This document shows positions 1-64,000 of a DNA stretch of 64,000 nucleotides, piece after piece. This DNA comes from Candidatus Chloroploca sp. Khr17 (GTDB taxonomy: Bacteria; Chloroflexota; Chloroflexia; Chloroflexales; Chloroflexaceae). Every line of letters starts with the position of its first letter. Positions within the stretch are counted from its first letter, which is position 1. The notes beneath the pieces are model-generated. The model was not told where the DNA came from. It made no database searches and was given only the letters and a program-made list of their open reading frames with translations. The stretch is taken from NCBI RefSeq assembly GCF_004138165.1, contig NZ_RYFF01000001.1, positions 62,001 through 126,000 of the forward strand, given 5' to 3'. The position numbers and the translations under genes were made by a program.

Positions 1-1
1 C

Positions 2-91
2 CTGTCACGTCGCGCTGCCAAACGCCGGGCAATCCGTGCTGCTGAAGAGCGCGATTGGGGCGATTGGGACGATGGTCGCCGCCAATCATGA
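2..91 (+). CDS. C-terminal end of an unidentified protein (partial)
   Basis: An open frame enters from the left edge and gives 29 residues before TGA at 89-91. The tail is highly charged, rich in Arg, Ala, Glu and Asp with two Trp, as is common for basic or acidic protein tails. A perfect palindrome overlaps the stop codon, the arrangement seen at other gene ends in this window, which supports a real gene end here. Nothing in these few residues identifies a family. Confidence 0.45.
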   Translation: MSRRAAKRRAIRAAEERDWGDWDDGRRQS

Positions 92-99
92 TTGGCGGC
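78..99. terminator. Perfect 22-bp palindrome over the stop codon
   Basis: The arms GCCGCCAATCA and TGATTGGCGGC are exact reverse complements with no spacer. The stop codon at 89-91 lies at the start of the right arm. There is no T run directly after it, so termination by this structure is an inference from its position. Confidence 0.5.
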
Positions 100-149
100 C
101 AACCCCATGTCTCTTATTGTACACCTGCCCTGCTACGACAACAAAATTT

Positions 150-243
150 GTCATGCTGAACGCAGCGAAGCATTTTGGGTTCTGATGCACACGAGCGGCC
201 CTTTGCTCTGGCTGCGCCTCTGCTCAGGTTGACATGGGGATGG
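150..243. repeat. Dispersed TGTCATGCTGA-type repeat, copy 1
   Basis: The left end TGTCATGCTGAACGCAG (150-166) and the right end around 220-243 (TGCTCAGGTTGACATGGGGA) form an imperfect inverted pair. A second copy with the same ends lies at 44386-44480. Elements of this look, with GTCATNCTGA at one end and TCAGGNTGACA at the other, are common intergenic repeats in many genomes. Function is unknown. Confidence 0.6.
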
Positions 244-253
244 CATCCTGATG

Positions 254-282
254 TTGGCATATGCAAGCCTTTGTTGTAATAC
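254..282 (+). promoter_or_regulatory. Candidate sigma70-type promoter before the YggT-like gene
   Basis: TTGGCA (254-259), a 17-bp spacer and TAATAC (277-282) match a vegetative promoter. Transcription would begin within a few bases of the ATG at 292, so the mRNA would be almost leaderless. No ribosome-binding site is visible before that ATG, which fits. Confidence 0.35.
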
Positions 283-291
283 TACTATACC

Positions 292-678
292 ATGACGCAA
301 AAACGAGCCGAACAGATCCACCGATTAAGCACAAATCCGATCGCTTCCAGCGTGCTGATCGTTGCAGGCGCATGCGAGATGCTGTTGCTCGCCCGGTTGG
401 TAGCGCGGGCGCTTGCCGCACGCCCCGATAATCCGGTGATCATGGTATTGTACACGGTGACAGCCCCTTTCGTGAGGCCCTTTGATTTCTTGAATGCGAC
501 CCAGCCACCTTTCGGGGCTGTGCTGGAATTCTCAACCCTGCTGGTCACCCTGCTGGTGCCGCTGCTTGCCCTCGTGATTTGGCACTATAGAAGTCAGCAC
601 CACGATGGCGTGTACGTTGAGCGCAATGACGCTTGGGAGGCGAGCGCAACTAACCTTTCCGAACGAACGTCAACATAA
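292..678 (+). CDS. YggT family membrane protein
   Basis: This 128-residue protein has hydrophobic stretches at about 18-44 and 80-96 with a soluble tail. The segment TVTAPFVRPF at about 56-65 matches the conserved region of YggT (Ycf19-like) proteins, which are small inner-membrane proteins of uncertain role, often encoded near cell-division or envelope genes. The tail from about residue 97 is polar and charged. No Shine-Dalgarno sequence is visible, and the promoter at 254-282 suggests a nearly leaderless transcript. The next gene on the same strand, another membrane protein, follows after 50 bp, so the two may be co-transcribed. Family assignment rests on this motif and the topology only. 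Confidence 0.7.
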   Translation: MTQKRAEQIHRLSTNPIASSVLIVAGACEMLLLARLVARALAARPDNPVIMVLYTVTAPFVRPFDFLNATQPPFGAVLEFSTLLVTLLVPLLALVIWHYRSQHHDGVYVERNDAWEASATNLSERTST

Positions 679-728
679 GAAGATATGTTGTTCGTTTTAG
701 AAGTGCCAACTTCATAATATTGCTCTAG

Positions 729-1145
729 ATGATGACAATGCTAGAAAACCTTAGTACTATTTTTTTTTGGATCCTGGTTGCCATGGGTGTTGCGCTGTTC
801 ATTGCGGTGATCGGGCTCGCCTTGATGTGGCACCAGATCAAGGCGCTGCGTGTGCCGTACCACGCGGGCTTTTTTACGACCCTCCAGTATGTTCCGCTCT
901 CACTGGTCATTTTGCTCGACTTGCTCGATTTTGCGCTCGATATTTTTGCTGCGCCGATTAGCTGGATTACCCTGGATCGCCTAGGGCTGCGTGGCTTGCG
1001 CAATAAGGCGGCGCTTGAGGCGCTCATTCCCTTTACTCAGCCGATTCCAACGTTTACCATTGCCTGGATCGCAACCCGTCTGCTCGATCTTGATGATACC
1101 GTTGTACCACAATTTATTGCTGGAGATGACCGTTCCCATGGATAG
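729..1145 (+). CDS. Small membrane protein of unknown function
   Basis: This protein has 138 residues. Strongly hydrophobic segments lie at about 8-34 and 47-75, with a further amphipathic stretch near 105-120. I do not recognise a family. The cluster of ATG codons at 729, 732 and 738 leaves the exact start uncertain, and none has a clear ribosome-binding site. It follows the YggT-like gene on the same strand. A 21-bp-stem hairpin begins 8 bp after its stop and probably ends the unit. Membrane location is inferred from hydrophobicity only. Confidence 0.6.
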   Translation: MMTMLENLSTIFFWILVAMGVALFIAVIGLALMWHQIKALRVPYHAGFFTTLQYVPLSLVILLDLLDFALDIFAAPISWITLDRLGLRGLRNKAALEALIPFTQPIPTFTIAWIATRLLDLDDTVVPQFIAGDDRSHG

Positions 1146-1153
1146 TTGTTGTT

Positions 1154-1198
1154 TTGTCGCGCAGCAAGGTTAGCGTAGCTAACCTTGCTGCGCGACAA
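1154..1198. terminator. Hairpin, 21-bp perfect stem, 3-nt loop (GTA)
   Basis: The arms at 1154-1174 and 1178-1198 are exact reverse complements around GTA. It follows the membrane protein gene and runs up to a possible upstream ATG of the next gene, which argues that translation of that gene begins further down. No T run follows, so it is not a textbook intrinsic terminator. Confidence 0.65.
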
Positions 1199-1224
1199 TG
1201 GAGTTGAGGGCGGTGAGGAGCAAG

Positions 1225-3306
1225 ATGATGACGGATGAGCCGGTACGCTTCAGGGGGGCCTGTCCCCACGATTGTCCCGATACGTGCGCAACGATTACCG
1301 AGGTGCAGGATGGGCGGGCCGTTCGGTTTTATGCTGATCCAGCACATCCGGTGACCCGCGGCTGGCTCTGCGCTAAGGTGCGCCCCTATCTTGAACGGGT
1401 GACAAGTGATGAGCGTCTGCTCTATCCGTTGCGGCGGGTAGGCCCCAAGGGCGCAGGTCAGTGGCAACGGATCAGTTGGGACGAGGCACTTGCCACCATT
1501 GCTGTCCGCTGGCAGGCGCTTATTGCTCAGTACGGAGCAGCGGCGATCCTGCCCTATTCGTATAGTGGCACCCTGGGCCTGGTGCAGACGGTGATGATGG
1601 ATGCACGTCTCTGGGGGCGGATGGGGGCAAGTGGGCTCGAGCGGGCGATCTGTTCGGCGGCGGCTCACGCAGCCGTGATGGCAACCCTCGGGGCACGCCA
1701 TAGTGCCGATTATGCCGATGTGCGCCAGAGCAAACTGGTCTTGATCTGGGGACACAATCCTGCGAGTACCGGGCCACATTTTATGCCCTTTCTCCGCGAG
1801 GCGCAGAAAGCCGGTACTTATGTGGTCGTTATCGATCCGCGCCGCACGCTGACGGCACGCTCGGCGGATGAACATCTGCAGCCCCGTCCCGCGACTGATG
1901 GGGCGCTGGCCCTCGGGTTGATGCATGTGATCTTTGCCGAGGGTTTGCACGATGAGGCCTGGCTTGAGGCGTATAGCCACGGCTGGCGTGAACTGCGCGA
2001 ACGAGCTCGTGCGTATTCACCTGATCACGTTGCTGCCATCACGGGGATACCTGCCGAAACAATTGTTAACCTGGCTCGTCGTTATGCGACGACGAAACCA
2101 GCCCTGCTCAAGACAGCCGATGGTGTGCAGCGGCATCAAAATGGCGGCCAGATCTTTCGCGCTCTGCTCTGCTTGCCTGCGCTCGTTGGGCAGTATGGTG
2201 TACGGGGTGGGGGGCTAGGCTATTCAACTGGCGGCTATGCCACCTGGGATGCCGAGGCGCTGAGCCATCGCAGCGAGTGCCCACCGGTGCCGCGGGTGAT
2301 CAATATGAATCGCCTTGGGGCAGCCCTGACTGGCGAAGTGACCGATCCGCCCATCAAATCACTCTTTGTCTACTGTGCCAATCCGGTGGCGTCGTCGCCC
2401 AATGCCGGCCTGATCGTCGAGGGCCTCAAGCGCGAAGATCTCTTTACGGTGGTACACGAGCAATTTATGACTGATACCGCCGACTATGCCGATCTCGTTT
2501 TGCCTGCCACAACCCAGCTTGAGCACACGGATCTCCATCGGGCCTATGGGCATCGTTACCTGCAATACAATCATGCGGCGGTTGTGCCCCCCGGCGAGTG
2601 CAAAAGCAACTGGGACGTGAGTCGTCTGCTCGCCCATGCCATGGGCTATACCGAACCCTGGCTGCACGAGAGCGCCGAAGAGGCGCTTGCTGGGGTACTT
2701 GAAGCTTCGCGGGCGACGAATCCCTATCTCACCGGCATTACCCTCGAACGCCTGCAACAAGAGGGGACAGTGCCGTTGCACTTTACCGAAGCAACCGACA
2801 TCCCCTTTGGGGATCTGCGTTTTGCGACGCCTTCAGGCAAGGTTGAACTCGCCTCGCGTCTGATGGAAGCCCGTGGGCTTGACCCCTTGCCCTACTATGA
2901 AGAGCCCGCCGAGTATGTCGCGGCACGGGCGTATGGTGCAACCGGTGGGCTGATCCTCATTTCGGGCGCATCGCACCACTTTGTCTCGTCGAGTCTGGCG
3001 AATCAACCTAGCTTGCGGGCCAAAGAGGGCGAACCATTCATTGAAATACATCCATCTGATGCGGCGCAACGTCAGATCAGTGATGGCGCGTATGTGATTG
3101 TAGAAAACCAGCGGGGTTGGTGTGAACTGCGCGTCCGCGTTACCGACGATGTCCCGCCTGGCGTGGCCGTGGCCCCCAAAGGCCCCTGGGCAAAATTCTC
3201 CCGTCATCAGCGCAACATCAACTGGACAACCCCCGATGCCCTGGCTGATCTCGCTGGACAGAGCACGTTTCATTCAAATATTGTCTATGTTCGGCCTGCC
3301 TCATAG
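1225..3306 (+). CDS. Molybdopterin-dependent oxidoreductase (bis-MGD family)
   Basis: This 693-residue protein belongs to the DMSO reductase superfamily of molybdenum or tungsten enzymes. An N-terminal [4Fe-4S] site is visible as C-x3-C-x3-C (residues 13, 17, 21) with a fourth Cys at 49. The molybdopterin region includes NPASTGPHF and IDPRRT, and the C-terminal dinucleotide-binding domain includes KGPWAKFSRHQRN. Cys143 (AICSAA) sits where such enzymes have their Cys, Sec or Ser metal ligand, so no selenocysteine is needed. An ATG at 1198 is in frame but lies inside a hairpin. GAGGAG at 1215-1220 points to 1225 or 1228. No twin-arginine signal is seen, so it is probably cytoplasmic. The substrate is unknown, and no partner iron-sulfur or membrane subunit lies beside it. 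Confidence 0.9.
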   Translation: MMTDEPVRFRGACPHDCPDTCATITEVQDGRAVRFYADPAHPVTRGWLCAKVRPYLERVTSDERLLYPLRRVGPKGAGQWQRISWDEALATIAVRWQALIAQYGAAAILPYSYSGTLGLVQTVMMDARLWGRMGASGLERAICSAAAHAAVMATLGARHSADYADVRQSKLVLIWGHNPASTGPHFMPFLREAQKAGTYVVVIDPRRTLTARSADEHLQPRPATDGALALGLMHVIFAEGLHDEAWLEAYSHGWRELRERARAYSPDHVAAITGIPAETIVNLARRYATTKPALLKTADGVQRHQNGGQIFRALLCLPALVGQYGVRGGGLGYSTGGYATWDAEALSHRSECPPVPRVINMNRLGAALTGEVTDPPIKSLFVYCANPVASSPNAGLIVEGLKREDLFTVVHEQFMTDTADYADLVLPATTQLEHTDLHRAYGHRYLQYNHAAVVPPGECKSNWDVSRLLAHAMGYTEPWLHESAEEALAGVLEASRATNPYLTGITLERLQQEGTVPLHFTEATDIPFGDLRFATPSGKVELASRLMEARGLDPLPYYEEPAEYVAARAYGATGGLILISGASHHFVSSSLANQPSLRAKEGEPFIEIHPSDAAQRQISDGAYVIVENQRGWCELRVRVTDDVPPGVAVAPKGPWAKFSRHQRNINWTTPDALADLAGQSTFHSNIVYVRPAS

Positions 3307-3333
3307 CTTTGATTCAGGGATGGGGTCTGGAGG

Positions 3334-3475
3334 TTTGGGGGCCTGCGGCCCCCAGGAATCTTTCTTTCGCTGGAAAAAAGTCAGCATAGCTGGCTTTTTT
3401 CCAGCGAAAGAAGCCAGGTTTTGGGGCGTAGCCCCAGCAATCCTTGTTGCTCTGGTTCCCAACCAGAGCAACAAG
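3334..3475. repeat. Cluster of four hairpins, all with 3-nt loops
   Basis: Four inverted repeats stand in a row: 3334-3352 (GGGGGCC, loop TGC), 3362-3412 (24-bp stem with one G:T pair, loop ATA), 3422-3436 (TGGGGC, loop GTA) and 3443-3475 (15-bp stem, loop CCC). They fill the space between the oxidoreductase and the next gene. A similar cluster lies at 21018-21115. The first could act as a terminator, while the last ends 13 bp before the next start codon. Confidence 0.75.
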
Positions 3476-3488
3476 AGGGGTTTTCTGT

Positions 3489-3818
3489 ATGAACTTCTTC
3501 CGGCGTTTGTTTGGCGGTCAGGCCCAACAAGAAGATCCTGCGCTGCACCTCTATGTGCAGTGCAGCCGTTGTGGCGCACCGGTGCATGTGCGGGTGCATC
3601 GCTACAATGATCTCACCGTGCTCTACGATGACAACGAGAGCGTCGAAGGCTACCATTTGCGGAAAGAGATCATGGATGCGCGCTGTTTTCGGCTGATGTA
3701 TGCCGAACTCACCTTCGACCGGAAACGCAATGAGATAAGCCGATCGATCGAGGGTGGAGAATTCATTACGCAGGAAACCTATGCCCAACTTGTGGCTGAG
3801 CAAGCGAGGTCGGTGTGA
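3489..3818 (+). CDS. Small CxxC protein of unknown function
   Basis: This protein has 109 residues. It begins MNFFRRLFGG, a short basic amphipathic N-terminus typical of Chloroflexota small proteins, and has one CSRCG motif at about residues 26-30 that could bind a metal or form a disulfide. The rest is charged and soluble. AGAGGGG lies 8 bp before the ATG at 3489; an in-frame ATG at 3444 falls inside a hairpin and is rejected. Its last bases overlap the GTG start of the next membrane protein gene by 4 bp (GTGA), so the two are translationally coupled and probably work together. I do not recognise the family. Confidence 0.7.
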   Translation: MNFFRRLFGGQAQQEDPALHLYVQCSRCGAPVHVRVHRYNDLTVLYDDNESVEGYHLRKEIMDARCFRLMYAELTFDRKRNEISRSIEGGEFITQETYAQLVAEQARSV

Positions 3819-4192
3819 AGGTCTCTCTGGCTTTTTTAATTCCGCTTGGGGTGAGTGCGCTGCTTGGCTGGATCGGGGGGAGTGCGTTTCGCTGGACGAG
3901 TCCCGAGCAAGCCTGGAATCTCTTTACGGCGGCCTTTCTCTGGACACTGATTTCCGCAGCGGGAACAACCATTGGTCGCTTTGCCGGTGAACGGGTGCGC
4001 CGGGGCAACTGGCGCCGCGGGCTCTGGCTGGCAAACACGCAGACTTTTCCTTTGACGACGGTGTTCCTCACGGCCGCGTTCTTCGTCGGTGCGCCTTCTG
4101 GTGGATCAGTGGTGGTGATTCTCTACGTATGTACTCTGGTGGTGGCAGTAGCGATGAGTTTGCTTGGCGTATTGAGTTCGCCCTATCGCTGA
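3815..4192 (+). CDS. Four-helix membrane protein of unknown function
   Basis: This 125-residue protein starts at a GTG that overlaps the stop of the preceding gene. Hydrophobic segments lie at about 4-24, 36-52, 76-92 and 97-118, suggesting four membrane helices. A short basic loop (about 58-68, rich in Arg) lies between the second and third, so that loop is probably cytoplasmic by the positive-inside rule. It forms a pair with the CxxC protein before it. No family is recognised. The 250 bp after it contain only repeats. Confidence 0.65.
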   Translation: MKVSLAFLIPLGVSALLGWIGGSAFRWTSPEQAWNLFTAAFLWTLISAAGTTIGRFAGERVRRGNWRRGLWLANTQTFPLTTVFLTAAFFVGAPSGGSVVVILYVCTLVVAVAMSLLGVLSSPYR

Positions 4193-4226
4193 CTCAGTTC
4201 CCATCCTTTGCAAATAAGACGGGTTG

Positions 4227-4289
4227 TTTGACGCAAAGGCGCCGAGGCGCAAAGCTCCGCATGGAGATGGATCAAACCTTTGCGTCAAA
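4227..4289. repeat. TTTGACGCAAAGG element, complete copy
   Basis: TTTGACGCAAAGG at 4227-4239 and its exact reverse complement at 4277-4289 bound a 63-bp element that also holds GGCGC-GAGGCGCAAAG. Related copies are at 38541-38592 (right arm decayed), 15148-15177 (one side) and 11592-11604 (one arm). In three of the four places it lies next to the GGAGTG-type palindrome family. Confidence 0.75.
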
Positions 4290-4356
4290 TCATCAGAGAT
4301 GTCATGCACAGACTACGCATGCGTTCGCACATAACAAACCTAACGGGTTTGTAAAC

Positions 4357-4394
4357 AGGAGTGACGGCTTTAGCCGGCTAAAGCCGTCACTCCT
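4357..4394. repeat. Perfect 38-bp palindrome, GGCTTTAGCC core
   Basis: The arms at 4357-4375 and 4376-4394 are exact reverse complements around TTTAGCCGGCTAAA. A copy at 15048-15083 differs at one stem position in both arms (A:T here, C:G there), so the change is compensatory. It lies 51 bp before the nucleotidyltransferase gene. Confidence 0.8.
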
Positions 4395-4445
4395 CAGACA
4401 CAAATCGTCTAGGCTTGCTATAGCATTATCAAAAGGCACGCACCA

Positions 4446-4982
4446 ATGGCAATTTGTACGTTGGAGACGCTGGTTGAGGAACGTGCTCACTGGGGAGAAC
4501 AGGGTTTGCGTGTGGTGTTAACCAACGGGATCTTTGATCTGCTGCATGCGGGCCACGTGGAGTATCTGACGCGGGCACGTGCGCTTGGGGATCGGTTGAT
4601 TGTCGCCCTCAACTCGGATGCGTCGAGCCGAGCGCTCAAAGGGGCGCAACGTCCGCTGATCCCCGAAGAGGATCGGGCGTTGCTGTTGAATGCCTTGCGC
4701 CCGGTCGACTATGTGACCGTCTTTGCTGAACTGACCGCCGAGCACGTGGTAGCTGCGTTGCGTCCCGATCTCTATGTCAAAGGGGGCGATTATGCCAGCA
4801 CGCCCGATCTTTCACCAGATCTGAGCCGCTTGCCCGAGGCAAGACTGGTGCTCAGTTATGGCGGTGAGGTGCAACTGTTGCCGTATAGCGCCGGTCGTAG
4901 TACGACCACGTTGATCGAGCGGATCGTGACTGTCTATGGACGCGATCCCTTGGCTCAGGACGAAGCCTCCAGAAAACGCTGA
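4446..4982 (+). CDS. rfaE2: RfaE2/HldE-type cytidylyltransferase-fold nucleotidyltransferase
   Basis: This 178-residue protein has the TNGIFDLLHAGHVEYL signature (about 26-41), with the HxGH pair at His34 and His37 that binds the nucleotide, and KGGDY near 112-116. The length and order match the stand-alone adenylyltransferase that makes ADP-glycero-manno-heptose from heptose 1-phosphate (the second domain of HldE). AAAGG lies before the ATG. No partner kinase or isomerase lies nearby, and Chloroflexota are not classic LPS makers, so the real sugar phosphate could be different. It ends at a hairpin shared with the convergent epimerase gene. Confidence 0.8.
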   Translation: MAICTLETLVEERAHWGEQGLRVVLTNGIFDLLHAGHVEYLTRARALGDRLIVALNSDASSRALKGAQRPLIPEEDRALLLNALRPVDYVTVFAELTAEHVVAALRPDLYVKGGDYASTPDLSPDLSRLPEARLVLSYGGEVQLLPYSAGRSTTTLIERIVTVYGRDPLAQDEASRKR

Positions 4983-5032
4983 TGGTACGCACACAAGATG
5001 CGAACTGGGCTGACATCTTGTGTACGTACCAT
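4982..5032. terminator. Shared hairpin between convergent genes
   Basis: An 18-19-bp stem with a single mismatch encloses a 12-nt loop. It starts on the last base of the plus-strand gene and ends 5 bp from the stop of the minus-strand gene, so it can serve both strands. Confidence 0.6.
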
Positions 5033-5037
5033 TAGCG

Positions 5038-6078
5038 TTAAAAGAAGACCTTGACTACCTTGAGAATTCCCTGGTTCCAGGGGACACGGTGCGAAACGCC
5101 GGTGGCATGCTGGAAATCGCCGAGGTGGTTGATGTACCAGCGATAGTTGCGCACCAGCGCATCCTTGTTGGAGTATTTCGGTTCAAACCCCAGGATGCGG
5201 GCGGCTTTCTCCACCGAAACAAAAGAATCTTCGGTGACCGTGCCATAGGCCCATTTGTAGACTGGCGAAAGCTTGAGGCGTTCGAGCACGACCAGCGCTG
5301 CCGTCATCGGGGCAGCCGGGAAGGTGATAATCTTTTTGCCAAAGCCGGCAGCATCCAGAACGGCCTGAAAGTCCTCTTTGATCGTTGTAAAGACTTTGGC
5401 ACCAATATTGAAGGTATCATTGACCTGTTCGCGCTCAAGCGTTGCGCAGCGATAGATTGCTTCGCACAGGTCTTCAACATCAAGCAACTGATAACGATTC
5501 TTGCCGTTGCCTGGCAGCGGGAAGTTTTTGCCGTCTTTGGCCCAATCGTAGAGCATCGCAAAAATGCCGAGGCGTTCAGGTCCAATAAACGATTTGGGTC
5601 GTAGAATCGGGACGCACATGCCTTGTTCACGATAGCTGAGGCAGATCTGCTCGGCTTTGACTTTGGCTTCGCCATACGGCCCAACCCCATCCATTGGATC
5701 GCTTTCGAGCAGCGGATGATGATCGGGAATGCCATAGACGGCTGTGGTTGAGATGTGGATAAAACGCTCGACATTCTGGGTCTGCGCCGTCTGAATGACA
5801 TTGCGCGTGCCGTCAATATCGGTCGAAAAGATGTCTGCGGGTTTGTAAAGAGGAAGGGCCGCAGCGGTATGGACAACGATGTCAACCCCCGCCATAGCAC
5901 GTTCAACCGCGGCCTTATCACGAATATCGCCAGTATGCACTTCGACACGATCACGTTCGGGGTAGTCGAAGGGGGCAATATCAAGCGAACGCACAGCATA
6001 GCCGCGCTCAAGCAAATACCGGGCCAGGTTGATGCCTAAAAACCCGGCCCCACCAGTAATCAAAACCGTTTTACTCAT
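5038..6078 (-). CDS. NAD-dependent epimerase/dehydratase (extended SDR)
   Basis: This 346-residue protein opens with the Rossmann motif TGGAGFLG (8-15). Ser110 and the YxxxK pair Tyr135/Lys139 supply the catalytic residues of extended short-chain dehydrogenases, the group that holds UDP-sugar epimerases and sterol-type dehydrogenases. The C-terminal part, with KWAYGTVTEDSF and GFEPKY, resembles the 3-beta-hydroxysteroid dehydrogenase/epimerase type more than GalE. Substrate is not predictable. It follows the DUF190/CBS gene by 12 bp on the same strand, so the pair is probably an operon read from the promoter at 7383-7412. Confidence 0.8.
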   Translation of the reverse strand: MSKTVLITGGAGFLGINLARYLLERGYAVRSLDIAPFDYPERDRVEVHTGDIRDKAAVERAMAGVDIVVHTAAALPLYKPADIFSTDIDGTRNVIQTAQTQNVERFIHISTTAVYGIPDHHPLLESDPMDGVGPYGEAKVKAEQICLSYREQGMCVPILRPKSFIGPERLGIFAMLYDWAKDGKNFPLPGNGKNRYQLLDVEDLCEAIYRCATLEREQVNDTFNIGAKVFTTIKEDFQAVLDAAGFGKKIITFPAAPMTAALVVLERLKLSPVYKWAYGTVTEDSFVSVEKAARILGFEPKYSNKDALVRNYRWYINHLGDFQHATGVSHRVPWNQGILKVVKVFF

Positions 6079-6090
6079 ATTCCAGGTACC

Positions 6091-7362
6091 TTATTCACTC
6101 TGTTGCAAAAGAGCTCGGACGAGTCCACCAGGCGCTATTATACCCAATAATGTCTGTTCGCCATTCACGACGGGCAATTGGGTCGCTTGAAGCTCGATCA
6201 GGCGATGGGCCGCGTCGATCAGGCTCATCTCGGGGACAAGGGAAGGAGGCGGCGGCTCAAGCAGTTCAGCAAGGGGACGATCGCGCCCTGGCAAGCTGGC
6301 CTTCTCTGGGGGCTCAGGCTGCTGAAGGGCGATCAGTAATTTCGTTCGTTCTTCGCCAGCCAACCCCTTCAAGACTGAGCCAAGGGTGAGCATACCAACG
6401 AGGCGACGCTCAGGATCAAGGACAAAGAGCGGCTGAAGGCGCGTTGCCAACAGTTGCGTCAGGGCATGGTTGAGCGGTTGCGTTGTGGTTGCCGCTTGAA
6501 AGACCGTCTGCATCACTAGGCTCACCGGGGGTGGAGGTTCAGCCTCACGCACTGCGGATTCATCAGCACTGCTCTGGGCTTGCGTTACCGCTTCACGCAA
6601 GATAGCGTCTTCATCAAGCAGACCAACGAGTCGGCGGTGACGATCCACCACAGGTACCTGGCGGAGGCCCCATTCGATCATCGTGGTCAGCGCCTGCGGG
6701 ATCGCGATCGTCTCCATAACACACCGTGGTTCCGTCGTCATGATGCTGCCGACCGTGAGGTCGTTCAGCCGTTGCACGAGCGGTTCACGTTCAGCAGAGG
6801 TTAACCTGGTGAGCATCCAGACGGGCATCCGTAGCGGTGAACGCCAGGTTACATCCTGGTCGGTCAGGGTGCCCACGAGCTGGCCAGTCGCATCAACCAC
6901 AGGTAAAACCGCAAGTTTATCGGTGACCAAATGGCGCAAGGCCTCAAGCAACGGGGTAGCACTGGTAACGGTAGGAGGTTCGGTTTGCATCAGATCGCCA
7001 ACCGAGCGATCAGCGCTGAACGGCCCGCGCGCACGCAACGTCGCGCGATAGACAGGCACCGGCTCGCTGGTCACCATCGCCTCACCACAGAGATCGTCGA
7101 GCAGCGGCAAAATGCGGACAACCCGCTCGGGGCGATCTAGCCATTCGATGATGACCGGTAGATCGTACCCCGACTCATTGAGCATGGCGAGACGACCACG
7201 CTGCCCCGGCCCAAACCCGGCCAGCCCCGTCAGCGCCGTGGCTCCGGTCGCCCCGGCACTGCGGAGCCGTTCGAGAATCGCCAGATAGAGTGGGCCACCT
7301 TGCCACTGATCGCTCTGGCTAAGATAGATGCGCACCCGCTGAACACTTGCCTCAACCGCCAT
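6091..7362 (-). CDS. DUF190 domain protein with four CBS modules
   Basis: This 423-residue protein has an N-terminal DUF190 (PII-like) domain at about 5-105 and four CBS motifs at about 120-175, 203-257, 280-335 and 365-419, that is two Bateman pairs. CBS pairs usually bind adenine nucleotides, and DUF190 has a fold related to PII signalling proteins and is often found beside CrcB fluoride channels, but no channel gene is here. The ORF could begin at GTG 7365, but AGGAGG lies 8 bp before ATG 7362. It is likely a soluble sensor of energy status. The downstream SDR is 12 bp away; a functional link is only inferred from that. Confidence 0.85.
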   Translation of the reverse strand: MAVEASVQRVRIYLSQSDQWQGGPLYLAILERLRSAGATGATALTGLAGFGPGQRGRLAMLNESGYDLPVIIEWLDRPERVVRILPLLDDLCGEAMVTSEPVPVYRATLRARGPFSADRSVGDLMQTEPPTVTSATPLLEALRHLVTDKLAVLPVVDATGQLVGTLTDQDVTWRSPLRMPVWMLTRLTSAEREPLVQRLNDLTVGSIMTTEPRCVMETIAIPQALTTMIEWGLRQVPVVDRHRRLVGLLDEDAILREAVTQAQSSADESAVREAEPPPPVSLVMQTVFQAATTTQPLNHALTQLLATRLQPLFVLDPERRLVGMLTLGSVLKGLAGEERTKLLIALQQPEPPEKASLPGRDRPLAELLEPPPPSLVPEMSLIDAAHRLIELQATQLPVVNGEQTLLGIIAPGGLVRALLQQSE

Positions 7363-7382
7363 CACATGTTCCTCCTCCCGTG

Positions 7383-7412
7383 ATTATAGCGCAAAGCATG
7401 GCGGCAGGGCAA
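7383..7412 (-). promoter_or_regulatory. Promoter of the DUF190-SDR operon
   Basis: Read on the minus strand, TTGCCC (7407-7412), an 18-bp spacer and TATAAT (7383-7388) precede the ATG at 7362. The leader would be about 14 nt and contains GGAGGAGG. Confidence 0.6.
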
Positions 7413-7482
7413 TGGCTCCCCGTCCTCGCCCTGAAGGAGAAACTGTTGCTTGCCTTTGGCTCGGGGTCAACGGCGCATGAAG

Positions 7483-7540
7483 AGACCTCACAGGTCTTGA
7501 TGCTGGCGTCCCAATGCGAACGAGCAGACCTGTGAGGTCT
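7483..7540. repeat. 58-bp inverted-repeat element, copy 1
   Basis: The 15-bp ends AGACCTCACAGGTCT and AGACCTGTGAGGTCT enclose a 28-bp centre containing GGCGTCCCAATGCG. Same-length copies are at 38693-38750 and, inverted, at 52842-52899; shortened copies are at 48771-48803 and 38803-38817. The even size and conserved centre suggest a small non-autonomous mobile element or a structured repeat. Confidence 0.8.
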
Positions 7541-7559
7541 TCTTTGCAAGGTATTGATC

Positions 7560-8846
7560 CTAGATCAGGATGCTCAACGGGGTTTCGAGCAAAGCTTTGA
7601 GTTGCTGGAGAAACTGTGCCGCTACTGCGCCGTCCACGACCCGATGATCGGCACTGAGCGTGACGGTCATGACCTGACCCACGACGATGGCATCGTCACG
7701 CACGACTGGGATTTTGCGGACGGCCCCGACCGCGAGCGAGGCCGCCTGGGGCGTGGTGATGATCGAGCCAAATTCGCTGACGCCAAACATACCGAGGTTC
7801 GTGACCTGAAAGGTTGCGCCCTCGATCTCGTTCTGCTTGATCTTGCCCTCACGTGCATTGTTCGCCAGGGCGCGGATCTCAGCGCTAATCGTGCCGACAC
7901 TCTTTGTGTCAGCATCTTTGATCACCGGCGCTATCAGGCCATCATCAAGCGCGACGGCTACACTGACATTGATTGCTGCGTGATGCGCGATCGCCGGTTG
8001 CCCATCTTCACCGACCACAAAGCTTGTATTCACGGCTGGCATCGCTTTGAGGGTCTTGGCCACCGCTTTGACGACCAGATCATTGACCGAGAGTTTGACC
8101 GGCGCGGCACCTGCGGCATTGAGTTGCTCACGCAACGCCATCACCGCATCCATGTCGATCTCCATCGAGACATAGATGTGCGGAATACCTGGCTTTGCCT
8201 CGGTCATGGCGCGCGCAATCGCTTTGCGCATCCGCGACATCGGTGTCGCCGAAGCCGGGGCCTTCGGGGGCGCTGCCGGGGCAAGCGGGGCCGGTGTCGG
8301 TTCCGGCGGCGTGGCTGGAACCGACGCCGGTGCCACAGGCGCAGGTTTCGTGCCTGTCAGCGTGGCCGCGTAGGCTTCGACATTCTCTTTCACAATGCGC
8401 CCGCCCGGGCCTGTCCCCTCTACAAGCTGCAGGTCAATGCCGAGTTCACTGGCAATGCGTCGGGCAACAGGCGACGCAAGTACTCGCCCATTCTCGTCAC
8501 TCCCACCGGAACTCGCTGCCACCGGGGCAACCGCCGGAGCCGCTTTCGCCGGGGCCGCAGGTGGGGCCGCACTCGCCGGAGGTGCCTTGACCACCGGGGC
8601 TTCTTCCACCGGGCCATCCCCAATGTAGGCGATCACTTCGCCAATTGGTACCGTCTGACCCTCAGCCACCACAATCTTCTGGAAGGTTCCCTTCTCGAAC
8701 GACTCCAGTTCCATCGTCGCCTTATCGGTTTCGATTTCGGCGATAATCTCACCAACCTCAACCTGATCACCTGGCTTTTTGAGCCAGCGCCCAACCGCAC
8801 CCTCCGACATCGTATCAGACAGGCGCGGCATTGTTATCTCACCCAT
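7560..8846 (-). CDS. pdhC: Dihydrolipoamide acetyltransferase, E2 of the pyruvate dehydrogenase complex
   Basis: This 428-residue protein has one lipoyl domain (about 2-76) with the attachment motif ETDKAT (Lys42), an Ala/Pro-rich linker, a peripheral-subunit-binding domain (about 123-160, LASPVARRIA), a second Ala/Pro linker and the catalytic acyltransferase domain, which ends with the HRVVDG active-site motif near residue 400. It moves acetyl groups from E1 to CoA. It is the last gene of the CBS-pdhA-pdhB-pdhC operon and starts 3 bp after the E1beta stop. E3 is not in the window. A branched-chain or acetoin substrate is a weaker alternative. Confidence 0.93.
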   Translation of the reverse strand: MGEITMPRLSDTMSEGAVGRWLKKPGDQVEVGEIIAEIETDKATMELESFEKGTFQKIVVAEGQTVPIGEVIAYIGDGPVEEAPVVKAPPASAAPPAAPAKAAPAVAPVAASSGGSDENGRVLASPVARRIASELGIDLQLVEGTGPGGRIVKENVEAYAATLTGTKPAPVAPASVPATPPEPTPAPLAPAAPPKAPASATPMSRMRKAIARAMTEAKPGIPHIYVSMEIDMDAVMALREQLNAAGAAPVKLSVNDLVVKAVAKTLKAMPAVNTSFVVGEDGQPAIAHHAAINVSVAVALDDGLIAPVIKDADTKSVGTISAEIRALANNAREGKIKQNEIEGATFQVTNLGMFGVSEFGSIITTPQAASLAVGAVRKIPVVRDDAIVVGQVMTVTLSADHRVVDGAVAAQFLQQLKALLETPLSILI

Positions 8847-8849
8847 AGC

Positions 8850-9827
8850 TCACTCCATCACCTTGCGAATCGCGTAGATCAAACTGTGCGCACTCGGCTT
8901 TGAGGCCGCCGAAAGATCTTTGGCATAGGGCAACGGGGTTTCGATGCCTGCGACGCGCTGAACCGGTGCGTCAAGATAGTCAAAGGCCTCTTCTTGGATC
9001 GTGGCCGCAATCTCGGCGGTGACGCCATACGAATACCAGTCTTCGGCGATTACGACGGCGCGGTTGGTCTTTTTGACCGACGCGATGATCGTCGGACGGT
9101 CAAGCGGGCGCAGCGAACGTAGATCAACCACTTCAACACTGATGCCCTCGTTCGCCATGCGCTGCGCAACTTGCATCGCTACGGCCGTCATCCGTGAATA
9201 CGAAATCACTGTTACATCGGTACCAGTGCGTTTAACCTCGGCCACCCCGATCGGCACCACAAAATCGTCATCCTCGGGCACATCGCCCTTGGTATCATAC
9301 AACGCCAGACTCTCGATGAACATCACCGGATCATCGTCGCGGATCGCAGCCCGCAACAGCCCTTTGGCATCATACGGGGTTGCGGGGGCCACAACTTTTA
9401 GGCCGGGACAGTAGGCAAACCAGTTTTCGAAACTCTGCGAGTGGGTCGCGCCGAGCTGGCCGGTGCCACCCGAAGGGGTGCGGATCACCAGGGGCACCCG
9501 CACTTGCCCACCAAACATGTAGTGGATTTTCGAGGCATGATTCACAACCTGATCAATCGCTACAAGGATAAAGTTGATCGTCATGATTTCGACGACTGGG
9601 CGCAAACCAAGCATTGCTGCACCAATCGCCACCCCGACAAAACCCTCTTCGGCAATCGGGGTGTCAACCACCCGCTTGGGTCCATACTCTTGCAGCAAGC
9701 CCTCGGTAATCCGGTACGAGCCTTGAAAGACACCGATTTCTTCACCCATCAAAAGCACATTCGGATCGCGTTTTAATTCTTCGCCAAGTGTATCGTTCAA
9801 CGCCTGACGATAGGTAATGATCGGCAT
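8850..9827 (-). CDS. pdhB: Pyruvate dehydrogenase E1 component, beta subunit
   Basis: This 325-residue protein is close to the usual length of E1beta subunits. It opens with ITYRQALNDTLGEEL, has the GEEIGVFQGSYRIT and PIAEEGFVGVAIGAA segments that contact thiamine diphosphate and the alpha subunit, and ends with the transketolase C-terminal domain containing PYAKDLSAASKPS. Together with E1alpha it decarboxylates pyruvate and acetylates the lipoyl arm of E2. Its start lies 1 bp from the E1alpha stop, so translation is probably coupled and keeps the subunits in equal amounts. Confidence 0.94.
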   Translation of the reverse strand: MPIITYRQALNDTLGEELKRDPNVLLMGEEIGVFQGSYRITEGLLQEYGPKRVVDTPIAEEGFVGVAIGAAMLGLRPVVEIMTINFILVAIDQVVNHASKIHYMFGGQVRVPLVIRTPSGGTGQLGATHSQSFENWFAYCPGLKVVAPATPYDAKGLLRAAIRDDDPVMFIESLALYDTKGDVPEDDDFVVPIGVAEVKRTGTDVTVISYSRMTAVAMQVAQRMANEGISVEVVDLRSLRPLDRPTIIASVKKTNRAVVIAEDWYSYGVTAEIAATIQEEAFDYLDAPVQRVAGIETPLPYAKDLSAASKPSAHSLIYAIRKVME

Positions 9828-9828
9828 C

Positions 9829-10896
9829 TTACACCTCTCCCCGATTGATCTTCACCGCCGCGAGTGCATCTTCGGGGCCAGGTGTATTGGCAACTTCGGT
9901 GGCATACATAAACTGATAGAGATCCTCGATCTTTGGATCGGAACTCGCATTAGCAAAATCGATTGCCTGCTGAATCTCTTGTTCAACCTGATCGGCTGTG
10001 GCTTTGAGCCAGGCATCATCAATGATCGCATGTTCATGCAGCAAGGTCGCAAAATTGCGCACCGGATCGTGCTCCTGGCGGCCTTTACGCACAAACTCAG
10101 GGTTGCGATAACGATCCGAGTCGATCACCGAGTGCCCGCGAAATCTGAAACTGACCATGTCAAGGATCACCGGATCAGCCTCGCGCTCGGCATAATCACG
10201 CAGACGGCGGCAAGCATCACGTACAGCCAATACATCAGTGCCATCGATCTGCTCACCATGAATGCGGAATGAAGCCCCCTTCTTCCAGAGATCCGGCTCC
10301 GAAGAGCCCATCGCCACCGAGGTTCCCATGCCATAGCCATTATTGACAATAAAGAAGAGCACCGGACACTTCCAGAGTTTCGCCAGGTTGAGCGACTCAT
10401 AAAAAGCCCCGATATTCGTTGTGGCATCGCCCATCTGGGCCACCACGACCCCGGATTTTTCCTGATAGCGCAGGGCGTAGGCAGCACCGACCGCAAGGGG
10501 CACTTGCCCCCCGACAATCGCATAGCCGCCCATAAAATGACGCTCGGCATCAAACAGGTGCATCGAGCCACCCCGCCCTCCACTCACCCCGGTCTCTTTG
10601 CCGAATAACTCGGCCATAATTGGCCCGGGTGGGGTTCCGCGTGCCAGCACATAGCCATGATCGCGGTAGTTCGTGAAAATATAATCTTCAGCCTTCAAGG
10701 CGGCCATGAGGCCAACAATTGTCGCCTCCTCACCAAGATTCAGGTGGCAATAACCACCGATTTTTGCCTTCACATACATCTCGCCCGTACGCTCCTCAAA
10801 GCGCCTGAGCAAGAGCATCTGATAGTAATAGTGACGTAACTCATTGGCATCTTCGTCGACCAGCGACGGGTATACCACATTTGCTTCTTTGACCAT
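9829..10896 (-). CDS. pdhA: Pyruvate dehydrogenase E1 component, alpha subunit
   Basis: This 355-residue protein has the thiamine-diphosphate motif that starts GDATTN and ends at VNNGYGMGTS, and the segment RFRGHSVIDSDRYR that corresponds to the phosphorylation-loop region of E1alpha proteins, together with GGSMHLF. It is the decarboxylating subunit of a heterotetrameric E1. The start follows the CBS/rubredoxin gene by 15 bp, with GAGGAGTGACC-type sequence just before the ATG. In a phototroph able to grow on organic acids it would link pyruvate to acetyl-CoA in aerobic or mixed growth. Confidence 0.94.
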   Translation of the reverse strand: MVKEANVVYPSLVDEDANELRHYYYQMLLLRRFEERTGEMYVKAKIGGYCHLNLGEEATIVGLMAALKAEDYIFTNYRDHGYVLARGTPPGPIMAELFGKETGVSGGRGGSMHLFDAERHFMGGYAIVGGQVPLAVGAAYALRYQEKSGVVVAQMGDATTNIGAFYESLNLAKLWKCPVLFFIVNNGYGMGTSVAMGSSEPDLWKKGASFRIHGEQIDGTDVLAVRDACRRLRDYAEREADPVILDMVSFRFRGHSVIDSDRYRNPEFVRKGRQEHDPVRNFATLLHEHAIIDDAWLKATADQVEQEIQQAIDFANASSDPKIEDLYQFMYATEVANTPGPEDALAAVKINRGEV

Positions 10897-10911
10897 CTGG
10901 TCACTCCTCAG

Positions 10912-11379
10912 TTACATACCAGGCGGCACCACATCGTGAATAAACGCCGTCGCGCCCGCGCCGCAACTGGGGCAGTAGTCAGGTGGTTCCAGGCCACGCA
11001 CACTCTCACCGCAGATACCGCAGACCCAGCGCATCGCAATCTGGCGCACAAGATCCGACCGACTCACAATTCCGATCACTTTGCCATCTTCGACGACCGG
11101 CACACGCCGAATCCGTTGATTGGTCAAGAGGTGCTGGATCTGTTCAACTTCGGTCTCAGGCCCAATCGTGATGACCCCTCGACTCATAATATCACTCACG
11201 AGACGCCCCTGCCGAGCGATGAGGTCAAGCTCAGTCACCAGACCAATCAGAATGCCCGCCTCATTGACGACTGGCAACCCACTGATCCGATTCCGCGCCA
11301 GCAAGCGTGCCGCGTCTTCGACGGTGGCATCATCCAGGATTCTGATCACCTCGGTGGTCATGATCTCGCGAGCCTTCAT
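10912..11379 (-). CDS. CBS-pair protein with a C-terminal rubredoxin-like zinc ribbon
   Basis: This 155-residue protein has two CBS motifs (about 1-56 and 59-115) followed by a four-cysteine knuckle, CGIC (120, 123) and CPSC (136, 139), spaced like the rubredoxin domain at the end of rubrerythrins. The CBS pair probably binds an adenine nucleotide, and the cysteines could hold iron or zinc. It is the first gene of the pyruvate dehydrogenase operon, 15 bp before E1alpha. That position suggests a role in sensing energy or redox state for this complex; that is inference, not known function. Confidence 0.8.
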   Translation of the reverse strand: MKAREIMTTEVIRILDDATVEDAARLLARNRISGLPVVNEAGILIGLVTELDLIARQGRLVSDIMSRGVITIGPETEVEQIQHLLTNQRIRRVPVVEDGKVIGIVSRSDLVRQIAMRWVCGICGESVRGLEPPDYCPSCGAGATAFIHDVVPPGM

Positions 11380-11643
11380 TGCCCACTTCCTTCTTTGCTG
11401 TCGCCTTTTTCACTTAATTGTGACAAAAAGCACAAATATCATTCTCAAAAAAAGAGAACGCCTTCAGGTTCAGTATACCAGACATTGCCGCGGGTTACAC
11501 CCCCAAACAAGCTTGCTGCAGGGCCGTAGGCCCAATCCTTTTCCAAGAAGATCACACAAAAGTGCGAAGCGTGAGCGCACCTTCGCGGAAGCCTTTGCGT
11601 CAAAACAACCACCTTTTTTGTAAGGTGAGGGCCGCAGGCCCCT
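11380..11643. other. Intergenic region with repeat remnants
   Basis: This stretch holds a small A-rich hairpin (TTCTC-A7-GAGAA near 11442-11458), a minus-strand TATACT that could be a -10 element for the operon before it (11474-11479), short GGGCC-type hairpins, and one arm of the TTTGACGCAAAGG family at 11592-11604. I see no gene in it. Confidence 0.5.
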
Positions 11644-13548
11644 TTACCGCCCCGTCCCTCGCACATAAATATTCGGCCAGGGGCGAAACTCCGTCGCAAA
11701 GGTCTGCCGTGATGACTCACCTCCCCTGGTGATCGTACGATACAATTCGATTGTGATCCCACCGCGCGCCACGTCGCTCTGCCGTACATAACCCACCGGT
11801 TTCGTCGGATCATTCACGTAGACCGGGGCGGTAGGCGCAGGCATCCGCGCAACCACACGGTGATCATAGGTCACCGTGCGACCCGTTGGCGTCCCATAGA
11901 GGGCCACCGACAGACGCTGCCGACTCAGATCCACATAGCTCTCCATCAAGAGCCAGTGACCAGTATCATTGGTAAAACGCAGATCGTTATACGGGGTGAA
12001 AATGGCCGCATCAAACCCTGGTGGTTCTCCAAGTTCTTCATACCAACTGATGCGAAAGGCATGGGCATGGCGTTCATTGATCGGCACGCCAGCAAAGAAC
12101 GCCGCCCGAAAGACGGTCGTTGAAACTTGACACAGCCCACCACCCCACTCCTTCTGCGTCCGGTTGTTGACAATCGCCAAACCCTCGACAAAGCCATTTG
12201 CGGCGTCAACCGATCCAAGCTGATCATTGAAGGAGAAGCGTGCCCCCGGCGGGATCAGCACCCCATGCATCCGCCGCGCTCCCGCACGAATATTGGTAAT
12301 GCGATACTGCTCAGAGTTCGCAAACGAACTGACGCCCGAGGCCACCTGATCGGTAATGCCAAGGCTTGCCAGATTATTCGCCGTCACCGGTGGCGGGATC
12401 GCCACCATTGGTAGCTCGATTGTTCGCTCTTCGTGCGCCAACAGCGAACGTATGTCAGCGACCGCCTGATCAACGTCCATGCCCTGACCATTGGCTCCAG
12501 GGGCCGTAATCACGAGGTTGCCGCCATTCCAGGCAACCCTCGGCAAGGTGCCCTCTTCACGTACCGCCGTGGCAAGTGGGCGCAACAGGTTACGGATCTC
12601 CGTGGGATCAAGGCTAATCGCATAGGTCGGCTCACCATCCTCACCAACGATGCGTCGTACACTCAGCCACGAGGCCAGTTCGTCAATTGACCATTGCCAT
12701 TGACAACCCTGCCCACACGCTCCCGTTGAGCCGTTGAGCACAATGGGCTCACTGAGCATCAGGCGCAGTTCATCGGCAAAAGGCGCCACCTCTGCATCAC
12801 GCAAGCGTGGCTCAACCTCGCGCGTGCGCACGACCACCGGGCGCCGTACCAGTTCCTGGACAGTCGCCGTCATATCGGCCACCGTCTCGTCAATCAGCAC
12901 CTGGCGGCCCCAGTGTTCTGGTTGCTGCACAACCGTGGCACCCTGAAGCCACAGCGCTGCATCACGCGGCGGATCTTCGATCGTCGCAGCAAGGCCAAGC
13001 AGATATTGCTGCATCACCTGCTGATCAATTTCAAGGCGAAGCGGCAGATCCATGCCCTCTTGCCAGACGGTCGCCGCCATGCGCACATTCTCGAGCCTGG
13101 TCGCGCCTCGCCCATAGGCCAGCGCCTCATCCAGTGCATCGTCGAGCACCAGGCGCAACCCAAGCTCATCAGCCGCAGGATGCCAACTCGCCTCACCAAA
13201 CTGCAATTCGACCGGATTATAGAGAAAAGCCCCGTATGCCCGTTCGACCTCCGCCCGGGCCTCTTCGACCGTCATCCCACTCACATCAACCCCTCGAATA
13301 TGGATATTTGGGTAGATGCGTTGCTCGTATTGACGCTCAGTGAAGAGCAAGGTCAACGTAAGGGCTGCCGTCATGCTCGCGACAATCACGAGCACCAGGA
13401 TCAACCACTCGATCAGATGCCGAAAGAGTGATGTACGCCGACGCGGTTCTGGCACATCATCAGCCAGCCGCTCGTCGCTTATATGGTCAGGAAACGATGT
13501 TGACACAGCAATCCCACGGAAAGTGAACCCAACTGTTGCGCTATGCAA
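11644..13548 (-). CDS. VanW family protein, membrane-anchored
   Basis: This 634-residue protein has a cytoplasmic N-terminus with RRRT, one membrane helix at about 46-71, two repeated putative peptidoglycan-binding regions (each beginning near a VSGMTVEEA-like motif, about 88 and beyond) and a C-terminal VanW domain with FSFNDQLG and WGGGLCQVSTTVFRAAFF, followed by a last beta domain. VanW proteins occur in some vancomycin-resistance clusters and widely in Gram-positive and Chloroflexota genomes, but their activity is not established. An outside-facing cell-wall role is inferred. GTG at 13503 is an alternative start. No resistance genes are nearby. Confidence 0.88.
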   Translation of the reverse strand: MHSATVGFTFRGIAVSTSFPDHISDERLADDVPEPRRRTSLFRHLIEWLILVLVIVASMTAALTLTLLFTERQYEQRIYPNIHIRGVDVSGMTVEEARAEVERAYGAFLYNPVELQFGEASWHPAADELGLRLVLDDALDEALAYGRGATRLENVRMAATVWQEGMDLPLRLEIDQQVMQQYLLGLAATIEDPPRDAALWLQGATVVQQPEHWGRQVLIDETVADMTATVQELVRRPVVVRTREVEPRLRDAEVAPFADELRLMLSEPIVLNGSTGACGQGCQWQWSIDELASWLSVRRIVGEDGEPTYAISLDPTEIRNLLRPLATAVREEGTLPRVAWNGGNLVITAPGANGQGMDVDQAVADIRSLLAHEERTIELPMVAIPPPVTANNLASLGITDQVASGVSSFANSEQYRITNIRAGARRMHGVLIPPGARFSFNDQLGSVDAANGFVEGLAIVNNRTQKEWGGGLCQVSTTVFRAAFFAGVPINERHAHAFRISWYEELGEPPGFDAAIFTPYNDLRFTNDTGHWLLMESYVDLSRQRLSVALYGTPTGRTVTYDHRVVARMPAPTAPVYVNDPTKPVGYVRQSDVARGGITIELYRTITRGGESSRQTFATEFRPWPNIYVRGTGR

Positions 13549-13636
13549 CGAGAACTAATATGAGTGTACAACCCTAGCCATGGCTCTGTCAAGAAGCAGC
13601 GTGCTGAGGTATATGACGATTGCATCTTCCGTGTAT

Positions 13637-13715
13637 GCACCCGCCAGGGCACCCGCCAGGGCACCCGCCAGGGCACCCGCCAGGGCACCCGCCAGGGCAC
13701 CCGCCAGGGCACCCG
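13637..13715. repeat. Tandem array, 12-bp unit, six copies plus a partial one
   Basis: GCACCCGCCAGG is repeated six times without a change (13637-13708), followed by GCACCCG. The array is flanked by GTGTA (13631-13635) and TACAC (13716-13720), which are reverse complements. An inverted unit, GGGCACCC-CTGGC-GGGTGCCC, lies at 13747-13767, so a transcript could fold this whole region. It lies between divergent genes and can be translated in all frames, but no gene is supported. The rest of 13549-13926 shows nothing else. Confidence 0.85.
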
Positions 13716-13926
13716 TACACCGGATCCGGCCCCCGGCCTGTAGTAGGGGCACCCCTGGCGGGTGCCCTGATAAAGCGTCTTTTTGTATCCGGTTGCGTAT
13801 GATGCAATCGCCCTGCATAACCACCTCCTGGCACAGATCTGCAAGGCAAAAGTGTTGTATCATGGCCGCGAACAGGCTGTTCCTCTGGCGATGAGGCCAG
13901 AGTCTGATCATAGAGGAGGTTACGTG

Positions 13927-14685
13927 ATGGTTGGACAGTTCACTGGCAAGGTGGCGCTGGTAACCGGAGCCGGCTCGGGAATTGGACGGGCAAGTGCGCT
14001 CGCTTTTGCCCGCCACGGGGCCAAGGTGGTGGTGGCTGATATTGCCGAGGCCGCAGGCGAAGAGACGGCCGCCATGGTCCGTGCCGAGCAGACTGATGCA
14101 CTCTTTGTACGCACCAATGTTTCGCGCCGTGCCGATATCGAAGCCCTGGTGAATCTGACGGTTGCTACCTATGGCCGACTTGATTTTGCCCATAACAACG
14201 CTGGGATCGAGGGCGCACGCTCGATGATGGACGCGTACCCCGAGGAAGTCTGGGACGAGGTGATTGGCATCAACCTGAAAGGGGTCTGGCTCTCGATGAA
14301 GTACGAGTTGCAGCAGATGCTCAAACAGGGCAGTGGCGTTATTGTCAATACCTCGTCCGTCGCCGGTTTGACTGGTTCGCGTGGGGTTTCAGCCTATGTG
14401 GCGAGCAAGCATGGCATTATTGGTTTGACCCGCGCCGCCGCCCTCGAATATGCCCGTAGTAATATTCGGATCAATGCGATTTGCCCCGGTACGATCCATA
14501 CCGCGATGATTGACCGTTTTACTGGCGGCGATGAAGCGATCTTGCAGGAATTTGCCGAAGGGGAACCGGTCGGACGCCTAGGCCAACCCGATGAAGTTGC
14601 CAGTGCCGTTATCTGGCTCTGTTCCGATGGTGCTTCATTTGTCACCGGCGCAACCATCCCGGTTGACGGCGGCAGATTGGCCTGA
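13927..14685 (+). CDS. Short-chain dehydrogenase/reductase (classical SDR)
   Basis: This 252-residue protein has all the classical SDR marks: TGAGSGIG (13-20), NNAG (90-93), the catalytic Ser at 143/144, Tyr157 and Lys161 (YVASK), and the C-terminal VDGG. It resembles the glucose 1-dehydrogenase/3-oxoacyl reductase group, and the substrate cannot be read from sequence. The chosen ATG is preceded by GAGGAGG with 7 bp spacing; an upstream in-frame ATG at 13783 lies in repeat DNA and lacks a site. The alkyltransferase-like gene begins 5 bp after its stop. Confidence 0.88.
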   Translation: MVGQFTGKVALVTGAGSGIGRASALAFARHGAKVVVADIAEAAGEETAAMVRAEQTDALFVRTNVSRRADIEALVNLTVATYGRLDFAHNNAGIEGARSMMDAYPEEVWDEVIGINLKGVWLSMKYELQQMLKQGSGVIVNTSSVAGLTGSRGVSAYVASKHGIIGLTRAAALEYARSNIRINAICPGTIHTAMIDRFTGGDEAILQEFAEGEPVGRLGQPDEVASAVIWLCSDGASFVTGATIPVDGGRLA

Positions 14686-14690
14686 CACTA

Positions 14691-14999
14691 GTGCAGAGTT
14701 ACGAGGCGATTTATGCCGTCGTGCGCCAGATCCCGCCTGGGCGCGTCAGCAGCTATGGGCGCATTGCTATACTGGCTGGTTTTGGTGGACAGGCGCGGCT
14801 GGTGGGCTATGCCCTGCATGCCCTGCGCCTGTCTAGTGAAGATGAGGTGCCGTGGTGGCGGGTTGTCAATCACCGCGGCCTCATTACCAACGCCTACGAA
14901 CCTGCGTTGCAACGGGCCCTGCTCGAAGCTGAAGGGGTTGTGGTTGATGCAAACGACCGGATCGATCTGCGCGACTATCTTTGGGATGCGATCCTCTAG
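14691..14999 (+). CDS. Alkyltransferase-like protein (ATL), MGMT family
   Basis: This 102-residue protein matches the DNA-binding half of O6-alkylguanine-DNA alkyltransferases: IPPGRVSSYGRIA (14-26) and the helix-turn-helix/Arg-finger region. In place of the catalytic PCHRV it has PWWRV (54-58), so the alkyl-accepting Cys is Trp. ATL proteins bind alkylated guanine without repairing it and hand the lesion to nucleotide excision repair. Trp at the second position as well is less usual, since the typical ATL motif is PWHRV. It starts at GTG, 5 bp after the SDR stop. Confidence 0.85.
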   Translation: MQSYEAIYAVVRQIPPGRVSSYGRIAILAGFGGQARLVGYALHALRLSSEDEVPWWRVVNHRGLITNAYEPALQRALLEAEGVVVDANDRIDLRDYLWDAIL

Positions 15000-15016
15000 C
15001 CCCAAGATGTTGCCAA

Positions 15017-15136
15017 GAGGCTCTCTGAAAAGGCGACGGTTTGCTTCGGAGTGCCGGCTTTAGCCGGCTAAAGCCGGCACTCCAAGGGCACACCACGTGG
15101 TGGCGCACGATGCTGACACCCTTTTCAGACAGCCTC
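15017..15136. repeat. 120-bp element with 16-bp inverted ends and a palindromic core
   Basis: GAGGCTCTCTGAAAAG at 15017-15032 and CTTTTCAGACAGCCTC at 15121-15136 match in inverted orientation with one difference. Inside lies a 36-bp perfect palindrome at 15048-15083, a copy of the one at 4357-4394. A left-hand fragment of the same element occurs at 38608-38650. The inverted ends suggest a non-autonomous mobile element. Confidence 0.75.
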
Positions 15137-15147
15137 CAACATAGGCA

Positions 15148-15177
15148 CCTTTGCGCCTCTGCGCCTTTGCGTCAAAC
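15148..15177. repeat. TTTGACGCAAAGG element, one-sided copy
   Basis: CCTTTGCGCCTCTGCG followed by CCTTTGCGTCAAA is the reverse complement of the left part of the element at 38541. It lies 12 bp from the inverted-ended element at 15017-15136. Confidence 0.7.
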
Positions 15178-15185
15178 ACGACCCT

Positions 15186-15989
15186 CTAGCCCTCACTCGC
15201 GAGATGACGCAGCAACGCCACCGCCGGAGCCATATCTGCGCCCACGGCAAGACGATACACGCCTGCTTTCACCAGGGCCGCGCAGGCTTGCTCCTCGGTC
15301 TTTTGCTGCAATTCGTGCTGAGCCAGCGCAGCTTCCAGCCGTTCAAGTTGGCTCGCCTGTCCGGTTCTTTGTTCGACCAGGCATGTGACCACCCGTTCAG
15401 CATGGGTTGCCCGGTTGCCCGTACCCTCACTGGCATGCCCCCAGACGCGTAACCCGTGCGCCAAGCTGAGATAGACCGTCTGCTCGGCCAGCAGCGCCAT
15501 CTCCGCTTCAATGGATGCCCTGGTAAGCGCACTGACAAGCCCCACTTCGCCACTGAGCAGAACCGCCATCCCGTCAAGCACGAGGCCAGCCATCGCAACA
15601 GGCAGCCGGTCGTGACGACTTGCGAGCAACAGGCCAAGATACTCGATCACCTGAGGCACAACCACGGCCTCGTTGCCGCTCAACCCCGGGGTCAGAAACG
15701 CCACCGCCACACCCTGCTTCAGGTCAGCACTGCACAGATTGCTGCCCTGAGCAGCGACGACCGTATCCGCATATCTCCGTACCACAAAACGCGACGATGC
15801 CATCGCCTCAGGTTCATCAGGCTGGGGGGCTTGCACGAGCAGATGGAGTCTTGCCGGGGGCGTGGAAGCACGCAATGAGGCAGGCAACGTAAGCCACTGG
15901 CGAAAACAACGCAGCAGCATCGGCTCAAAGCCTACCGCAGCATGCACAACCAGAGGCACACCGAGCAGCGGCACCTCAAATGACAACAT
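15186..15989 (-). CDS. Unknown protein downstream of pufM, weakly HPr-kinase-like
   Basis: This 267-residue protein starts at MLSFEVPLLG; a longer frame back to 16112 would overlap pufM and is rejected. A central segment (LVLDGMAVLLSGEVG, about 134-148) looks like the start of the P-loop region in HprK-like kinases, where GPSGAGKST would be expected, but the Lys and Ser/Thr of a Walker A motif are missing. If the relation is real, the protein has probably lost ATP hydrolysis. It has a C-terminal coiled-coil-like stretch near 195-235. It lies 68 bp after pufM with a hairpin between, so it is probably in the reaction-centre transcript. Function is unknown. Confidence 0.55.
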   Translation of the reverse strand: MLSFEVPLLGVPLVVHAAVGFEPMLLRCFRQWLTLPASLRASTPPARLHLLVQAPQPDEPEAMASSRFVVRRYADTVVAAQGSNLCSADLKQGVAVAFLTPGLSGNEAVVVPQVIEYLGLLLASRHDRLPVAMAGLVLDGMAVLLSGEVGLVSALTRASIEAEMALLAEQTVYLSLAHGLRVWGHASEGTGNRATHAERVVTCLVEQRTGQASQLERLEAALAQHELQQKTEEQACAALVKAGVYRLAVGADMAPAVALLRHLASEG

Positions 15990-15993
15990 ATCA

Positions 15994-16022
15994 GCAGAGC
16001 CCCCGCTATGCGGAGGCTCTGC
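15994..16022. other. Intra-operon hairpin, 13-bp stem, 3-nt loop (TAT)
   Basis: The arms at 15994-16006 and 16010-16022 pair with one G:T. It lies between pufM and the following gene and ends 5 bp before the presumed ATG, so it may hide that gene's ribosome-binding region or stabilise the 3' end of the pufLM mRNA. Confidence 0.65.
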
Positions 16023-16057
16023 CCATAATGAACGATCTTCAGGCAACGCAGAGGGCC

Positions 16058-16975
16058 TTATTGACCGGGCTGAAGGAACTGCGGATAAGCAATCCCAGCC
16101 TCGACCCCCCACTGGAACCAGTTATTGACAAAATCGGGCATCGAGAGGAAGACACCGATGGCACCAGTCACCCCACAGAGCCAGGCAAACCAGAAGGCCC
16201 AAATGTGGATCGAGTACGCATTGGCATTGAAGCCCATGCACCAGCGCCAGAAGAGTTGCGCCCGCTCGGTACCGGTACCAGGGGCCTGCAACTCGTCCCA
16301 CTCTTCGTGGGCGGCATACTTCTCAAGCGCCCAGATCGTACCAGCATGCATTGCCAGCAGCACTGTTGAACCAAGCAGGAAGAAGATCGAGAGCATATGG
16401 AACGGGTTGTAGTAGAAGTTCCCGTAGCGCACGCTCACGTTATTCGTCCAGTCAAGCAACGCCTTGAGGCCATGCGAAGGCGCCTCAGACCAGTCGGCCA
16501 TCCACATCGGGCGAATGATATAGATCACGAGGTAGAGAATAATCGCACCGGTGAAACCATACGCCAGATAGGGCTTGATGCCAAGCGTCCTTGCACGGGT
16601 ATAGAGATGCATATACCAGCAAAAGATCGAAATCGTCAGGAAGAAGGTCGAAATAAGCCACCAGCCACCCTGATGGAGGGGGGGAAAGCTAAGGCCATAG
16701 AAACTAGCGGGCGGGTCGATCTGCAAGACAAAGAAATACTTCGCAAATGCAATCGGGTTCCAGTTGACCTGCATCGCCATTACCGACAACCAGATAAAGG
16801 TAAAGATCCCACCGGTCACATACGCCGCAACATTCCAAAGACCAAGGAACGTCGGGCCAATCTGGCTATCCAGGCCGAAGTTTTCAAGGACAGGGAGCTC
16901 TATCGCCTTGCCGATCCGTCCCTGCGGATTAGGCCCCAGTTCAAGATCGCCGGGGGTTCTATTCATTGTCGCCAT
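16058..16975 (-). CDS. pufM: Photosynthetic reaction centre M subunit
   Basis: This 305-residue protein is a five-helix type-II reaction-centre subunit. His193 (NPFHMLSI) is the special-pair ligand, His210 and His257 are metal ligands, and Glu224/Glu225 lie in the loop that holds the Glu ligand in purple bacteria. At the accessory bacteriochlorophyll position the purple-bacterial His of HLDW is Leu173 (LLDW), as known for Chloroflexus aurantiacus, where bacteriopheophytin occupies this site. The ORF reaches 17014, but GAGGAG lies 9 bp before ATG 16975, which also gives the family length. It follows pufL on the same strand with 71 bp between. Membrane protein. Confidence 0.97.
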   Translation of the reverse strand: MATMNRTPGDLELGPNPQGRIGKAIELPVLENFGLDSQIGPTFLGLWNVAAYVTGGIFTFIWLSVMAMQVNWNPIAFAKYFFVLQIDPPASFYGLSFPPLHQGGWWLISTFFLTISIFCWYMHLYTRARTLGIKPYLAYGFTGAIILYLVIYIIRPMWMADWSEAPSHGLKALLDWTNNVSVRYGNFYYNPFHMLSIFFLLGSTVLLAMHAGTIWALEKYAAHEEWDELQAPGTGTERAQLFWRWCMGFNANAYSIHIWAFWFAWLCGVTGAIGVFLSMPDFVNNWFQWGVEAGIAYPQFLQPGQ

Positions 16976-17046
16976 AAGACTACTCCTCAACTGTGTAGGC
17001 AAGCGCTGGTTCAAAGGATAGGCAGCACGCCCTGCTCCTCAGCGGC

Positions 17047-17982
17047 TTACACCCCACTCCACCAGGGAAGGACATTCCAGAAATTCCAGAAACTCACCCA
17101 ATCCTGCACGGGCCAACCCGAGAAGAGGATACAGAGATTAGCTGAGAGAACGCCACCGCAGGCAAAGATAAACCCAAGACGATGGATGCCTGACTCACCA
17201 ACCGAGTAGACAATTGTATCGCGGAAGAAGATATTCTCGATATCTCCGCCTTCAGGCCCACGATATTGCGCTGCACTCAAAATAAGTGAGCCGTGAGCGG
17301 CAAGTAGCCAGGTTGAGCCAAAGAGCCCCGTGATCCCGATCGCGTGGAAGGGGTTGTAGAAGAAGTTGTTGTAGCGGTAACCAAAATTAGAAACCCAGTC
17401 GAGGTGGGGCATAACACCAAGGACAAAACCTTCGTGCCACATCCCGAGGGCGATGGGCCGAATAATCTGGAGGGTCACCCAGGCCGAGAAGACAACACCA
17501 TAGGCAACAGCAATATGGTAGCCCATGTTGAGCTTCATACTGATGTCAACCTGGCGCATCATCCAGCCAAAGAACGCAATCGTGGCAAAAAGTACGGTCA
17601 TCTGCCAGACAAAACCAGGTTGCCCAGGGCTGACCAGGGCCAGACCTACTTCGGCAGGCGGAGGATCAAGGCGTCCGGCAAAAAAGTTCTGCGGTAGCGA
17701 GAACGGTCCGTTGACGACGGTTGCATTGAGGTAGAAGTAGCTACCGAAAATAATCCCAAGGACAGAAATAAACCCCCAGAAACCAACGTAGAACGGCCCC
17801 ACCCAGAAATCAAAGGGGTCATTCTTGAAGAGGGCGCTGAAGGTTGTTTTGCCCTTAATCTTATATTCGGGCTCCATCTCTTCGATCGTGCGTCCCCCCG
17901 GAACTCGTGTTGAACGCGCTCCTTCTTCCACAGTAAAACCAAAATCGGGGAAACGTGGGTCCTTTGCCTTCGTACCACTCAT
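17047..17982 (-). CDS. pufL: Photosynthetic reaction centre L subunit
   Basis: This protein has 311 residues, the length I recall for the Chloroflexus L subunit. His193 (PHLDW) is the accessory bacteriochlorophyll ligand, His213 (NPFHAIG) the special-pair ligand, and His230 and His267 (GIHRLG) the metal ligands. Phe208 stands where purple bacteria have the His that hydrogen-bonds the special pair. Five membrane helices follow a soluble N-terminus of about 60 residues. AAGGGAG precedes the ATG. It heads the pufL-pufM unit behind the promoter at 18124-18152. No antenna genes or pufC are in this window. Confidence 0.97.
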   Translation of the reverse strand: MSGTKAKDPRFPDFGFTVEEGARSTRVPGGRTIEEMEPEYKIKGKTTFSALFKNDPFDFWVGPFYVGFWGFISVLGIIFGSYFYLNATVVNGPFSLPQNFFAGRLDPPPAEVGLALVSPGQPGFVWQMTVLFATIAFFGWMMRQVDISMKLNMGYHIAVAYGVVFSAWVTLQIIRPIALGMWHEGFVLGVMPHLDWVSNFGYRYNNFFYNPFHAIGITGLFGSTWLLAAHGSLILSAAQYRGPEGGDIENIFFRDTIVYSVGESGIHRLGFIFACGGVLSANLCILFSGWPVQDWVSFWNFWNVLPWWSGV

Positions 17983-18123
17983 GGCCGGCTCCCTTTCCAG
18001 GACGACTCAGTACAGCGGGGCATAACATTACGCAATAGGGATGCGCCAGTTGGGCATGCCCCCATTCGTGTCGCATACTCAGGGGATCTTGCAAGAAAGA
18101 CAAAATCTTACGCGCTTGGACGA

Positions 18124-18152
18124 AGTATAATACGCTTGAATAGGGTTGTCAA
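18124..18152 (-). promoter_or_regulatory. Promoter of the puf operon
   Basis: On the minus strand, TTGACA (18147-18152), a 17-bp spacer and TATACT (18124-18129) form a near-consensus sigma70 promoter. The leader would be about 135 nt, long enough for regulation. No direct repeat resembling a known photosynthesis regulator site is evident to me. Confidence 0.75.
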
Positions 18153-18261
18153 GCAAGAGTTCGCAACCATTTTTTTCGCATTGCAATCAGAAAAAGTCCT
18201 GAAGGGGCCGTTTTTTTAACCAATGAGCCGCAACAATTTGTCTTGCATATAGTCAACGAAC

Positions 18262-18288
18262 GCCATCTGAGCCGGTGGCTCAGATGGC
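18262..18288. terminator. Hairpin, 12-bp stem, 3-nt loop (GGT)
   Basis: GCCATCTGAGCC and GGCTCAGATGGC pair perfectly around GGT. It lies about 95 bp downstream of the MFS gene (minus strand) and 110 bp upstream of the puf promoter, and may separate the two units. The remaining part of 17983-18383 holds T-rich runs (18171-18177, 18211-18217) and no gene. Confidence 0.55.
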
Positions 18289-18383
18289 ATTCTTCACGGC
18301 TCGCTCTTGCCCGTGACCTGCCAGATGTGACGGGGCATGGATTGGCAGTCACCCATAGCGAGCGGGACGGCTTTGTTGTCTCG

Positions 18384-19547
18384 CTACAACTGTTGCGCAC
18401 GTCGGCTAACTACCACCACTGCACAGGCCAGGAGGAAGACGATACTCGTCGAAATGACGACGAGCAGCGCAACCGCCGGGGGGCCAGCACGACTGAGCAC
18501 CAGGCCCATCAAGGGGGGAATGATGGCACCGCCACTGTTGCCAATGGCAAGGGCCACCGCAGCCGCCGTGCCTCGGCCCCCCGAGGTAACCGCAACCAGG
18601 GCCATCGTGGTGGGGAAGATCGGGCCGAAGGCCAGCCCGAGCACCAGCAGCGCCCCTATCGAACCGGTCGGATTGCCAACCATGAAGAAGAGCAGAACCG
18701 AGCCAGACAACAAGAGCATGATCGTCATCAAAAGTACCTGGAGGGCACTGAAACGCAACCCGAGCAAAGCACCTGCCCCACGTCCGAGGGTCAGGGCGAA
18801 CCAAAAGCCTGCAACGGCAATGGCAGCTTGCGCCGGCGCCATGCCAGCCCCGATCTCCAGATAGAGGGCGGCCCATCCCCCGAGGGCAATTTCGGTGCCA
18901 CTGTAGACAAGCAGCAAGCAACCCAACAGCAAGACAAGCAACCACGGGACAGAACCGTTGAGTGTGCCCTCAATAGAGACATCGGCTTCCGCAGCCAACA
19001 GAGCCAGGGGAAACAGCCCAAGCAGCAAGCCAGCCCCAAGCCAGAGCGCTGGCAAAGGGCTTCCCCATTGGGCAAGCGTGCGACCTGCCACCAGCGGGCC
19101 GACAATCGAGCCAACCCCAAAAAAGAGATTGATCAGGTTGAGCGCCGAGGTGCCCCGTACCGGAAACAGCCGTGGCACAAGTACGCTCCCCGCCGAGAGG
19201 ATCGAGCCAAAACCAAGCCCACCGAGACCAGCGAACACGAGCAAGAGCGTCAGATCCCGACTGAGGCTTTCGCCAAGGATGCCGAGCCCCATCATCAACA
19301 GCCCCAGACTCAACACCGTACGCTGACCATAGCGGTCGCTAAAGGGGCCGACCACAAACTGCACCAGAACAGTCCCAAGCGAAAAAGCGGTAAACTGACT
19401 GCCGATCAAAGCCACGTCACGACCAACATTTGCGGCCAGCGCACTCAAGTTTGGCCCAATGGAGGCCAGGCTAAGCCCTGCGCCAAAATAGACGGCGCAG
19501 AGCAACGCAAGGGTTGGCCCCCGGTTGAGCCGTGGCAGGAGGGCCAC
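18384..19547 (-). CDS. MFS transporter, sugar-permease-like
   Basis: This 387-residue protein has about twelve hydrophobic segments. The loop FSDRYGQRTVLS near 74-85 is the major-facilitator loop 2-3 signature. The arrangement and the C-terminal half (FGPIFPTTMALV, GNSGGAIIPPLMG) resemble the FucP/COG0738 group of fucose-permease-like carriers. Substrate is unknown. It begins directly at the stop of the GT4 glycosyltransferase gene (19547/19548), so the two are an operon. Linkage to a glycosyltransferase suggests a sugar or glycoside cargo, which is inference. Confidence 0.85.
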   Translation of the reverse strand: MALLPRLNRGPTLALLCAVYFGAGLSLASIGPNLSALAANVGRDVALIGSQFTAFSLGTVLVQFVVGPFSDRYGQRTVLSLGLLMMGLGILGESLSRDLTLLLVFAGLGGLGFGSILSAGSVLVPRLFPVRGTSALNLINLFFGVGSIVGPLVAGRTLAQWGSPLPALWLGAGLLLGLFPLALLAAEADVSIEGTLNGSVPWLLVLLLGCLLLVYSGTEIALGGWAALYLEIGAGMAPAQAAIAVAGFWFALTLGRGAGALLGLRFSALQVLLMTIMLLLSGSVLLFFMVGNPTGSIGALLVLGLAFGPIFPTTMALVAVTSGGRGTAAAVALAIGNSGGAIIPPLMGLVLSRAGPPAVALLVVISTSIVFLLACAVVVVSRRAQQL

Positions 19548-20831
19548 TTACGAAACCTGCGCAACAGGACGGCGGAGGGCACGGGCATGCTGGCGCTCGC
19601 GCACCAGCGTTTCGTAGATAGCACTCATGCGGCGGGCAATGCCCGGCCATCCATATTCCGTGGCCCGCTGGCGGGCACCTGCACGAAGCTGCGTCGCCAG
19701 CAACGGCCTGTCTAGCACCCACGCAATCCGTTCCGCCAGCGCGTGGTGATCATCAGGAGGGACGAGCAGGCCACTGCGTCCATCTTCGATCGTCAGCGCA
19801 AGGCCGCCGGCCCGCGAGGCAATCACTGGAACACCAGAGGCCATCGCCTCGAGCGCAACAAGGCCAAAGGACTCGTAGTGGGAAGGAACCGCAACCAGAT
19901 CGGCAGCCGCAAAATACGCTGGCAGCAACTCTTGCGGCTGGGCGCCAAAAAAGCGCACATGATCGGCGACCCCCAGATGGGTACGGAGCGCATCGAGCCG
20001 ACGCTGCTCGGCATTCCACGCCTGAGGCCGGGTTTCGGGTTCACCACCGATCAGCACCACACGAAGCTCATCAGCATCTGGTCGGCCCTGCTCGCGGAGT
20101 AACGCCAGCGCCCTGATTAGGGCATCCATCCCCTTCAACGGCTCCATTCGTCCAGCACAGAGCAACAGGCGTTCATTGGCGGGCAACCCAAGACGCTGAC
20201 GTGCAACAGCCTGATCAGAAGGGTGAAAGCGCTTGAGATCAACCCCACACGGAGCAACGCTGATCCGGTCGGCCTCGGCCCCATAATTCCAGACCATCTG
20301 GGCACGGTCGAGTGAGGTTGCAGCGATGACTGCATCCACCTCGTGCATCAAGCGGCGTTCGATCGCAATGCGCTGGTTCGTCTCAATCTCTTCCTTGCTT
20401 CGGGCGACACTATTTTTCAGGGCACCGAGGGTATGGAACATATGCACGACTGGCACGCCCCAACTACGACGGAGGCGGAGCGCCGCTTCACCTGACAACC
20501 AGTAGTGACTATGGATCACATCATACGACAGATCTTCGCCATCAGCGAAACAACGTACGCGGCTCACAAACTCGGGCAAGTGAACCTGCACCAGATTCTT
20601 ATCGTACGGCGCAGCGGGGCCCGCATGCAGATTAATCACCCGGACGCCACACGAGAGGGGTTCAATGGTTGGCGTCGCACGGCCCTGCGTACGGGTAAAA
20701 ATATCAACCGGAATGCCACGACTCCCCAATTCACGGGCAAGTTCGCGGACATAAACATTCATCCCGCCAGCCTCTTTGCCCCCCAAACGGGCCAGCGGGC
20801 TACTATGAACACTCAACATTGCAACACGCAC
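19548..20831 (-). CDS. GT4 family glycosyltransferase (MshA/sucrose-synthase-like)
   Basis: This 427-residue protein has the N-terminal motif GGMNVYVRELARELG (about 22-36), typical of MshA and related retaining GT-B enzymes, and the C-terminal ExxxxxxxE motif in ESFGLVALE that contacts the nucleotide sugar. Similar proteins make glycosyl-inositol phosphate or sucrose phosphate. The first 30 residues and the segment ECLL-like GRMEPLKG fit well. It is soluble or peripheral. It starts an operon with the MFS gene. The acceptor cannot be decided from sequence; mycothiol is unlikely in this phylum. Confidence 0.87.
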   Translation of the reverse strand: MRVAMLSVHSSPLARLGGKEAGGMNVYVRELARELGSRGIPVDIFTRTQGRATPTIEPLSCGVRVINLHAGPAAPYDKNLVQVHLPEFVSRVRCFADGEDLSYDVIHSHYWLSGEAALRLRRSWGVPVVHMFHTLGALKNSVARSKEEIETNQRIAIERRLMHEVDAVIAATSLDRAQMVWNYGAEADRISVAPCGVDLKRFHPSDQAVARQRLGLPANERLLLCAGRMEPLKGMDALIRALALLREQGRPDADELRVVLIGGEPETRPQAWNAEQRRLDALRTHLGVADHVRFFGAQPQELLPAYFAAADLVAVPSHYESFGLVALEAMASGVPVIASRAGGLALTIEDGRSGLLVPPDDHHALAERIAWVLDRPLLATQLRAGARQRATEYGWPGIARRMSAIYETLVRERQHARALRRPVAQVS

Positions 20832-21017
20832 GAACGATCGCTCCTGATAAAAAGAGACGGAAGGGCAGCAGGATCATCCTGCACCACATCCGCCCATCCA
20901 TGGGTATATTCATGACAAAAGCATAGTGGGCCAGGGCCCACCATGTAGAGTTATACCACTGTTTCGCTCTTCCCACAAGCAGCGTCCAGGAACCTCCCAG
21001 GGCTGAGGCAAAGTCGT

Positions 21018-21115
21018 TGGGGCTGCGCCCCACACCCCAGTTTTTGGTTCGGTTTGGCGGCTTCGCCGCCAAACCGAACCAAAAAATCGTGTGGAGCGGC
21101 GAAGCCGCTCCACAC
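21018..21115. repeat. Cluster of three hairpins, all with 3-nt loops
   Basis: 21018-21032 (TGGGGC, loop TGC), 21041-21085 (perfect 21-bp stem, loop TTC) and 21089-21115 (12-bp stem, loop GAA) stand in a row after the AEC transporter gene and before the GT4 gene. The order, a short GGGGC hairpin followed by a long one, is also seen at 3334-3475 and 46625-46701. The rest of 20832-21134 shows nothing else. Confidence 0.75.
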
Positions 21116-21134
21116 CCCACCGCCGACCGGCGGA

Positions 21135-22040
21135 TCACAGCAACACGAGCACAATCGCCAGCGTCACAATGCTCACCACATTTGAGAACAAGACCGTTGC
21201 CGTCACAAATTCAGGCAACAGTTTATTCTCCATCGCAATGATCGAAACCAGCACAGCCGTAGGCATACTGGCCTGCAAAATCCCAACATTGCGTTCGAGG
21301 GCTGGCAGCATAAACCAGCCAACCGTCGCGAACGCGAGCACCGGCCCGCTGATCAGCCGGATCGAGCTCGAAATCAGCAGATCGGCACTGAGTTTCGGCA
21401 CCCCCGCATTAGCCAACTGCACGCCAAGCACGAGCAGCATCGTCGGGATCAGCGCCCCAGAGAGCAGATCAAGCGGGCGACTCACCACAGTCGGCAAGGC
21501 AAGCCCCGACCAATTGACAAGCAAGGCCGGAAGCAGCGCAAGCAGAGCCGGGGTCTTGAAGACCTGAATGACAATGCGCATACTAAATCCATGGCTAAAA
21601 TTGGCTGCCGAGACACAAACGATAAAGGCAAGCACAAGATTAGCAAGGAAATAGATCGTGGCAATGCCAAGCGCCTCGGGGCCTTCGGCAAATTGAATGA
21701 TTGGCAGCCCAAAATTGCCAACATTGCCAAACGCTGCGATCATCACATAGGCTGCCGTCATCGCGGCTGAACGGCGTAAGAGACGGGCAGTGACAAAGGC
21801 GATCACAATCGAGCCTAGATAAACCAGGGTGATGAAACCGATCATTCGCCCTGCCAGCGCAGCTTCAATGCGGGTCTGGCTGAGCACATTGAAGACAAAT
21901 GCCGGGGTGAGGATAAAATAGGCCAGACGCGAAAGGGTACGTGCCTCGAATTGAAGCCGCGGCCCGGTTATGTAGCCAAGCAAGACGAGCGCAAAGACGG
22001 GCACAAGCACGTTGAGAAAGATTCCGGGCAACTGGGTCAT
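21135..22040 (-). CDS. AEC family (auxin efflux carrier-like) transporter
   Basis: This 301-residue protein has about ten hydrophobic segments, and residues 4-25 (LPGIFLNVLVPVFALVLLGY) are the usual AEC opening. The internal GNVGNFGLPI (about 108-117) is the hallmark unwound-helix motif of this family of secondary transporters for organic acids or similar anions. The frame extends to 22100, but GGAG lies 9 bp before the ATG at 22040. It is divergent from the response regulator gene. Confidence 0.88.
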   Translation of the reverse strand: MTQLPGIFLNVLVPVFALVLLGYITGPRLQFEARTLSRLAYFILTPAFVFNVLSQTRIEAALAGRMIGFITLVYLGSIVIAFVTARLLRRSAAMTAAYVMIAAFGNVGNFGLPIIQFAEGPEALGIATIYFLANLVLAFIVCVSAANFSHGFSMRIVIQVFKTPALLALLPALLVNWSGLALPTVVSRPLDLLSGALIPTMLLVLGVQLANAGVPKLSADLLISSSIRLISGPVLAFATVGWFMLPALERNVGILQASMPTAVLVSIIAMENKLLPEFVTATVLFSNVVSIVTLAIVLVLL

Positions 22041-22142
22041 GATGATCTGCTCCTGCGGCAAACGTACCTTCCTGGGGCAACAACCCGTCAATGATACCAT
22101 CAGTTGTTACCCCAAAGGTCAAAGGCTTTTTTTCTTTCTCTC

Positions 22143-22171
22143 TTGCCCGCAATAGCACGGTATGCTACAAT
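22143..22171 (+). promoter_or_regulatory. Promoter of the response regulator gene
   Basis: TTGCCC (22143-22148), a 17-bp spacer and TACAAT (22166-22171) precede the ATG at 22248 by about 70 nt. Confidence 0.55.
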
Positions 22172-22247
22172 TGCTCTCACAAAAGGTACGGTTCGCTTGA
22201 GCGATCGAGACTGGCGGTTGAGTTGCCAGTAAAATAGGAGTTGCGTC

Positions 22248-22631
22248 ATGCCTGATGGCTCTGGCCGCAATCCAGCAATCGTGCTCGTTGAAGATGAGCC
22301 CGATATTCTGATTATTTTGCACCGTCTCATGCGTGATATGACCGGTGGCTACGACATTATCACTGTGAATGGTGGTGCCGATGCCTTGGCGCAGATCGCC
22401 CTGCGCCCCGTTCCACTGGTTATTACCGACTACAATATGCCAGGGATGAATGGCTTGCAGTTGGCCTCGGCAATCAAAGAGACATCGCCCGATACTCGTG
22501 TTGTAATGATTACGGCCTATGCAACGCCTGAGCTTGAAAAACGTGCTCGCGAGCAGCGCGTTGACTATTATCTGCCCAAACCATTTGCCCTCGATCGCCT
22601 TGAGCAGATTGTACGGGATGTTCTTCGTTAG
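22248..22631 (+). CDS. Stand-alone response regulator receiver (CheY-like)
   Basis: This 127-residue protein consists of one receiver domain. Asp61 (ITDYNMPGMNG) is the phosphate acceptor, Glu15/Asp16 bind the metal, Thr88 and Lys105-region PKPF complete the switch. There is no output domain, so it must act by protein contact. AGGAG precedes the ATG. No histidine kinase is in the window. It could serve a phosphorelay or a motility or type-IV-pilus system; its partner is unknown. Confidence 0.9.
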   Translation: MPDGSGRNPAIVLVEDEPDILIILHRLMRDMTGGYDIITVNGGADALAQIALRPVPLVITDYNMPGMNGLQLASAIKETSPDTRVVMITAYATPELEKRAREQRVDYYLPKPFALDRLEQIVRDVLR

Positions 22632-22754
22632 GCGCTGTCTCAGGTAGCACGTCTGACTCGTGTGACTGTGAGAACTCTGTCACGTTGTTCTCATTGATTG
22701 GTTACACTTCACCGAGTAGGATACCTTCGCATGTTTAGATGCGGAGGTATCGTT

Positions 22755-22913
22755 ATGCAAAGTGTGATCAATCTCTTTCCGCTTATCCTGCTCGGGGTGA
22801 TGTGTCTGTTGACCTTCATCCTCTTACCTTTAACCCGGGAAGAGACGCCGTATATGCAAGAGGAACGCCAGCGTACCGATCGTTTGAAGGTGCCAGTGCG
22901 TGATGAGACTTAG
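22755..22913 (+). CDS. Tiny single-span membrane protein
   Basis: This 52-residue protein has one hydrophobic helix at about 5-24 and a charged, probably cytoplasmic tail (about 26-52). GGAGG with 8 bp spacing precedes the ATG, which is better than the longer frame starting at 22698. It lies 22 bp before the nitronate monooxygenase-like gene. A single-span protein of this type could be an auxiliary subunit of a membrane complex, but I recognise no family. Confidence 0.6.
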   Translation: MQSVINLFPLILLGVMCLLTFILLPLTREETPYMQEERQRTDRLKVPVRDET

Positions 22914-22935
22914 TTGTATTGGCAGGAGAGAAGCT

Positions 22936-24354
22936 ATGTCAGCAGCGTCACTGCCTCCAGTTATTCAAGGGGGAATGGGCGTCGCAATTTCGGATTGGCG
23001 ACTTGCCCGCGCCGTTGCACGCTGCGGTCAACTGGGGGTCGTCTCGGGGACGGGGGTTGATACAGTGCTGATGCGACGGCTGCAGGATGGCGATCCTGAC
23101 GGGCATATGCGCCGCGCCATGGCGCAGTTTCCGATGCCACATGTCGTCGAACGGATGCTCGAACGCTATTTTCTGCCGGAAGGCCGCCCCCCTAACACGC
23201 CCTACGCGCTCTTGCCGATGTTTCGGCAAGAGACACCGCGTACGCGCCAGGAGATCGCGATGCTCGGGGCCTTCGTTGAGGTGACGCTGGCGCGCGAGGG
23301 TCATCAGGGGCCGATTGGCATGAACCTGTTGACCAAGGTGCAACTGCCCAATCTCCCGATGCTCTATGGATCAATTCTGGCCGGGGTTGATGTTGTTTTG
23401 ATGGGGGCGGGCATTCCACGTGATATTCCTGCGGCCCTTGATGCCCTGGCCGAACATCAGCCCGCGACGATGGCCTTTGATGTCGAGGGGTTGCCGTCGG
23501 GGGCAAACGCGTTGCTGCGCCTTGACCCAGGTGAGTACTGGGAAGGCCCAAAGCCGACGTTGCGTCGCCCCGCTTTTCTGGCGATTATTGCGAGTAATTC
23601 GCTCGCAACGATGCTCGCGCGTAAGGCGAGTGGCCGCGTTGATGGATTCGTTGTGGAAGGTCCGACTGCCGGTGGTCACAATGCTCCCCCTCGCGGCGAA
23701 ATGCAACTGAACGAGGATGGTGAGCCAGTCTATGGCCCCCGTGATGCGGTTGATCTCGCGAAAATTCGTGAGCTTGGCTTGCCCTTCTGGGTCGCTGGTG
23801 GCGTTGGTACCCCCGAGGGGTTGCAGCAAGCCCAGGCTGCCGGGGCGGTTGGGATTCAAGTGGGAACCCTCTTTGCGTTTTGCGAAGAATCGGGCCTTGC
23901 TCCCGAATATCGATCTTCGATTCTGGCCGCTGCCGTGCGTGGTGAAGTTCAGGTACGAACCGATCCGCGAGCGTCGCCTACCGGGTATCCCTTTAAGGTG
24001 GTACACTGGTCAGACGATCCGGGGGCTGAAAAACCTCGTGAACGCATCTGCGACCTCGGGTATCTGCGCTCGGCCTATGTGACCCCCGAGGGTGAGATTG
24101 GTTTTCGCTGTGCCAGTGAGCCAATTGCGGCGTTTGTGCAAAAGGGTGGGGCCATCGAAGAGACCGAGGGGCGCAAGTGCCTCTGCAATGCGCTGATGGC
24201 CAATGTGGGCTTTGCCCAACAGCGTCGCGATGGCAGCATCGAGCCGCCTCTCTTGACGAGTGGCGATGAGTTGCAGAATATTGGTGACTTCCTCGGGGGA
24301 CGCACGAGCTACTCAGCAGGTGATGTGATTGATTATCTGCTCGGTGAGCGTTGA
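22936..24354 (+). CDS. Nitronate monooxygenase-like flavoprotein
   Basis: This 472-residue protein has the opening PPVIQGGMGVAIS and the FMN phosphate-binding GGVGTPEGLQQA and AGAVGIQVGT segments of the 2-nitropropane dioxygenase/FabK superfamily, with VEGPTAGGHNAP carrying the catalytic His. It is about 100 residues longer than classic nitronate monooxygenases, with a C-terminal extension containing a Cys pair (KCLCNALM). It could oxidise nitronates or act on an enoyl or other carbonyl substrate. GGAGAG precedes ATG 22936; the upstream ATG at 22900 overlaps the tiny membrane protein. The stop codon forms the loop of a hairpin. Confidence 0.82.
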   Translation: MSAASLPPVIQGGMGVAISDWRLARAVARCGQLGVVSGTGVDTVLMRRLQDGDPDGHMRRAMAQFPMPHVVERMLERYFLPEGRPPNTPYALLPMFRQETPRTRQEIAMLGAFVEVTLAREGHQGPIGMNLLTKVQLPNLPMLYGSILAGVDVVLMGAGIPRDIPAALDALAEHQPATMAFDVEGLPSGANALLRLDPGEYWEGPKPTLRRPAFLAIIASNSLATMLARKASGRVDGFVVEGPTAGGHNAPPRGEMQLNEDGEPVYGPRDAVDLAKIRELGLPFWVAGGVGTPEGLQQAQAAGAVGIQVGTLFAFCEESGLAPEYRSSILAAAVRGEVQVRTDPRASPTGYPFKVVHWSDDPGAEKPRERICDLGYLRSAYVTPEGEIGFRCASEPIAAFVQKGGAIEETEGRKCLCNALMANVGFAQQRRDGSIEPPLLTSGDELQNIGDFLGGRTSYSAGDVIDYLLGER

Positions 24355-24369
24355 ACGCTCGCCGAGCAG
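24337..24369. terminator. Hairpin whose 3-nt loop is the stop codon
   Basis: Arms of 15 bp at 24337-24351 and 24355-24369 pair with one mismatch around TGA, the stop codon of the flavoprotein gene. The left arm is coding sequence. It lies between two convergent genes and can work for both. Confidence 0.65.
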
Positions 24370-24393
24370 CAGCTAAGACCGCGCTCTTCAACC

Positions 24394-26613
24394 TCAACGG
24401 CGAACCTCTTCGTCGCGGGCGGATTGGGGAAGGCGACGGCTGATCTGGCTTCCAAGGGCCATGGCGCCCTGGATCGTCCATTCGCGTACCTGGGTGCTAG
24501 CCTGGTGCCAGACCGATTCTTGCACGCCTTTCGCCGCTTTGGGCAGGTGCTGCAATTTTTCGTGCGCCTCGGCCTGCGTGCGTTTGAAGAGGGCAGAATC
24601 GGCGTGCAGACGGGCAGCAAGCGCACGTCGTTGCGCAAAATCTTCCTCGGTAACATACGCTTCGAATGAACGCAAGCCGGCCAATTGAAAGTTGTGTTTC
24701 TTGAAGAGCCGGTAGATCTCCTTGACCCGCTCGATCGAAATATTGCGCCCTAGCGTATAGTCCTCGAAACGTCCATCCATCGCCAGCAACGCCGTTTCGG
24801 CAAGACAGGCGTACGCGGTGCCACGGGGTAGGCCAATGTCGTAGCCGATATCGGTGACGCCCGGAATCAAGACCTCACCGCTCTCGATCACGAGCACATC
24901 CGGCCTCAGCGCAGCTTCGGCGGGGCTGATATCGGGGGGGCGCGCCACATCGCAGATCACGGCACCGGGTTTGCAGCGGCTAATATCAATAATGCGTTGC
25001 CCAAAAGCCGAGGTTGCCGTCACAATCAGATCGCACTGCTCGACCATATCTTCGGTATGCGTCGCGATGACGACCCGTGAGCCGGGGGCCTCTTCCTCGA
25101 TCGCACGTTTGAGGGCGATGAGCTTTTCGGGCTCGATCGAGACCAGCACCACATCATGAATCGCCTGGGCCAGCAGGCGCGCACAGACCGACCCAATCGA
25201 TCCGGTAGCCCCAATGATCATCGCCCGCCCGTGGGCAAGATCCGTCGCGCCCATCTTGATCACCGCCTGTTTGGCCGCTTCGAGCGTGGCTGCAACCGTC
25301 AAACTATTGCCACTGGTGATCGCTAGCTCGGCCTCGTGGGCCACCGTAATGCCGGCGTCGCCAACCACACTGGTAAAAGCACCGAGGCCCATAATGCGTG
25401 CGCCGAGGCGTTCCGACATCCGGGCAGCGATATTCAACTGGCGATAGGTAAAACGCTCGTGGTGGCGCATCATCTGGCGCGGGGTTGCCCCCAGGCTAAT
25501 CAAGTGACCTTCGATCCGTTGACCGGTCGCGGGCGAGACACCGCCCTTGATCTTGCCCAAATAGAGGGGCGGGACATAGGCCGCCACCGCCTCAACCAGA
25601 CCATCCGGCAGATAGCGGGTCCAGCGAAACACCTTATGCTGATGAATGAACTTCACGTTCAGTGGGTGGATGACAAAAGCAAACCGATTGATCCCTGCTT
25701 CACTTGGTTGCAACGGATAGACTGAGGGCATCCAGTTCAATTCGGCCAGCAGATCAAGATAGGTATCTTCGCGGAGGGGGGCATCGGGCGAGGGTCGTAA
25801 CGCGACGAGGGCGGCCTCGATGGCGGCGGCTGAGCTATGCCGAGGATCGGCTCCTTCAAGCAGCGCATCGAAGAGCGCAACCACCAGCGAAACCCCTCGT
25901 TCGCGCAAATCAGCGCGATCCTCTTTGGTCACAGCGGTCGTCACAACAAGTTTATGTTTGAGGTCGCGGGGTGCCCAGCGCCGGATCAGATCAACATCAC
26001 CGGCAAGCACATCGGCCCAGTGGAACTGAGCGGCTGCACGCCGCCCGCCTTTCGTAACGGGCGGGTGGGCGAGTTGGGCAAAGCTGAGTTCGCGCAGGCG
26101 ATCAAGGGTTGGCCCGGCCAGACTATCGAGGGTGATACGGCTCCCGATTCCAGGTAGGGCCGGCACCCCAAAATAGAGCACCGGATCGGCATAACGGACA
26201 GCCCCGACGCGGCGATCAAGCGCATGGCTGAGGCCCTCGTGGTTGAGGCCAGGCACCATCAGCACGCGTTTCTGGCTGAAAATGCCCGGTTGCGCTTTCT
26301 CGACCAAGGTCACGGCCCAGCGTTCAAGCATCGCCCGTGCCCCGCTGCCATCCACCGTGGGCGTATGGTGCGCGGCGGTCAGCAGGCGTTGACCAGGCGG
26401 ATAGGCCCGACTGGCATTGCCCAGGCGTAAACGACCAGGCATCCCTTCAAGACCAATGGCATCAACCTGTCCATCGTGCGCCAGAATCAACTCGCGGGCC
26501 TGTTCAACATCACCGGCACATCCGATCCGGCGCATCGTAATCGCCTGCCCGAGCAATTTGACCGTAAGCTGCTCATCACCTCGACCCGGATGAATAATCA
26601 CGATCGTTTTCAC
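24394..26613 (-). CDS. Acyl-ACP reductase-like dehydrogenase with an extra N-terminal domain
   Basis: This 739-residue protein starts at a GTG preceded by GAGG. From about residue 300 it resembles cyanobacterial long-chain acyl-ACP reductase: a GQRIEG segment, [27 protein letters not shown], the NADPH motif GATGSIG (468-474) and [10 protein letters not shown], in which Cys603 matches the catalytic Cys that carries the acyl group; LGRNIS follows. The first 300 residues and the last 95 are not in the cyanobacterial enzyme. I do not recognise the N-terminal domain. Chloroflexus is known to make wax esters and long hydrocarbons, so reduction of fatty acyl thioesters to aldehydes is a reasonable guess. 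No aldehyde deformylating oxygenase gene is nearby. Confidence 0.72.
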
Positions 26614-26780
26614 AGACACCTCATTGTATGTAAGCGGCCGACTCTCCAGCGTCGACCATATAGACGTGCACCACAAGCGTAACTGGTCTTATGTGGCTCA
26701 GGTGACGCCTATACCCGCTATTGTACCCTCATTATCAACTTCTTGCGCAAGAAGGGCTATTGCTTGCCAGACAAAACATC

Positions 26781-26822
26781 GCGCCCAGCGCCAGGGTTCC
26801 CAGGAACCCTGGCGCTGGGCGC
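26781..26822. terminator. 20-bp perfect inverted repeat after the subtilase gene
   Basis: The arms at 26781-26800 and 26803-26822 pair perfectly; in practice the tip is about four bases (CCAG...). It lies 22 bp beyond the subtilase stop, between that gene and the next minus-strand gene, and probably ends the transcript. Confidence 0.6.
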
Positions 26823-26844
26823 GAAGATGCACGAACCGGAATGG

Positions 26845-29800
26845 CTATTGCTGAATAATGGGCAGATAGGTGTTGAGTTTCAGCACATGATCCGACTCAC
26901 GGCCTACGAGAGCCCGGCGATGCATAAAGAGCAGGCCGGTCTGTGATGGCGACGCCGCAGCCCCCTCGGGGCTTGACGTCCAGGCGACGTTGACGCTGCC
27001 AGCAGGAGGCACATCAACAAAGCGGTCAGCTTCGGGGATGGCGAAACGTGACAGCCCAGGCGTGTACTGATACGTTCCAGTGCAGACACCGTTCACCTTG
27101 GGCGCACAATCCCACGGGGGGCCACCGAAGTAGGCATCGAAGAGGAAGACGCTGAAACTGAAGGGCTGTCCTGGGGTCACCCCAACCAGCGCGGCATCCA
27201 TCGGCAGAATGAAGTTCTGCGTATTGAACGTCGAGTCGATGAAGTAGACGGGAACGGCCACACTGGGCGTCGCCGCCAGATCAACCACAAAGACCACATT
27301 GCGCCCGTCGCTCCCATTGAGCGCGAGATCGGCGTTGAAGATGACATAGTCATCGGTGCCGTCGTTATTGGCGTCAACGTAGATGTCGATCTCGACCGGG
27401 TACTGACCTGCCCGATACGGGTTATCCCAGATGGTCACACCGAACTCGAGGAAATCGTTCGGACTCACCACCGTGGTTGCACGGACACCGAATTCCTTCA
27501 GGTCGACAGGCGACAGATTGCATCCGGGGTCAAAGCCACCCGAAGCACAATCACCGACGGTATAGCCATAGTCGTTGGCATCGGCAACCATAAGATCGAA
27601 GATGTCAACCTCGCCGGTCACGACCGAAGAGGCATTGTTCAACACGGTCGTCTCAGAGACCAGACTGGTCGTACCGACTGACACATCAGCCACCGCCTTG
27701 GGCAGCACGTGCCAGACAACATGGATCGGGGTCCCGCTGGTCGGCGTGATCGTCACCGAGCCATCGTACTCCTGGAACGTCAGGGCAGCGCCGCTGGCAC
27801 CAAGCGAACCCTTATTGACCACCCAGGGGTGCAGGACGGCGGGATCGATGGTCATCACGACGGGCACATTCACCGTGCCATTGGCCGGAATGGTGACCTC
27901 TGACTGAGCGGGCGTGACCACCACACCCTGATCGGCATCCTCCGCATAGCGGAAAGCCGACGCGAGCGCCACGGTCTGCGCGGTATTCGCCATGTTCTTG
28001 ATCGTCAGGGTACGGGTCACGGTCTGGCTCTCGGCAACCGTCTGATAGCCAAACGACATGCTGCCTGTCCAGGCCAGCGACGAGGCACTGGTGCTATCCC
28101 AGGCCACGAGCGTGCTCGAGTAGGCTGCGGTTGCATCCACCTGACCACCACCAATGCGGGTAATTGGTGCGAGCACCGTCCCAGGATCGCCCTGCCAGAT
28201 CTCGAGGTTGCCCGTATTCATCAGCAGCGCTTTGTACTGCTGCACGATCAGGGTATCCGTGTAGACCTGCTTGAGCAACGCGGCCACACCCGAGACCATT
28301 GGCGCGGCCCCAGAGGTGCCGCCAAACGGCCCGGTTGCGGCGCCACCAGCGGCGATCGCCGAAATCGAAGCACCAGGCGCACCGATGTCGGGCTTGATCA
28401 CATTGTCGTGATTACGCGGGCCACGCGACGAACTGCCGACGATCGTATTCGCCAGGCTAATCGCATTGGCGGGATCGATCCCGGCAACCACACCATTCTC
28501 AATCTGCGCCTTGAGCAGGTTCGAGGCGGCCTGGCTGATCATAAAGGACGGAATGTTGATGGGGCGATCGCCACCATCGCCACCCTCGAAGGGGTCGCCA
28601 GGGGCCACCAGGCCAATCAGTGACATGACGGCACCGGCATCCGATGCGTTTTTGGCTTTGAGGCTGAAATTACACGCCCCGCGATCGGCCAGAACCACCG
28701 AACCGGTCAGAGGGGTGGTATACGCCGCACACCCGTTGGTATTGGAGCCATCCGCGTTGCCATAGACAACGGGGCCTTGGATCAAGACATTCGTCGGGGG
28801 CACCGACCAGTTCTGGAAGACGGCGGTATTGATCGTGCCACTGACCGTACTGCTCGCATAGAAGAGCGGATAGCGCGTCGCCGAGGGCACGGCGGTCTGC
28901 GCCACACTCAGCACCCCATCACCCATTGAGGGGCTTCCCACGATGAAGGGCTTGTCGGCCGAGTTCCCCGCCGACGCGACCACGATAATGCCCATGCCAG
29001 CCGCCCGATTCGAGAAGTAGGTGAGATCATCCTCGGGCTGGCCATAGTTTGAACCGAGCGACATATTGATCACATCAACCGGGTCAGCGGTGGCAGGATC
29101 GCGGTCAAGATCGGCGGCATTGTCAACCGAAGCCAGCAATGCCAGACCATTGCACGAGGAACTGAACGACGCACACGCCTTGAAGCCATAGATCTCAGCA
29201 TCGGGGGCGACCCCGACACCCTTGGCGGGGTAGGCTCCATCTTCATTGGTGCCCGCCGGATAGCCCACACCACCGATAATGTCGGCGACGTGCGTCCCGT
29301 GGCCTTCAAAGTCAATCGGGTTGCTATCAGTGATAATAGTCGTATTGGTCGAACCGTCAGGATTGAGCGAACCCCACTGCTCACCGAGCCAGTCAAAGCC
29401 ACCCTTGATGCGCGGTGCCGCCGGGCCAAAGAGCGCCGGATCGGCGGGCTGCGCATAGGCACAATCAGGATCGTGATCAGCCGCGCGGTCACAATCAGGG
29501 CTAGCGCCATAGTAGGCGGCTTCCCAGCCAGCCACGGTTCCCGGGCCACCAAAGGCCAGGTGGCTAAAGTCAATCCCTGAGTCAATGACGGCAACTTTGA
29601 CGCCAGCCCCGGTGACATTCAGGTTTTGCAGAGTGCTGGCCCCGATGAAGGGCACCGTCTCGGTCAGGTCACGCGTGTAATTGCGGACATGCGACAGGCG
29701 CTCGACGCCAGCGATGCGGCTCACGCGACCGGCAAGATTGGCCGGCATCTGCACCGCAAGGCCGCTGCTGAGCGTAGTGAAGCGGGTGATCACCGTTCCA

Positions 29801-30243
29801 CCCAGCGCCTCAATCTCAGTACCGACCCGTGTCTGCACCTGCGCAATGCGGCTGGCATACGCGGTGCGCTGGGCACCACTGATGCTCACCTGCTCGGCCA
29901 GGGCAGGCATATCGAGATAGACCACGACATCGATCACCTCGTCGCCCATGGCTTCGAGGGTGGCAATGGTGGTGTCCTCGCCGCGTTGCGCAGCAGGGAT
30001 CACGGCACCACGCGGGGCAATGCGATCACGGGCCACCATCCCGGCGATCAGCGCCGCATCTTCGGCGGACACCCGCTCATACAGGAATGCGTCCAGATCT
30101 GCCGCTGAGACGGGGACAATCCGTTCTGGCGCGGCGGTGAACGACCCGCTGCCCAGATTGCTTTGCGCAAATGTGAACGCAAAGCCCGACACCAGCATTG
30201 TCAAGGCCAGTGTCACTAACAACCAACGACCACGACCCAACAT
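26845..30243 (-). CDS. Secreted subtilisin-like serine protease (S8) with PA insert
   Basis: This 1132-residue protein has a signal peptide (about 1-26, ending FAFTFAQ), an inhibitor I9-like propeptide (about 103-195), the S8 catalytic domain with Asp221 (AVIDSGID), His315 (GHGTHVAD) and Ser644 (GGTSGAAP), and a protease-associated insert at about 485-590. Fn3-like and later beta domains fill the C-terminal half. It ends with NTYLPIIQQ, a YLP-type tail seen on many secreted Chloroflexota proteins. GGAGG lies 5 bp before the ATG at 30243. It is probably cell-surface or exported and degrades extracellular protein. Confidence 0.93.
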   Translation of the reverse strand: MLGRGRWLLVTLALTMLVSGFAFTFAQSNLGSGSFTAAPERIVPVSAADLDAFLYERVSAEDAALIAGMVARDRIAPRGAVIPAAQRGEDTTIATLEAMGDEVIDVVVYLDMPALAEQVSISGAQRTAYASRIAQVQTRVGTEIEALGGTVITRFTTLSSGLAVQMPANLAGRVSRIAGVERLSHVRNYTRDLTETVPFIGASTLQNLNVTGAGVKVAVIDSGIDFSHLAFGGPGTVAGWEAAYYGASPDCDRAADHDPDCAYAQPADPALFGPAAPRIKGGFDWLGEQWGSLNPDGSTNTTIITDSNPIDFEGHGTHVADIIGGVGYPAGTNEDGAYPAKGVGVAPDAEIYGFKACASFSSSCNGLALLASVDNAADLDRDPATADPVDVINMSLGSNYGQPEDDLTYFSNRAAGMGIIVVASAGNSADKPFIVGSPSMGDGVLSVAQTAVPSATRYPLFYASSTVSGTINTAVFQNWSVPPTNVLIQGPVVYGNADGSNTNGCAAYTTPLTGSVVLADRGACNFSLKAKNASDAGAVMSLIGLVAPGDPFEGGDGGDRPINIPSFMISQAASNLLKAQIENGVVAGIDPANAISLANTIVGSSSRGPRNHDNVIKPDIGAPGASISAIAAGGAATGPFGGTSGAAPMVSGVAALLKQVYTDTLIVQQYKALLMNTGNLEIWQGDPGTVLAPITRIGGGQVDATAAYSSTLVAWDSTSASSLAWTGSMSFGYQTVAESQTVTRTLTIKNMANTAQTVALASAFRYAEDADQGVVVTPAQSEVTIPANGTVNVPVVMTIDPAVLHPWVVNKGSLGASGAALTFQEYDGSVTITPTSGTPIHVVWHVLPKAVADVSVGTTSLVSETTVLNNASSVVTGEVDIFDLMVADANDYGYTVGDCASGGFDPGCNLSPVDLKEFGVRATTVVSPNDFLEFGVTIWDNPYRAGQYPVEIDIYVDANNDGTDDYVIFNADLALNGSDGRNVVFVVDLAATPSVAVPVYFIDSTFNTQNFILPMDAALVGVTPGQPFSFSVFLFDAYFGGPPWDCAPKVNGVCTGTYQYTPGLSRFAIPEADRFVDVPPAGSVNVAWTSSPEGAAASPSQTGLLFMHRRALVGRESDHVLKLNTYLPIIQQ

Positions 30244-30607
30244 CCGTGCCTCCTTCAATATACCCAACGAGCCAACATTGGCTGATGAGAGCAAGGGATG
30301 GAACCTGTCAGGTGGCACAACTTCGCAGTTGCGGCACTTGATCGGTCTGCGCGTTCACGACCCAGATGAATTCAGGCTTCAAGGCAAGATTGACGAGCAG
30401 TACAATTCTACAACGTACTGACATCTGAAAGTGCGGAGTATAGAAATGATTATGTGTGAGGAGGGTAGAAACCATATGTTTGATATTTATGGCAGTCTAG
30501 TTGCCTATTGTACCATTACTTGGTTCATTTTGGGAGGGGTTTGTTTTTTTCTGGGGATCCACGGCCCCCAGGAATGATGCTTGCGCGCACAAGCAGTAGC
30601 CTGCCAA
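30244..30607. other. Gene-free region upstream of the subtilase
   Basis: This 364-bp stretch must hold the subtilase promoter (minus strand), but I could not find a well-spaced -35/-10 pair. Candidate -10 hexamers are TATACT near 30438-30443 and TAGAAT near 30407-30412. A T-rich run and GGCCCCCAG hairpin near 30542-30575 follow the CCA transferase gene. No gene is seen. Confidence 0.4.
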
Positions 30608-32191
30608 CTACACCTGAGTGTTTGCTTCTGAACCCGCAGAGGCAAGCATAGCACGTGCGAGTTCAAGTGCCTGGTCGCGGGTGGTGATTTCGCCCACCGC
30701 CTGCGCTTCGGCGATTGCCTGGAGCAGAGTGCCGAGTTGTGGCCCCTGTTGCAGATTGCAGGCAGCCATCAATTCATGGCCGTTGAGTAGGGGTTGGCGT
30801 TTTGTCATCGGGGGGGCATAGTAGTGCTGCAAGAGCAGTTCAACCCAGGCCAGATGGGCTTGCCATCCTGCGGGATCGAGGTTTGGCCCGCGCGTTGCCA
30901 GGTGATCGGCGAGTTCGTGGAGCAAGAGATCAGGCCCGGCGTCGCCGAGGTCACGGAAGAGACGGCTCACCGCACGCATGGTAAGCACCTCACTGGTGCG
31001 GAGTTGGCCGGGGCGCATGTGTTCGCGGATGATCAGCGTGATATAGCGGCCATCCCGTCGACTCAGGCGCAAACGCCGCACGGCCAGCGCGGCGCGCTCG
31101 GCACCGAGACTCTGGTGTCCATAGAAGGTAACGGTGCCGTCGGGATGGGCCACACGAGTCAGCGGTTTGGCATTGTCGTGCAAGAGCGCGGCTAACTTGA
31201 GCAGCGCGGCGCGGCGGTAGTGCCCTGCCCCACAGGGAGCGCCCAGCAACGGCGCCAATGTTTCAGCAAAGGGCAGGGTGCGCGTTAGGCCAGGGTGCGT
31301 CTGCACCGCGACCGGAAGCCAGGCAGGTTCAGGTTGATCATCGCTGGCAGCAGACAGGCGAACCGAGTCTTCACCAAACAGCCCACTGAGCAACCAATCA
31401 AGGGCAGCGACTGTTTCGAGGCTATGGGCCAGGACAGGCAGAAAGTGGACAATCGGCTGACTACAGGTACGGGCGGCTTCGAGTTCGGGCAACATGACGG
31501 TGAGCGCACCGCAGGCATCGAGGTAGTGCAACCAGGGGGCCGACACAGGGGCATCGAGCAATTTGAGCAACTCGTCGCTGATACGTTCAGCGGCCACGTT
31601 CGCCAGCGCCGGGGCGGTGGCAAGCATCAGTGGGCGCAAGGATGCATGGGGTTGTACCCCGAGGCGCGCACAAAAGCGCGCGGCCCGGACAACACGCAAC
31701 GGATCATCAGCAAGACTTGTAGGGCTACACGGACGGAGCACCCCGACACGCAGATCAGCAAGACCGTCGGTTGGATCGAGCCAGGCCGCATCGGGCACGC
31801 GATCAGCAAAGGTAACAGTCGGCTGCGTCCAAAAGTGGAGTGGTAACGCTAATGCGTTGAGCGTAAAATCACGGAGCGCGAGATCTGCTTCGATGGTTGG
31901 CGCACGCAGACCGGCCAGATCGAGCGTGAGCGGCTGCGCCCCGGTGATGACGACCCGACCCGTCGCCCGGGCTTCGTCAAGCCCGACAAACGAGGCCCCC
32001 CGCACATCAGCATAAGCACGGGCAAGCTGATACCCATCAGTTGCCACGGCAACATCCAGGTCAGTGGGAACCTCGCCGCGAGCGAGATCGCGGGCGGCCC
32101 CCCCAACGAGCCATGCCTCAACGCCGTGTGCGGCACAGAAATGGGCCAGTTCAGCCAGGGCTGTGTGTAAATCATGCATAGCTTTATACAA
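30608..32191 (-). CDS. cca: CCA tRNA nucleotidyltransferase/poly(A) polymerase family with HD domain
   Basis: This 527-residue class II enzyme has the nucleotidyltransferase signature LVGGAARDLARGE followed by DLDVAV (the carboxylates for the metal), RDFTLNALAL, the head/neck region, and an HD-type hydrolase region (LLHDNAKP and YGHQ) near 335-360. It probably adds CCA to tRNA 3' ends; the HD region may give 2',3'-cyclic phosphodiesterase activity. The tRNA in this window already encodes CCA, so the enzyme may mostly repair ends. The stop-to-start spacing to the next upstream methyltransferase gene is 6 bp, so they form an operon. Confidence 0.88.
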   Translation of the reverse strand: MYKAMHDLHTALAELAHFCAAHGVEAWLVGGAARDLARGEVPTDLDVAVATDGYQLARAYADVRGASFVGLDEARATGRVVITGAQPLTLDLAGLRAPTIEADLALRDFTLNALALPLHFWTQPTVTFADRVPDAAWLDPTDGLADLRVGVLRPCSPTSLADDPLRVVRAARFCARLGVQPHASLRPLMLATAPALANVAAERISDELLKLLDAPVSAPWLHYLDACGALTVMLPELEAARTCSQPIVHFLPVLAHSLETVAALDWLLSGLFGEDSVRLSAASDDQPEPAWLPVAVQTHPGLTRTLPFAETLAPLLGAPCGAGHYRRAALLKLAALLHDNAKPLTRVAHPDGTVTFYGHQSLGAERAALAVRRLRLSRRDGRYITLIIREHMRPGQLRTSEVLTMRAVSRLFRDLGDAGPDLLLHELADHLATRGPNLDPAGWQAHLAWVELLLQHYYAPPMTKRQPLLNGHELMAACNLQQGPQLGTLLQAIAEAQAVGEITTRDQALELARAMLASAGSEANTQV

Positions 32192-32197
32192 GAAAGG

Positions 32198-32968
32198 TCA
32201 TTTGTACGCATGATACACGATACGGGGTGCATCAGCCGGGGCTGGCTCCCAGCGAGGGGTGCGACGGGCGACGAGGGTCAGCCCAGCGGCCGTGAGGGCG
32301 GCCTCCACATCATTGTCTGACCAGGCACGCTCGGTATGGGTTTCGCTGCCAGGCCACCAGCGCCCGGTATCGTCACGGACAAACCAGCCAATGTGGCCTG
32401 CCGCAAGGCGACGGTCTGGATCATAGTTGAGGCGATTATACACGAGGATGCCCTGGTCATCGTAGACGACCTGATCGCTCTCGGTCCAGGTCTTGAATTC
32501 GTGCTCGGTATTGAGGTCAAAAAAGAGATGACCACCTGGCTTGAGTAGATAGCTGACACTGGTCAAGACCTGAGCAAGCTCGTTATCTGCGGTCAGATAG
32601 TTGAGACTATCATAGAGACAGGTGATGAGGTCAAAGCTCGCAGGTTCCAGGGTTGGTTGATGCGGTGAAGCCTCGGCGATGGTCGTGATGGGCAACGCAC
32701 GGAGATCGGCCTCGATCAGAGTCACCGCAAAACCGGCTGCCCGGGCACGGGCGTGAGCGAAGGCAAGCATCTGGGGGGAGCGGTCAACGCCGACGGTTGT
32801 GAGTCCGGCGGCAGCAAAAACGAAGGTGGCCGCCCCCGTCCCACAGGCAAGATCAAGCGCCCGCCTGGGCCTGTGGGGCAACGCTGCCAGGATGCGCTCG
32901 GCAAGGGTGGCCGCAAAAGCGGTCTGGCCGATCGCATCATAGATAGATGCATAGTTCTGATAGATCAC
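32198..32968 (-). CDS. Class I SAM-dependent methyltransferase
   Basis: This 256-residue protein has motif I ALDLACGTGAAT (38-49), the acidic end of strand 2 (VGVDRS) and the post-motif segments ITCLYDSLNYL and GGHLFFDLNTEHE, which mark the small-molecule class I methyltransferases. The substrate is unknown. It lies 3 bp after the ABC-F gene and 6 bp before the CCA transferase gene, so all three are likely one transcript. This linkage to a ribosome-related and a tRNA enzyme hints at an RNA-related or housekeeping role, but that is weak. Confidence 0.82.
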   Translation of the reverse strand: MIYQNYASIYDAIGQTAFAATLAERILAALPHRPRRALDLACGTGAATFVFAAAGLTTVGVDRSPQMLAFAHARARAAGFAVTLIEADLRALPITTIAEASPHQPTLEPASFDLITCLYDSLNYLTADNELAQVLTSVSYLLKPGGHLFFDLNTEHEFKTWTESDQVVYDDQGILVYNRLNYDPDRRLAAGHIGWFVRDDTGRWWPGSETHTERAWSDNDVEAALTAAGLTLVARRTPRWEPAPADAPRIVYHAYK

Positions 32969-32971
32969 GGC

Positions 32972-34912
32972 TTAGGCGGCGAGTTGCTCCCACTGGGCAT
33001 ATTTGGCGGCAAGCAGCGTCTCAAGCTCGGCATATTGCGTGCCAAGGTCGGTGATCTGCTTGATATTCTGGGTCGCACTGGCGGCTTCGAGCTCGGCTTT
33101 GAGTCGCCCAAGCTCTTGTTCGAGCAGGGCAACCTCTTGTTCGAGCAGGGCAAGACGTCGCTTACGCTGACGTTCTTCGGGACTCTGGCGAACGGGTTCG
33201 GGGCGGGGCGCCTGCGACGTCGGCAAAGCTTTGGGCAGATCGGCTTCCCGTGCTTCAGGTTCTTGGGGTACCCGGGCCGCTTCAGCTTCACGGTTGGTAA
33301 CAAAATCGGTATAACCACCGATATATTCCCGGACACGGCCCTGGTCGACGAACCAGATCTTATCGGCGAGTGCATCAATGAAATAGCGGTCGTGGGACAC
33401 AAAGAGGATCGAACCGGGATATTCTTTGAGCACCCCCTCAAGCGCTTCACGGGCACCGATATCGAGGTGATTGGTTGGCTCGTCGAGGATCAGCAAATTG
33501 CCAGGCAGCAACGTCAATTGGGCCAGCGCCACCCGCGAGCGCTCGCCGCCGCTCAGGTCGCCGACCCGCTTGAAGACATCATCGCCACTGAAGAGGAAAC
33601 GACCGAGCAGATTGCGGGCGGCAGGCTCGCCAAGGTTTGGCCGAACCCTGGTCAACTCTTCAATCACGGTTGCATTCCAATCGAGCACATCGTGGCCTTG
33701 CGCATAGTAGCCAGGGTGAACCTGGTGGCCGAGCCGCGGATGTCCTTGGAGGGGCTTGAGTTCATTGAGGATTGTGCGCAACAACGTCGTCTTGCCGCTG
33801 CCATTGGGGCCAAGCAGCGCGACCCGGTCGCCACGATGAATCGCCACATCATCGACGCGGAGCAAGACGCGCGGATCAGAGTCACTGGTGCGATCGCCAG
33901 GGTACCCGATCACCAGCTTATCAAGGGCAAGCACAAGCTCACCGCTCCGCAACTGTGTATCGAGGAAGAGGCGTAATTTGGCCTGATCCTTCGGGCGTTG
34001 CACCAAGCTATCACGCTTGAGGCGATCGAGGCGTTTCTCACGGCCTTTCGCCTCGCGGGCACGCTGCCCAGCCTTGTAGCGTCGAATAAAATCCTCGGTT
34101 TTGGCGATGTAATCCTGCTGCGCCTGAAACTCCTTGAGACGCCGCTCCATCCGTTCAGCCTTGAGTTCCAGATACTTATTATAAGCGGCAGGGTACTCTT
34201 CGAGGCGACCGGCATCTATTTCCAGCGTACGTTTCGTCACGCGATCGAGGAAGTAGCGGTCGTGCGAAATAACGATCAGCGTACCGTCCCAATTGCGCAG
34301 AAACTGCTCGAGCCATTCGAGAGCCTGCATATCGAGGTGATTGGTCGGCTCATCGAGGAGCAGCAGATCGGGATCTGAAAGCAGCGTGGCTGCGAGGGCC
34401 GCACGCGTCTTCTGGCCACCAGAAAACTGACTGAGACGCTGGTGATGTTGAGCCTCGTGAAAGCCCAGACCCTGGAGCGTTCGCTTGATGCGCGGCTCGA
34501 TCTCATAGCCGCCGCCGTGCTCAAAGCGAGCGCTCAATTCACCATACGCGTCCATCGCCTCGGCCCAGCCGGGGGCATCGGTCGCGGCAATGACTGGCTC
34601 GAGCGCAAGCATCTGGGCCTGCAGATCGGCCAGATTGCTCAGCGCCGCCTCCATCTCTTCCCAGAGCGTCCGGTCACCTTGAAAGCGCACCTCTTGGGCC
34701 AGATAGGCCACACGCAGGCCACGCGCCGCGGCGACCTGGCCGCTATCGGGGGTCTCGAGACCAGCAATGATTTTGAGCAACGTACTCTTGCCGGCGCCAT
34801 TGACGCCAACGAGGGCCACTTTATCACCACGGGCAACCTGAAAGCTCAGATCCTGAAAGATCTGCTCGGCACCATAATACTTGCCCAGATTGCCAACACT
34901 TAACAACGTCAT
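32972..34912 (-). CDS. ABC-F family ATPase
   Basis: This 646-residue protein has two ABC nucleotide-binding domains without membrane segments. Walker A motifs are GVNGAGKST (about 36-44) and GPNGSGKTT; signature motifs are FSGGQKTRA and LSGGERSRVALA; a basic linker with many Arg and Lys at about 235-300 joins them. The C-terminal tail (about 585-640) is a coiled coil, as in Uup. ABC-F proteins bind the ribosome E site and rescue or regulate translation, or confer antibiotic resistance. A minus-strand TATAAT (34951-34956) is a possible -10. It starts the ABC-F/methyltransferase/CCA operon. Confidence 0.92.
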   Translation of the reverse strand: MTLLSVGNLGKYYGAEQIFQDLSFQVARGDKVALVGVNGAGKSTLLKIIAGLETPDSGQVAAARGLRVAYLAQEVRFQGDRTLWEEMEAALSNLADLQAQMLALEPVIAATDAPGWAEAMDAYGELSARFEHGGGYEIEPRIKRTLQGLGFHEAQHHQRLSQFSGGQKTRAALAATLLSDPDLLLLDEPTNHLDMQALEWLEQFLRNWDGTLIVISHDRYFLDRVTKRTLEIDAGRLEEYPAAYNKYLELKAERMERRLKEFQAQQDYIAKTEDFIRRYKAGQRAREAKGREKRLDRLKRDSLVQRPKDQAKLRLFLDTQLRSGELVLALDKLVIGYPGDRTSDSDPRVLLRVDDVAIHRGDRVALLGPNGSGKTTLLRTILNELKPLQGHPRLGHQVHPGYYAQGHDVLDWNATVIEELTRVRPNLGEPAARNLLGRFLFSGDDVFKRVGDLSGGERSRVALAQLTLLPGNLLILDEPTNHLDIGAREALEGVLKEYPGSILFVSHDRYFIDALADKIWFVDQGRVREYIGGYTDFVTNREAEAARVPQEPEAREADLPKALPTSQAPRPEPVRQSPEERQRKRRLALLEQEVALLEQELGRLKAELEAASATQNIKQITDLGTQYAELETLLAAKYAQWEQLAA

Positions 34913-34994
34913 AGTGCGCCTAAAAACTTCCTCGTACGGATACCATGACCATTATACCATTGCCTGTGCCGCGCACACCCTGCCCCTGCGCCCA

Positions 34995-35037
34995 TCTGCG
35001 CTGGTTTGGCGAGCAAAGCTCGCCAAACCAGCGCAGA
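34995..35037. other. Hairpin, 20-bp stem, 3-nt loop (AAA)
   Basis: The arms 34995-35014 and 35018-35037 are exact reverse complements around AAA. It lies between divergent genes, so it cannot be a normal terminator for either and may be a leader structure of the plus-strand gene. Confidence 0.65.
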
Positions 35038-35148
35038 ATATCTACAAACCCTGTAACCTTTTTGTGCAACGCTGCATCATATCAGCAAAGAAGCGTGCAA
35101 AGCGCACCACTGGAAACAAAAAGTCTCGATTCTAGGAGGATGGTCTGT

Positions 35149-36396
35149 ATGTTGAATGTTGCACAACGTTGGTTTGGTCTGCGGCGGGAGCTTGGTGAGC
35201 GCTATTCACCCCTCTATTTTCTGGCCTCGCTGGGGAACGGAGGCATGGCGGTTGCGTTTTTCATTTATCTGAACTTCTTGGTACCGCATCCCCAGACGCC
35301 GATTGTCACCTTCGATAACATTGCGGCGTTCTTGAATGGTGCTGGTGGCGTACAGAGCTTCCTGGTCTTCTTGGGCATGGCGGGCATTCTCTTCTTTGCC
35401 TTCCGCCATCTGCGCCTGCTCTTCTGGAATTTGCGCGAGTACGCTGCCTTTCGCCGTACGCCGGCCTACGAGCGCATGTTGAACAACAACAGCGCTGTTG
35501 CAACGATGGCGCTGCCATTGACGTTGGGTATGACGGTGAACGTGCTCTTTGCGACCGGGGCCGTCTTTGTGCCAGGTCTCTGGAACATTGTCGAGTATCT
35601 CTTCCCCTTGTCATTGACCGCGCTGCTGCTGGTTGGCATCCTGGCGCTGCGGATCTTCATGAACTACTTTGGCCGGATGCTGATGGCAGGCAACTTTGAT
35701 TATGACAAAAACAACAGCTTCAGCCAATTGCAGGCGGCGATGGCCTTCACAATGGTCGCCGTTGGTCTGGCTGCGCCTGCCGCAATGAGCGACAACAAGC
35801 TCACGATTACGGTCAGCATTCTTGCTGCGATGCTCTTCCTTGGTGCCGCTGTCTTGATTGGCCTGCCCAAGATGATCCTTGGCCTGCGTGGAATGCTGCT
35901 GAACGGTCTGAACCTCGAAGCCGGTGCAAGCCTCTGGATCCCCATTCCAATCCTGACGCTGGCCGGGATCGCCCTGCTGCGCATCAGCCACGGTCTGCAT
36001 CACGGCTTTGGCCTGCACACCACCGAGCCTGGAATGATGTTCTTGCTGACGGGCTCGATCCTGATGTTGCAGCTGAACTTTGCGGTGGGTGGTTTCATTG
36101 TCCTGCACAAAGTTGGCTACTTCCGCACCTACCTGATGGGTGAAGGCCGCAGCCCGGCGAGCTATGCGCTGATCTGCCCCGGTGTTGCGCTCTTCGTCTT
36201 CGGGATGTTCTTCTTGCACGTTGGTCTGGTACAAAACGGCGTCGTTGACAAGTTCTCGTTTGGCTACTATGCCGTGCTTGCCCCGCTGGTTGCCGTGCAG
36301 CTTGTCACGATTGCCTCGATTTTCCAACTGGACAGCAAGCTCATTCGGCCTGAGGCCGCGGTTGCCCCGGCGGTTGATCCTGTCGCAGCGCGATAA
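35149..36396 (+). CDS. Polytopic membrane protein, possibly TsoY/TDT-like
   Basis: This 415-residue protein has about ten membrane helices, with a soluble loop at about 80-105. AGGAGG with a 9-bp spacer precedes the ATG at 35149, better than the upstream in-frame ATGs. The helix-rich pattern and the segment SPASYALICPGVALFVFG resemble TsoY-type proteins and distantly the tellurite-resistance/dicarboxylate (TDT) carriers. I recall that TsoY members can carry selenocysteine; here the residue is Cys. The family call is from memory of a short motif and needs a search. It is monocistronic, closed by a 30-bp-stem hairpin. Confidence 0.55.
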   Translation: MLNVAQRWFGLRRELGERYSPLYFLASLGNGGMAVAFFIYLNFLVPHPQTPIVTFDNIAAFLNGAGGVQSFLVFLGMAGILFFAFRHLRLLFWNLREYAAFRRTPAYERMLNNNSAVATMALPLTLGMTVNVLFATGAVFVPGLWNIVEYLFPLSLTALLLVGILALRIFMNYFGRMLMAGNFDYDKNNSFSQLQAAMAFTMVAVGLAAPAAMSDNKLTITVSILAAMLFLGAAVLIGLPKMILGLRGMLLNGLNLEAGASLWIPIPILTLAGIALLRISHGLHHGFGLHTTEPGMMFLLTGSILMLQLNFAVGGFIVLHKVGYFRTYLMGEGRSPASYALICPGVALFVFGMFFLHVGLVQNGVVDKFSFGYYAVLAPLVAVQLVTIASIFQLDSKLIRPEAAVAPAVDPVAAR

Positions 36397-36410
36397 TCGG
36401 TGAAGTACAC

Positions 36411-36473
36411 TGGTGCTTCGTGACAGACAAGCAGGCCAGCTATGCTGGCCTGCTTGTCTGTCACGAAGCACCA
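36411..36473. terminator. Hairpin, 30-bp perfect stem, 3-nt loop (TAT)
   Basis: The arms 36411-36440 and 36444-36473 are exact reverse complements; the tip reads CCAGC-TAT-GCTGG. It lies 14 bp after the membrane protein gene and 80 bp before carA. There is no T run. Confidence 0.7.
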
Positions 36474-36552
36474 TGACGCTTTGGTCATGTTACAATAGCG
36501 AGAATGCTGGTCGTTGTTGGCTCGACCGCGCTAGGTTGCGATCACAACACCT

Positions 36553-37674
36553 ATGGACGCTGTGCTAGTGCTTGAGGATGGACGGGTGTTTCCGGGGCGT
36601 TCGTTTGGGGCGACCGGTGAACGCATTGGTGAGGTTGTTTTTCATACGGGGATGACTGGCTATCAGGAGATCCTGACTGATCCGTCGTATAGCGGGCAGT
36701 TGGTGACGATGACGGCCCCCCATATTGGCAATACTGGGGTGAATGATTTTGATCCCGAGTCGTTGAAGCCTCAGGTGGCTGGTTTCATTGTCCGCGCCTA
36801 TAGTGAGGATTATAGTTCGTGGCGCGCCCGCGGCAGCCTGGCGCAGTTGCTGCGTGACCACCAGATTGTGGCGATTGCCGAGATTGATACACGCGCTCTG
36901 ACCCGCCATATCCGTACGGCAGGGGCTATGCGCGGTATTCTTTCAACCACTGGTGAGGCGGTAGCTTCTTTGCTTGCCAAGACCCGCCAGGCCCCCTCGA
37001 TGGAAGGCCTCGATCTGACCAGGGTGGTGACTTGTGATGAGGCTTATCCTTGGAGCGAAGGGTCGGCTCCGTTTGGGCCAGATTATGGCACGACGCTGCT
37101 GCCGCCCTTGACTCGCCATGTGGTCGCGTATGATTTCGGGCTCAAGCGCACCATTTTGCGCCGCCTGGCCGATCACGGCTGTCGGGTCACGGTTGTTCCG
37201 GCGCAGACTCCGGCCAGCGAGGTGCTGGCGATGCAGCCTGATGGGGTCTTCTATTCCAATGGGCCGGGTGATCCGGCGGCGGCGGCCTATGCGGTCGAGA
37301 CGCTACGTGGGTTGCTCGGCAAGGTGCCCGTCTTTGGCATTTGCCTGGGGCATCAGTTGATGGGCCTGGCGCTCGGCGGGCGCACCTACAAGCTTCCGTT
37401 TGGGCATCACGGGGCCAATCATCCTGTACGCTATCTGCCCACCGGGCGGGTCGAGATTACGTCGCAAAACCACGGTTTTGCCGTTGATCCCGATAGCCTG
37501 CCAGCCGAGGTGGAGATTACCCACATCAATCTGAATGATCAGACGGTCGAAGGGTTGCGCCATCCTGGTCTGCGCTGTTTCAGTGTGCAGTACCATCCCG
37601 AAGCCGGGCCTGGCCCGCACGATGCAACCTACCTCTTCCGTGACTTTGTCAGTATGATGGAGGGCAAAGGTTGA
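36553..37674 (+). CDS. carA: Carbamoyl-phosphate synthase, small (glutaminase) subunit
   Basis: This 373-residue protein has the carA-type N-terminal domain ([22 protein letters not shown]) and a class I glutamine amidotransferase domain with the nucleophile Cys264 (GICLGHQ) and the catalytic His/Glu in [12 protein letters not shown] near 347-358. It frees ammonia from glutamine for carbamoyl phosphate in pyrimidine and arginine synthesis. The large subunit is not adjacent, since the next gene encodes a DNA methyltransferase that overlaps the stop by 4 bp (TTGA). TACAAT at 36491-36496 may be a -10 element. Confidence 0.95.
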
Positions 37675-38516
37675 CTGAGGCGCCAGAGGGCGACGTCGAT
37701 CCGCGGAACCGCCTGAATGAGTTGACAGGGCGCGAGTGGGTCTATGCGTTGCGTTCGGTGATCAGTACGGCGTATCCAACCAGTGGCCCCGAGAGCTATG
37801 CCCACGATCTGCGGCGGAAGCACCCGTCGCCCAAGCCACCGCAGTTGCTGGCTGAATTGGTGCGTTTTTTTACGCGGCGTGATGGGCGGGTGCTTGATCC
37901 CTTTGCCGGGGTGGGGGGCACCTTGCTCGCCTGTTCCCTCGAAGGACGCCATGCGGTAGGAGTTGACCTGGAACCACAATATGGCGCGATCTACCAGGCG
38001 GTTTGTGAACGCCTCGGTCTTGCCCCACAACCCTACCTGATTGGGGATGCCCGGCACCTGACGAGCATCCCCGAGGTGCAGGCAAAACCATTTGACCTGA
38101 TCCTGACTGATCCGCCGTACGCCGCGATGCAGGCCCGTGCGAAGACCGGTGAGCGCAAAAAACGGGGACAAGGGGCCGCAACACCTTTTACCCATTCTCC
38201 CGATGATCTGGGCAACCTCGCGTACAACGACTTCCTCGACGCCTTGCACGCCATCGTGGCTGAGGCCCTCACCCTGCTCAAACCCCGTGGGCACCTTGTC
38301 CTCTTTACCAAAGATCTCCAACCAACCGCCGAACACCATAATATGCTGCATGCCGACATCGTTGCCAGGCTGCGCCACCTCCCAGCGCTCGAATACCGTG
38401 GTTACCGCATCTGGCACGACCAGAGTATGAACCTCTACCCGTTTGGGTATCCCTTTGCGTTTGTTGCCAACCAGCAGCATCAGTTTATCTTGATCTTTCG
38501 TTATCTCCCAGCATAG
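37671..38516 (+). CDS. DNA (or RNA) N-methyltransferase, orphan
   Basis: This 281-residue protein starts at a TTG that overlaps the carA stop. It has [12 protein letters not shown] (76-87, cofactor motif I) and LTDPPY (145-150, motif IV), which mark amino-methyltransferases acting on N6-adenine, N4-cytosine or guanine N2. The sequence [13 protein letters not shown] before motif I is typical of DNA N4/N6 methylases, so I lean to DNA. No restriction gene lies near, so it would be an orphan methylase. Co-expression with carA is implied by the overlap, an odd pairing. A tRNA-guanine methylase is the main alternative. Confidence 0.75.
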
Positions 38517-38540
38517 GGGCAACGCACCCGCCTCAAAGAG

Positions 38541-38592
38541 TTTGACGCAAAGGCGCAGAGGCGCAAAGGTTTGATGTTGCGCTCTGCGTCAA
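38541..38592. repeat. TTTGACGCAAAGG element, copy with decayed right arm
   Basis: TTTGACGCAAAGG at 38541-38553 followed by CGCAGAGGCGCAAAGG; the right arm reads CTCTGCGTCAA (38582-38592) and no longer pairs fully. It lies 15 bp before a fragment of the GAGGCT element, the same order as in the other intergenic copies. Confidence 0.7.
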
Positions 38593-38607
38593 CAGGGGTC
38601 AAGCTCA

Positions 38608-38650
38608 GAGGCTGTCTGAAAAGTCGACGGGTTGCTCCGGAGTGCTGGCT
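38608..38650. repeat. Left fragment of the GAGGCT...AGCCTC element
   Basis: GAGGCTGTCTGAAAAG and the following CGACGG, GGAGTG and GGCT blocks match 15017-15057, but the palindromic core has been lost after GGCT. Confidence 0.65.
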
Positions 38651-38692
38651 CATGGTCTTTCAGCAAATAATCCGGTATGCGCGGCACGGGCG

Positions 38693-38750
38693 AAACCTCA
38701 CAGGTCTTGATGATGGCGTCCCAATGCGGACGCGCAGACCTGTGAGGTCT
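38693..38750. repeat. 58-bp inverted-repeat element, copy 2
   Basis: The 15-bp ends (one base changed in the left arm) and the 28-bp centre with GGCGTCCCAATGCG match the copy at 7483-7540, with identical length. Confidence 0.8.
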
Positions 38751-38802
38751 GGCCTTGTCTCGCTTTGCTTTGCCTTGCTGATCAAGGATCACCGTAAGGA
38801 AG

Positions 38803-38817
38803 AGACCTCACAAGTCT
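38803..38817. repeat. Single arm of the 58-bp element
   Basis: AGACCTCACAAGTCT differs by one base from the 15-bp end of the element. The rest of the element is missing. The 38517-38923 region is otherwise gene-free and made up mainly of repeat remnants. Confidence 0.55.
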
Positions 38818-38846
38818 GGTCGAGCGGATTCATTTCTGGAAGACCA

Positions 38847-38875
38847 TTAAGGCGCGCGAGGGACGGTGCTACAAT
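38847..38875 (+). promoter_or_regulatory. Candidate promoter of the large membrane protein gene
   Basis: TTAAGG, 17 bp and TACAAT (38870-38875) precede the ATG at 38924 by about 45 nt. The -35 match is weak. Confidence 0.35.
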
Positions 38876-38923
38876 AAGGCGTTGGGTTCATGGCATGTTT
38901 GATGGGCTGATGAAAGGTTTGTG

Positions 38924-41900
38924 ATGCTGATATTGCAAGCGCTGCTTTTTAGTGTCGTGCAATGCTGCCTTCTGATCTTTTGCGGTCTTGGTCTGGCAAT
39001 GCTGATATTGCCAGCAGCGTTGCGTAACCATGAAATGACCCTAGCGCCTGCGTTTGGGTTGGCGTTTCTGGCGATCATTGGGTTCTATGGAACCATCACT
39101 GGTTTTACGTTGCGCATGATCCTGCCGGTTGCGCTACTGGTTAGTGGCGGTTTACTGGTTAGCGCCATGATAACCCGGAGGCACAAACGCCTTCCAGGGA
39201 TCTTGTCAGTAGGTGAGTTACTGCCCTTGCTTGGGCTCAGCATGATGTGTTGGCTGCTTTGTGTTGCGCCTGCATTGGCTTTTGGCCGTCTGATGTCGTT
39301 TGGTTATGGGCTCGATGTTGAATTTTATATGTCGCTGGCGGCTTATCTCAAAGAGTATAGCTATCCGACGCTAGAAACAGCCCCGGCTGGCCCGCTCCGT
39401 TCATTGCTGCTGAATCAGCCCATTCATCTGATCGCCTTTGGCGCAACCTATGCCCAGGGCATGGCCGATCTTCCCGGGGGATGGGAGAGTTGGGATAGCT
39501 GGGTACCGTTCCAGGCTACTCTGCGGAGCGTTGGGTTGCTGGCGCTCTATGCGCTGTTACGAGGGGCCCTCGGTGTGCAGCGAGCAGGTGCGTTGCTGGG
39601 GGTAGCCTTGACTGCCCTGAGTAGTCTGTTGCTCTGGCTTACGTATAACAACTTTAGCGCGAGTCTCGCTGCGCTGGCTGTATTGCCAGCAGCGCTTGCC
39701 GTTACGGTGTTGGCCCTGCAAGAGGGTGGCAAGCGAACAATCCTTGGGGCTGGTTTGTTGATGGGCGGGCTCACCTGTCTCTACTGGCCGATCCTGACGG
39801 CTTTTGGTGCGCTGGGGCTAGGGCTGGGGCTTGCAGCGCTTATTGCCCGTCGCGATGCGCCTGGAACAATCGTGATGCGCGGCGTTGCATTGCTGACGCT
39901 TGGCGGGATCATTGGGCTTGTGCCAAATCTGCGTGCGCCCGAGGCTTTCCCGGGGATGTTTGAGGCGGAAGCCCCGTTTATGGGGATCGACTTTGTTGTG
40001 CCACCACCGATCCTGGCTGGCTGGCTGCGTTTTACCCATCCCGAGCCAATTGATCCGACGGGTATCGAAGTGTGGCTAGGCTGGCTGGCCTTGGCCGCAG
40101 GCGCCCTGCTGCTTGGGCATGGCGTCTGGCGTGGTACAACGCAACGTGGGGCAACGCTCGGGCTCGCCCTATGCGCAATGATCTATCTGCTAGGGTTACG
40201 TTTTGTGGTCGCCTATCCGTATGGCTACTTTCGTGGGGCCAGCTATATGGCCCCACTGCTGCTTGGATTGGCCGGTGCCGGCCTTGGCGCAACTGGGGCC
40301 GCAGTCGGTCAGCGCCGGATCCTCCAGGTAGTCGGTGCGCTGTTGGCGCTGGTTGTGCTTGTGGCAAGCAGCACGGCTAGCCTGGGGACAACACGAACGT
40401 ATGCGAGTGGGCCACGTGGCTATAGCCTTGCAACTGATGAACTGCGCCATCTTGCGACCGATCTCGTGCAACCTGGCCCGGTCTTCTTCTCACCCGCCGC
40501 AGCGACCGCACTTTGTGGCACGACGCAGGGGGCCTGGGCCTACTGGTTGCGTGAACGCCCGCTGGAGGGATTCGTGCGGGGGACTTTTGCCTCAAGTGAT
40601 CATCCACGCAGCGCGGCCATGCCCGCCTATGCTGTCCTGCTACATGAAGAAAACCCGCTCGACCACGGCTTTGCCAATCAGGCCCTCTGGCGCGATGAGT
40701 TGGTCACAGTCTATCCTGCCCCCACTGAACGCATTGCCTGGCTAAGCGGCCTGAAACCCTCTCACGTCGCACCGGCGTGCCCTGCAACCGTAACGAATCG
40801 CTTCCGTGCGAGCCACGGGCTGGGCGAGTACATAGCAGCAACACCTGAACAGCCCCTAGAGATCTATGCAACTGCTACTCGTTTGAGCCTTGCCCCGGTC
40901 TCTGATCGCACACCAGCCGAAAACAACCTCGAACTGGCGCTTGTCTCACTGATCAACCAGACCATCGATCTCACGATAGGCAACGAAACGCAGCGTCTCA
41001 ACCTCACGCCCGGGCTGACCATCTATCAGACCGGCACCATCTCAATGCCAGTGCGCCTTGCCTTGCAGCCAACTGATGAACCTGTGCAGATGCACTGGGC
41101 CGCCCTCGAAAAGAGCACGCTCCAAGCCTCTAGCCTCGAACCGGCCCGCAACCGGCTCATCCTTGATGTCACGACCAGCACAAGCCCGCTTGAGACCGCA
41201 GTAGAGTTGGAGTTGCGCATACGTAATCAGAGCACGCAACAGTTGCGGCTTGCCATCGAGATCTATGAAGAGCTCACAGGCTACCGTGGAACCCCAAGTC
41301 ATTATGCCGGTACAACAATCACCTTGCCCGCTGATGGCGACTACCACCTCCACCTTGATCTCCAGACCCCGACGGCGGATCTCGATGGCACAGATATCGG
41401 CCTACAAGCCATTGATCTGCGCGACGGGCAATACTTCGCAAGCCTCTGGATTTACCAGGGCGAACAGATACGCCGGTTCATTCCACTCGTCGCCTTTGCG
41501 CGGCGCAATGGTCTGGTCGAAGCCATCGAACCACTGAGCGCCACTACGGTAGCGGTAACGATTGACCCACCCGCGCAGGCGCTTGAAGCCACCTTTGGTG
41601 CGCTTGCCTCGCTGGAAGGCTACGAACTGAGTGAAGAACGGCTGCGTAGTGGCGACAACCTGCGGCTCAGCTTGCTCTGGCGGGCCGAGGCACCGGCCAC
41701 GCAACCCTACCTCGTCTTTGTGCAACTGCTTGATGCCAACGAGCAAAAAATCGCCCAATGGGACGGGTTAGCAGGTGGCGACTGGCGGCCCATCAGCGTA
41801 TGGCAACCGGGCGAACGACTCTGGCAAGACATACCCCTGACAATCGCACCGGATGCGCCACCGGGTCGTTATCGTGTTGTCATCGGATTGTATGATCCGG

Positions 41901-41992
41901 GAACGGGTGAACGGCTTGCGCTTGGCAACAACGGCGACATGTTAACCCTGACTGAGGTAGAGGTGATCGACGCATCTGCTCTGCCACACTGA
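38924..41992 (+). CDS. Large GT-C-like membrane protein with a C-terminal beta domain
   Basis: This 1022-residue protein has about 13 membrane helices in the first 500 residues, with an early external loop holding acidic residues (around 125-150), as in GT-C glycosyltransferases that use lipid-linked sugars. The soluble C-terminal half is exported and ends with a jelly-roll-like domain (about 870-1010, with LSLLWRAEAP and PPGRYRVVIGLYDP), which I recall at the end of many Chloroflexota membrane glycosyltransferases. It probably works in surface glycan or glycolipid assembly. AAAGG precedes ATG 38924; GTG 38921 is possible. No neighbour indicates the substrate. Confidence 0.6.
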   Translation: MLILQALLFSVVQCCLLIFCGLGLAMLILPAALRNHEMTLAPAFGLAFLAIIGFYGTITGFTLRMILPVALLVSGGLLVSAMITRRHKRLPGILSVGELLPLLGLSMMCWLLCVAPALAFGRLMSFGYGLDVEFYMSLAAYLKEYSYPTLETAPAGPLRSLLLNQPIHLIAFGATYAQGMADLPGGWESWDSWVPFQATLRSVGLLALYALLRGALGVQRAGALLGVALTALSSLLLWLTYNNFSASLAALAVLPAALAVTVLALQEGGKRTILGAGLLMGGLTCLYWPILTAFGALGLGLGLAALIARRDAPGTIVMRGVALLTLGGIIGLVPNLRAPEAFPGMFEAEAPFMGIDFVVPPPILAGWLRFTHPEPIDPTGIEVWLGWLALAAGALLLGHGVWRGTTQRGATLGLALCAMIYLLGLRFVVAYPYGYFRGASYMAPLLLGLAGAGLGATGAAVGQRRILQVVGALLALVVLVASSTASLGTTRTYASGPRGYSLATDELRHLATDLVQPGPVFFSPAAATALCGTTQGAWAYWLRERPLEGFVRGTFASSDHPRSAAMPAYAVLLHEENPLDHGFANQALWRDELVTVYPAPTERIAWLSGLKPSHVAPACPATVTNRFRASHGLGEYIAATPEQPLEIYATATRLSLAPVSDRTPAENNLELALVSLINQTIDLTIGNETQRLNLTPGLTIYQTGTISMPVRLALQPTDEPVQMHWAALEKSTLQASSLEPARNRLILDVTTSTSPLETAVELELRIRNQSTQQLRLAIEIYEELTGYRGTPSHYAGTTITLPADGDYHLHLDLQTPTADLDGTDIGLQAIDLRDGQYFASLWIYQGEQIRRFIPLVAFARRNGLVEAIEPLSATTVAVTIDPPAQALEATFGALASLEGYELSEERLRSGDNLRLSLLWRAEAPATQPYLVFVQLLDANEQKIAQWDGLAGGDWRPISVWQPGERLWQDIPLTIAPDAPPGRYRVVIGLYDPGTGERLALGNNGDMLTLTEVEVIDASALPH

Positions 41993-42104
41993 TACGTTCA
42001 TGCTCTATTGCCAGAATTGTCAAGATGATGTATAGTATATGCACAGGTACTGCACAGGTACGTTATCGTGAAAAATAGTGAATAGAGAGAAAGAATAAAC
42101 ACCC

Positions 42105-42608
42105 ATGCAAATTTACGATTTTGAAGCACCGTTGCTTGACAACACCCCACAATCTCTTGCCGCGTATCGTGGCAAAGTGGTCTTGGTTGTCAATGTCGCC
42201 AGCAAATGTGGTTTTGCGCCGCAATACGCTGGGCTCGAGGCGTTGTACGAGCGATATAAAGACGATGGCCTGGTCATCCTTGGATTTCCGTGCAACCAGT
42301 TTGGCTTTCAAGAGCCAGGGAACGCCGAAGACATCCAGCAGTTTTGTTCGATGACCTACGGCGTCAACTTTCCGATTTTTGCCAAAGTTGACGTAAATGG
42401 CCCGACGGCCCATCCGCTCTACGACTATCTCAAGCGTGCCCAACCTGGCTTTCTTGGGAGCGAGGCAATCAAATGGAACTTCACCAAATTCCTGATTGAC
42501 CGTAACGGAACGGTTCGGCGGCGCTATGCCCCGACCGACACCCCCGAAGCGATTGAGCGCGATCTTATTGCTCTGCTGAAAACCCCAATGCCTGAAGCCA
42601 TGGTATAG
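42105..42608 (+). CDS. Glutathione peroxidase family protein (Cys type)
   Basis: This 167-residue thioredoxin-fold protein has the peroxidatic Cys35 in VASKCGF where animal enzymes carry selenocysteine, the FPCNQFG segment and the WNFTKFL block with the catalytic Trp/Asn. Such bacterial Cys forms usually use thioredoxin and reduce hydroperoxides. A plus-strand hairpin follows its stop. There is no signal peptide, so it is cytoplasmic. Upstream TATAGT/TATATG-like sequence near 42035-42042 may be a -10, but spacing to a -35 is poor. Confidence 0.93.
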   Translation: MQIYDFEAPLLDNTPQSLAAYRGKVVLVVNVASKCGFAPQYAGLEALYERYKDDGLVILGFPCNQFGFQEPGNAEDIQQFCSMTYGVNFPIFAKVDVNGPTAHPLYDYLKRAQPGFLGSEAIKWNFTKFLIDRNGTVRRRYAPTDTPEAIERDLIALLKTPMPEAMV

Positions 42609-42618
42609 ACGTTCACCA

Positions 42619-42675
42619 TTGGTGCCGCACACACAAAAGACCAGCAATGCTGGTCTTTTGTGTGTGCGGCACCAA
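42619..42675. terminator. Hairpin, 27-bp perfect stem, 3-nt loop (AAT)
   Basis: The arms 42619-42645 and 42649-42675 pair perfectly with tip CCAGC-AAT-GCTGG. On the plus strand an A run follows; on the minus strand this is a T run before the stem. It separates the convergent peroxidase gene and the small gene at 42681. Confidence 0.7.
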
Positions 42676-42680
42676 AAAAC

Positions 42681-42947
42681 TCACCCCTTAACGCGCCGCA
42701 TGATCTCATCAACATCAAGGCCAGCCTGTTTCGCAAGACGGATCTGTTCAAGCAGACGTGCTTCAGCTTCAGCTTTGCGCGTCTCGGCATCAGTGAGCCG
42801 GCGTCGGTCGTCGTCAGCTATCAGCAAGCGATCCTCGCGGGCCTGATCTTCAGTCCACTTCCACACTTGCTCAAAAAAGAGACCAGTTTCACGAAAGAGT
42901 AGCGTAAAGATCCCGGTATTATTCTCACCGACGGGACGATTGGTCAT
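42681..42947 (-). CDS. Small charged protein of unknown function
   Basis: This 88-residue protein is rich in Arg, Glu, Asp and Ala. Residues about 40-80 form a predicted long helix or coiled coil (DDDRRRLTDAETRKAEAEAR), with two large hydrophobics, Phe and Trp, in the first half. AAGGAG lies 4-5 bp before the ATG, which is clearly better than the upstream in-frame ATG. No family is recognised. It is divergent from the DUF1997-like gene and converges with the peroxidase gene. Confidence 0.65.
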   Translation of the reverse strand: MTNRPVGENNTGIFTLLFRETGLFFEQVWKWTEDQAREDRLLIADDDRRRLTDAETRKAEAEARLLEQIRLAKQAGLDVDEIMRRVKG

Positions 42948-43054
42948 AACACGCTCCTTGAAATCAAGCTCCGCTACTCCTATTGTATGACGTGGGAGGC
43001 AAAAAGTCAACGCAAAGAACGCGACCGGTTGTGAAACCACACCAATCTTTTGTC

Positions 43055-43083
43055 TTGCATTTGGGTAGCTGTAATGCTATAAT
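43055..43083 (+). promoter_or_regulatory. Promoter of the DUF1997-like gene
   Basis: TTGCAT (43055-43060), a 17-bp spacer and TATAAT (43078-43083) precede the ATG at 43124 by about 34 nt. Confidence 0.65.
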
Positions 43084-43123
43084 CCAGCGAGCGAAGGTTT
43101 GCATATATGAAATGGGGGCAGCA

Positions 43124-43705
43124 ATGAGGGCATTGCACCAGTTTCGCTCACCGATGGCTCAGGCGGGAGCGAGGCGCTATATTGATCTCGGTGGGCAAGC
43201 GGTTCACATCTTTCAGTTTGCTGCACCTGTCGATCTGGCGTATGAATACTTCTGCGATGTCCCAGCCGTCTTCGAACTCTTGCCCGATGCCCTCAGTTGT
43301 TATCCCTATGGGCCAGACCGCTATCGTTTGACCGTCGGGGCAACTGACGGGCATGGGCACAATATGGCGGCGGTCTTCGATCTCTACGCACACCACGAGC
43401 CTGGCAAGGCTATCCGGATCCATCCAGCCAAGGATGGTCCTCCTCTTTCTTCCGACGAGGGCCTGTTCCACGGCTCACTCTCGGCCGACGCGTTCTTTCG
43501 GCCAGGGCATGGTTGCACCCTCATTGAATATGCCGTTGAGATTGACATGTCGATCCCGGTGCCCAATGTGCTGCGCATGATGCCAACGACGCTGCTTCAG
43601 TCGATTGGCGAGCGCACAATGTCCTTCAAGATGACCCAGATGATCAATGGGTTTACCCGTGGCATTAGCAATGATTTCCATCTCTGGGCCAATGGGGTCA
43701 TCTAA
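43124..43705 (+). CDS. SRPBCC-fold protein, DUF1997-like
   Basis: This 193-residue protein has a START/polyketide-cyclase-like arrangement: a beta strand FQFAAPVDLAYEYF, a PAVFELLPD helix, and alternating strands through RYRLTVGATDGHGH, ending with a helix rich in Met and Phe (SIGERTMSFKMTQM). This pattern fits DUF1997, otherwise seen mostly in cyanobacteria and plants; such folds bind hydrophobic ligands. GGGGG precedes ATG 43124; upstream in-frame ATGs lack a site. It is closed by the longest hairpin in the window. Confidence 0.6.
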   Translation: MRALHQFRSPMAQAGARRYIDLGGQAVHIFQFAAPVDLAYEYFCDVPAVFELLPDALSCYPYGPDRYRLTVGATDGHGHNMAAVFDLYAHHEPGKAIRIHPAKDGPPLSSDEGLFHGSLSADAFFRPGHGCTLIEYAVEIDMSIPVPNVLRMMPTTLLQSIGERTMSFKMTQMINGFTRGISNDFHLWANGVI

Positions 43706-43707
43706 AA

Positions 43708-43776
43708 CGAACGCATGAGATAAAGAAGCGGCGCGAGACCCTTGGTCTCGCGCCGCTTCTTTATCTCATGCGTTCG
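43708..43776. terminator. Hairpin, 33-bp perfect stem, 3-nt loop (CTT)
   Basis: The arms 43708-43740 and 43744-43776 are exact reverse complements, the longest perfect stem in the window. It starts 2 bp after the DUF1997-like gene's stop and abuts the stop codon of the convergent FHA gene. Confidence 0.75.
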
Positions 43777-44115
43777 CTACCAGCGCGAGCCGCCACCAAC
43801 CTGACGCTCAGCAAGGCTTTCAAGCGAAGCTTTAAAGGTCACCGTGCCAAGGGTGATCAGGCTTCCTTCTTCGATGCGTTGCTGAGACGTGACCGGTTCG
43901 CCATTGACAAAGACGGTTGCCCGAGGATCAAGCGGCACAATAAACCAGCGATCAAGGATTGTCCGTAACTCGGCATGAAGGGGCAAAATGAGGCGATCCA
44001 GCAAGATCATGCCACATCCCGGGGTAGAGCCGATAATGGTACTACGACCAGTTACAACGGTTGTTTCACCAACACGTGAGCCTGAAACACCAAGCAATGC
44101 GAGTGCGCGTGCCAT
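43777..44115 (-). CDS. FHA domain protein
   Basis: This 112-residue protein is essentially one FHA domain: VTGRSTIIGSTPGCGMIL, LPLHAEL (the Ser/His motif is replaced by Leu/Pro-His), and FVNGEPV with LITLGTVTF near the end. FHA modules bind phosphothreonine peptides made by Ser/Thr kinases; here the GR-S-H core is mostly kept. There are no other domains, so it would act as an adaptor. It has its own promoter (44166-44194) divergent from the tRNA. No kinase gene is nearby. Confidence 0.75.
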   Translation of the reverse strand: MARALALLGVSGSRVGETTVVTGRSTIIGSTPGCGMILLDRLILPLHAELRTILDRWFIVPLDPRATVFVNGEPVTSQQRIEEGSLITLGTVTFKASLESLAERQVGGGSRW

Positions 44116-44165
44116 GTGACTCTACTTTCTACCAGAGGGAAAATTTTTGTTGTGGATCTTTAACT

Positions 44166-44194
44166 ACTATAGTACTGGCGTGTGCCGATGTCAA
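44166..44194 (-). promoter_or_regulatory. Promoter of the FHA gene
   Basis: On the minus strand, TTGACA (44189-44194), 17 bp and TATAGT (44166-44171) match the consensus closely. The leader is about 45 nt. Confidence 0.75.
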
Positions 44195-44210
44195 GAAGGA
44201 ATGAACTTTG

Positions 44211-44239
44211 TTGACGCTTATTGGTGCGCATGGTACAAT
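44211..44239 (+). promoter_or_regulatory. Promoter of the tRNA gene
   Basis: TTGACG (44211-44216), 17 bp and TACAAT (44234-44239) lie 11 bp before the first tRNA base. It is divergent from the FHA promoter, with 16 bp between the two -35 hexamers. Confidence 0.75.
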
Positions 44240-44250
44240 GTCCAGCGCTG

Positions 44251-44325
44251 GTCGGGGTAGCTCAGCGGTAGAGCAAACGGCTCATAATCGTTAGGTCGCG
44301 GGTTCAAATCCCGCCCCCGACACCA
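44251..44325 (+). tRNA. tRNA with CAU anticodon (elongator Met, or Ile2)
   Basis: The sequence folds as a complete cloverleaf: acceptor GTCGGGG/CCCCGAC, D arm GCTC/GAGC, anticodon arm AACGG/TCGTT with CAT at 44283-44285, a T arm GCGGG/CCCGC and discriminator A. The 3' CCA is encoded (44323-44325). The first pair is G:C, so it is not the initiator. CAU can be elongator Met or, after lysidine modification, Ile for AUA. TilS is encoded next door, so the second is possible. Confidence 0.93.
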
Positions 44326-44330
44326 CCAAG

Positions 44331-44362
44331 ACGATGGAACGTACCTACGTTCCATCGTTTTC
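44331..44362 (+). terminator. Intrinsic terminator of the tRNA gene
   Basis: ACGATGGAACGTA and TACGTTCCATCGT form a perfect 13-bp stem around CC, followed by TTTTC. This is the only hairpin here with a clear downstream T run. Confidence 0.8.
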
Positions 44363-44385
44363 ATCTTTCGTATGATCACGAAACG

Positions 44386-44480
44386 TGTCATGCTGAGCGC
44401 AGGGCATCATCGCCGTTCTTGTGGCACACCAGAGACCCTTCGCTCCGCCTTCGGCTCCGCTCAGGGTGGCATGGGGATGC
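44386..44480. repeat. Dispersed TGTCATGCTGA-type repeat, copy 2
   Basis: TGTCATGCTGAGCGCAG (44386-44402) and CGCTCAGGGTGGCATGGGGA (44459-44478) are the inverted ends; the first 17 bp match copy 1 at 150-166 with one difference. It lies just before tilS. Confidence 0.6.
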
Positions 44481-44511
44481 TGCGCTCGGCCTATTTCCTA
44501 TCTCCTAGCCT

Positions 44512-45972
44512 ATGCACGAGGCGCTCCTTTATCATGTACGCACGGTGTTGCGTCGGTACCACCTCGACCATCCTGAGGTTCTGCTGCTCGTCGCGGTGTC
44601 GGGTGGCCCCGATTCGCTGGTCTTATTGCACCTGCTGACCAGGTTGCGAGCCCAGGGCGGCTCGCAGATCCATATTGCCCATCTTGATCACGGGATTCGC
44701 CCCGAAGCTGCAACCGAGGCTCAGTATGTTGCGACGCTTGCCGCAACCTGGGGCGTGCCGGGAACCTTTGCCCGCCGCGATGTGCCAAACCTCGCCAAGG
44801 CCCACGCCGAGGGTTTGCCTGCGGCCGCACGCCGTGCCCGCTATCACTTTCTGGCCTCAACAGCGATGGAGATCGGGGCCGACGCGGTGGTTGTCGCCCA
44901 TCACGCCGATGATCAGGCCGAAACGGTCTTGCTCCACCTCCTCCGTGGGGCCGGTCTCGCCGGGTTGCGCGGCATGCGCGAAGCGGTTCCCTGGGATGCA
45001 TGGGCACCGTCTGAGCGCTCACGTCCCACGCAGGACGGGCCGGTGCTGCTCCGCCCTCTGCTTGCCATTGCTCGTGAACAACTGCTCGCCTATGCTTCCC
45101 TCTGGCAACTCGAACCGGTTGACGATCCGAGTAACCGCGCTGAACGCTATGCCCGTACGCGGATCCGTCAGTTATTGCCGATCCTTGCCAACGAGAATCC
45201 CCAACTCGTCGCCACCCTCGGGCGTACAGCACAGATCCTGGCGGATGATTATGCTTTTATCCAGAGCCAGCTTGATCAGATCTGGCCTAACCTCGCCACG
45301 GTAGGTGACGGATTCGTCGCCTTGCAACGTAAACGCTTGCTTGCCTTGCCTTTGGCCTTGCAACGCCAGGCTCTGCGTCGTGCCGCCGAACAACTCGGGG
45401 TCACTGATCTAAGCCTGGCGCTAATCGAGACGGCGCGTGAGGCAATGTACCACGTCGGACGTCAGTTCCAGCTTGGGCATGCGCTCGTGCTTGAGGTGGA
45501 AGATGCCACCCTGCAACTCAGTCAACCGGGACATCGGCAGATTGCTGATGTTCCCCAATTGAGCAACGATGAAATCCACTTGTCTGTCCCGGGTGCGGTC
45601 GAACTGGGCAATGGATGGTGGTGTTTTGTCCAGGAAGAACCACCACCTGAACCAGATGCGTGGTGGGTCGCCCTGGATGCTGACCGGCTCGCTGGATCGC
45701 TCATCCTGCGCCGTCGGCGCGCCGGCGATCGGTTTCGTCCTATTGGCGGGCCGGGCAGTCGGAAAGTGCAAGATTTTATGGTTGACCGCAAACTGCCGCG
45801 CCGCCTGCGGGATGGCTGGCCTCTCCTCACAACCCCGACAGCGATTGTCTGGCTTGCCGGGCTGCGTGCTGACGAACGCTTTCTTGCCAGCCCAACGACT
45901 CAGCGTACAATATGGGTAGGGCTTGTTTCACAACGGATACGCAGGTTTCCCGGCCAGGGAATGCCGGGATGA
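44512..45972 (+). CDS. tilS: tRNA(Ile)-lysidine synthase
   Basis: This 486-residue protein has the PP-loop VSGGPDSLVLLHLL (29-42) and the HHADDQAETVLLHLLRG block, then the TilS substrate-binding and C-terminal domains (RRRAGDRFRPIGGPGSRKVQDFMVDRK-type region near 405-430). The enzyme puts lysidine on C34 of tRNA-Ile2 so that it reads AUA. A CAU tRNA lies just upstream. It ends with TGA, and the hpt gene begins 13 bp later. tilS-hpt linkage is common in many phyla (often also with ftsH), so this is a conserved cluster. Confidence 0.95.
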   Translation: MHEALLYHVRTVLRRYHLDHPEVLLLVAVSGGPDSLVLLHLLTRLRAQGGSQIHIAHLDHGIRPEAATEAQYVATLAATWGVPGTFARRDVPNLAKAHAEGLPAAARRARYHFLASTAMEIGADAVVVAHHADDQAETVLLHLLRGAGLAGLRGMREAVPWDAWAPSERSRPTQDGPVLLRPLLAIAREQLLAYASLWQLEPVDDPSNRAERYARTRIRQLLPILANENPQLVATLGRTAQILADDYAFIQSQLDQIWPNLATVGDGFVALQRKRLLALPLALQRQALRRAAEQLGVTDLSLALIETAREAMYHVGRQFQLGHALVLEVEDATLQLSQPGHRQIADVPQLSNDEIHLSVPGAVELGNGWWCFVQEEPPPEPDAWWVALDADRLAGSLILRRRRAGDRFRPIGGPGSRKVQDFMVDRKLPRRLRDGWPLLTTPTAIVWLAGLRADERFLASPTTQRTIWVGLVSQRIRRFPGQGMPG

Positions 45973-45985
45973 GAAGAGGAATTCA

Positions 45986-46528
45986 ATGCGCGATGACATT
46001 GCCAGGGTCTTGATTCCATCCGATCAGATCCAGTCACGAGTTCATGAGTTGGGACGGCAGATCACTCAGGATTATGTCGAGTGCGACACCCTCTTGCTGG
46101 TGGGGGTTCTCAAGGGATGTGCGACCTTTATGGTTGATCTGGCACGTTCCATTGACCTGCCCCTGGCGGTAGATTATATTGCCATTGCGAGCTATGGTGC
46201 CAGCACCGAGTCGAGTGGCGTTGTCCGGATGCTCAAGGATCTCGAGACCGATATTGCCGGTCGCCATATCTTGATTGTCGAGGATATTATCGATAGCGGT
46301 CTGACCCTTGCCTATCTGTGTGCCCAGCTTCAGCGGCGGAACCCCGCCAGTCTGCGCATCTGTACCCTGCTCAATAAGCCCGAACGCCGCAAAGCCGAGG
46401 TCAAGGTTGATTACCTGGGCTTTGATATCCCCAATGAGTTTGTGGTTGGCTATGGTCTGGATTATGCTGAACGCTACCGCAACCTCCCTTATATCGGCAT
46501 TCTTCGCCCTGAAATCTACACCGAGTGA
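45986..46528 (+). CDS. hpt: Hypoxanthine phosphoribosyltransferase
   Basis: This 180-residue protein has the PRPP-binding motif ILIVEDIIDSGLT (about 93-105) and the LVGVLKGC and YNLPYIG-type C-terminal loop (RNLPYIG). It salvages hypoxanthine and guanine with PRPP. AGAGGA precedes ATG 45986; the upstream ATG at 45923 overlaps tilS and is rejected. tilS, hpt and ftsH stand in a row, a common order. Confidence 0.95.
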   Translation: MRDDIARVLIPSDQIQSRVHELGRQITQDYVECDTLLLVGVLKGCATFMVDLARSIDLPLAVDYIAIASYGASTESSGVVRMLKDLETDIAGRHILIVEDIIDSGLTLAYLCAQLQRRNPASLRICTLLNKPERRKAEVKVDYLGFDIPNEFVVGYGLDYAERYRNLPYIGILRPEIYTE

Positions 46529-46561
46529 TCTAGATTACAAATATGGTGTGATCTGGTTCCC

Positions 46562-46590
46562 TTGAAGCAGGGGCACCACTCTGTTATACT
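46562..46590 (+). promoter_or_regulatory. Promoter of ftsH
   Basis: TTGAAG (46562-46567), 17 bp and TATACT (46585-46590) would start a transcript with a leader of about 165 nt that holds two hairpins. ftsH therefore probably has its own regulation besides read-through from hpt. Confidence 0.65.
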
Positions 46591-46624
46591 GCACTATACG
46601 TTCACAATGCCTCTGAGTAGGGTA

Positions 46625-46701
46625 TTGGGGCCTGTGGCCCCCAAGAATCGTGCTGTAGCTGGTCAAAACCCCAACTGTGCTGGGGTTTTTGACCAGCTAC
46701 A
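46625..46701 (+). other. Leader hairpins before ftsH
   Basis: TTGGGGCC-TGT-GGCCCCCAA (46625-46643) is followed by a long imperfect hairpin at 46654-46701 whose arms share AGCTGGTCAAAA and differ by one inserted A and one pair; its tip reads CCAAC-TGT-GCTGG. They lie within the ftsH 5' untranslated region. Confidence 0.65.
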
Positions 46702-46761
46702 ACAAGAATCCCGGGCTGGCACGGAAAGAGCACAGAGCTTTTGGAAGGGTAGAAGCAACAT

Positions 46762-48699
46762 ATGGGTGACAATCGCTGGCTGAAAAATAGTTTTGTCTAT
46801 CTGATCATTCTGGTCGCGGCTCTGGCGCTCTTCTTTCAATATTTTGGTGGCTCAACAACCCAGAATAATGAAAAAGGTATCGCCGAAGTCATTACTGATA
46901 TCGAAGCCGGGCGTGTTGCGACAATTCAAGCCCAGGCCGGTGATGAGCAGATCATTGTCCAATATCGTGATGGGAGTGAGTATCGCTCGCGCCTCGAGAC
47001 GGGCGATAGTGTGATGTCGCTGCTGGCAAGCTATGGTATTCCTTTGAATAGCAATGATGGCGGGCCAGTGAGTGTGCAGGTTGCCCCTGCACCAGCATGG
47101 GGTGGCCTGCTGAGCATCTTTACGATCCTGTTGCCAACCCTGCTGCTGATTGGTTTCTTTGTCTTCTTTATGCGCCAGGCGCAGGGTTCGAATAATCAGG
47201 CGATGTCATTTGGCAAGAGCCGCGCACGCATGTTTGCCGGTGATAAGCCAACGGTGACCTTTGCCGATGTCGCCGGGCAGGAAGAGGCGAAACAGGATCT
47301 GACCGAGATTGTCGAGTTCCTGAAGTTTCCTGATAAGTTTGCCGCCCTCGGTGCCCGTATTCCGCGGGGTGTGTTGATGGTTGGCCCTCCTGGGACAGGC
47401 AAGACGCTCTTGTCGCGTGCGGTCGCCGGTGAGGCTGGGGTGCCATTCTTTAGCATCTCTGGTTCTGAGTTTGTCGAGATGTTTGTTGGTGTTGGTGCGT
47501 CGCGTGTGCGTGATCTCTTTGATCAGGCCAAGCGCAATGCGCCGTGTATCGTCTTTATTGATGAGATCGATGCGGTTGGCCGTCAGCGCGGTGCCGGGCT
47601 CGGTGGTTCGCACGATGAGCGCGAGCAGACGCTCAACCAGATCCTGGTCGAGATGGATGGCTTCGATACCAATACCAATGTGATCGTGGTCGCCGCCACC
47701 AACCGGCCCGATGTGCTCGATCCGGCGTTGATCCGGCCCGGTCGTTTCGACCGTCAGGTTGTGCTTGACGCGCCCGATGTCCGTGGCCGCATTGATATCC
47801 TCAAGGTGCATACCAAAGGCAAGCCACTGGCTGATGATATCAACATGGAGATCATTGCTCGGTTGACGCCTGGGTTCTCAGGGGCTGACCTGATGAATGC
47901 GGTCAATGAGGCCGCCATTCTGGCCGCCCGGCGCTCGAAGAAGAAGATCGGGATGTCTGAACTTCAAGACTCGATCGAGCGTGTTGCCCTCGGTGGTCCC
48001 GAGCGCCGTTCACGGGTGATGACTGACCGCAAAAAACTGGTGGTCGCTTACCACGAGTCAGGGCACGCGATTACCGGTGCGGCCATGCCCCGCGCCAATC
48101 GCCTCCAGAAGGTGACGATTATCCCGCGTGGTCGCGCCGGTGGGTACGCCCTCTTCTTGCCCGATGAGGATAACCTGGGCCTACAGAGCCTGGCCTACTT
48201 CAAGGCTGATATGGTTGTGGCAATGGGTGGCCGTGCGGCGGAAGAGATTATCTTTGGGCCAGAAGAGATTACGACTGGTGCGTCGGCTGACCTGGTGAGC
48301 GTGACGCGCACGGCTCGCTCGATGGTCACGCGGTATGGCATGAGTAACAAGCTCGGGCCAATCGTCTTTGGCGAGAAGGAAGAGTTGATCTTCCTCGGTC
48401 GCGAGATTAGCGAGCAGCGCAACTATGGTGATGAGGTTGCCCGCCAGATCGACTCGGAAGTGCATCGCCTGGCGACTGAAGCCTATGAGACGGCCTATCA
48501 GGTTTTGATCAATAACCGTGATGTGCTAGACGATATGGCGAATGCCTTGCTCGAATTCGAGACGGTCGAAGGCGAACAACTCGCTGAGTTGATGAGCCGG
48601 GTCAAGCCGATGGTGATTGATATGACCCGTCAGAATGGCACCCGGCACCAGAATACACCTTCGCTGCCACCACCTGCGTCAGGGACGTTGCCCGCGTAA
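46762..48699 (+). CDS. ftsH: ATP-dependent zinc metalloprotease FtsH
   Basis: This 645-residue protein has two membrane helices (about 10-28 and 117-137) around a small periplasmic domain, an AAA+ domain with Walker A GPPGTGKT (208-215), Walker B FIDEID, and second region of homology [19 protein letters not shown], and the zinc site His431/His435 (HESGH). It extracts and degrades membrane and short-lived proteins. The Gly/Pro-rich tail (about 625-645) is non-conserved. Promoter and hairpin leader precede it; a 28-bp-stem hairpin closes it. Confidence 0.97.
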
Positions 48700-48703
48700 C
48701 GTC

Positions 48704-48763
48704 TCGCAGAAGCACCAACACGAAGGGGGCCACAAGGCCCCCTTCGTGTTGGTGCTTCTGCGA
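48704..48763. terminator. Hairpin, 28-bp stem, 4-nt loop (ACAA)
   Basis: The arms 48704-48731 and 48736-48763 pair perfectly around ACAA. It starts 4 bp after ftsH and stands between convergent genes. Confidence 0.7.
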
Positions 48764-48770
48764 AGTGTGC

Positions 48771-48803
48771 AGGCCTCACAGGTCTTGAAGAGCTGTGAGG
48801 CCT
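48771..48803. repeat. 58-bp element, shortened copy
   Basis: AGGCCTCACAGGTCT and AGCTGTGAGGCCT are the two arms with only five bases between, so the centre has been deleted. Both arms carry the same base change (GACC to GGCC), which keeps pairing. Confidence 0.6.
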
Positions 48804-48821
48804 ACCGGAAAGGAACTGGCC

Positions 48822-50318
48822 TTACTCTGCATTATCAATCTGCGCCCGCTGCAAACTACCACTGTAGTCGACATAGACGCTCTTCCACTCGCTAAACACA
48901 TCAAGCATTGTCGGCCCCGCCTCGCGGTGGCCGTTGCCTGTTGCTTTCACCCCGCCAAAGGGCAGGTGGATCTCGGCGCCAATCGTTGGTGCATTGATAT
49001 AGACAATGCCTGCTTCGAGTTCGTGCATCGCCCGGTAGGCCGCATTGATGTCCCGCGTATAGATCGATGAAGAGAGGCCATACGCGACATCATTTGCGAC
49101 AGCAAGAGCTTCATCAAAGCTCTCAACCTCGATGACGCTCAAGACAGGCCCAAAGATCTCCTCGCGGGCAATGCGCATCGTTGGGCGTACGCCCGTGAAG
49201 ATGGTTGGCTGCACAAACCAACCGCTGGCATACGTACCTTCGGTCAACCGGTGGCCCCCACAGCGCAGCGTGGCCCCCTCAGCCTTGCCCACCTCGATAT
49301 AGCCAAGCACTCGCTCGAGTTGCGCTTCATTGACCAGCGGCCCCATCTCGGTCGCGGGGTGCAGACCGTTGCCAATCTGCAACGCCTGCGCACGGGCCAC
49401 CAGGCGCTCGATCAATGGCTCGGCAACCTTGCGATGGACAATGACGCGGCTAGTCGCTGTACAGCGCTGCCCTGTCGTGCCAAAGGCTGCCCAGACCACG
49501 CCCTGCTCGACCAGATCAAGGTCGGCATCGTCCATCACGATCAGCGGATTTTTGCCCCCCATTTCGAGGCTGACCCGCTTGATCTGCCTGGCACCTAGCT
49601 CGTAGACCAGACGACCCACCTCGGTGCTGCCGGTAAAAGAAAGCACCGGCACATCGGGATGCTCGACCAGCGGCTGACCGGCACTCGGGCCATGGCCGGT
49701 CACAATATTGACGACCCCCGGCGGCAAGCCTGCTTCAACGAGGCACTCGACCAGGTTAAAGGTACTGATTGATGCATCTTCACCGGGTTTGATCACCACC
49801 GTATTGCCACAGACGAGCGCAGGCAGCATCTTCCACGAGGCAATCGCCATCGGAAAATTCCACGGCGTAATCATCCCAATCACACCGATTGGCTGACGGA
49901 TGCTCATCTGGAACTTGTTGGGCAACTCTGACGGCGTCGTGACACCGTGCATCCGGCGGCCCTCACTGCCAGCGTATTGCGCCATACCAATGGCTTCGAC
50001 AATATCGCCGCCCGCCTCAAAGAGCGGCTTGCCCATTTCACGGGTCAAATCGTGGCTATAGCGCTCTTTGCGAGCCAGGAGCAGATCGGCAGCCTTGAGC
50101 AAAATCTCGCCACGGCGAGGTGCCGGCACCTTGCGCCAGGTTGCATACGCCGCCTTGGCCGCAGCAACGGCGGCCTCAATATCATCGGCATTGCTATCTT
50201 GAAAGATGCCTACGAGATCAGTGGTATCTGCCGGATTGCGCCGCTCAAACGTCTTGCCACCCAGACTCGGCACAAACTCACCATTAATAAAATTCATGAA
50301 CAGACGTGTCTCGGACAT
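48822..50318 (-). CDS. NAD(P)-dependent aldehyde dehydrogenase
   Basis: This 498-residue protein has the family signatures [11 protein letters not shown] (catalytic Glu) and the catalytic Cys in GQRCTATSR near 295, plus EIFGPVLSV. Length and the opening [21 protein letters not shown] fit class I ALDH, closest in look to 2,5-dioxovalerate or similar semialdehyde dehydrogenases. GGAG precedes ATG 50318. It is followed upstream (divergent in space) by a hairpin shared with the carboxylase gene. Substrate is unknown; it could also oxidise aldehydes made in 3-hydroxypropionate or fatty-acyl metabolism. Confidence 0.9.
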
Positions 50319-50399
50319 CCTTGTCTCCTTCTTCTTCAAACGAGCCTGGGTCTATGGTACCATACGGATAAGTACACTTGGTGGGCTTCGAACATCTTT

Positions 50400-50446
50400 G
50401 CCTTGCGCACAAAAAGCCAGCATAGCTGGCTTTTTGTGCGCAAGGC
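50400..50446. terminator. Hairpin, 22-bp stem, 3-nt loop (ATA)
   Basis: The arms 50400-50421 and 50425-50446 pair perfectly around ATA with tip CCAGC-ATA-GCTGG. It lies 14 bp past the carboxylase stop (minus strand). Confidence 0.7.
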
Positions 50447-50459
50447 GGTGTTTGGTATT

Positions 50460-52013
50460 CTAAAGCGGAATATTGCCGTGCTTGCGCGTAGGCATACTCT
50501 GGCGCTTGGTACGTGCGATCTTGAGGGCTTTGATCAGGGCAGGGCGCGTTTCGCGTGGTTCGATGACCGCATCAATATAACCGCGTTCGGCGGCAACATA
50601 CGGGTTGGCAAAACGGCCCTGGTAATCATTGACGAGTTCGGCCAGGCGCTGCTGCGGATCGCGTGCTTCGGCAAGCTCTTTGCGGAAGATAATGCGCACA
50701 GCGGCATCCACGCCCATCACGGCGATCTCGGCAGTCGGCCAGGCAAAGTTGAAGTCGGCGCGGATATGCTTCGAGGCCATCACGTCATAAGCCCCGCCAT
50801 AGGCTTTGCGGGTAATCACGGTCAGTTTGGGCACCGTCGCCTCGCAATAGGCATAGAGCAACTTGGCACCGTGGCGAATAATGCCGCCATACTCTTGCTG
50901 CGTCCCCGGCATAAAACCTGGCACATCGACAAAGGTCAGCAGGGGAATATTGAAGGCGTCGCAGAAGCGCACAAACCGCGCCCCCTTGACTGAACTATCA
51001 ATATCGAGGGTACCTGCCATCTGCATCGGCTGGTTGGCCACAACGCCGACGACATTGCCATCGAGCCGGGCAAAGCCAATCACAAGATTGCGCGCCCAGT
51101 AGGGCTGCACCTCAAAGAAGAAGCCATCGTCAACCACGGCTTCAATCACGCTGACCATATCGTAGGCTTTGCGCGGATTATCAGGAACAACCGTCTGCAA
51201 TGCCTCGTCCATGCGTTCGGGATCATCTTCGGGGGCCTGGTAGGGCGGATCTTCCATATTGTTCGAAGGCAAGAACGAGAAGAGCAACCGCATCTGCTCG
51301 AAGCTATCTTCTTCGCTATCGGTGGCAAAATGGGCCACACCGCTGCGCGAATTGTGGGTCATCGCGCCGCCAAGCTCCTCAAAGCCGACCTCCTCACCCG
51401 TGACCGTTTTGATGACATCGGGGCCAGTAATAAACATCTGGCTGGAACCTTTGACCATCATAATGAAGTCGGTCATAATCGGCGAATAGACCGCCCCACC
51501 GGCACATGGCCCGGCAATAATCGAGAGCTGCGGAATCACCCCGCTACTCAAAACATTGCGGTAGAAGATCTCGGCATAGCCCCCAAGACTCACCACACCC
51601 TCTTGAATGCGTGCGCCGCCCGAGTCGTTGATGCCAATGCATGGCACACCCATACGGAGCGCAAGATCCATCACCTTGCAGATCTTCTCGGCAAAAACCT
51701 CGCCGAGGCTCCCGCCAAAAATCGTAAAATCCTGGGCAAAGACACAGACCGGGCGCCCATCAATGGTGCCATGGCCGGTCACAACACCATCACCAAGCGG
51801 CTTGCGGCGTTCCATCCCAAACGCAGCGGTGCGATGCACAGCAAACGCATCAAGCTCTACAAAAGAACCCGGGTCAAGCAAGAGATCGATGCGCTCACGG
51901 GCCGTCTTTTTGCCGCGCTCATGCTGCTTCTCGATGGCCTGGGGATCACCCGTCTGGGCTTTTTCGCGTCGTCGGCGTAGCTCTTCGATCTTTTCTGCGG
52001 TCGTCTGTGGCAT
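50460..52013 (-). CDS. pccB: Acyl-CoA carboxylase beta (carboxyltransferase) subunit
   Basis: This 517-residue protein belongs to the propionyl-/acetyl-CoA carboxyltransferase family. It opens [15 protein letters not shown] and has [18 protein letters not shown] (about 31-48), GGARIQEGV, the oxyanion-hole [11 protein letters not shown] and the C-terminal [15 protein letters not shown]. It transfers CO2 from biotin to acetyl- or propionyl-CoA. In Chloroflexus such carboxylases drive the 3-hydroxypropionate bi-cycle for CO2 fixation; here that role is inferred. Alternative ATG at 52136 is rejected. Its start codon lies inside the preceding wecG-like gene, giving a 68-bp overlap. No biotin carboxylase gene is nearby. 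Confidence 0.92.
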
Positions 52014-52788
52014 CAGGATACTCCGTGAACATATGAGGGTTTGCACCCTCCAACCTATAAGCAGTAGACACGACACGCCAGCAAAAATAGGGAACGGCAT
52101 CAATGATACGGCGCCAGCGACGTGGCTGGGAAACAAGACGATAGAGCCATTCTAACCCAAGTTGGCGTACCCATGTGGGCGCAAAAGACACCCGTCCGGC
52201 AAGATAATCAAAGACACCACCGACCCCCACGGCGACGGGAACCTGGAGGATCGGTTGATTACGGGCAATCCAGAGATCCTGTTTGGGGTGACCATAGGCC
52301 ACCAGCAAGATATCAGGGTGAGCGGCGCGGATCACCTGTTGCAAGAAGGGTTCGTGGCGCGGGGCTGGCGAACCCGCTACACAGCCTACAATCATGAGGC
52401 CAGCGTAGGTTGCCTGCAAGACCGCAGCGGCCTCTTCAGCAACCCCGGGCGCCGCGCCAAGCAAAAAGAGCCGATACCCACGTTCAGCGGCGAGTTGGGC
52501 GAGGCGATGGGAGAGCCTGACGCCGGTCACGCGACCGCGCAGGGGCGTCCCAAGATAACGTGCGGCGAGCAAGACCCCTATGCCGTCGGCGGTACAGAGA
52601 TCGGCCTGCGCAAGTACCTCGGCAAAGCGAGGGTTGCGAGCGGCCTCATTGATAAATTCAGGGTTGACCGTACAGATCTGGTGGGCACCTCCGCTTTCAA
52701 GCATCGCGGTAATCCGCGTGACGGCCTCCGCTTCGAGCACATCGTCAATCGTTACGCCAAGGATCTGCACTCGTCGTGGATGCGTCAA
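51946..52788 (-). CDS. WecG/TagA/CpsF family glycosyltransferase (GT26)
   Basis: This 280-residue protein has the WecG/TagA hallmark [11 protein letters not shown] (about 42-52), [14 protein letters not shown], and the C-terminal [30 protein letters not shown]. These enzymes transfer ManNAc or ManNAcA from UDP to lipid-linked acceptors at the cytoplasmic membrane face. The family fold seems to end near residue 244; the last ~36 residues are charged, low in hydrophobics, and overlap the carboxylase start by 68 bp in another frame. Probably used for wall teichoic-like or exopolysaccharide assembly. Confidence 0.88.
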
Positions 52789-52841
52789 GACGTTTCTACC
52801 TTCATCTTCATCGGCCCTTTAGCCCCAATACCTTTCAAATA

Positions 52842-52899
52842 AGACCTCACAGGTCTGCTTGTCGGCATTGGGACGCCATCATCAAGACCTATGAGGTCT
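52842..52899. repeat. 58-bp inverted-repeat element, copy 3 (inverted)
   Basis: The 15-bp ends AGACCTCACAGGTCT and AGACCTATGAGGTCT enclose the centre in reverse orientation (GCATTGGGACGCC). Its length is the same as copies 1 and 2. It lies between divergent genes, about 130 bp before the aspS promoter. The remainder of 52789-53090 holds nothing else that I recognise. Confidence 0.8.
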
Positions 52900-53030
52900 C
52901 TTCTCGTCCTTCTTTGAAAAGTATTGCCTCTAGCCCGTGTCTTAGCTGGCGTTTTGACCAATGAAGACACGCCTCTTGATGTCCGCAGGCCCCAGCACCC
53001 TTGCCGGAGGGCGATGACCAACTGGCATAA

Positions 53031-53059
53031 TTATAGCGTATCCTTGCCCGTGTTATAAT
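53031..53059 (+). promoter_or_regulatory. Promoter of aspS
   Basis: TATAAT (53054-53059) is a perfect -10; TTATAG 17 bp upstream is a weak -35. The start codon is about 25 nt after the predicted transcription start. Confidence 0.5.
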
Positions 53060-53090
53060 GAGGATTGTTTCGGTAAAAAGAGGAGAGTCT

Positions 53091-54851
53091 ATGTTTCGCT
53101 CGCACACCTGCGGCGAGCTGCGCACTGAGCATATCGGCCACGAGGTGACTCTGGCGGGGTGGGTGCATCGCCGCCGCGATCATGGTGAGTTGATCTTTCT
53201 CGATTTGCGCGACCGCTATGGCATCACCCAGGTGGTTTTCGATAGCATTACGGCAATGGCCCATAAGGTGGCCGAAGAGTCGCGCTCGGAGTATGTCCTG
53301 CAGATTCGTGGACGTGTACGCGCCCGTCCGGCTGAGGCTGTGAACCCACACCTTGAGACCGGAACCATCGAGGTTGAGGCTCTCGAAGCCGAGGTTCTCA
53401 ATCCTTCGCGTACCACGCCGATCTATATTGCGCAGGAGGGTGGCGAAGACGAGATGATTCGCCTCAAGTATCGTTATCTTGATCTGCGCCGCGAACGCAT
53501 GCAGCGTAACTTGATCTTGCGCCATCGGGTCATCAAATTTATGCGCGATTTCCTTGACCAGGAGGGTTTTCTTGAGATCGAGACGCCGATCCTGATCAAG
53601 TCAACGCCCGAAGGTGCGCGTGATTATCTGGTGCCTTCACGGGTGCATCCCGGCAAGTTCTATGCCTTACCCCAGAGCCCCCAGCAACTCAAGCAGTTGT
53701 TGATGGTCGCAGGTTATGATCGCTATTTCCAGGTCGCACGCTGCTTTCGCGATGAAGATCTGCGCGCCGATCGCCAGCCCGAGTTTACGCAGCTTGATAT
53801 GGAGATGAGTTTTGTTGATCAGGAAGATGTGATCCAACTGATCGAAAGACTCTTTAGCGAGCTCTGTCGCGCTATTGTGCCCCACAAGCACGTACCGACA
53901 CCCTTTCCGCGCCTCACGTATGCCGAGGCACTGGCCCGCTATGGCAGCGACAAACCCGATCTGCGCTATGGGCTTGAACTGGTCAACCTGAGCGATCTGC
54001 TTACGGCAACACCGTTTCAAGTCTTTCAGCAGGCTCTCGCCAATGGCGGTGAGGTCAAGGGGCTCTGCATTCCCGGCTGTGGGAGCTACTCGCGCAAGCA
54101 GATTGATGAGTTGACCGAGTTTGCGAAGATCGGTGGGGCCAGAGGACTCGCCTGGGCGATTGTCCCTGCTGATGGTGGCGAGGTGCGCTCCTCGTTTGGC
54201 AAAAATCTGGGCGAAGGCGAAATGAGCGCCATCGTCGCACGGATGGGCGCCCAACCTGGCGATCTGCTGTTAATCGTCGCCGATCAACCGACGGTCGTGG
54301 CCGCAGCGCTCGACCGCCTGCGCCGCGAGTTTGCCCAGCGCCTCAAGCTCGCCGATCCCAATACGCTCAGTTTTGCCTGGGTACTCGATTTCCCGCTGGT
54401 CGAGTGGAATGAGGACGAAGGGCGGTGGGACGCGGTTCACCATCCTTTCACCGCGCCGCAAGATGCCGATATGCATCTGATGGCAACTGATCCTGGCAAG
54501 GTACGGGCCAAAGCCTATGACTTGGTGCTCAACGGGTATGAGGCAGGGGGTGGCAGCATCAGAATTCATCGCCGCGATGTGCAACAACAACTCTTTGATC
54601 TGCTTGGCATTACCCCCGAACTGGCCCAGGCACAATTTGGGCATATGCTCGAAGCCTTTGAGTATGGCGCGCCTCCTCACGGTGGCATTGCCCCTGGTAT
54701 CGACCGCATTGTGATGATCCTGGCCGATGAAAGTACCATCCGTGAAGTAATGGCCTTCCCCAAGACCCAGCAGGCCGTGGATCTGATGACCGCAGCCCCA
54801 TCGCCAGTCGATGAGCGGCAACTCAAAGAGTTGCATATCACCTTGCGGTAG
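53091..54851 (+). CDS. aspS: Aspartate-tRNA ligase
   Basis: This 586-residue protein has the N-terminal OB-fold anticodon domain ([22 protein letters not shown]), class II motifs: motif 2 [23 protein letters not shown] (about 230-252) and motif 3 [12 protein letters not shown] (near 543-554), with the GAD insert between. Bacterial type. Whether it is discriminating (Asp only) or also charges tRNA-Asn cannot be decided from the sequence alone. GAGGAG precedes ATG 53091; the upstream ATG at 53058 lies in the -10 and is rejected. Confidence 0.96.
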
Positions 54852-55187
54852 GGCCACGGCGGCGCCGGTAGGGGCACGGCGCCGCCGGTAAGGGCACGGT
54901 GCCTAGAGCTGATGCAGCGTCAGCTCTCCGGGGTCACCGTCGCCGTCAACGGCTCGACTCCTGCGTACCAAGCCCGCCTGCGCGGGCTGGAGAGGCCGCG
55001 CAGGCGGCCTTCGCGACCCGTAGCCGAGGGCTTCAGCCGACGGTGCTCCGGTCAGGTGGACGTTGCAACAGCCCTAGCACGGCGCTACCGTGCCCCCACA
55101 CTCAGAGTGCGTTATACTACAAAGACAACACGGAAGCATTGCATCGTTGCTTGCTGGGGGTGCTCCGTGATCCCAGGGGTATACCAT
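54852..55187. other. GC-rich intergenic region with nested hairpins
   Basis: This 336-bp stretch has GGCGGCGCC/GGCGCCGCC inverted repeats (54863-54892), a direct repeat of GGTA(A)GGGGCACGG, and AGAGCTGA-N7-TCAGCTCT (54904-54926). A TATACT at 55113-55118 may be a -10 for the next gene. A long in-frame extension of the next gene runs through it, but is rejected as coding because it lacks a site and has a basic, low-complexity product. Confidence 0.5.
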
Positions 55188-56168
55188 ATGTTGAAGCGCA
55201 TTCTGATTGTTGATGACGATCCTAATATTCGCCGGATCGTTGCGATGGCGCTTACCGATGATTCGCCGTATGAGGTTCATGCGGTCTCTTCAGGTGAGGC
55301 GGCCCTGCTGGCGATTGCACGTCAGCCAGTCGATCTGCTCTTTACCGATATTCGCATGCCAGGAATGAGTGGGCTCGAACTTGTCCAGCACGTCCGTGAG
55401 CTTGATCCCAAAACAGCCGTGATTGTCTTTACGGTAAGTCCCGAAGATCTGACGCCTGAACGAGCTGCTGAACTCCAGATTGATTGCTTGCTCGAAAAGC
55501 CGATTTCACCTGAACGGATGAGGCTTGCCGTCGATCTTTTGCTCGATCCGATCAAGCTCTTGCCGCGCCCGTCGCAGCGCCTTGCTCCCGATGGTACGCT
55601 GCCTCCCGCCCCTATGCCCCATCCCGCTGCGCCACCTCAACCACCAGCACCAAAAATGTCCCCGCCTTCATCCACCCGACCAGTGCCACCTCTACCCAAA
55701 CAATCAGACGATCAGGGAGCACCGGTGACCTTGCAACTCCCGACCGGGCGCCCGAGTTGGCGGGGGCGTACGTATTCGAGTGCGCAGATCCACGCGATGC
55801 GGCTGGCCCTCAAAGAGATTGTGATGGAGCCGGATGTCCAGTGTGTGCTGCTGGCCGATATCAGTGGCATTGTGCTCACGCATTGGAGCCGGCGGCGCGA
55901 TATTAATGTCACGGCTGTTGCGGCCCTTGCCGCTGGCAATACGCAGGCGCTTGCCGAGATCGGGCGCAATCTTGGGCAACGCCAACTGGGACATCTGGTG
56001 ATTCACGAAGGCCCCGAGCAGAGTATCATTATGGTGACTGTTGCCAAGCTTTTGTTGTTGATTGCCATTGGCCCGACGGTCTCGCTGGGCTGGGCCCGCC
56101 TGGCGACCCTGCGTGCCTGTGACGAAATTCTACACGTTGTCCGTGATGGTTCAGATAAGGAGCATTGA
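55188..56168 (+). CDS. Response regulator with C-terminal roadblock/LC7 domain
   Basis: This 326-residue protein has a receiver domain (about 3-120, phosphate-acceptor Asp54 in FTDIRMPGMSG, Lys in EKPISP), a Pro-rich linker (about 128-190) and a roadblock/LC7-like domain (about 205-315) as in MglB. Roadblock proteins bind Ras-like GTPases (MglA) and set cell polarity or gliding. Chloroflexales glide, so it may tie phosphorelay signals to motility, which is inference. AGGGG precedes ATG 55188. A PIG-L gene follows at once, with the next start 2 bp past its stop. Confidence 0.78.
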   Translation: MLKRILIVDDDPNIRRIVAMALTDDSPYEVHAVSSGEAALLAIARQPVDLLFTDIRMPGMSGLELVQHVRELDPKTAVIVFTVSPEDLTPERAAELQIDCLLEKPISPERMRLAVDLLLDPIKLLPRPSQRLAPDGTLPPAPMPHPAAPPQPPAPKMSPPSSTRPVPPLPKQSDDQGAPVTLQLPTGRPSWRGRTYSSAQIHAMRLALKEIVMEPDVQCVLLADISGIVLTHWSRRRDINVTAVAALAAGNTQALAEIGRNLGQRQLGHLVIHEGPEQSIIMVTVAKLLLLIAIGPTVSLGWARLATLRACDEILHVVRDGSDKEH

Positions 56169-56170
56169 GT

Positions 56171-56905
56171 ATGACCAGTCCCGCTGATGAGCAACGCACC
56201 GTTCTGGCTGTTGTCGCCCATCCCGATGATGCCGAATTTAGTTGTGGGGCGACCCTTGCGGCCTGGGCGCAAGAAGGGTGGGAGGTGACCCTGGTGGTCT
56301 GTACGGATGGCAGCGGGGGCGGGCCTGATGATGCCATTGATGTGGGGCCAGCAGAGCGCCGTCGGATTAGCAACATTCGGAAAGCTGAACAACGCGCCGC
56401 AGGAGAAGTGATGGGCCTCAAGGAGGTGGTCTTTCTCGATTATCCCGATGGGATGCTCGAACCTAGTCTTGCGCTACGCCGCGATATTGTGCGCCAGATC
56501 CGCCGTACCAGGGCCTATCGCTTTGTCTGTCAGTCACCTGACCGGGTCTGGACGCCGGGGTATGTGATTGGACGTTACCATCCCGATCATCTGGCTGCCG
56601 CCCAGGCGAGCCTGGCAGCGGTCTATCCGGCAGCCCAGAATGGCTGGGATTTCCCCGAGTTACTGGCCGAGGGCTTGCCCCCGAGTCGCGTTAAAGAACT
56701 CTTTGTCGTGGGGGCACCGCACCTCAATTTTGCGGTTGATATTTCAACGACCTTCGAGTTGAAACTCGCGGCTCTGCGCTGCCATGTGAGTCAGCTTGGC
56801 ACCGATCAGGTGGAACTGGCTGAGTTGATCCGCCAGTGGGCCATTGAACGCGGCGAACCCTTCGGCCTACCGATGGCCGAGACCTTCCACCGCGTCGAGA
56901 ATTAG
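56171..56905 (+). CDS. PIG-L/LmbE family deacetylase
   Basis: This 244-residue protein has the metal-binding AHPDDAEF (about 16-23) and RYHPDHLAA (His/Asp) motifs of the zinc-dependent LmbE/PIG-L fold (MshB, BshB and GlcNAc-PI deacetylases). It removes an acetyl or acyl group from a GlcNAc-containing glycolipid or thiol precursor. AAGGAG lies 8 bp before ATG 56171; a TTG at 56165 is less likely. It follows the REC-roadblock gene by 2 bp and converges with selA, sharing 4 bp at the stop codons. Confidence 0.87.
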   Translation: MTSPADEQRTVLAVVAHPDDAEFSCGATLAAWAQEGWEVTLVVCTDGSGGGPDDAIDVGPAERRRISNIRKAEQRAAGEVMGLKEVVFLDYPDGMLEPSLALRRDIVRQIRRTRAYRFVCQSPDRVWTPGYVIGRYHPDHLAAAQASLAAVYPAAQNGWDFPELLAEGLPPSRVKELFVVGAPHLNFAVDISTTFELKLAALRCHVSQLGTDQVELAELIRQWAIERGEPFGLPMAETFHRVEN

Positions 56906-58281
56906 CTCGCGTCAAGCACCCGCGCAACCAGCGCATTGGTTTCATCTTCACCAACGGTGCGCAGATCAAAGAGGATCTGCGCGTCGCTGATGCGCGCAAT
57001 GACCGCAGGTTCACCAAGGCGCAAGCGTTGCATCAGCACTTCGGCCCCGACCGGCCCTGGCAACACAGCAACGCCAACGCTTGCCAGGGTCTCGCCGGGC
57101 AGCGAGCCTCCGCCGATGGCACTGCGACACGGCATGACGCTGGCGGCGATGCCCGCCGCTTGCAGTGCTGCGGCGAGCGCTGCGGCGCGCGCCTGGAGGC
57201 GAGGCAAGGGGGCGCTGATCATCTGCCACACGGGGATTTCGTTGAGTGCTTGCCCACGGAGGTAGCTGCGCAACGTAGCTTCGAGGCCGGCAATCGTCGT
57301 CTTGTCGAGGCGTAGCGCACGGGCGAGCGGATGTCGGCGGAGTTGAGCGATCAATGTTGCGCGGCCTACCAGTAGCCCGGCCTGTGGCCCGCCAAGCAAT
57401 TTATCACCGCTGAAGGTCACGAGATCAGCCCCGGCTGCGATACTCTCTTGTACCATTGGCTCGGGGGCGAGGCCAAAGGGGGCGGTCGGCAAGAGGGTTC
57501 CACTGCCAAGATCGTCGACCAGCGGCACCCCGTGGGTCTGTGCGACGGTCGCCAGTTCAGCGAGGCTGGCCTCGTGAACAAAGCCAACCAGGCGAAAATT
57601 GCTACTATGCACACGCAGCAGCATTGCGGTGCGCTCGGTGATGGCTGCGGCATAGTCACGCGCATAGGTGCGATTGGTCGTGCCAACTTCAACGAGCGTT
57701 GCCCCACTCTGGCGAAGGACGTCGGGGATGCGAAAGCCGCCCCCGATCTCGACCGCCTGGCCGCGTGAGACAATCACCTCGCGCCCGGCCGCCAACGCAA
57801 TCAGCGCCAGATAGACGGCGGCCGCATTATTATTGACGGCCAGCGCCGCCTCGGCCCCGGTCAATCGGGTCAGCAGCGCTTCGAGGTGAGCATTGCGACT
57901 GCCCCGCTTGCCGACAACGAGATCATACTCAAGATTGCTATAACCAGGGGCAACTGCGTGCATGGCAGCGCGAGCCGCTACACTGAGCGGGGCACGTCCC
58001 AGGTTGGTCTGAATAATCACCCCGGTCGCATTGATCACCGGGCGCAGACTAGGGCGAAGTTCGGTGGTGATGCGGGCGATAACCTGTTCAGCCAGGGTAC
58101 GCAACAAGACCTCGGGCGGCACGGCCTCACGTTTTTCCCCGGCCTGCAAGCGCCCACGCAGATCGTCGAGTTCGGCGCGTACCGCCTCACGGAGCAACGC
58201 GCCAGGCCACGCTGGATCGGCCTCGGTGCGTACCACCTGGAGCAACCGATCAACACTGGGCAGATCACGTCTGGTCAGCAT
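56902..58281 (-). CDS. selA: L-seryl-tRNA(Sec) selenium transferase
   Basis: This 459-residue protein is full length for SelA. The PLP lysine is Lys294 (FSGDKLLGGPQAG); the N-terminal INATGVIIQTNLGRAPLS and SNLEYDLVVGKRGSR segments are typical. It converts Ser to selenocysteine on tRNA-Sec. No selB, selC or selD is here, and the genes in the window that could use Sec (peroxidase, oxidoreductase) have Cys. GAGG precedes ATG 58281; the longer ORF overlaps the preceding gene. It is the last gene of a five-gene operon with envelope-precursor enzymes, an unusual place. Confidence 0.92.
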   Translation of the reverse strand: MLTRRDLPSVDRLLQVVRTEADPAWPGALLREAVRAELDDLRGRLQAGEKREAVPPEVLLRTLAEQVIARITTELRPSLRPVINATGVIIQTNLGRAPLSVAARAAMHAVAPGYSNLEYDLVVGKRGSRNAHLEALLTRLTGAEAALAVNNNAAAVYLALIALAAGREVIVSRGQAVEIGGGFRIPDVLRQSGATLVEVGTTNRTYARDYAAAITERTAMLLRVHSSNFRLVGFVHEASLAELATVAQTHGVPLVDDLGSGTLLPTAPFGLAPEPMVQESIAAGADLVTFSGDKLLGGPQAGLLVGRATLIAQLRRHPLARALRLDKTTIAGLEATLRSYLRGQALNEIPVWQMISAPLPRLQARAAALAAALQAAGIAASVMPCRSAIGGGSLPGETLASVGVAVLPGPVGAEVLMQRLRLGEPAVIARISDAQILFDLRTVGEDETNALVARVLDAS

Positions 58282-58294
58282 CAACGCCTCACTC

Positions 58295-59638
58295 TCAGCC
58301 TGCAATGGCTTCTTGCTCGGCTTGCGCCAGGGCACGGGGCGAAGCATAGTCACGCCGTGAAACAGGGGCTTGGGCGACTGCCCCACGGCTCGCTCGGGTC
58401 AACTCAAAGGCCGCCCGCAGCAACGCCTCGTAATCAGAGGTCAACACGCGCTTGCGCCGTCCCATCACCGTGCGAGTGACGCCAATCATGCCATCAATGC
58501 GATACTCGCGCAGCGTATCGCCACCCCAGGTGAAATGAGGAATATTTTTAGGAATGTTCTGCGATCCAAAAACATTGCTTCCTGTGCCAATCATGGTGCC
58601 GCCATTGAGCAACAGGCCAATACCGAGCTTCACATGATCGGCGAGGAACATCCCGAGCTTGATCACCCCACTATCAAACTGCCCAAGATCTTCAAGATTG
58701 ACCCGAATATTGCCATAATTATTTTTGAGATCGCTATTGGTGGTCATCGCCCCAATATTGACCCATTCACCGAGCCAGGAATGGCCGAGAAAGCCATCGT
58801 GATGTTTATTGCTATAGCCCTGGATAATGCTCGCTTCGACCTCACCCCCGACGCGGCAAACCGGGCCAATCGCCGTTTCGCCGCGAATACGAGCGCTAGA
58901 AATCAGGCTCCCCCGGCCAATATAGGCTGGCCCCTGCAGAAAACTAAAGGGCTCGATATGGGCCTCGGCCTCGATAAAGATCGGGCCATCGCGGGCATCC
59001 AACACCAGCGGCCCATCGAGGCGGGCGCGTGGATCAACATAGACCCGTTCGCCGCGTACCACGACATTGGGCAGCGCGGTCGTGAGCAACGGCAATCGTT
59101 GTTCAAGGAGCGGCAGATCGCGCACCAGTTGCTCACCCGACTGATTGATCAGATCCCAGGGAAAGCCAAGCAGCAGGGGTGGCTCATCGGGGCCAAGATC
59201 ATGCGCCCGCGCAAAGCGCAACAACTCATCACGCGCATCACTCGTGTGCTGTGACTGGACAAAATAGAGCACGGCACTCGCCAGGGCCGGTGAGAGATAG
59301 GCCGCCAGGAGGGTATCGCCGGCGAGATAGACCGTATTCAATGGCTCGGCCAGCAACCGGGGCAACCAGGCCAGATCGAGCGCACGGCCATTGACCAAGA
59401 TAACCGGCTCACCAGCCTGAAGAAACGCCGTCAACCCTGCGGAAGGACCGAAGCACTTCATCAAATGAGGCCGCGCCATACCCAGGGCCAATGTCTCATC
59501 ACGCCGCAACGAGCGTACGGTCGCCTCGATCCGCTCACGCACCGTATAGCCACCAATGCGCAATTCAAAGACAGGGCGGGCCTGCACAAGCGTTGCGAAG
59601 CGCTGCCACAATTCATCTTCAAAGACAATGAGGCTCAT
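58295..59638 (-). CDS. GlmU-like sugar-phosphate nucleotidyltransferase with left-handed beta-helix
   Basis: This 447-residue protein has an N-terminal nucleotidyltransferase-type domain (about 1-185) that lacks the canonical GlmU GxGTRM signature, then a hexapeptide-repeat beta-helix (about 190-375) with IGPVCRVGGEVEASI and a C-terminal tail rich in Ala and Arg. This fits the putative sugar nucleotidyltransferase family (NTP_transf_4 type). The beta-helix may carry acetyltransferase activity or form the trimer. It lies between the YvcK-like gene and selA, 3 and 13 bp away. Actual substrates are unknown, probably amino sugar phosphates. Confidence 0.75.
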   Translation of the reverse strand: MSLIVFEDELWQRFATLVQARPVFELRIGGYTVRERIEATVRSLRRDETLALGMARPHLMKCFGPSAGLTAFLQAGEPVILVNGRALDLAWLPRLLAEPLNTVYLAGDTLLAAYLSPALASAVLYFVQSQHTSDARDELLRFARAHDLGPDEPPLLLGFPWDLINQSGEQLVRDLPLLEQRLPLLTTALPNVVVRGERVYVDPRARLDGPLVLDARDGPIFIEAEAHIEPFSFLQGPAYIGRGSLISSARIRGETAIGPVCRVGGEVEASIIQGYSNKHHDGFLGHSWLGEWVNIGAMTTNSDLKNNYGNIRVNLEDLGQFDSGVIKLGMFLADHVKLGIGLLLNGGTMIGTGSNVFGSQNIPKNIPHFTWGGDTLREYRIDGMIGVTRTVMGRRKRVLTSDYEALLRAAFELTRASRGAVAQAPVSRRDYASPRALAQAEQEAIAG

Positions 59639-59641
59639 GTG

Positions 59642-60835
59642 TCACCCCTGGCGTAAGAGCGCAAGAATAGCCCGGCTCAGCTTCTGATTATCGTGGCGCA
59701 ACACACGCACGGCACGTTGTTCGGCGGGATTATTGAGCGAGGCCGTATATTGGATCACCGACGAGGCGAGATCGGCCTCGATCACCAGGCTCCCCTCAAT
59801 CATCACCCCACGGCGGCCTGCGGAACCACCATTCGTCCCCGTCACAAGGGCCGTCTCTTCATACTCTTCAGGTGACAGCACTACCGGCGACTGCAGCGCG
59901 GCTGCATAGAGGCGATAGACTTCGGGGTCAATGCGTTGGGCATTGACCAGGACAACATCGGGGGTGAAATTACCAAACGTCTTGATCGCCCGAATATGAT
60001 CCGCCACGCTGAACCCCGTGGTTCGTCCGGGCTCGGTCATCAGATTGCAGACATAGATCTTGCGCGCCTTGCTACGGACAATCGCTTCACGCAGATCATC
60101 AATCAATAAATTAGGGAGAATGCTCTCGAAGAGACTTCCGGGGCCAAGGATAATCGCATCGGCCTCACGGAGCGCCTCGAGGGCGAGGCGAGTGACCTGA
60201 ATCGACTCAGACGCAGGGTTGCGTGCGAGGTGAAGATCCACGACGTGGCGTGGGGCAATCTGCTGATTCAAGGAGAGGTGACGCACATCAATTGAGGTAC
60301 CATCGTCAAGGTGCGCCATCACCTGGATTGGCTCGGGGGTTGGCACCACATAATAGACATTCTGGGTCGCAAAGAGCCCCGAGGCACGGTAGTAATATTC
60401 AACCGGATCTTGCACCGGAACAATGCAGGTCAACTGGCGAACCTGTTCGCCCATCGCGCTGAGAATCAGCATACCGGGGCCGCCCGAGAGCACGACCAAC
60501 TTGGGGGGGGCATCACGGCGATACCCGAGCACCACATCATCGCCTGCACCGGTCTCCCCCTGGCGGAGCGGGATAATCATCACCCCGCTCAATTGCCAGA
60601 GGCCAAAGGCAAGCACGACGGCCCCGGCCCCACTCAACAGCACAGCGCGCCATGGGCGAGGCATAAATTGCAACGTCAGGATCGAAAAGAAGGTGGGTAG
60701 ATCCTCGAGGGAACGGTAGAGGTGAATGAACAGATAGGCGACACCCAGTGATAGCAGCACCACACCCACAAACGTCAGTGCGAGGGGAGCAGTCAGGTAA
60801 CCGAGTGAAGCAAACCGACGAATAATATTACGCAT
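59642..60835 (-). CDS. Membrane-anchored YvcK/CofD-like protein
   Basis: This 397-residue protein has two membrane helices (about 17-39 and 58-80) before a CofD/YvcK-type domain with LSGGPG at about 117, ADAIILGPGSLFESILPNLL and VCNLMTEPGRTTGFSV. YvcK proteins bind UDP-GlcNAc and are needed for growth on gluconeogenic carbon and for peptidoglycan balance. The membrane anchors are unusual for the family. ATG 60835 is chosen over TTG 60853; neither has a strong site. Its position after two phosphohexomutase-like genes fits an amino-sugar theme. Confidence 0.75.
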   Translation of the reverse strand: MRNIIRRFASLGYLTAPLALTFVGVVLLSLGVAYLFIHLYRSLEDLPTFFSILTLQFMPRPWRAVLLSGAGAVVLAFGLWQLSGVMIIPLRQGETGAGDDVVLGYRRDAPPKLVVLSGGPGMLILSAMGEQVRQLTCIVPVQDPVEYYYRASGLFATQNVYYVVPTPEPIQVMAHLDDGTSIDVRHLSLNQQIAPRHVVDLHLARNPASESIQVTRLALEALREADAIILGPGSLFESILPNLLIDDLREAIVRSKARKIYVCNLMTEPGRTTGFSVADHIRAIKTFGNFTPDVVLVNAQRIDPEVYRLYAAALQSPVVLSPEEYEETALVTGTNGGSAGRRGVMIEGSLVIEADLASSVIQYTASLNNPAEQRAVRVLRHDNQKLSRAILALLRQG

Positions 60836-60867
60836 AAAAATTGGTCGAAGCAAGCGACCTGGCTTGC

Positions 60868-62010
60868 TTAGGGTTTGAGCAACTGTTCACGCTGGGCATC
60901 AATCAAACTACGCAAATTGCCACCACTGCGCGCAACCATTTCAATACACACCAGACCGGCCAGAATCGCATCAGCATATCCTGCATAGCGTCCGATAATA
61001 ATTTCACCGTCGGGCGTAGCCCCAACAACGGGGCGTTGACGTGGAAGGGCAAGCAATTCAACGAGGCGCTCGGCGGGATCACGCAGACCTTCGACGCGCA
61101 GACCAGTCTGTTCTTCCCAAGCCGTGACGCGTGGCAGACCAGCGAGCGGCGAGGCTAGGTCGGGGGGCGGGATCACCACAGCCCCGCGTTGACGATACTG
61201 ACGAGCCATATAGGTTGCGATCAAGAGCGCCGTCTCGGCCGGGTCGAGTTGCTCACCATTCTTATCAACGAGGGCCAGCGCGGTTCCATCAGCTGAAATC
61301 GCCAGACCGAGGTGCGAGTCACTTTCACGGACGAGCTTTTTCAACCGATTGAGCCCGGCGGTCACCGGGGCGGGGGTACTGCGCCCGAAGAGCGGATCTG
61401 GTTCGCGGTTAATTTCAATCGCCCGGGTCTGCCCACTATCACTCAAGAGGGCGGGCACAACACCGGCTGCCGTCCCATTCATTGCATCAACAAAAATGGT
61501 CAGGGAGGTACGGCGGATCAGGTCAAGATCAATCGCCTCACGGAGCGCCGCAAAATAGGGAAGCCGCAGATCAACGAGTTGATCGGCGGGTAACGGATCA
61601 GCATGGGGAAAGAGTGGGGCCGTCGCCTGGGCTGGATCTGGCTCAAGCGAAAGTTGGACCGAACCATCGGTGAGGAGCGCAAGGCCATTGTAGTAATAGG
61701 GCCGATTGCATGCCGACACATAGAGCGCACAGGGGGCGAGATGCTCATCGAGCGCGTGATGCAGAGCGGGCAACGGCATATGCGAACTGGCGAGACTAGC
61801 CTCAACGCCGTGTGCTTGCAAGATCTCGAGGCAATCACGGGCAAAGAGCGGCCCCATAAACCGCGTATCATACGCCACGAGGCAACTCAGCTTGCGTGTA
61901 CTCAAGCCACGCGCCAGCGTCATCACCCGCTGACGCACCTGATCAAGGGTAAAATCCGCGCTATAGATAGCCTGCCAGGCCAATGCATACGGACGGTAAC
62001 GCTGGGTCAT
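60868..62010 (-). CDS. Degenerate phosphohexomutase (probable pseudoenzyme)
   Basis: This 380-residue protein has the alpha-D-phosphohexomutase fold, but the catalytic loop that reads TASHNP in active enzymes reads VSACNRP: the phosphoserine is Ala100 and the following His is Cys101. The metal site DGDGDR reads SADGTA (240-245), with two of three Asp and the Arg lost. The remaining length is somewhat shorter than the active relative (457). It starts 4 bp inside the stop of the active phosphohexomutase gene (ATGA), so it is translationally coupled to it. A regulatory or heteromeric role is likely. Confidence 0.82.
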   Translation of the reverse strand: MTQRYRPYALAWQAIYSADFTLDQVRQRVMTLARGLSTRKLSCLVAYDTRFMGPLFARDCLEILQAHGVEASLASSHMPLPALHHALDEHLAPCALYVSACNRPYYYNGLALLTDGSVQLSLEPDPAQATAPLFPHADPLPADQLVDLRLPYFAALREAIDLDLIRRTSLTIFVDAMNGTAAGVVPALLSDSGQTRAIEINREPDPLFGRSTPAPVTAGLNRLKKLVRESDSHLGLAISADGTALALVDKNGEQLDPAETALLIATYMARQYRQRGAVVIPPPDLASPLAGLPRVTAWEEQTGLRVEGLRDPAERLVELLALPRQRPVVGATPDGEIIIGRYAGYADAILAGLVCIEMVARSGGNLRSLIDAQREQLLKP

Positions 62011-63380
62011 AGGCGCCTTCGGAGTTTGTCCACGACACCCATCATCAGATCGCGGATGGCCTGCGCTCGTTCCATCGTCTGGGCTTCAAAACGATTGGTC
62101 AGAGCTGGTTCGGTATTCGAAGCACGGAGCAGGCCCCAGCCATCGCCAAAATCAACGCGTACGCCATCAACATCAATCACCGGGTGTGTGGCACGGAAAT
62201 ACTCGTACACATGCTCAATCACGCGAAACTTATCTTGCTCAGCGCAAGGGATACGCCCTTCATCAATCGAAGGCAAGATCGGATACGGGGCCAGAACCTC
62301 GCGCAGGTTGGTGCCAAGTTGATGCAACGCATAGAGCAGATAAGCCCCGGCAAAAGCCCCATCATCAAAATAGTGGCCTTCTTCAGGGATAATCGTATGG
62401 CCGCTGAGCTCGCCCCCGAGGACCGCATTCGTCTCACGCATTTTGGCCGAAAGGTTGGTATACCCGGTCTTCCACAATACTGGCGTCCCCCCCAGACTAC
62501 GAATCGCCTGAGGCAAGATAGCACTACATTTTACATCAAAAATCACTGACCCTTTGCGGCGACCAAGCAGATACGTGGCGAGGGCAATCAGGTAGCGATC
62601 GGCAAAGACGATGGTACCATCGCCATCAACCACACCGAGGCGATCGCCATCACCATCGAGCCCGATCCCGAGATCAGCCTGATGCTCACGCACCGCCACG
62701 ATCAATTGTTGCAGATTTTCGGCCTTGAGCGGATCGGGATGATGGTTCGGAAAGGTGCCATCTGGTTCAATAAAGAGGGGAATAACGTCAAGGCCAAGTG
62801 CCTCATACATTGCCATTGCAATAGGTCCGGCCACCCCATTCCCTGCATCGAGCACGACGCGGGGCCGTTTGCCGGCAAAACTGAGTAACCCGGTCACATT
62901 CTGCAGATACGCCTCATCAACCGAAAGGTGGGTCACACTTCCTTTGCCTTGCACCACATCACCCGTCAAGGCAAGCTGCCCGACCTCCTGGATCATCTCA
63001 GAAGGGGCTGGTTCGCTCCCATACACGGGATGGGCAAGGCGCAACTTCAGGCCATTGAAGGCTGGGGGATTGTGGCTCGCCGTCACAATCGCCCCGCTAT
63101 CGGCGCGCAAATGCTCGACGGCAAAATACATAACCGGCGTTGGTGCCTGACCAATATCGAGCACTTCACAGCCGGTCGAGCACAAACCATCAATCAGCGC
63201 GGCGGCAAAACGGGGCGAACTGAGCCGCGCATCGCGGGCGACCACGACCCGTTGGCCGCCGCGCCGACAGATCAAGGTGCCGGTTGCCTGACCGAGCTGT
63301 GTATAGACCGCTTCGTCGAGATCATCATCGACAATGCCACGAATGTCGTAGGCGCGAAAAATCGTCTGATTCAGGCCCAT
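62007..63380 (-). CDS. Phosphohexomutase (phosphomannomutase/phosphoglucomutase)
   Basis: This 457-residue protein has all active-site motifs of the alpha-D-phosphohexomutase superfamily: TASHNP with Ser102, the metal loop DGDGDR (242-247), the sugar-binding GELSGH near 340 and the phosphate-binding RASNTEP near 425. It interconverts 1- and 6-phosphates of glucose or mannose (PMM/PGM type). GGAG lies 8 bp before ATG 63380; the longer frame to 63443 crosses the promoter. It heads the five-gene operon ending in selA. Confidence 0.92.
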   Translation of the reverse strand: MGLNQTIFRAYDIRGIVDDDLDEAVYTQLGQATGTLICRRGGQRVVVARDARLSSPRFAAALIDGLCSTGCEVLDIGQAPTPVMYFAVEHLRADSGAIVTASHNPPAFNGLKLRLAHPVYGSEPAPSEMIQEVGQLALTGDVVQGKGSVTHLSVDEAYLQNVTGLLSFAGKRPRVVLDAGNGVAGPIAMAMYEALGLDVIPLFIEPDGTFPNHHPDPLKAENLQQLIVAVREHQADLGIGLDGDGDRLGVVDGDGTIVFADRYLIALATYLLGRRKGSVIFDVKCSAILPQAIRSLGGTPVLWKTGYTNLSAKMRETNAVLGGELSGHTIIPEEGHYFDDGAFAGAYLLYALHQLGTNLREVLAPYPILPSIDEGRIPCAEQDKFRVIEHVYEYFRATHPVIDVDGVRVDFGDGWGLLRASNTEPALTNRFEAQTMERAQAIRDLMMGVVDKLRRRL

Positions 63381-63414
63381 GCTACTGCTCCCAAGGCAAA
63401 AGACGTGCGTTGAG

Positions 63415-63443
63415 ATCCTAACGTAAAGGGGCGGTTCCGTCAA
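63415..63443 (-). promoter_or_regulatory. Promoter of the phosphohexomutase operon
   Basis: On the minus strand, TTGACG (63438-63443), 17 bp and TAGGAT (63415-63420). The leader would be about 28 nt. Its -35 lies 5 bp from the -35 of the divergent greA promoter. Confidence 0.6.
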
Positions 63444-63448
63444 GGTTC

Positions 63449-63477
63449 TTTACAACTACGCAGACACCCGCTATAAT
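63449..63477 (+). promoter_or_regulatory. Promoter of greA
   Basis: TTTACA (63449-63454), 17 bp and TATAAT (63472-63477). The start codon lies about 170 nt further, so the leader is long for a small housekeeping gene. Confidence 0.7.
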
Positions 63478-63532
63478 TGGCATATGTAACGGTTGCAAGA
63501 AGCCGGTGCCAGGCTGTGCGACCCGTCAACAC

Positions 63533-63555
63533 AACTGAGAGTACTGCTCTCAGTT
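63533..63555 (+). other. Leader hairpin before greA
   Basis: AACTGAGAG and CTCTCAGTT pair perfectly around TACTG, followed by TCTTCATTTT. This could be a weak attenuator or a stabilising stem in the greA leader. Confidence 0.55.
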
Positions 63556-63656
63556 TCTTCATTTTGCATCGCCCGGGAGCAGGGATCGCCCCCAGGCGAC
63601 CCTTCCATACTGTCGCTCCTATGGGCCAACGTGACAGGACTAAAGGCAGCGAAATT

Positions 63657-64000
63657 ATGACAGACAAGCCGACATATTTGACGCGTGAGGGCCGCGTAAA
63701 GCTCGAAGCTGAGCTTGAAGAACTCTCAACGGTTGAGCGCAAGCAGGTTGCCGAGCGTATTGCCGCAGCCAAAGAACTTGGTGACATCTCGGAGAGTGGT
63801 GAATACGAGGATGCCAAAAAGTCGCAGGCCCTCCTGGAAGGCCGGATCCGCGAATTGCGCAGCCTTCTTTCACGCGCCGAGACGATTGATGAAGACCAGA
63901 TCAGCAATGGCGAAGTACGCGTAGGCTCTTCGGTGACCGTACGCTTCGAAGAAGACGGTGAGGAAGAAACCTGGACGATTGTGGGCAGTGCCGAGGCAAG
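63657..64000 (+). CDS. greA: Transcription elongation factor GreA (partial)
   Basis: The frame runs off the right end after 114 residues. It opens TDKPTYLTREGRVKLEAELEEL, with the N-terminal coiled coil and the acidic tip ELGDISESGEYEDAK (about 40-54) that reaches the RNA polymerase active site to rescue backtracked complexes; the C-terminal FKBP-like domain begins with VRVGSSVTVRFEE. AAAGG lies before the ATG. It is divergent from the phosphohexomutase operon. Confidence 0.95.
   Translation, partial: MTDKPTYLTREGRVKLEAELEELSTVERKQVAERIAAAKELGDISESGEYEDAKKSQALLEGRIRELRSLLSRAETIDEDQISNGEVRVGSSVTVRFEEDGEEETWTIVGSAEA

Follow-up and report, generated by a model that had tools for sequence, protein, structure and literature searches.

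A gene of Candidatus Chloroploca sp. Khr17 probably encodes an acyl thioester reductase that forms the aldehyde for Chloroflexota wax-ester synthesis and carries a non-catalytic N-terminal module with the fold of the acyl-ACP reductases (AAR). The kind of enzyme, an acyl thioester reductase, is known; in the variant described here it is fused to a probably inactive AAR-fold module. In the proposed mechanism, the C-terminal half would bind NAD(P)H, and Cys603 would take the acyl group from acyl-ACP or acyl-CoA, which would then be released as the fatty aldehyde. In relatives with a coupled wax-ester synthase (WS/DGAT), a separate step would convert the aldehyde to the alcohol, and the synthase would esterify the latter to wax esters. 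The N-terminal 300 residues would act as a diverged AAR-fold structural or regulatory module.

Gene and reductase half

The window (the whole stretch of 64,000 nucleotides analysed here) contains the open reading frame at 24394-26613, as a preliminary description of this DNA had reported. Its strand, left unstated there, is the minus strand, on which 739 codons are open from the GTG at 26613; the plus strand is interrupted by stops over the same interval. A GAGG lies a few bases 5' of the GTG. The fused protein occurs as two paralogues: type A, to which the window gene belongs, has a C-terminal extension, and type B is approximately 690 aa long. An M-K start is common to the window gene and its relatives. 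In Ca. C. asiatica (L032) and Ca. C. mongolica (L033), the protein is 97% identical to the window protein. Comparison with these two species of the same genus gave dN of ~0.01-0.02 and dS of ~0.28-0.32, with dN/dS of ~0.04-0.07 across both halves. As this is purifying selection within the genus, we take the gene to be real and used, with both halves maintained. The positions of all features are listed in Table 1.

Table 1 Features of the fused reductase gene (window positions)
Feature	Position	Strand	Basis or remark
Type A fused acyl thioester reductase gene	24394..26613	-	739 aa, GTG start, stop 24394-24396
N-terminal domain, residues 1-304	25702..26613	-	Predicted structure AAR-like; no catalytic Cys or GxxGxxG
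Acyl thioester (acyl-ACP) reductase domain, residues ~308-660	24634..25692	-	Family and PDB matches
Dinucleotide loop G468-A-T-G471-S-I-G474 (GxxGxxG)	25192..25212	-	Alignment
Cys603 codon, in YACLAE	24805..24807	-	Aligned with C294 of Synechococcus AAR
C-terminal extension, residues 690-739	24397..24546	-	Aligned with the tail-anchor-like segment of most relatives

By homology and conserved catalytic residues, the domain from about residue 308 to 660 is assigned as an acyl thioester reductase. The PigE model NF053554 (NCBIfam) matches residues 310-674 with 182 bits (1.8e-53), a match limited to profile positions 1-365 and below the cut-off of 850 bits. The long-chain acyl-ACP reductase model TIGR04058 (NCBIfam) matches residues 348-643 with 67.5 bits (1.2e-18), below its curated cut-off of 449.7 bits. 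A sequence search of the PDB found PigE (4ppm, 4.6e-29) and AAR (6jzq, 1.3e-13), and a search with the family profile found the same entries (2.1e-50 and 7.5e-37, respectively) and the carmabin-pathway TAD (E 1.2e-11); the AAR entries 6jzu and 6jzz were also among the matches. Over the aligned parts, this half shares ~31% identity with PigE and 26% with Synechococcus AAR. By sequence, it is closer to the thioester-reductase domain of PigE than to cyanobacterial AAR. The preliminary description had matched the protein from about residue 300 to cyanobacterial AAR; the thioester reductase part of that claim stands (TIGR04058, 6jzq), but the closest relative of known role is PigE/TamH.

The two motifs named in that description, the NADPH loop at 468-474 and the acyl-carrying Cys603 in YACLAE, are both present. 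In the sequence alignment, Cys603 faces C294 of Synechococcus AAR, which is said to accept the acyl chain (PMC9594044), and the Ser of the C294S entry 6jzz. The Cys is invariant in the reductase alignment A3. The full-length model has a pLDDT of 69, falling to ~30 at 579-624, too low to place Cys603, whose position opposite C294 is that of the sequence alignment. A structure search with the model of the reductase half placed TAD (Z 20.3) and AAR (Z 17.6) on top, with an rmsd of ~10 for a weak model.

PigE and TamH carry a thioester-reductase domain like this half, with the same GxxGxxG and Cys, PigE being the best family match. They are likewise fusion proteins that reduce a thioester to the aldehyde: this reaction is described for PigE (PMC8341465), and TamH has an analogous domain (PMC9594044). 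Their partner is a PLP aminotransferase in the context of pyrrole alkaloids (prodigiosin, tambjamine), whereas that of the window protein is an AAR-like module in a wax context; unlike PigE, the window protein has no aminotransferase Pfam match. Cyanobacterial AAR (PDB 6jzq, 6jzu, 6jzy) shares the nucleotide loop, the catalytic Cys, and probably the fold with the reductase half, but the window protein has an extra N-terminal domain and a C-terminal extension, and its genome is without deformylating oxygenase. The carmabin-pathway TAD (PDB 9e4s, 9e4u, 9e50, 9e56) is the best structural match of both halves and, unlike the window protein, is a domain of a nonribosomal peptide synthetase.

The aldehyde-deformylating oxygenase (PF11266), already reported missing from the window, is absent from the whole genome of the window (G000) and from 17 others, with a positive S. 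elongatus control, and the alkane branch was set aside on this ground. Most type A proteins have a C-terminal hydrophobic segment with arginines or lysines behind it, a pattern typical of tail anchors. In the genus of the window and in its closest relatives, this segment is only weakly hydrophobic.

The N-terminal module

Neither Pfam nor NCBIfam has a model that matches residues 1-300, and a plasmid search likewise yielded no name for the domain. The preliminary description had called it unknown and absent from the known enzyme. It does have relatives: stand-alone proteins of ~300 aa, sharing ~26-33% identity with it, are found in Bacillota and in further families of Chloroflexota, mainly f19. 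A model of the domain by itself, built with 12 sequences, reached a pLDDT of 86 and a pTM of 0.87. VIA-align of this model gave Z 13.3 for TAD and 12.9 for AAR over 243-268 residues, and 9.8 for the next unrelated entry. The strands and helices are ordered as in the C-terminal half, but the counterparts of its helices 320-345 (the acyl-pocket helices) are missing. The column equivalent to the catalytic Cys was set via the conserved E266/E606 and the helix order; the fused copies mostly have Ala or Asp there, also Gln, and each of the 17 stand-alone copies has Asn. GxxGxxG is not kept in N-domain copies, which carry invariant charged residues (Asp/Glu/Lys) of their own.

From the model, the N-domain is probably a diverged AAR-fold module. 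As it is without the Cys, GxxGxxG, and the acyl-pocket helices, it is probably inactive, and we consider it most likely a catalytically dead structural or regulatory partner of the reductase. The inactive-looking twin would then be a case of an AAR-fold module retained as a non-catalytic partner. The "diverged AAR" assignment is drawn from structure, since sequence comparison alone gives no relation: profile comparison of the N-domain with AAR gave an hhalign score of 16.7 (shuffled mean 16.1), and a profile search of the PDB with the N-domain listed no AAR among the matches. The sequence profiles of the two halves show no similarity either, and they did not prove the N-terminal half to be a duplicate of the C-terminal half. 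HMM and structure searches of both halves, proposed in the preliminary description as a check, bore out the reductase half by sequence (PigE, AAR, TAD) and the fold of the N-domain by structure but not by profile.

The lack of a sequence-profile link to AAR would also fit another two-domain alpha/beta fold that is not of the AAR type, with a role of its own, for instance in ligand sensing. The folds of periplasmic binding proteins and amino-acid dehydrogenases likewise reach Z ~9, and the stand-alone copies often lie beside an NTP transferase and a PAP2 phosphatase, not beside AAR. We hold this reading to be unlikely, as the Z scores of AAR and TAD exceed those of every other entry by ~3 units over the aligned length given above and the order of secondary structure is, missing helices apart, that of the C-terminal half.

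A further proposal of the preliminary description was that the N-domain reduces the aldehyde further. In such a bifunctional, alcohol-forming reductase, the C-terminal half would supply the aldehyde and the N-domain would help to reduce it to the alcohol. The fusion is ancient and retained, the N-domain keeps invariant charged residues of its own, and no separate aldehyde reductase is coupled to the type A gene, all of which would suit this scheme. It is nevertheless improbable, because the N-domain has no GxxGxxG loop, no Cys at the equivalent place, and no acyl-pocket helices, and because AARs also exist free-standing, without the N-domain. The N-domain may or may not bind the substrate carrier, the other role suggested there. 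A bolder reading would place the N-domain and its stand-alone relatives in a new AAR-fold family that has a ligand or chemistry of its own (Asn for Cys, invariant Asp/Glu/Lys). Fused to a working reductase, it would give a wax-ester reductase of two modules, tail-anchored and possibly alcohol-forming, that differs from FarA/AcrB/FcrA; we regard this as unlikely. The non-catalytic AAR-fold partner is the reading retained below.

Nearly all f19 genomes with the stand-alone N-domain protein also encode a free-standing AAR, at another locus, and some other families have just one of the two. This co-occurrence is suggestive, with most of the genomes belonging to one family. At loci L067, L070, L072, L074, and L075, the stand-alone homologue adjoins a gene for a MobA-like NTP transferase and/or a PAP2 phosphatase; these neighbours may point to the original function of the N-domain.

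Wax synthase genes and the window's organism

In eight genomes of three genera, a WS/DGAT wax-ester synthase gene lies directly downstream of type A on the same strand. Among the genomes whose junction was read, six have an ATGA overlap and one more has overlapping frames; the HHxxxDG motif of the coupled WS/DGAT is intact. Among 158 genomes of the class, WS/DGAT is present in 19 of the 24 with type A and in 0 of the 32 with only other forms (Fisher's test, 3.7e-17 for genomes and 1.2e-8 for genera). These counts ignore shared ancestry, but the association stays strong when genera are counted. Three of the five type A genomes without WS/DGAT are those of the window's genus, and the other two are 82-86% complete. 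Outside the class, all three type A genomes found have WS/DGAT. As WS/DGAT also occurs in Chloroflexota families without this reductase, the dependence runs one way at most. Families f18, f31, and f85 have strong WS/DGAT matches and no AAR-type reductase listed. WS/DGAT proteins can form triacylglycerol rather than wax. We consider the type A reductase a strong candidate for the aldehyde-forming step of Chloroflexota wax-ester synthesis. The wax-ester role suggested in the preliminary description is thus backed by the coupling in relatives and by the co-occurrence, with the window's genus itself having no recognisable WS/DGAT.

Genera g4 (G007) and g32 (G064) and family f2 (G042) are taken here to be Chloroflexus, Roseiflexus, and Herpetosiphon, respectively. 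Classical FarA/AcrB reductases were considered as the source of the alcohol and set aside, as none of 18 genomes exceeded the cut-off of PRK07201 (AcrB-type). Strong NAD_binding_4 matches are limited to G056, G042, and G030, and two of these matches lie in frames of 1400-1500 aa resembling synthetase reductase domains. HMG-CoA reductase (FcrA-like) is found as one copy in 16 of the 18 genomes and as two copies in both f64 genomes. It is uninformative because it is present irrespective of WS/DGAT. FarA, AcrB, and FcrA have the same proposed pathway position as the type A reductase, the supply of the alcohol precursor to WS/DGAT, but are of the SDR or HMG-CoA-reductase type, and none is AAR-type as described (PMC11948995). 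In one survey, bacteria with WS/DGAT had FarA in 1%, AcrB in 31%, and FcrA in 26% of cases (PMC11948995). As these enzymes are so infrequent, other alcohol-supplying reductases probably exist, and a reductase of a different family whose gene is translationally coupled to that of WS/DGAT would close part of this gap. In Roseiflexus and Chloroflexus, wax esters serve as storage lipids, and they are used as biomarkers of hot springs (PMC4400912, PMC12542760); no paper in the literature searched assigns a reductase for the alcohol part of these esters.

For the window's organism, the picture differs from that of the relatives. Neither its genome nor its genus (three genomes, all with type A) has a match to WS/DGAT (PF03007/PF06974). 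The downstream neighbour of the window gene is a convergent nitronate-monooxygenase-like gene (22900-24354). It was examined as a partner and dismissed, as among the loci compared it recurs only in the same genus. At 34945-36396 (+), the window has an ORF of 483 aa without Pfam match at 1e-5.

Fatty alcohols are found on bacteriochlorophyll of the Chloroflexus type. The fatty aldehyde or alcohol could have a non-wax use in the window's organism, e.g., in the long-chain alcohols that esterify bacteriochlorophyll or in alkyl/ether lipids, and the WS/DGAT partnership would belong to the relatives only. This is a plausible alternative, although we give it clearly less than an even chance. It agrees with the retention of type A in three genomes without WS/DGAT, with the unrelated convergent gene downstream, and with the altered tail segment of the genus. 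The closest relatives of the gene in the tree are, however, the WS/DGAT-coupled ones. Moreover, genus g4, presumed to be Chloroflexus, has no PF03007 match, yet wax esters are reported in Chloroflexus (PMC4400912), so a missing WS/DGAT does not exclude wax. If the type A reductase has the wax-ester role here as well, the window's genus would use another synthase, as Chloroflexus must; otherwise, its products would go elsewhere.

Paralogues and free-standing reductases

A quick tree of the reductase half groups all fused copies with one free-standing Chloroflexales AAR (L085) at a support of 0.85, and type A has a support of 1.0. The tree of the N-domain likewise unites the fused copies in a single clade. 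The window's genome holds both type A and type B, which are 51% identical; its type B gene (L002) lies at G000:C62:24132-26150 (L093:6130-8172). In the window's genome, type B is followed at a distance of ~80 nt by the gene of an alpha/beta hydrolase. The hydrolase gene is the neighbour of type B elsewhere in Chloroflexaceae too, in Chloroflexus-like genomes, and the two overlap by 4 nt (GTGA) in one genome. This hydrolase is a candidate for another acyl-transfer partner.

A NUDIX protein (Pfam match) is encoded just downstream of type B at L090:5550-6152. In two genera, the genes upstream of type A and divergent from it are zinc-finger NUDIX-like (L102:6180-6749, L103:6009-6524, and L112), as recognised by sequence appearance and a shared cluster. 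The free-standing AARs of f19 belong to a conserved gene row, whose other members encode an alpha/beta hydrolase, a hexapeptide-repeat protein, a V4R protein, a Ras-like GTPase, and a DUF4388 protein. One such row spans L076:2298-7657, with parallels in L077-L084 and L088, and in most of them a response regulator and a very large protein follow.

Follow-up and report, generated by a model that had tools for sequence, protein, structure and literature searches.

A conserved phosphohexomutase homologue of Chloroflexales, predicted to be catalytically dead and lacking domain 4, as a candidate docking regulator in UDP-GlcNAc supply

We analysed a 64,000-nucleotide stretch of the genome of Candidatus Chloroploca sp. 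Khr17 (the window; the genome is G000 in our sample). Towards its end, a phosphohexomutase gene (product A), a shorter homologue (P), a gene for a protein with a reduced CofD/YvcK-type domain (Y), a GlmU-type gene and selA follow one another in that order on the minus strand (Table 1). The gene that diverges upstream of A is presumably greA, a name given by sequence recognition. The initial annotation described P as intact and as sharing 4 bp with the gene of the active mutase, and this is correct: the A stop codon and the P start codon overlap as ATGA, with a GAAGG inside A a few bases upstream of the junction. Among the 35 loci in which the A–P spacing was measured, the 12 that lack the overlap have a gap of 3–206 nt. 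A small terminator-like hairpin lies between P and Y, just before the Y start (window 60843-60859, minus strand); terminator-like sites in the region as a whole (8, vs 5.8 in shuffles) are not above shuffles. Elsewhere in the window there are two photosynthetic reaction-centre (PF00124) genes, at about 16091-17793 on the minus strand (positions derived from genome coordinates G000:C1:78091-79793). The DAC protein of this genome is encoded on a different contig from the P locus.

Table 1. Features of the A–P–Y locus, in window coordinates
Feature	Position	Strand	Evidence
A, intact PMM/PGM-type mutase, 457 aa	62007-63380	-	ORF, Pfam, active-site loops
P, domain-4-less pseudomutase (predicted), 380 aa	60868-62010	-	ORF, Pfam, alignments
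ATGA overlap, A stop/P start	62007-62010	-	sequence; -4 overlap in 23/35 loci
Serine-loop remnant of P: S99 A100 C101 N102 R103 P104 replacing TASHNP	61699-61716	-	alignments
Domain 2 of P (residues 146-252), 28/42 invariant residues	61255-61575	-	alignment
Metal-loop remnant of P: SADGTA (239-244), middle Asp alone kept	61279-61296	-	alignment
P-specific invariant patch R222..KLV.ESDSH233	61312-61347	-	alignment
Y, 397 aa, reduced CofD/YvcK-type domain behind two hydrophobic N-terminal helices	59642-60835	-	Pfam, models
GlmU-type enzyme	58295-59638	-	TIGR03991, 373 bits vs cut-off 225.3
Promoter-like site upstream of A, TTGACG-17-TAGGAT	63415-63443	-	9/12 consensus match only
selA, beyond GlmU-type gene	about 56902-58386	-	

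A retains all four active-site loops (TASHNP, DGDGDR, GELSGH and RASNTEP), and thus has the Ser, metal, sugar and phosphate loops of P. aeruginosa-type PMM/PGM. Among solved structures, those of P. aeruginosa PMM/PGM are its best relatives (E 4e-142), and the P. aeruginosa enzyme is a monomer. A scores 402 bits with the PgmG model NF046027, under the curated cut-off of 600 bits. Only four PF02878 proteins were found in the genome, and the three intact ones all fall under the GlmM model cut-offs; A is a candidate for the mutase that makes GlcN-1-P.

The neighbour of P had been named a YvcK-type protein. The CofD/YvcK likeness stands, but Y is not a canonical member: Pfam CofD matches its second half only, two hydrophobic helices N-terminal to the match presumably anchor it in the membrane, and the YvcK/GlmR model TIGR01826 gives 128 bits against a cut-off of 196. 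About 90 residues of canonical Chloroflexota YvcK are missing, including the DTGRSTG...GIPAPGDLR stretch, and the canonical YvcK of this genome is encoded on another contig. A structural model of Y (pLDDT 79) has 2hzb/2o2z (BH3568) as its best matches. The UDP-GlcNAc setting that had been proposed for the locus is borne out by the gene after Y, which had escaped notice, as had the reduced, membrane-anchored form of Y itself; its product scores well above the cut-off of an alternative bacterial GlmU model (Table 1). The GlmU gene usually follows Y, although the two are not adjacent in the Chloroflexus-type loci L148 and L159, and a YvcK-type gene comes after GlmU in several genomes of family f4. 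A distant full-length relative of Y (31%), encoded without the rest of the operon in the f6 genome G087 (L151:6199-7455, plus strand), is possibly of the type ancestral to Y. In Bacillota, GlmR/YvcK is reported to bind UDP-GlcNAc and to act on GlmS (PMC7525490), and the Listeria protein has been reported as an accessory uridyltransferase (PMC10128056).

In P, the catalytic Ser had been read as replaced by Ala100 and the following His by Cys101. The loss of both residues is real, whereas the register was off by one: both pairwise and multiple alignments pair the catalytic Ser of A with Cys101 of P, and the next residue, His, with Asn102, while Ala100 corresponds to the Ala of TASHNP in active enzymes. 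We counted the loops in 40 usable P sequences, from 42 found, after excluding the broken frames of L048 and L049 (L045 was trimmed to 395 residues, and A rows of 400 aa or fewer were excluded). The Ser column holds Arg in 19, Gly in 12, Cys in 7 and Ser in 2, and a Ser–His pair occurs in none of the 40. That most metal ligands are lost was also correctly noted: the metal loop is SADGTA-like in every sequence, with the middle Asp always kept, and the other two metal Asp and the Arg of DGDGDR appear in 0/40. Further losses had been missed. The sugar loop (GE.SG) is present in none of the 40 and the C-terminal domain 4 is absent from all of them; the N-terminal GTDGWR has lost its Arg, and the ETPVGF loop known from relatives is gone too. 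Judged from its sequence, P is a dead mutase whose catalytic machinery is wholly lost.

P nevertheless has the characteristic fold of domains 1–3 of the alpha-D-phosphohexomutase superfamily, without its phosphoserine, metal and sugar loops. Pfam PGM_PMM domains I and II match, III matches weakly (E 0.039, below the cut-off) and domain IV does not; the GlmM models TIGR01455 and TIGR03990 give 61 and 106 bits, far under their cut-offs of 447.6 and 439. The AlphaFold model, a confident one (pLDDT 89, pTM 0.91), is a three-domain mutase fold whose nearest solved structure is 1tuo (Z 34.6 over 347 residues, rmsd 3.0). Most of the solved mutases among the top matches listed have Z 28–35, and B. subtilis GlmM in its short, CdaA-bound form (7ojs/7olh) has Z 32.5.

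P was initially taken for a dead duplicate of its active neighbour, and this did not survive phylogenetic analysis. A and P share 26% identity. With P as profile, intact Chloroflexota mutases of ~470–550 aa match at about 1e-39 to 5e-64, and neither A nor any other mutase of the same genome reaches 1e-20. In a 31-protein tree, P forms one clade (100/100) that groups with a ~490-aa family and E. coli Pgm (100/99), with A, ManB/CpsG and GlmM lying elsewhere. Topology tests reject a grouping of A with P (p-AU 5.4e-9), which together with the tree excludes P as a duplicate of A, and do not reject one of P with the ~490-aa family (p 0.305). The stem of P is long (1.47), which makes its exact place unsure, but P appears to descend not from A but from the part of the superfamily to which the intact ~490-aa mutases, widespread in Chloroflexota, belong. 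An intact member of that family was found in no f1 or f4 genome at 1e-20. Its best solved relative is 1tuo, which we take to be a member of cd05800, and the ~490-aa family probably corresponds to the cd05800 glucose-1,6-bisphosphate synthases. Members of cd05800, Slr1334 and a Bacteroides homologue, are reported to make glucose-1,6-bisphosphate, from Fru-1,6-BP (PMC9426568). The f6 genome G087 encodes an intact ~490-aa mutase directly followed, in an overlapping frame, by a GlmM above cut-off (L152:4957-7852, plus strand), another coupled mutase pair in which both members are intact.

Orthologues of P (E 1e-90 or better, the next matches being clearly apart at 5e-64) were found in 39 of 41 f1 genomes and 12 of 26 f4 genomes, and nowhere else among the 158 genomes of the class that were searched or in a phylum sample of 400 genomes. 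Broken-frame or contig-cut P genes may mimic absence in these counts, and four of the P-less genomes (G023, G062, G070 and G080) are incomplete. The closest named contigs, from the vicinity of Candidatus Chloroploca, carry P at 97–98% identity. A scan with two peptide patterns, one genome per species, returned 45 loci: 44 relatives of P and one full-length cyanobacterial mutase. The named hosts of P in the scan include Chloroploca, Oscillochloris, Viridilinea, Chloroflexus, Roseiflexus and Kouleothrix, and one P locus belongs to a MAG labelled Gracilibacteria. P does not simply track phototrophy, because PF00124 genes are also present in the P-less f4 lineages g21 and g31 and in the P-less f2 genome G040, and were not found in the P-bearing genomes G045 and G004.

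The initial annotation suggested looking for TASHNP and DGDGDR in relatives, on the argument that their retention elsewhere would mark this copy as a decaying pseudogene. TASHN and DGDGDR are absent in 40/40, and dN/dS of P lies between 0.057 and 0.264 in all 19 close pairs; where computable, the corresponding ranges are 0.025–0.206 for A and 0.027–0.229 for Y. The shared losses, the low dN/dS and the invariance of domain 2 described below lead us to reject a decaying pseudogene. A milder form of the argument, that P is a remnant in slow decay that persists only through translational coupling, could draw on the higher dN/dS of P than of A in 14 of the 16 pairs with both values, on the two losses of P described below and on the broken P frames of the MAG loci L048 and L049. 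Frame breaks also strike A (MAG loci L021 and L050), however, so they look like assembly errors, and with dN/dS well below 1 in 19/19 pairs, motifs invariant across two families and an in-frame deletion of A in one genome that retains P, we consider such a remnant extremely improbable.

The invariant residues of P are unevenly spread. In a 38-row alignment (without L045, L048, L049 and the near-duplicates L001 and L009), and with domain borders that we set from the Pfam matches, 28 of 42 invariant residues fall in domain 2, which is 107 of 380 residues long, against 11.8 expected (p 3.6e-8). Nine lie in domain 1, where 16 were expected, and five in domain 3. There is little or no such skew in A (41 of 143 invariant residues in domain 2, p 0.03) or in 12 members of the ~490-aa family (22 of 93). 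Among the invariant residues of P, E199-I-N, F208, P213 and P215 are ancestral, and R202, R222, K225 and the ESDSH segment are fixed in P alone. We conclude that P is preserved by purifying selection and that its constraint has moved into domain 2. It could be argued that the strongly invariant polar residues there, R222..KLV.ESDSH233 and E199-I-N-R202, serve a new kind of catalysis that has nothing to do with phosphoryl transfer; P contains no obvious cofactor motif, we know of no precedent for such catalysis in the mutase fold, and we regard this as very unlikely.

Comparison of gene content among 92 P loci shows how far the partners can be separated. These loci are not independent genomes, many species having been fetched twice (as genomes and as named contigs), and the count omits L125 (the named contig matching L045), because its P reads through into Y. 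Y follows P in 88 loci and the contig ends just past P in the other four; P without Y was not seen where the contig allowed. A precedes P in 88 loci as well, the exceptions being two contigs that start inside P and the two loci of G012, an uncultured Oscillochloris (Kiruna MAG). In G012, A is cut to a 36-codon in-frame leader (L011:1391-1501, plus strand; also L090) that keeps the A upstream region, the A start and the ATGA junction with P, with a changed YDIRG motif; P, Y and GlmU are intact, and A was not found elsewhere in that genome at 1e-90. Conversely, the f4 lineages g21 and g31 keep A-Y-GlmU-YvcK without P. Among the 14 P-less f4 genomes, A is present in 12, and Y is full length in 11 and a fragment in one more; Y is therefore independent of P in these genomes. 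If the common ancestor had P, at least two losses of P must be placed on the trees. A and P are thus separable in both directions.

This separability bears on the proposal of the initial annotation that P is a regulatory partner of A, the dead member of an A–P heterodimer that would tune the mutase. Adjacency of the two genes in 88/92 loci, often with the ATGA overlap, would fit such a complex, and GlmM enzymes are reported to dimerise through domain 1 (PMC8573169). Against it, the corresponding domain of P is poor in invariant residues (9/42 vs 16 expected). The closest solved relative of A is, moreover, a monomeric enzyme. P has been lost twice with A kept and is kept without A in G012, which makes an obligate heterodimer unlikely, and we extend the same judgement to a regulatory subunit of A in general.

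We also counted the columns that are otherwise invariant but changed where P was lost, in g21 and g31 against control clades. There were 4 and 3 such columns in A (controls 0–3), 2 and 2 in Y (controls 0–4), and 8 and 4 in GlmU (controls 0–2); one column in A, and none in Y or GlmU, had changed in both lineages. If the test leans anywhere, it is towards GlmU and not Y. In G016 (L045:4704-7124, minus strand), P and Y lie in one frame of 822 aa; we do not read this fusion as a sign of interaction, since a G-run near the end of P is one base shorter than in the sister locus L051, and the fusion is likely an assembly or sequencing error.

We tentatively favour the view that P is a non-catalytic adaptor or regulator that docks on Y through domain 2 and acts in UDP-GlcNAc supply. 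What favours it is the combination of a dead, three-domain, domain-2-conserved P beside a membrane protein, a setting that parallels the GlmM–CdaA complex considered below. In such a scheme, P would have lost its phosphoserine, metal, sugar and phosphate sites and domain 4 in the common ancestor of the Chloroflexus/Oscillochloris/Chloroploca and Roseiflexus families, and would then have been retained for a new role resting on domain 2. Soluble P would dock by a domain-2 face onto the membrane-anchored Y encoded just after it, and this would adjust how UDP-GlcNAc, the product of A and GlmU, is made or used, with A perhaps converting GlcN-6-P to GlcN-1-P or carrying out a related mutase step. 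Coupling to the translation of A would set the dose of P and would make no A–P enzyme. A fuller version, in which P and Y are a two-pseudoprotein switch between the mutase and GlmU, P being derived from a stripped Glc-1,6-BP-synthase-like mutase and the switch controlling UDP-GlcNAc at the membrane of phototrophic Chloroflexales, seems to us doubtful.

Domain-2 conservation could instead serve a ligand, RNA or self-assembly. P might also be a non-catalytic sensor that binds a sugar bisphosphate or UDP-sugar in the old cleft and reports to the enzymes of the operon, as its intact modelled fold, its retention of the ancestral-family E199–F208 and P.P motif, and its kinship with probable glucose-1,6-bisphosphate synthases (PMC9426568) would allow. 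The GTDGWR Arg, the Ser loop, most of the metal loop, ETPVGF, GEESGG and domain 4 are all gone, however, whereas the inactive mutase PGM5 is reported to keep an intact substrate site (PMC7761743), and we judge a sensor of this kind distinctly unlikely. Docking on Y is thus preferred both to this sensor and to a subunit of A.

In the literature searched, with few subscription journals among it, we recognised no report of a bacterial pseudoenzyme of the superfamily or of this Chloroflexales operon; an animal pseudoenzyme and an active GlmM that moonlights as inhibitor of a membrane cyclase are known already. The animal protein, PGM5 (aciculin), is described as an inactive vertebrate phosphoglucomutase of the same superfamily kept by selection (PMC7761743). 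PGM5 still binds glucose-1-phosphate. P resembles it in being an apparently inactive member under selection, but PGM5 is close to PGM1 and keeps substrate binding, whereas P lacks the binding sites and domain 4 and belongs to another subfamily. GlmR/YvcK of Bacillota resembles Y, whose model matches the BH3568 structures best, and differs from it in having neither the two membrane helices nor the gap of about 90 residues. The Slr1334-type enzymes of cd05800 and T. thermophilus 1tuo are joined to P by probable ancestry, P and its ~490-aa relatives both matching 1tuo best, and are set apart from it by the loss from P of every catalytic element. PMC9426568 also states that no P. aeruginosa-type PMM/PGM (cd03089) occurs together with a cd05800 enzyme, and asks how strains with cd03089 make Glc-1,6-BP; here, a P. 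aeruginosa-type enzyme, A, adjoins a probable dead descendant of a cd05800 enzyme.

The nearest parallel to the role proposed for P is in B. subtilis, in which domains 1–3 of GlmM are reported to bind and inhibit the membrane c-di-AMP cyclase CdaA, chiefly through domain-2 helices (PMC8573169), so that a mutase fold without domain 4 suffices to bind a membrane-anchored protein. The truncation of GlmM was engineered and natural GlmM is active, whereas P is naturally short and predicted to be dead, and its partner is putative. As a conserved bacterial dead mutase without domain 4, P would be an example of this fold given over entirely to binding, and the natural loss of either A or P makes its function testable.
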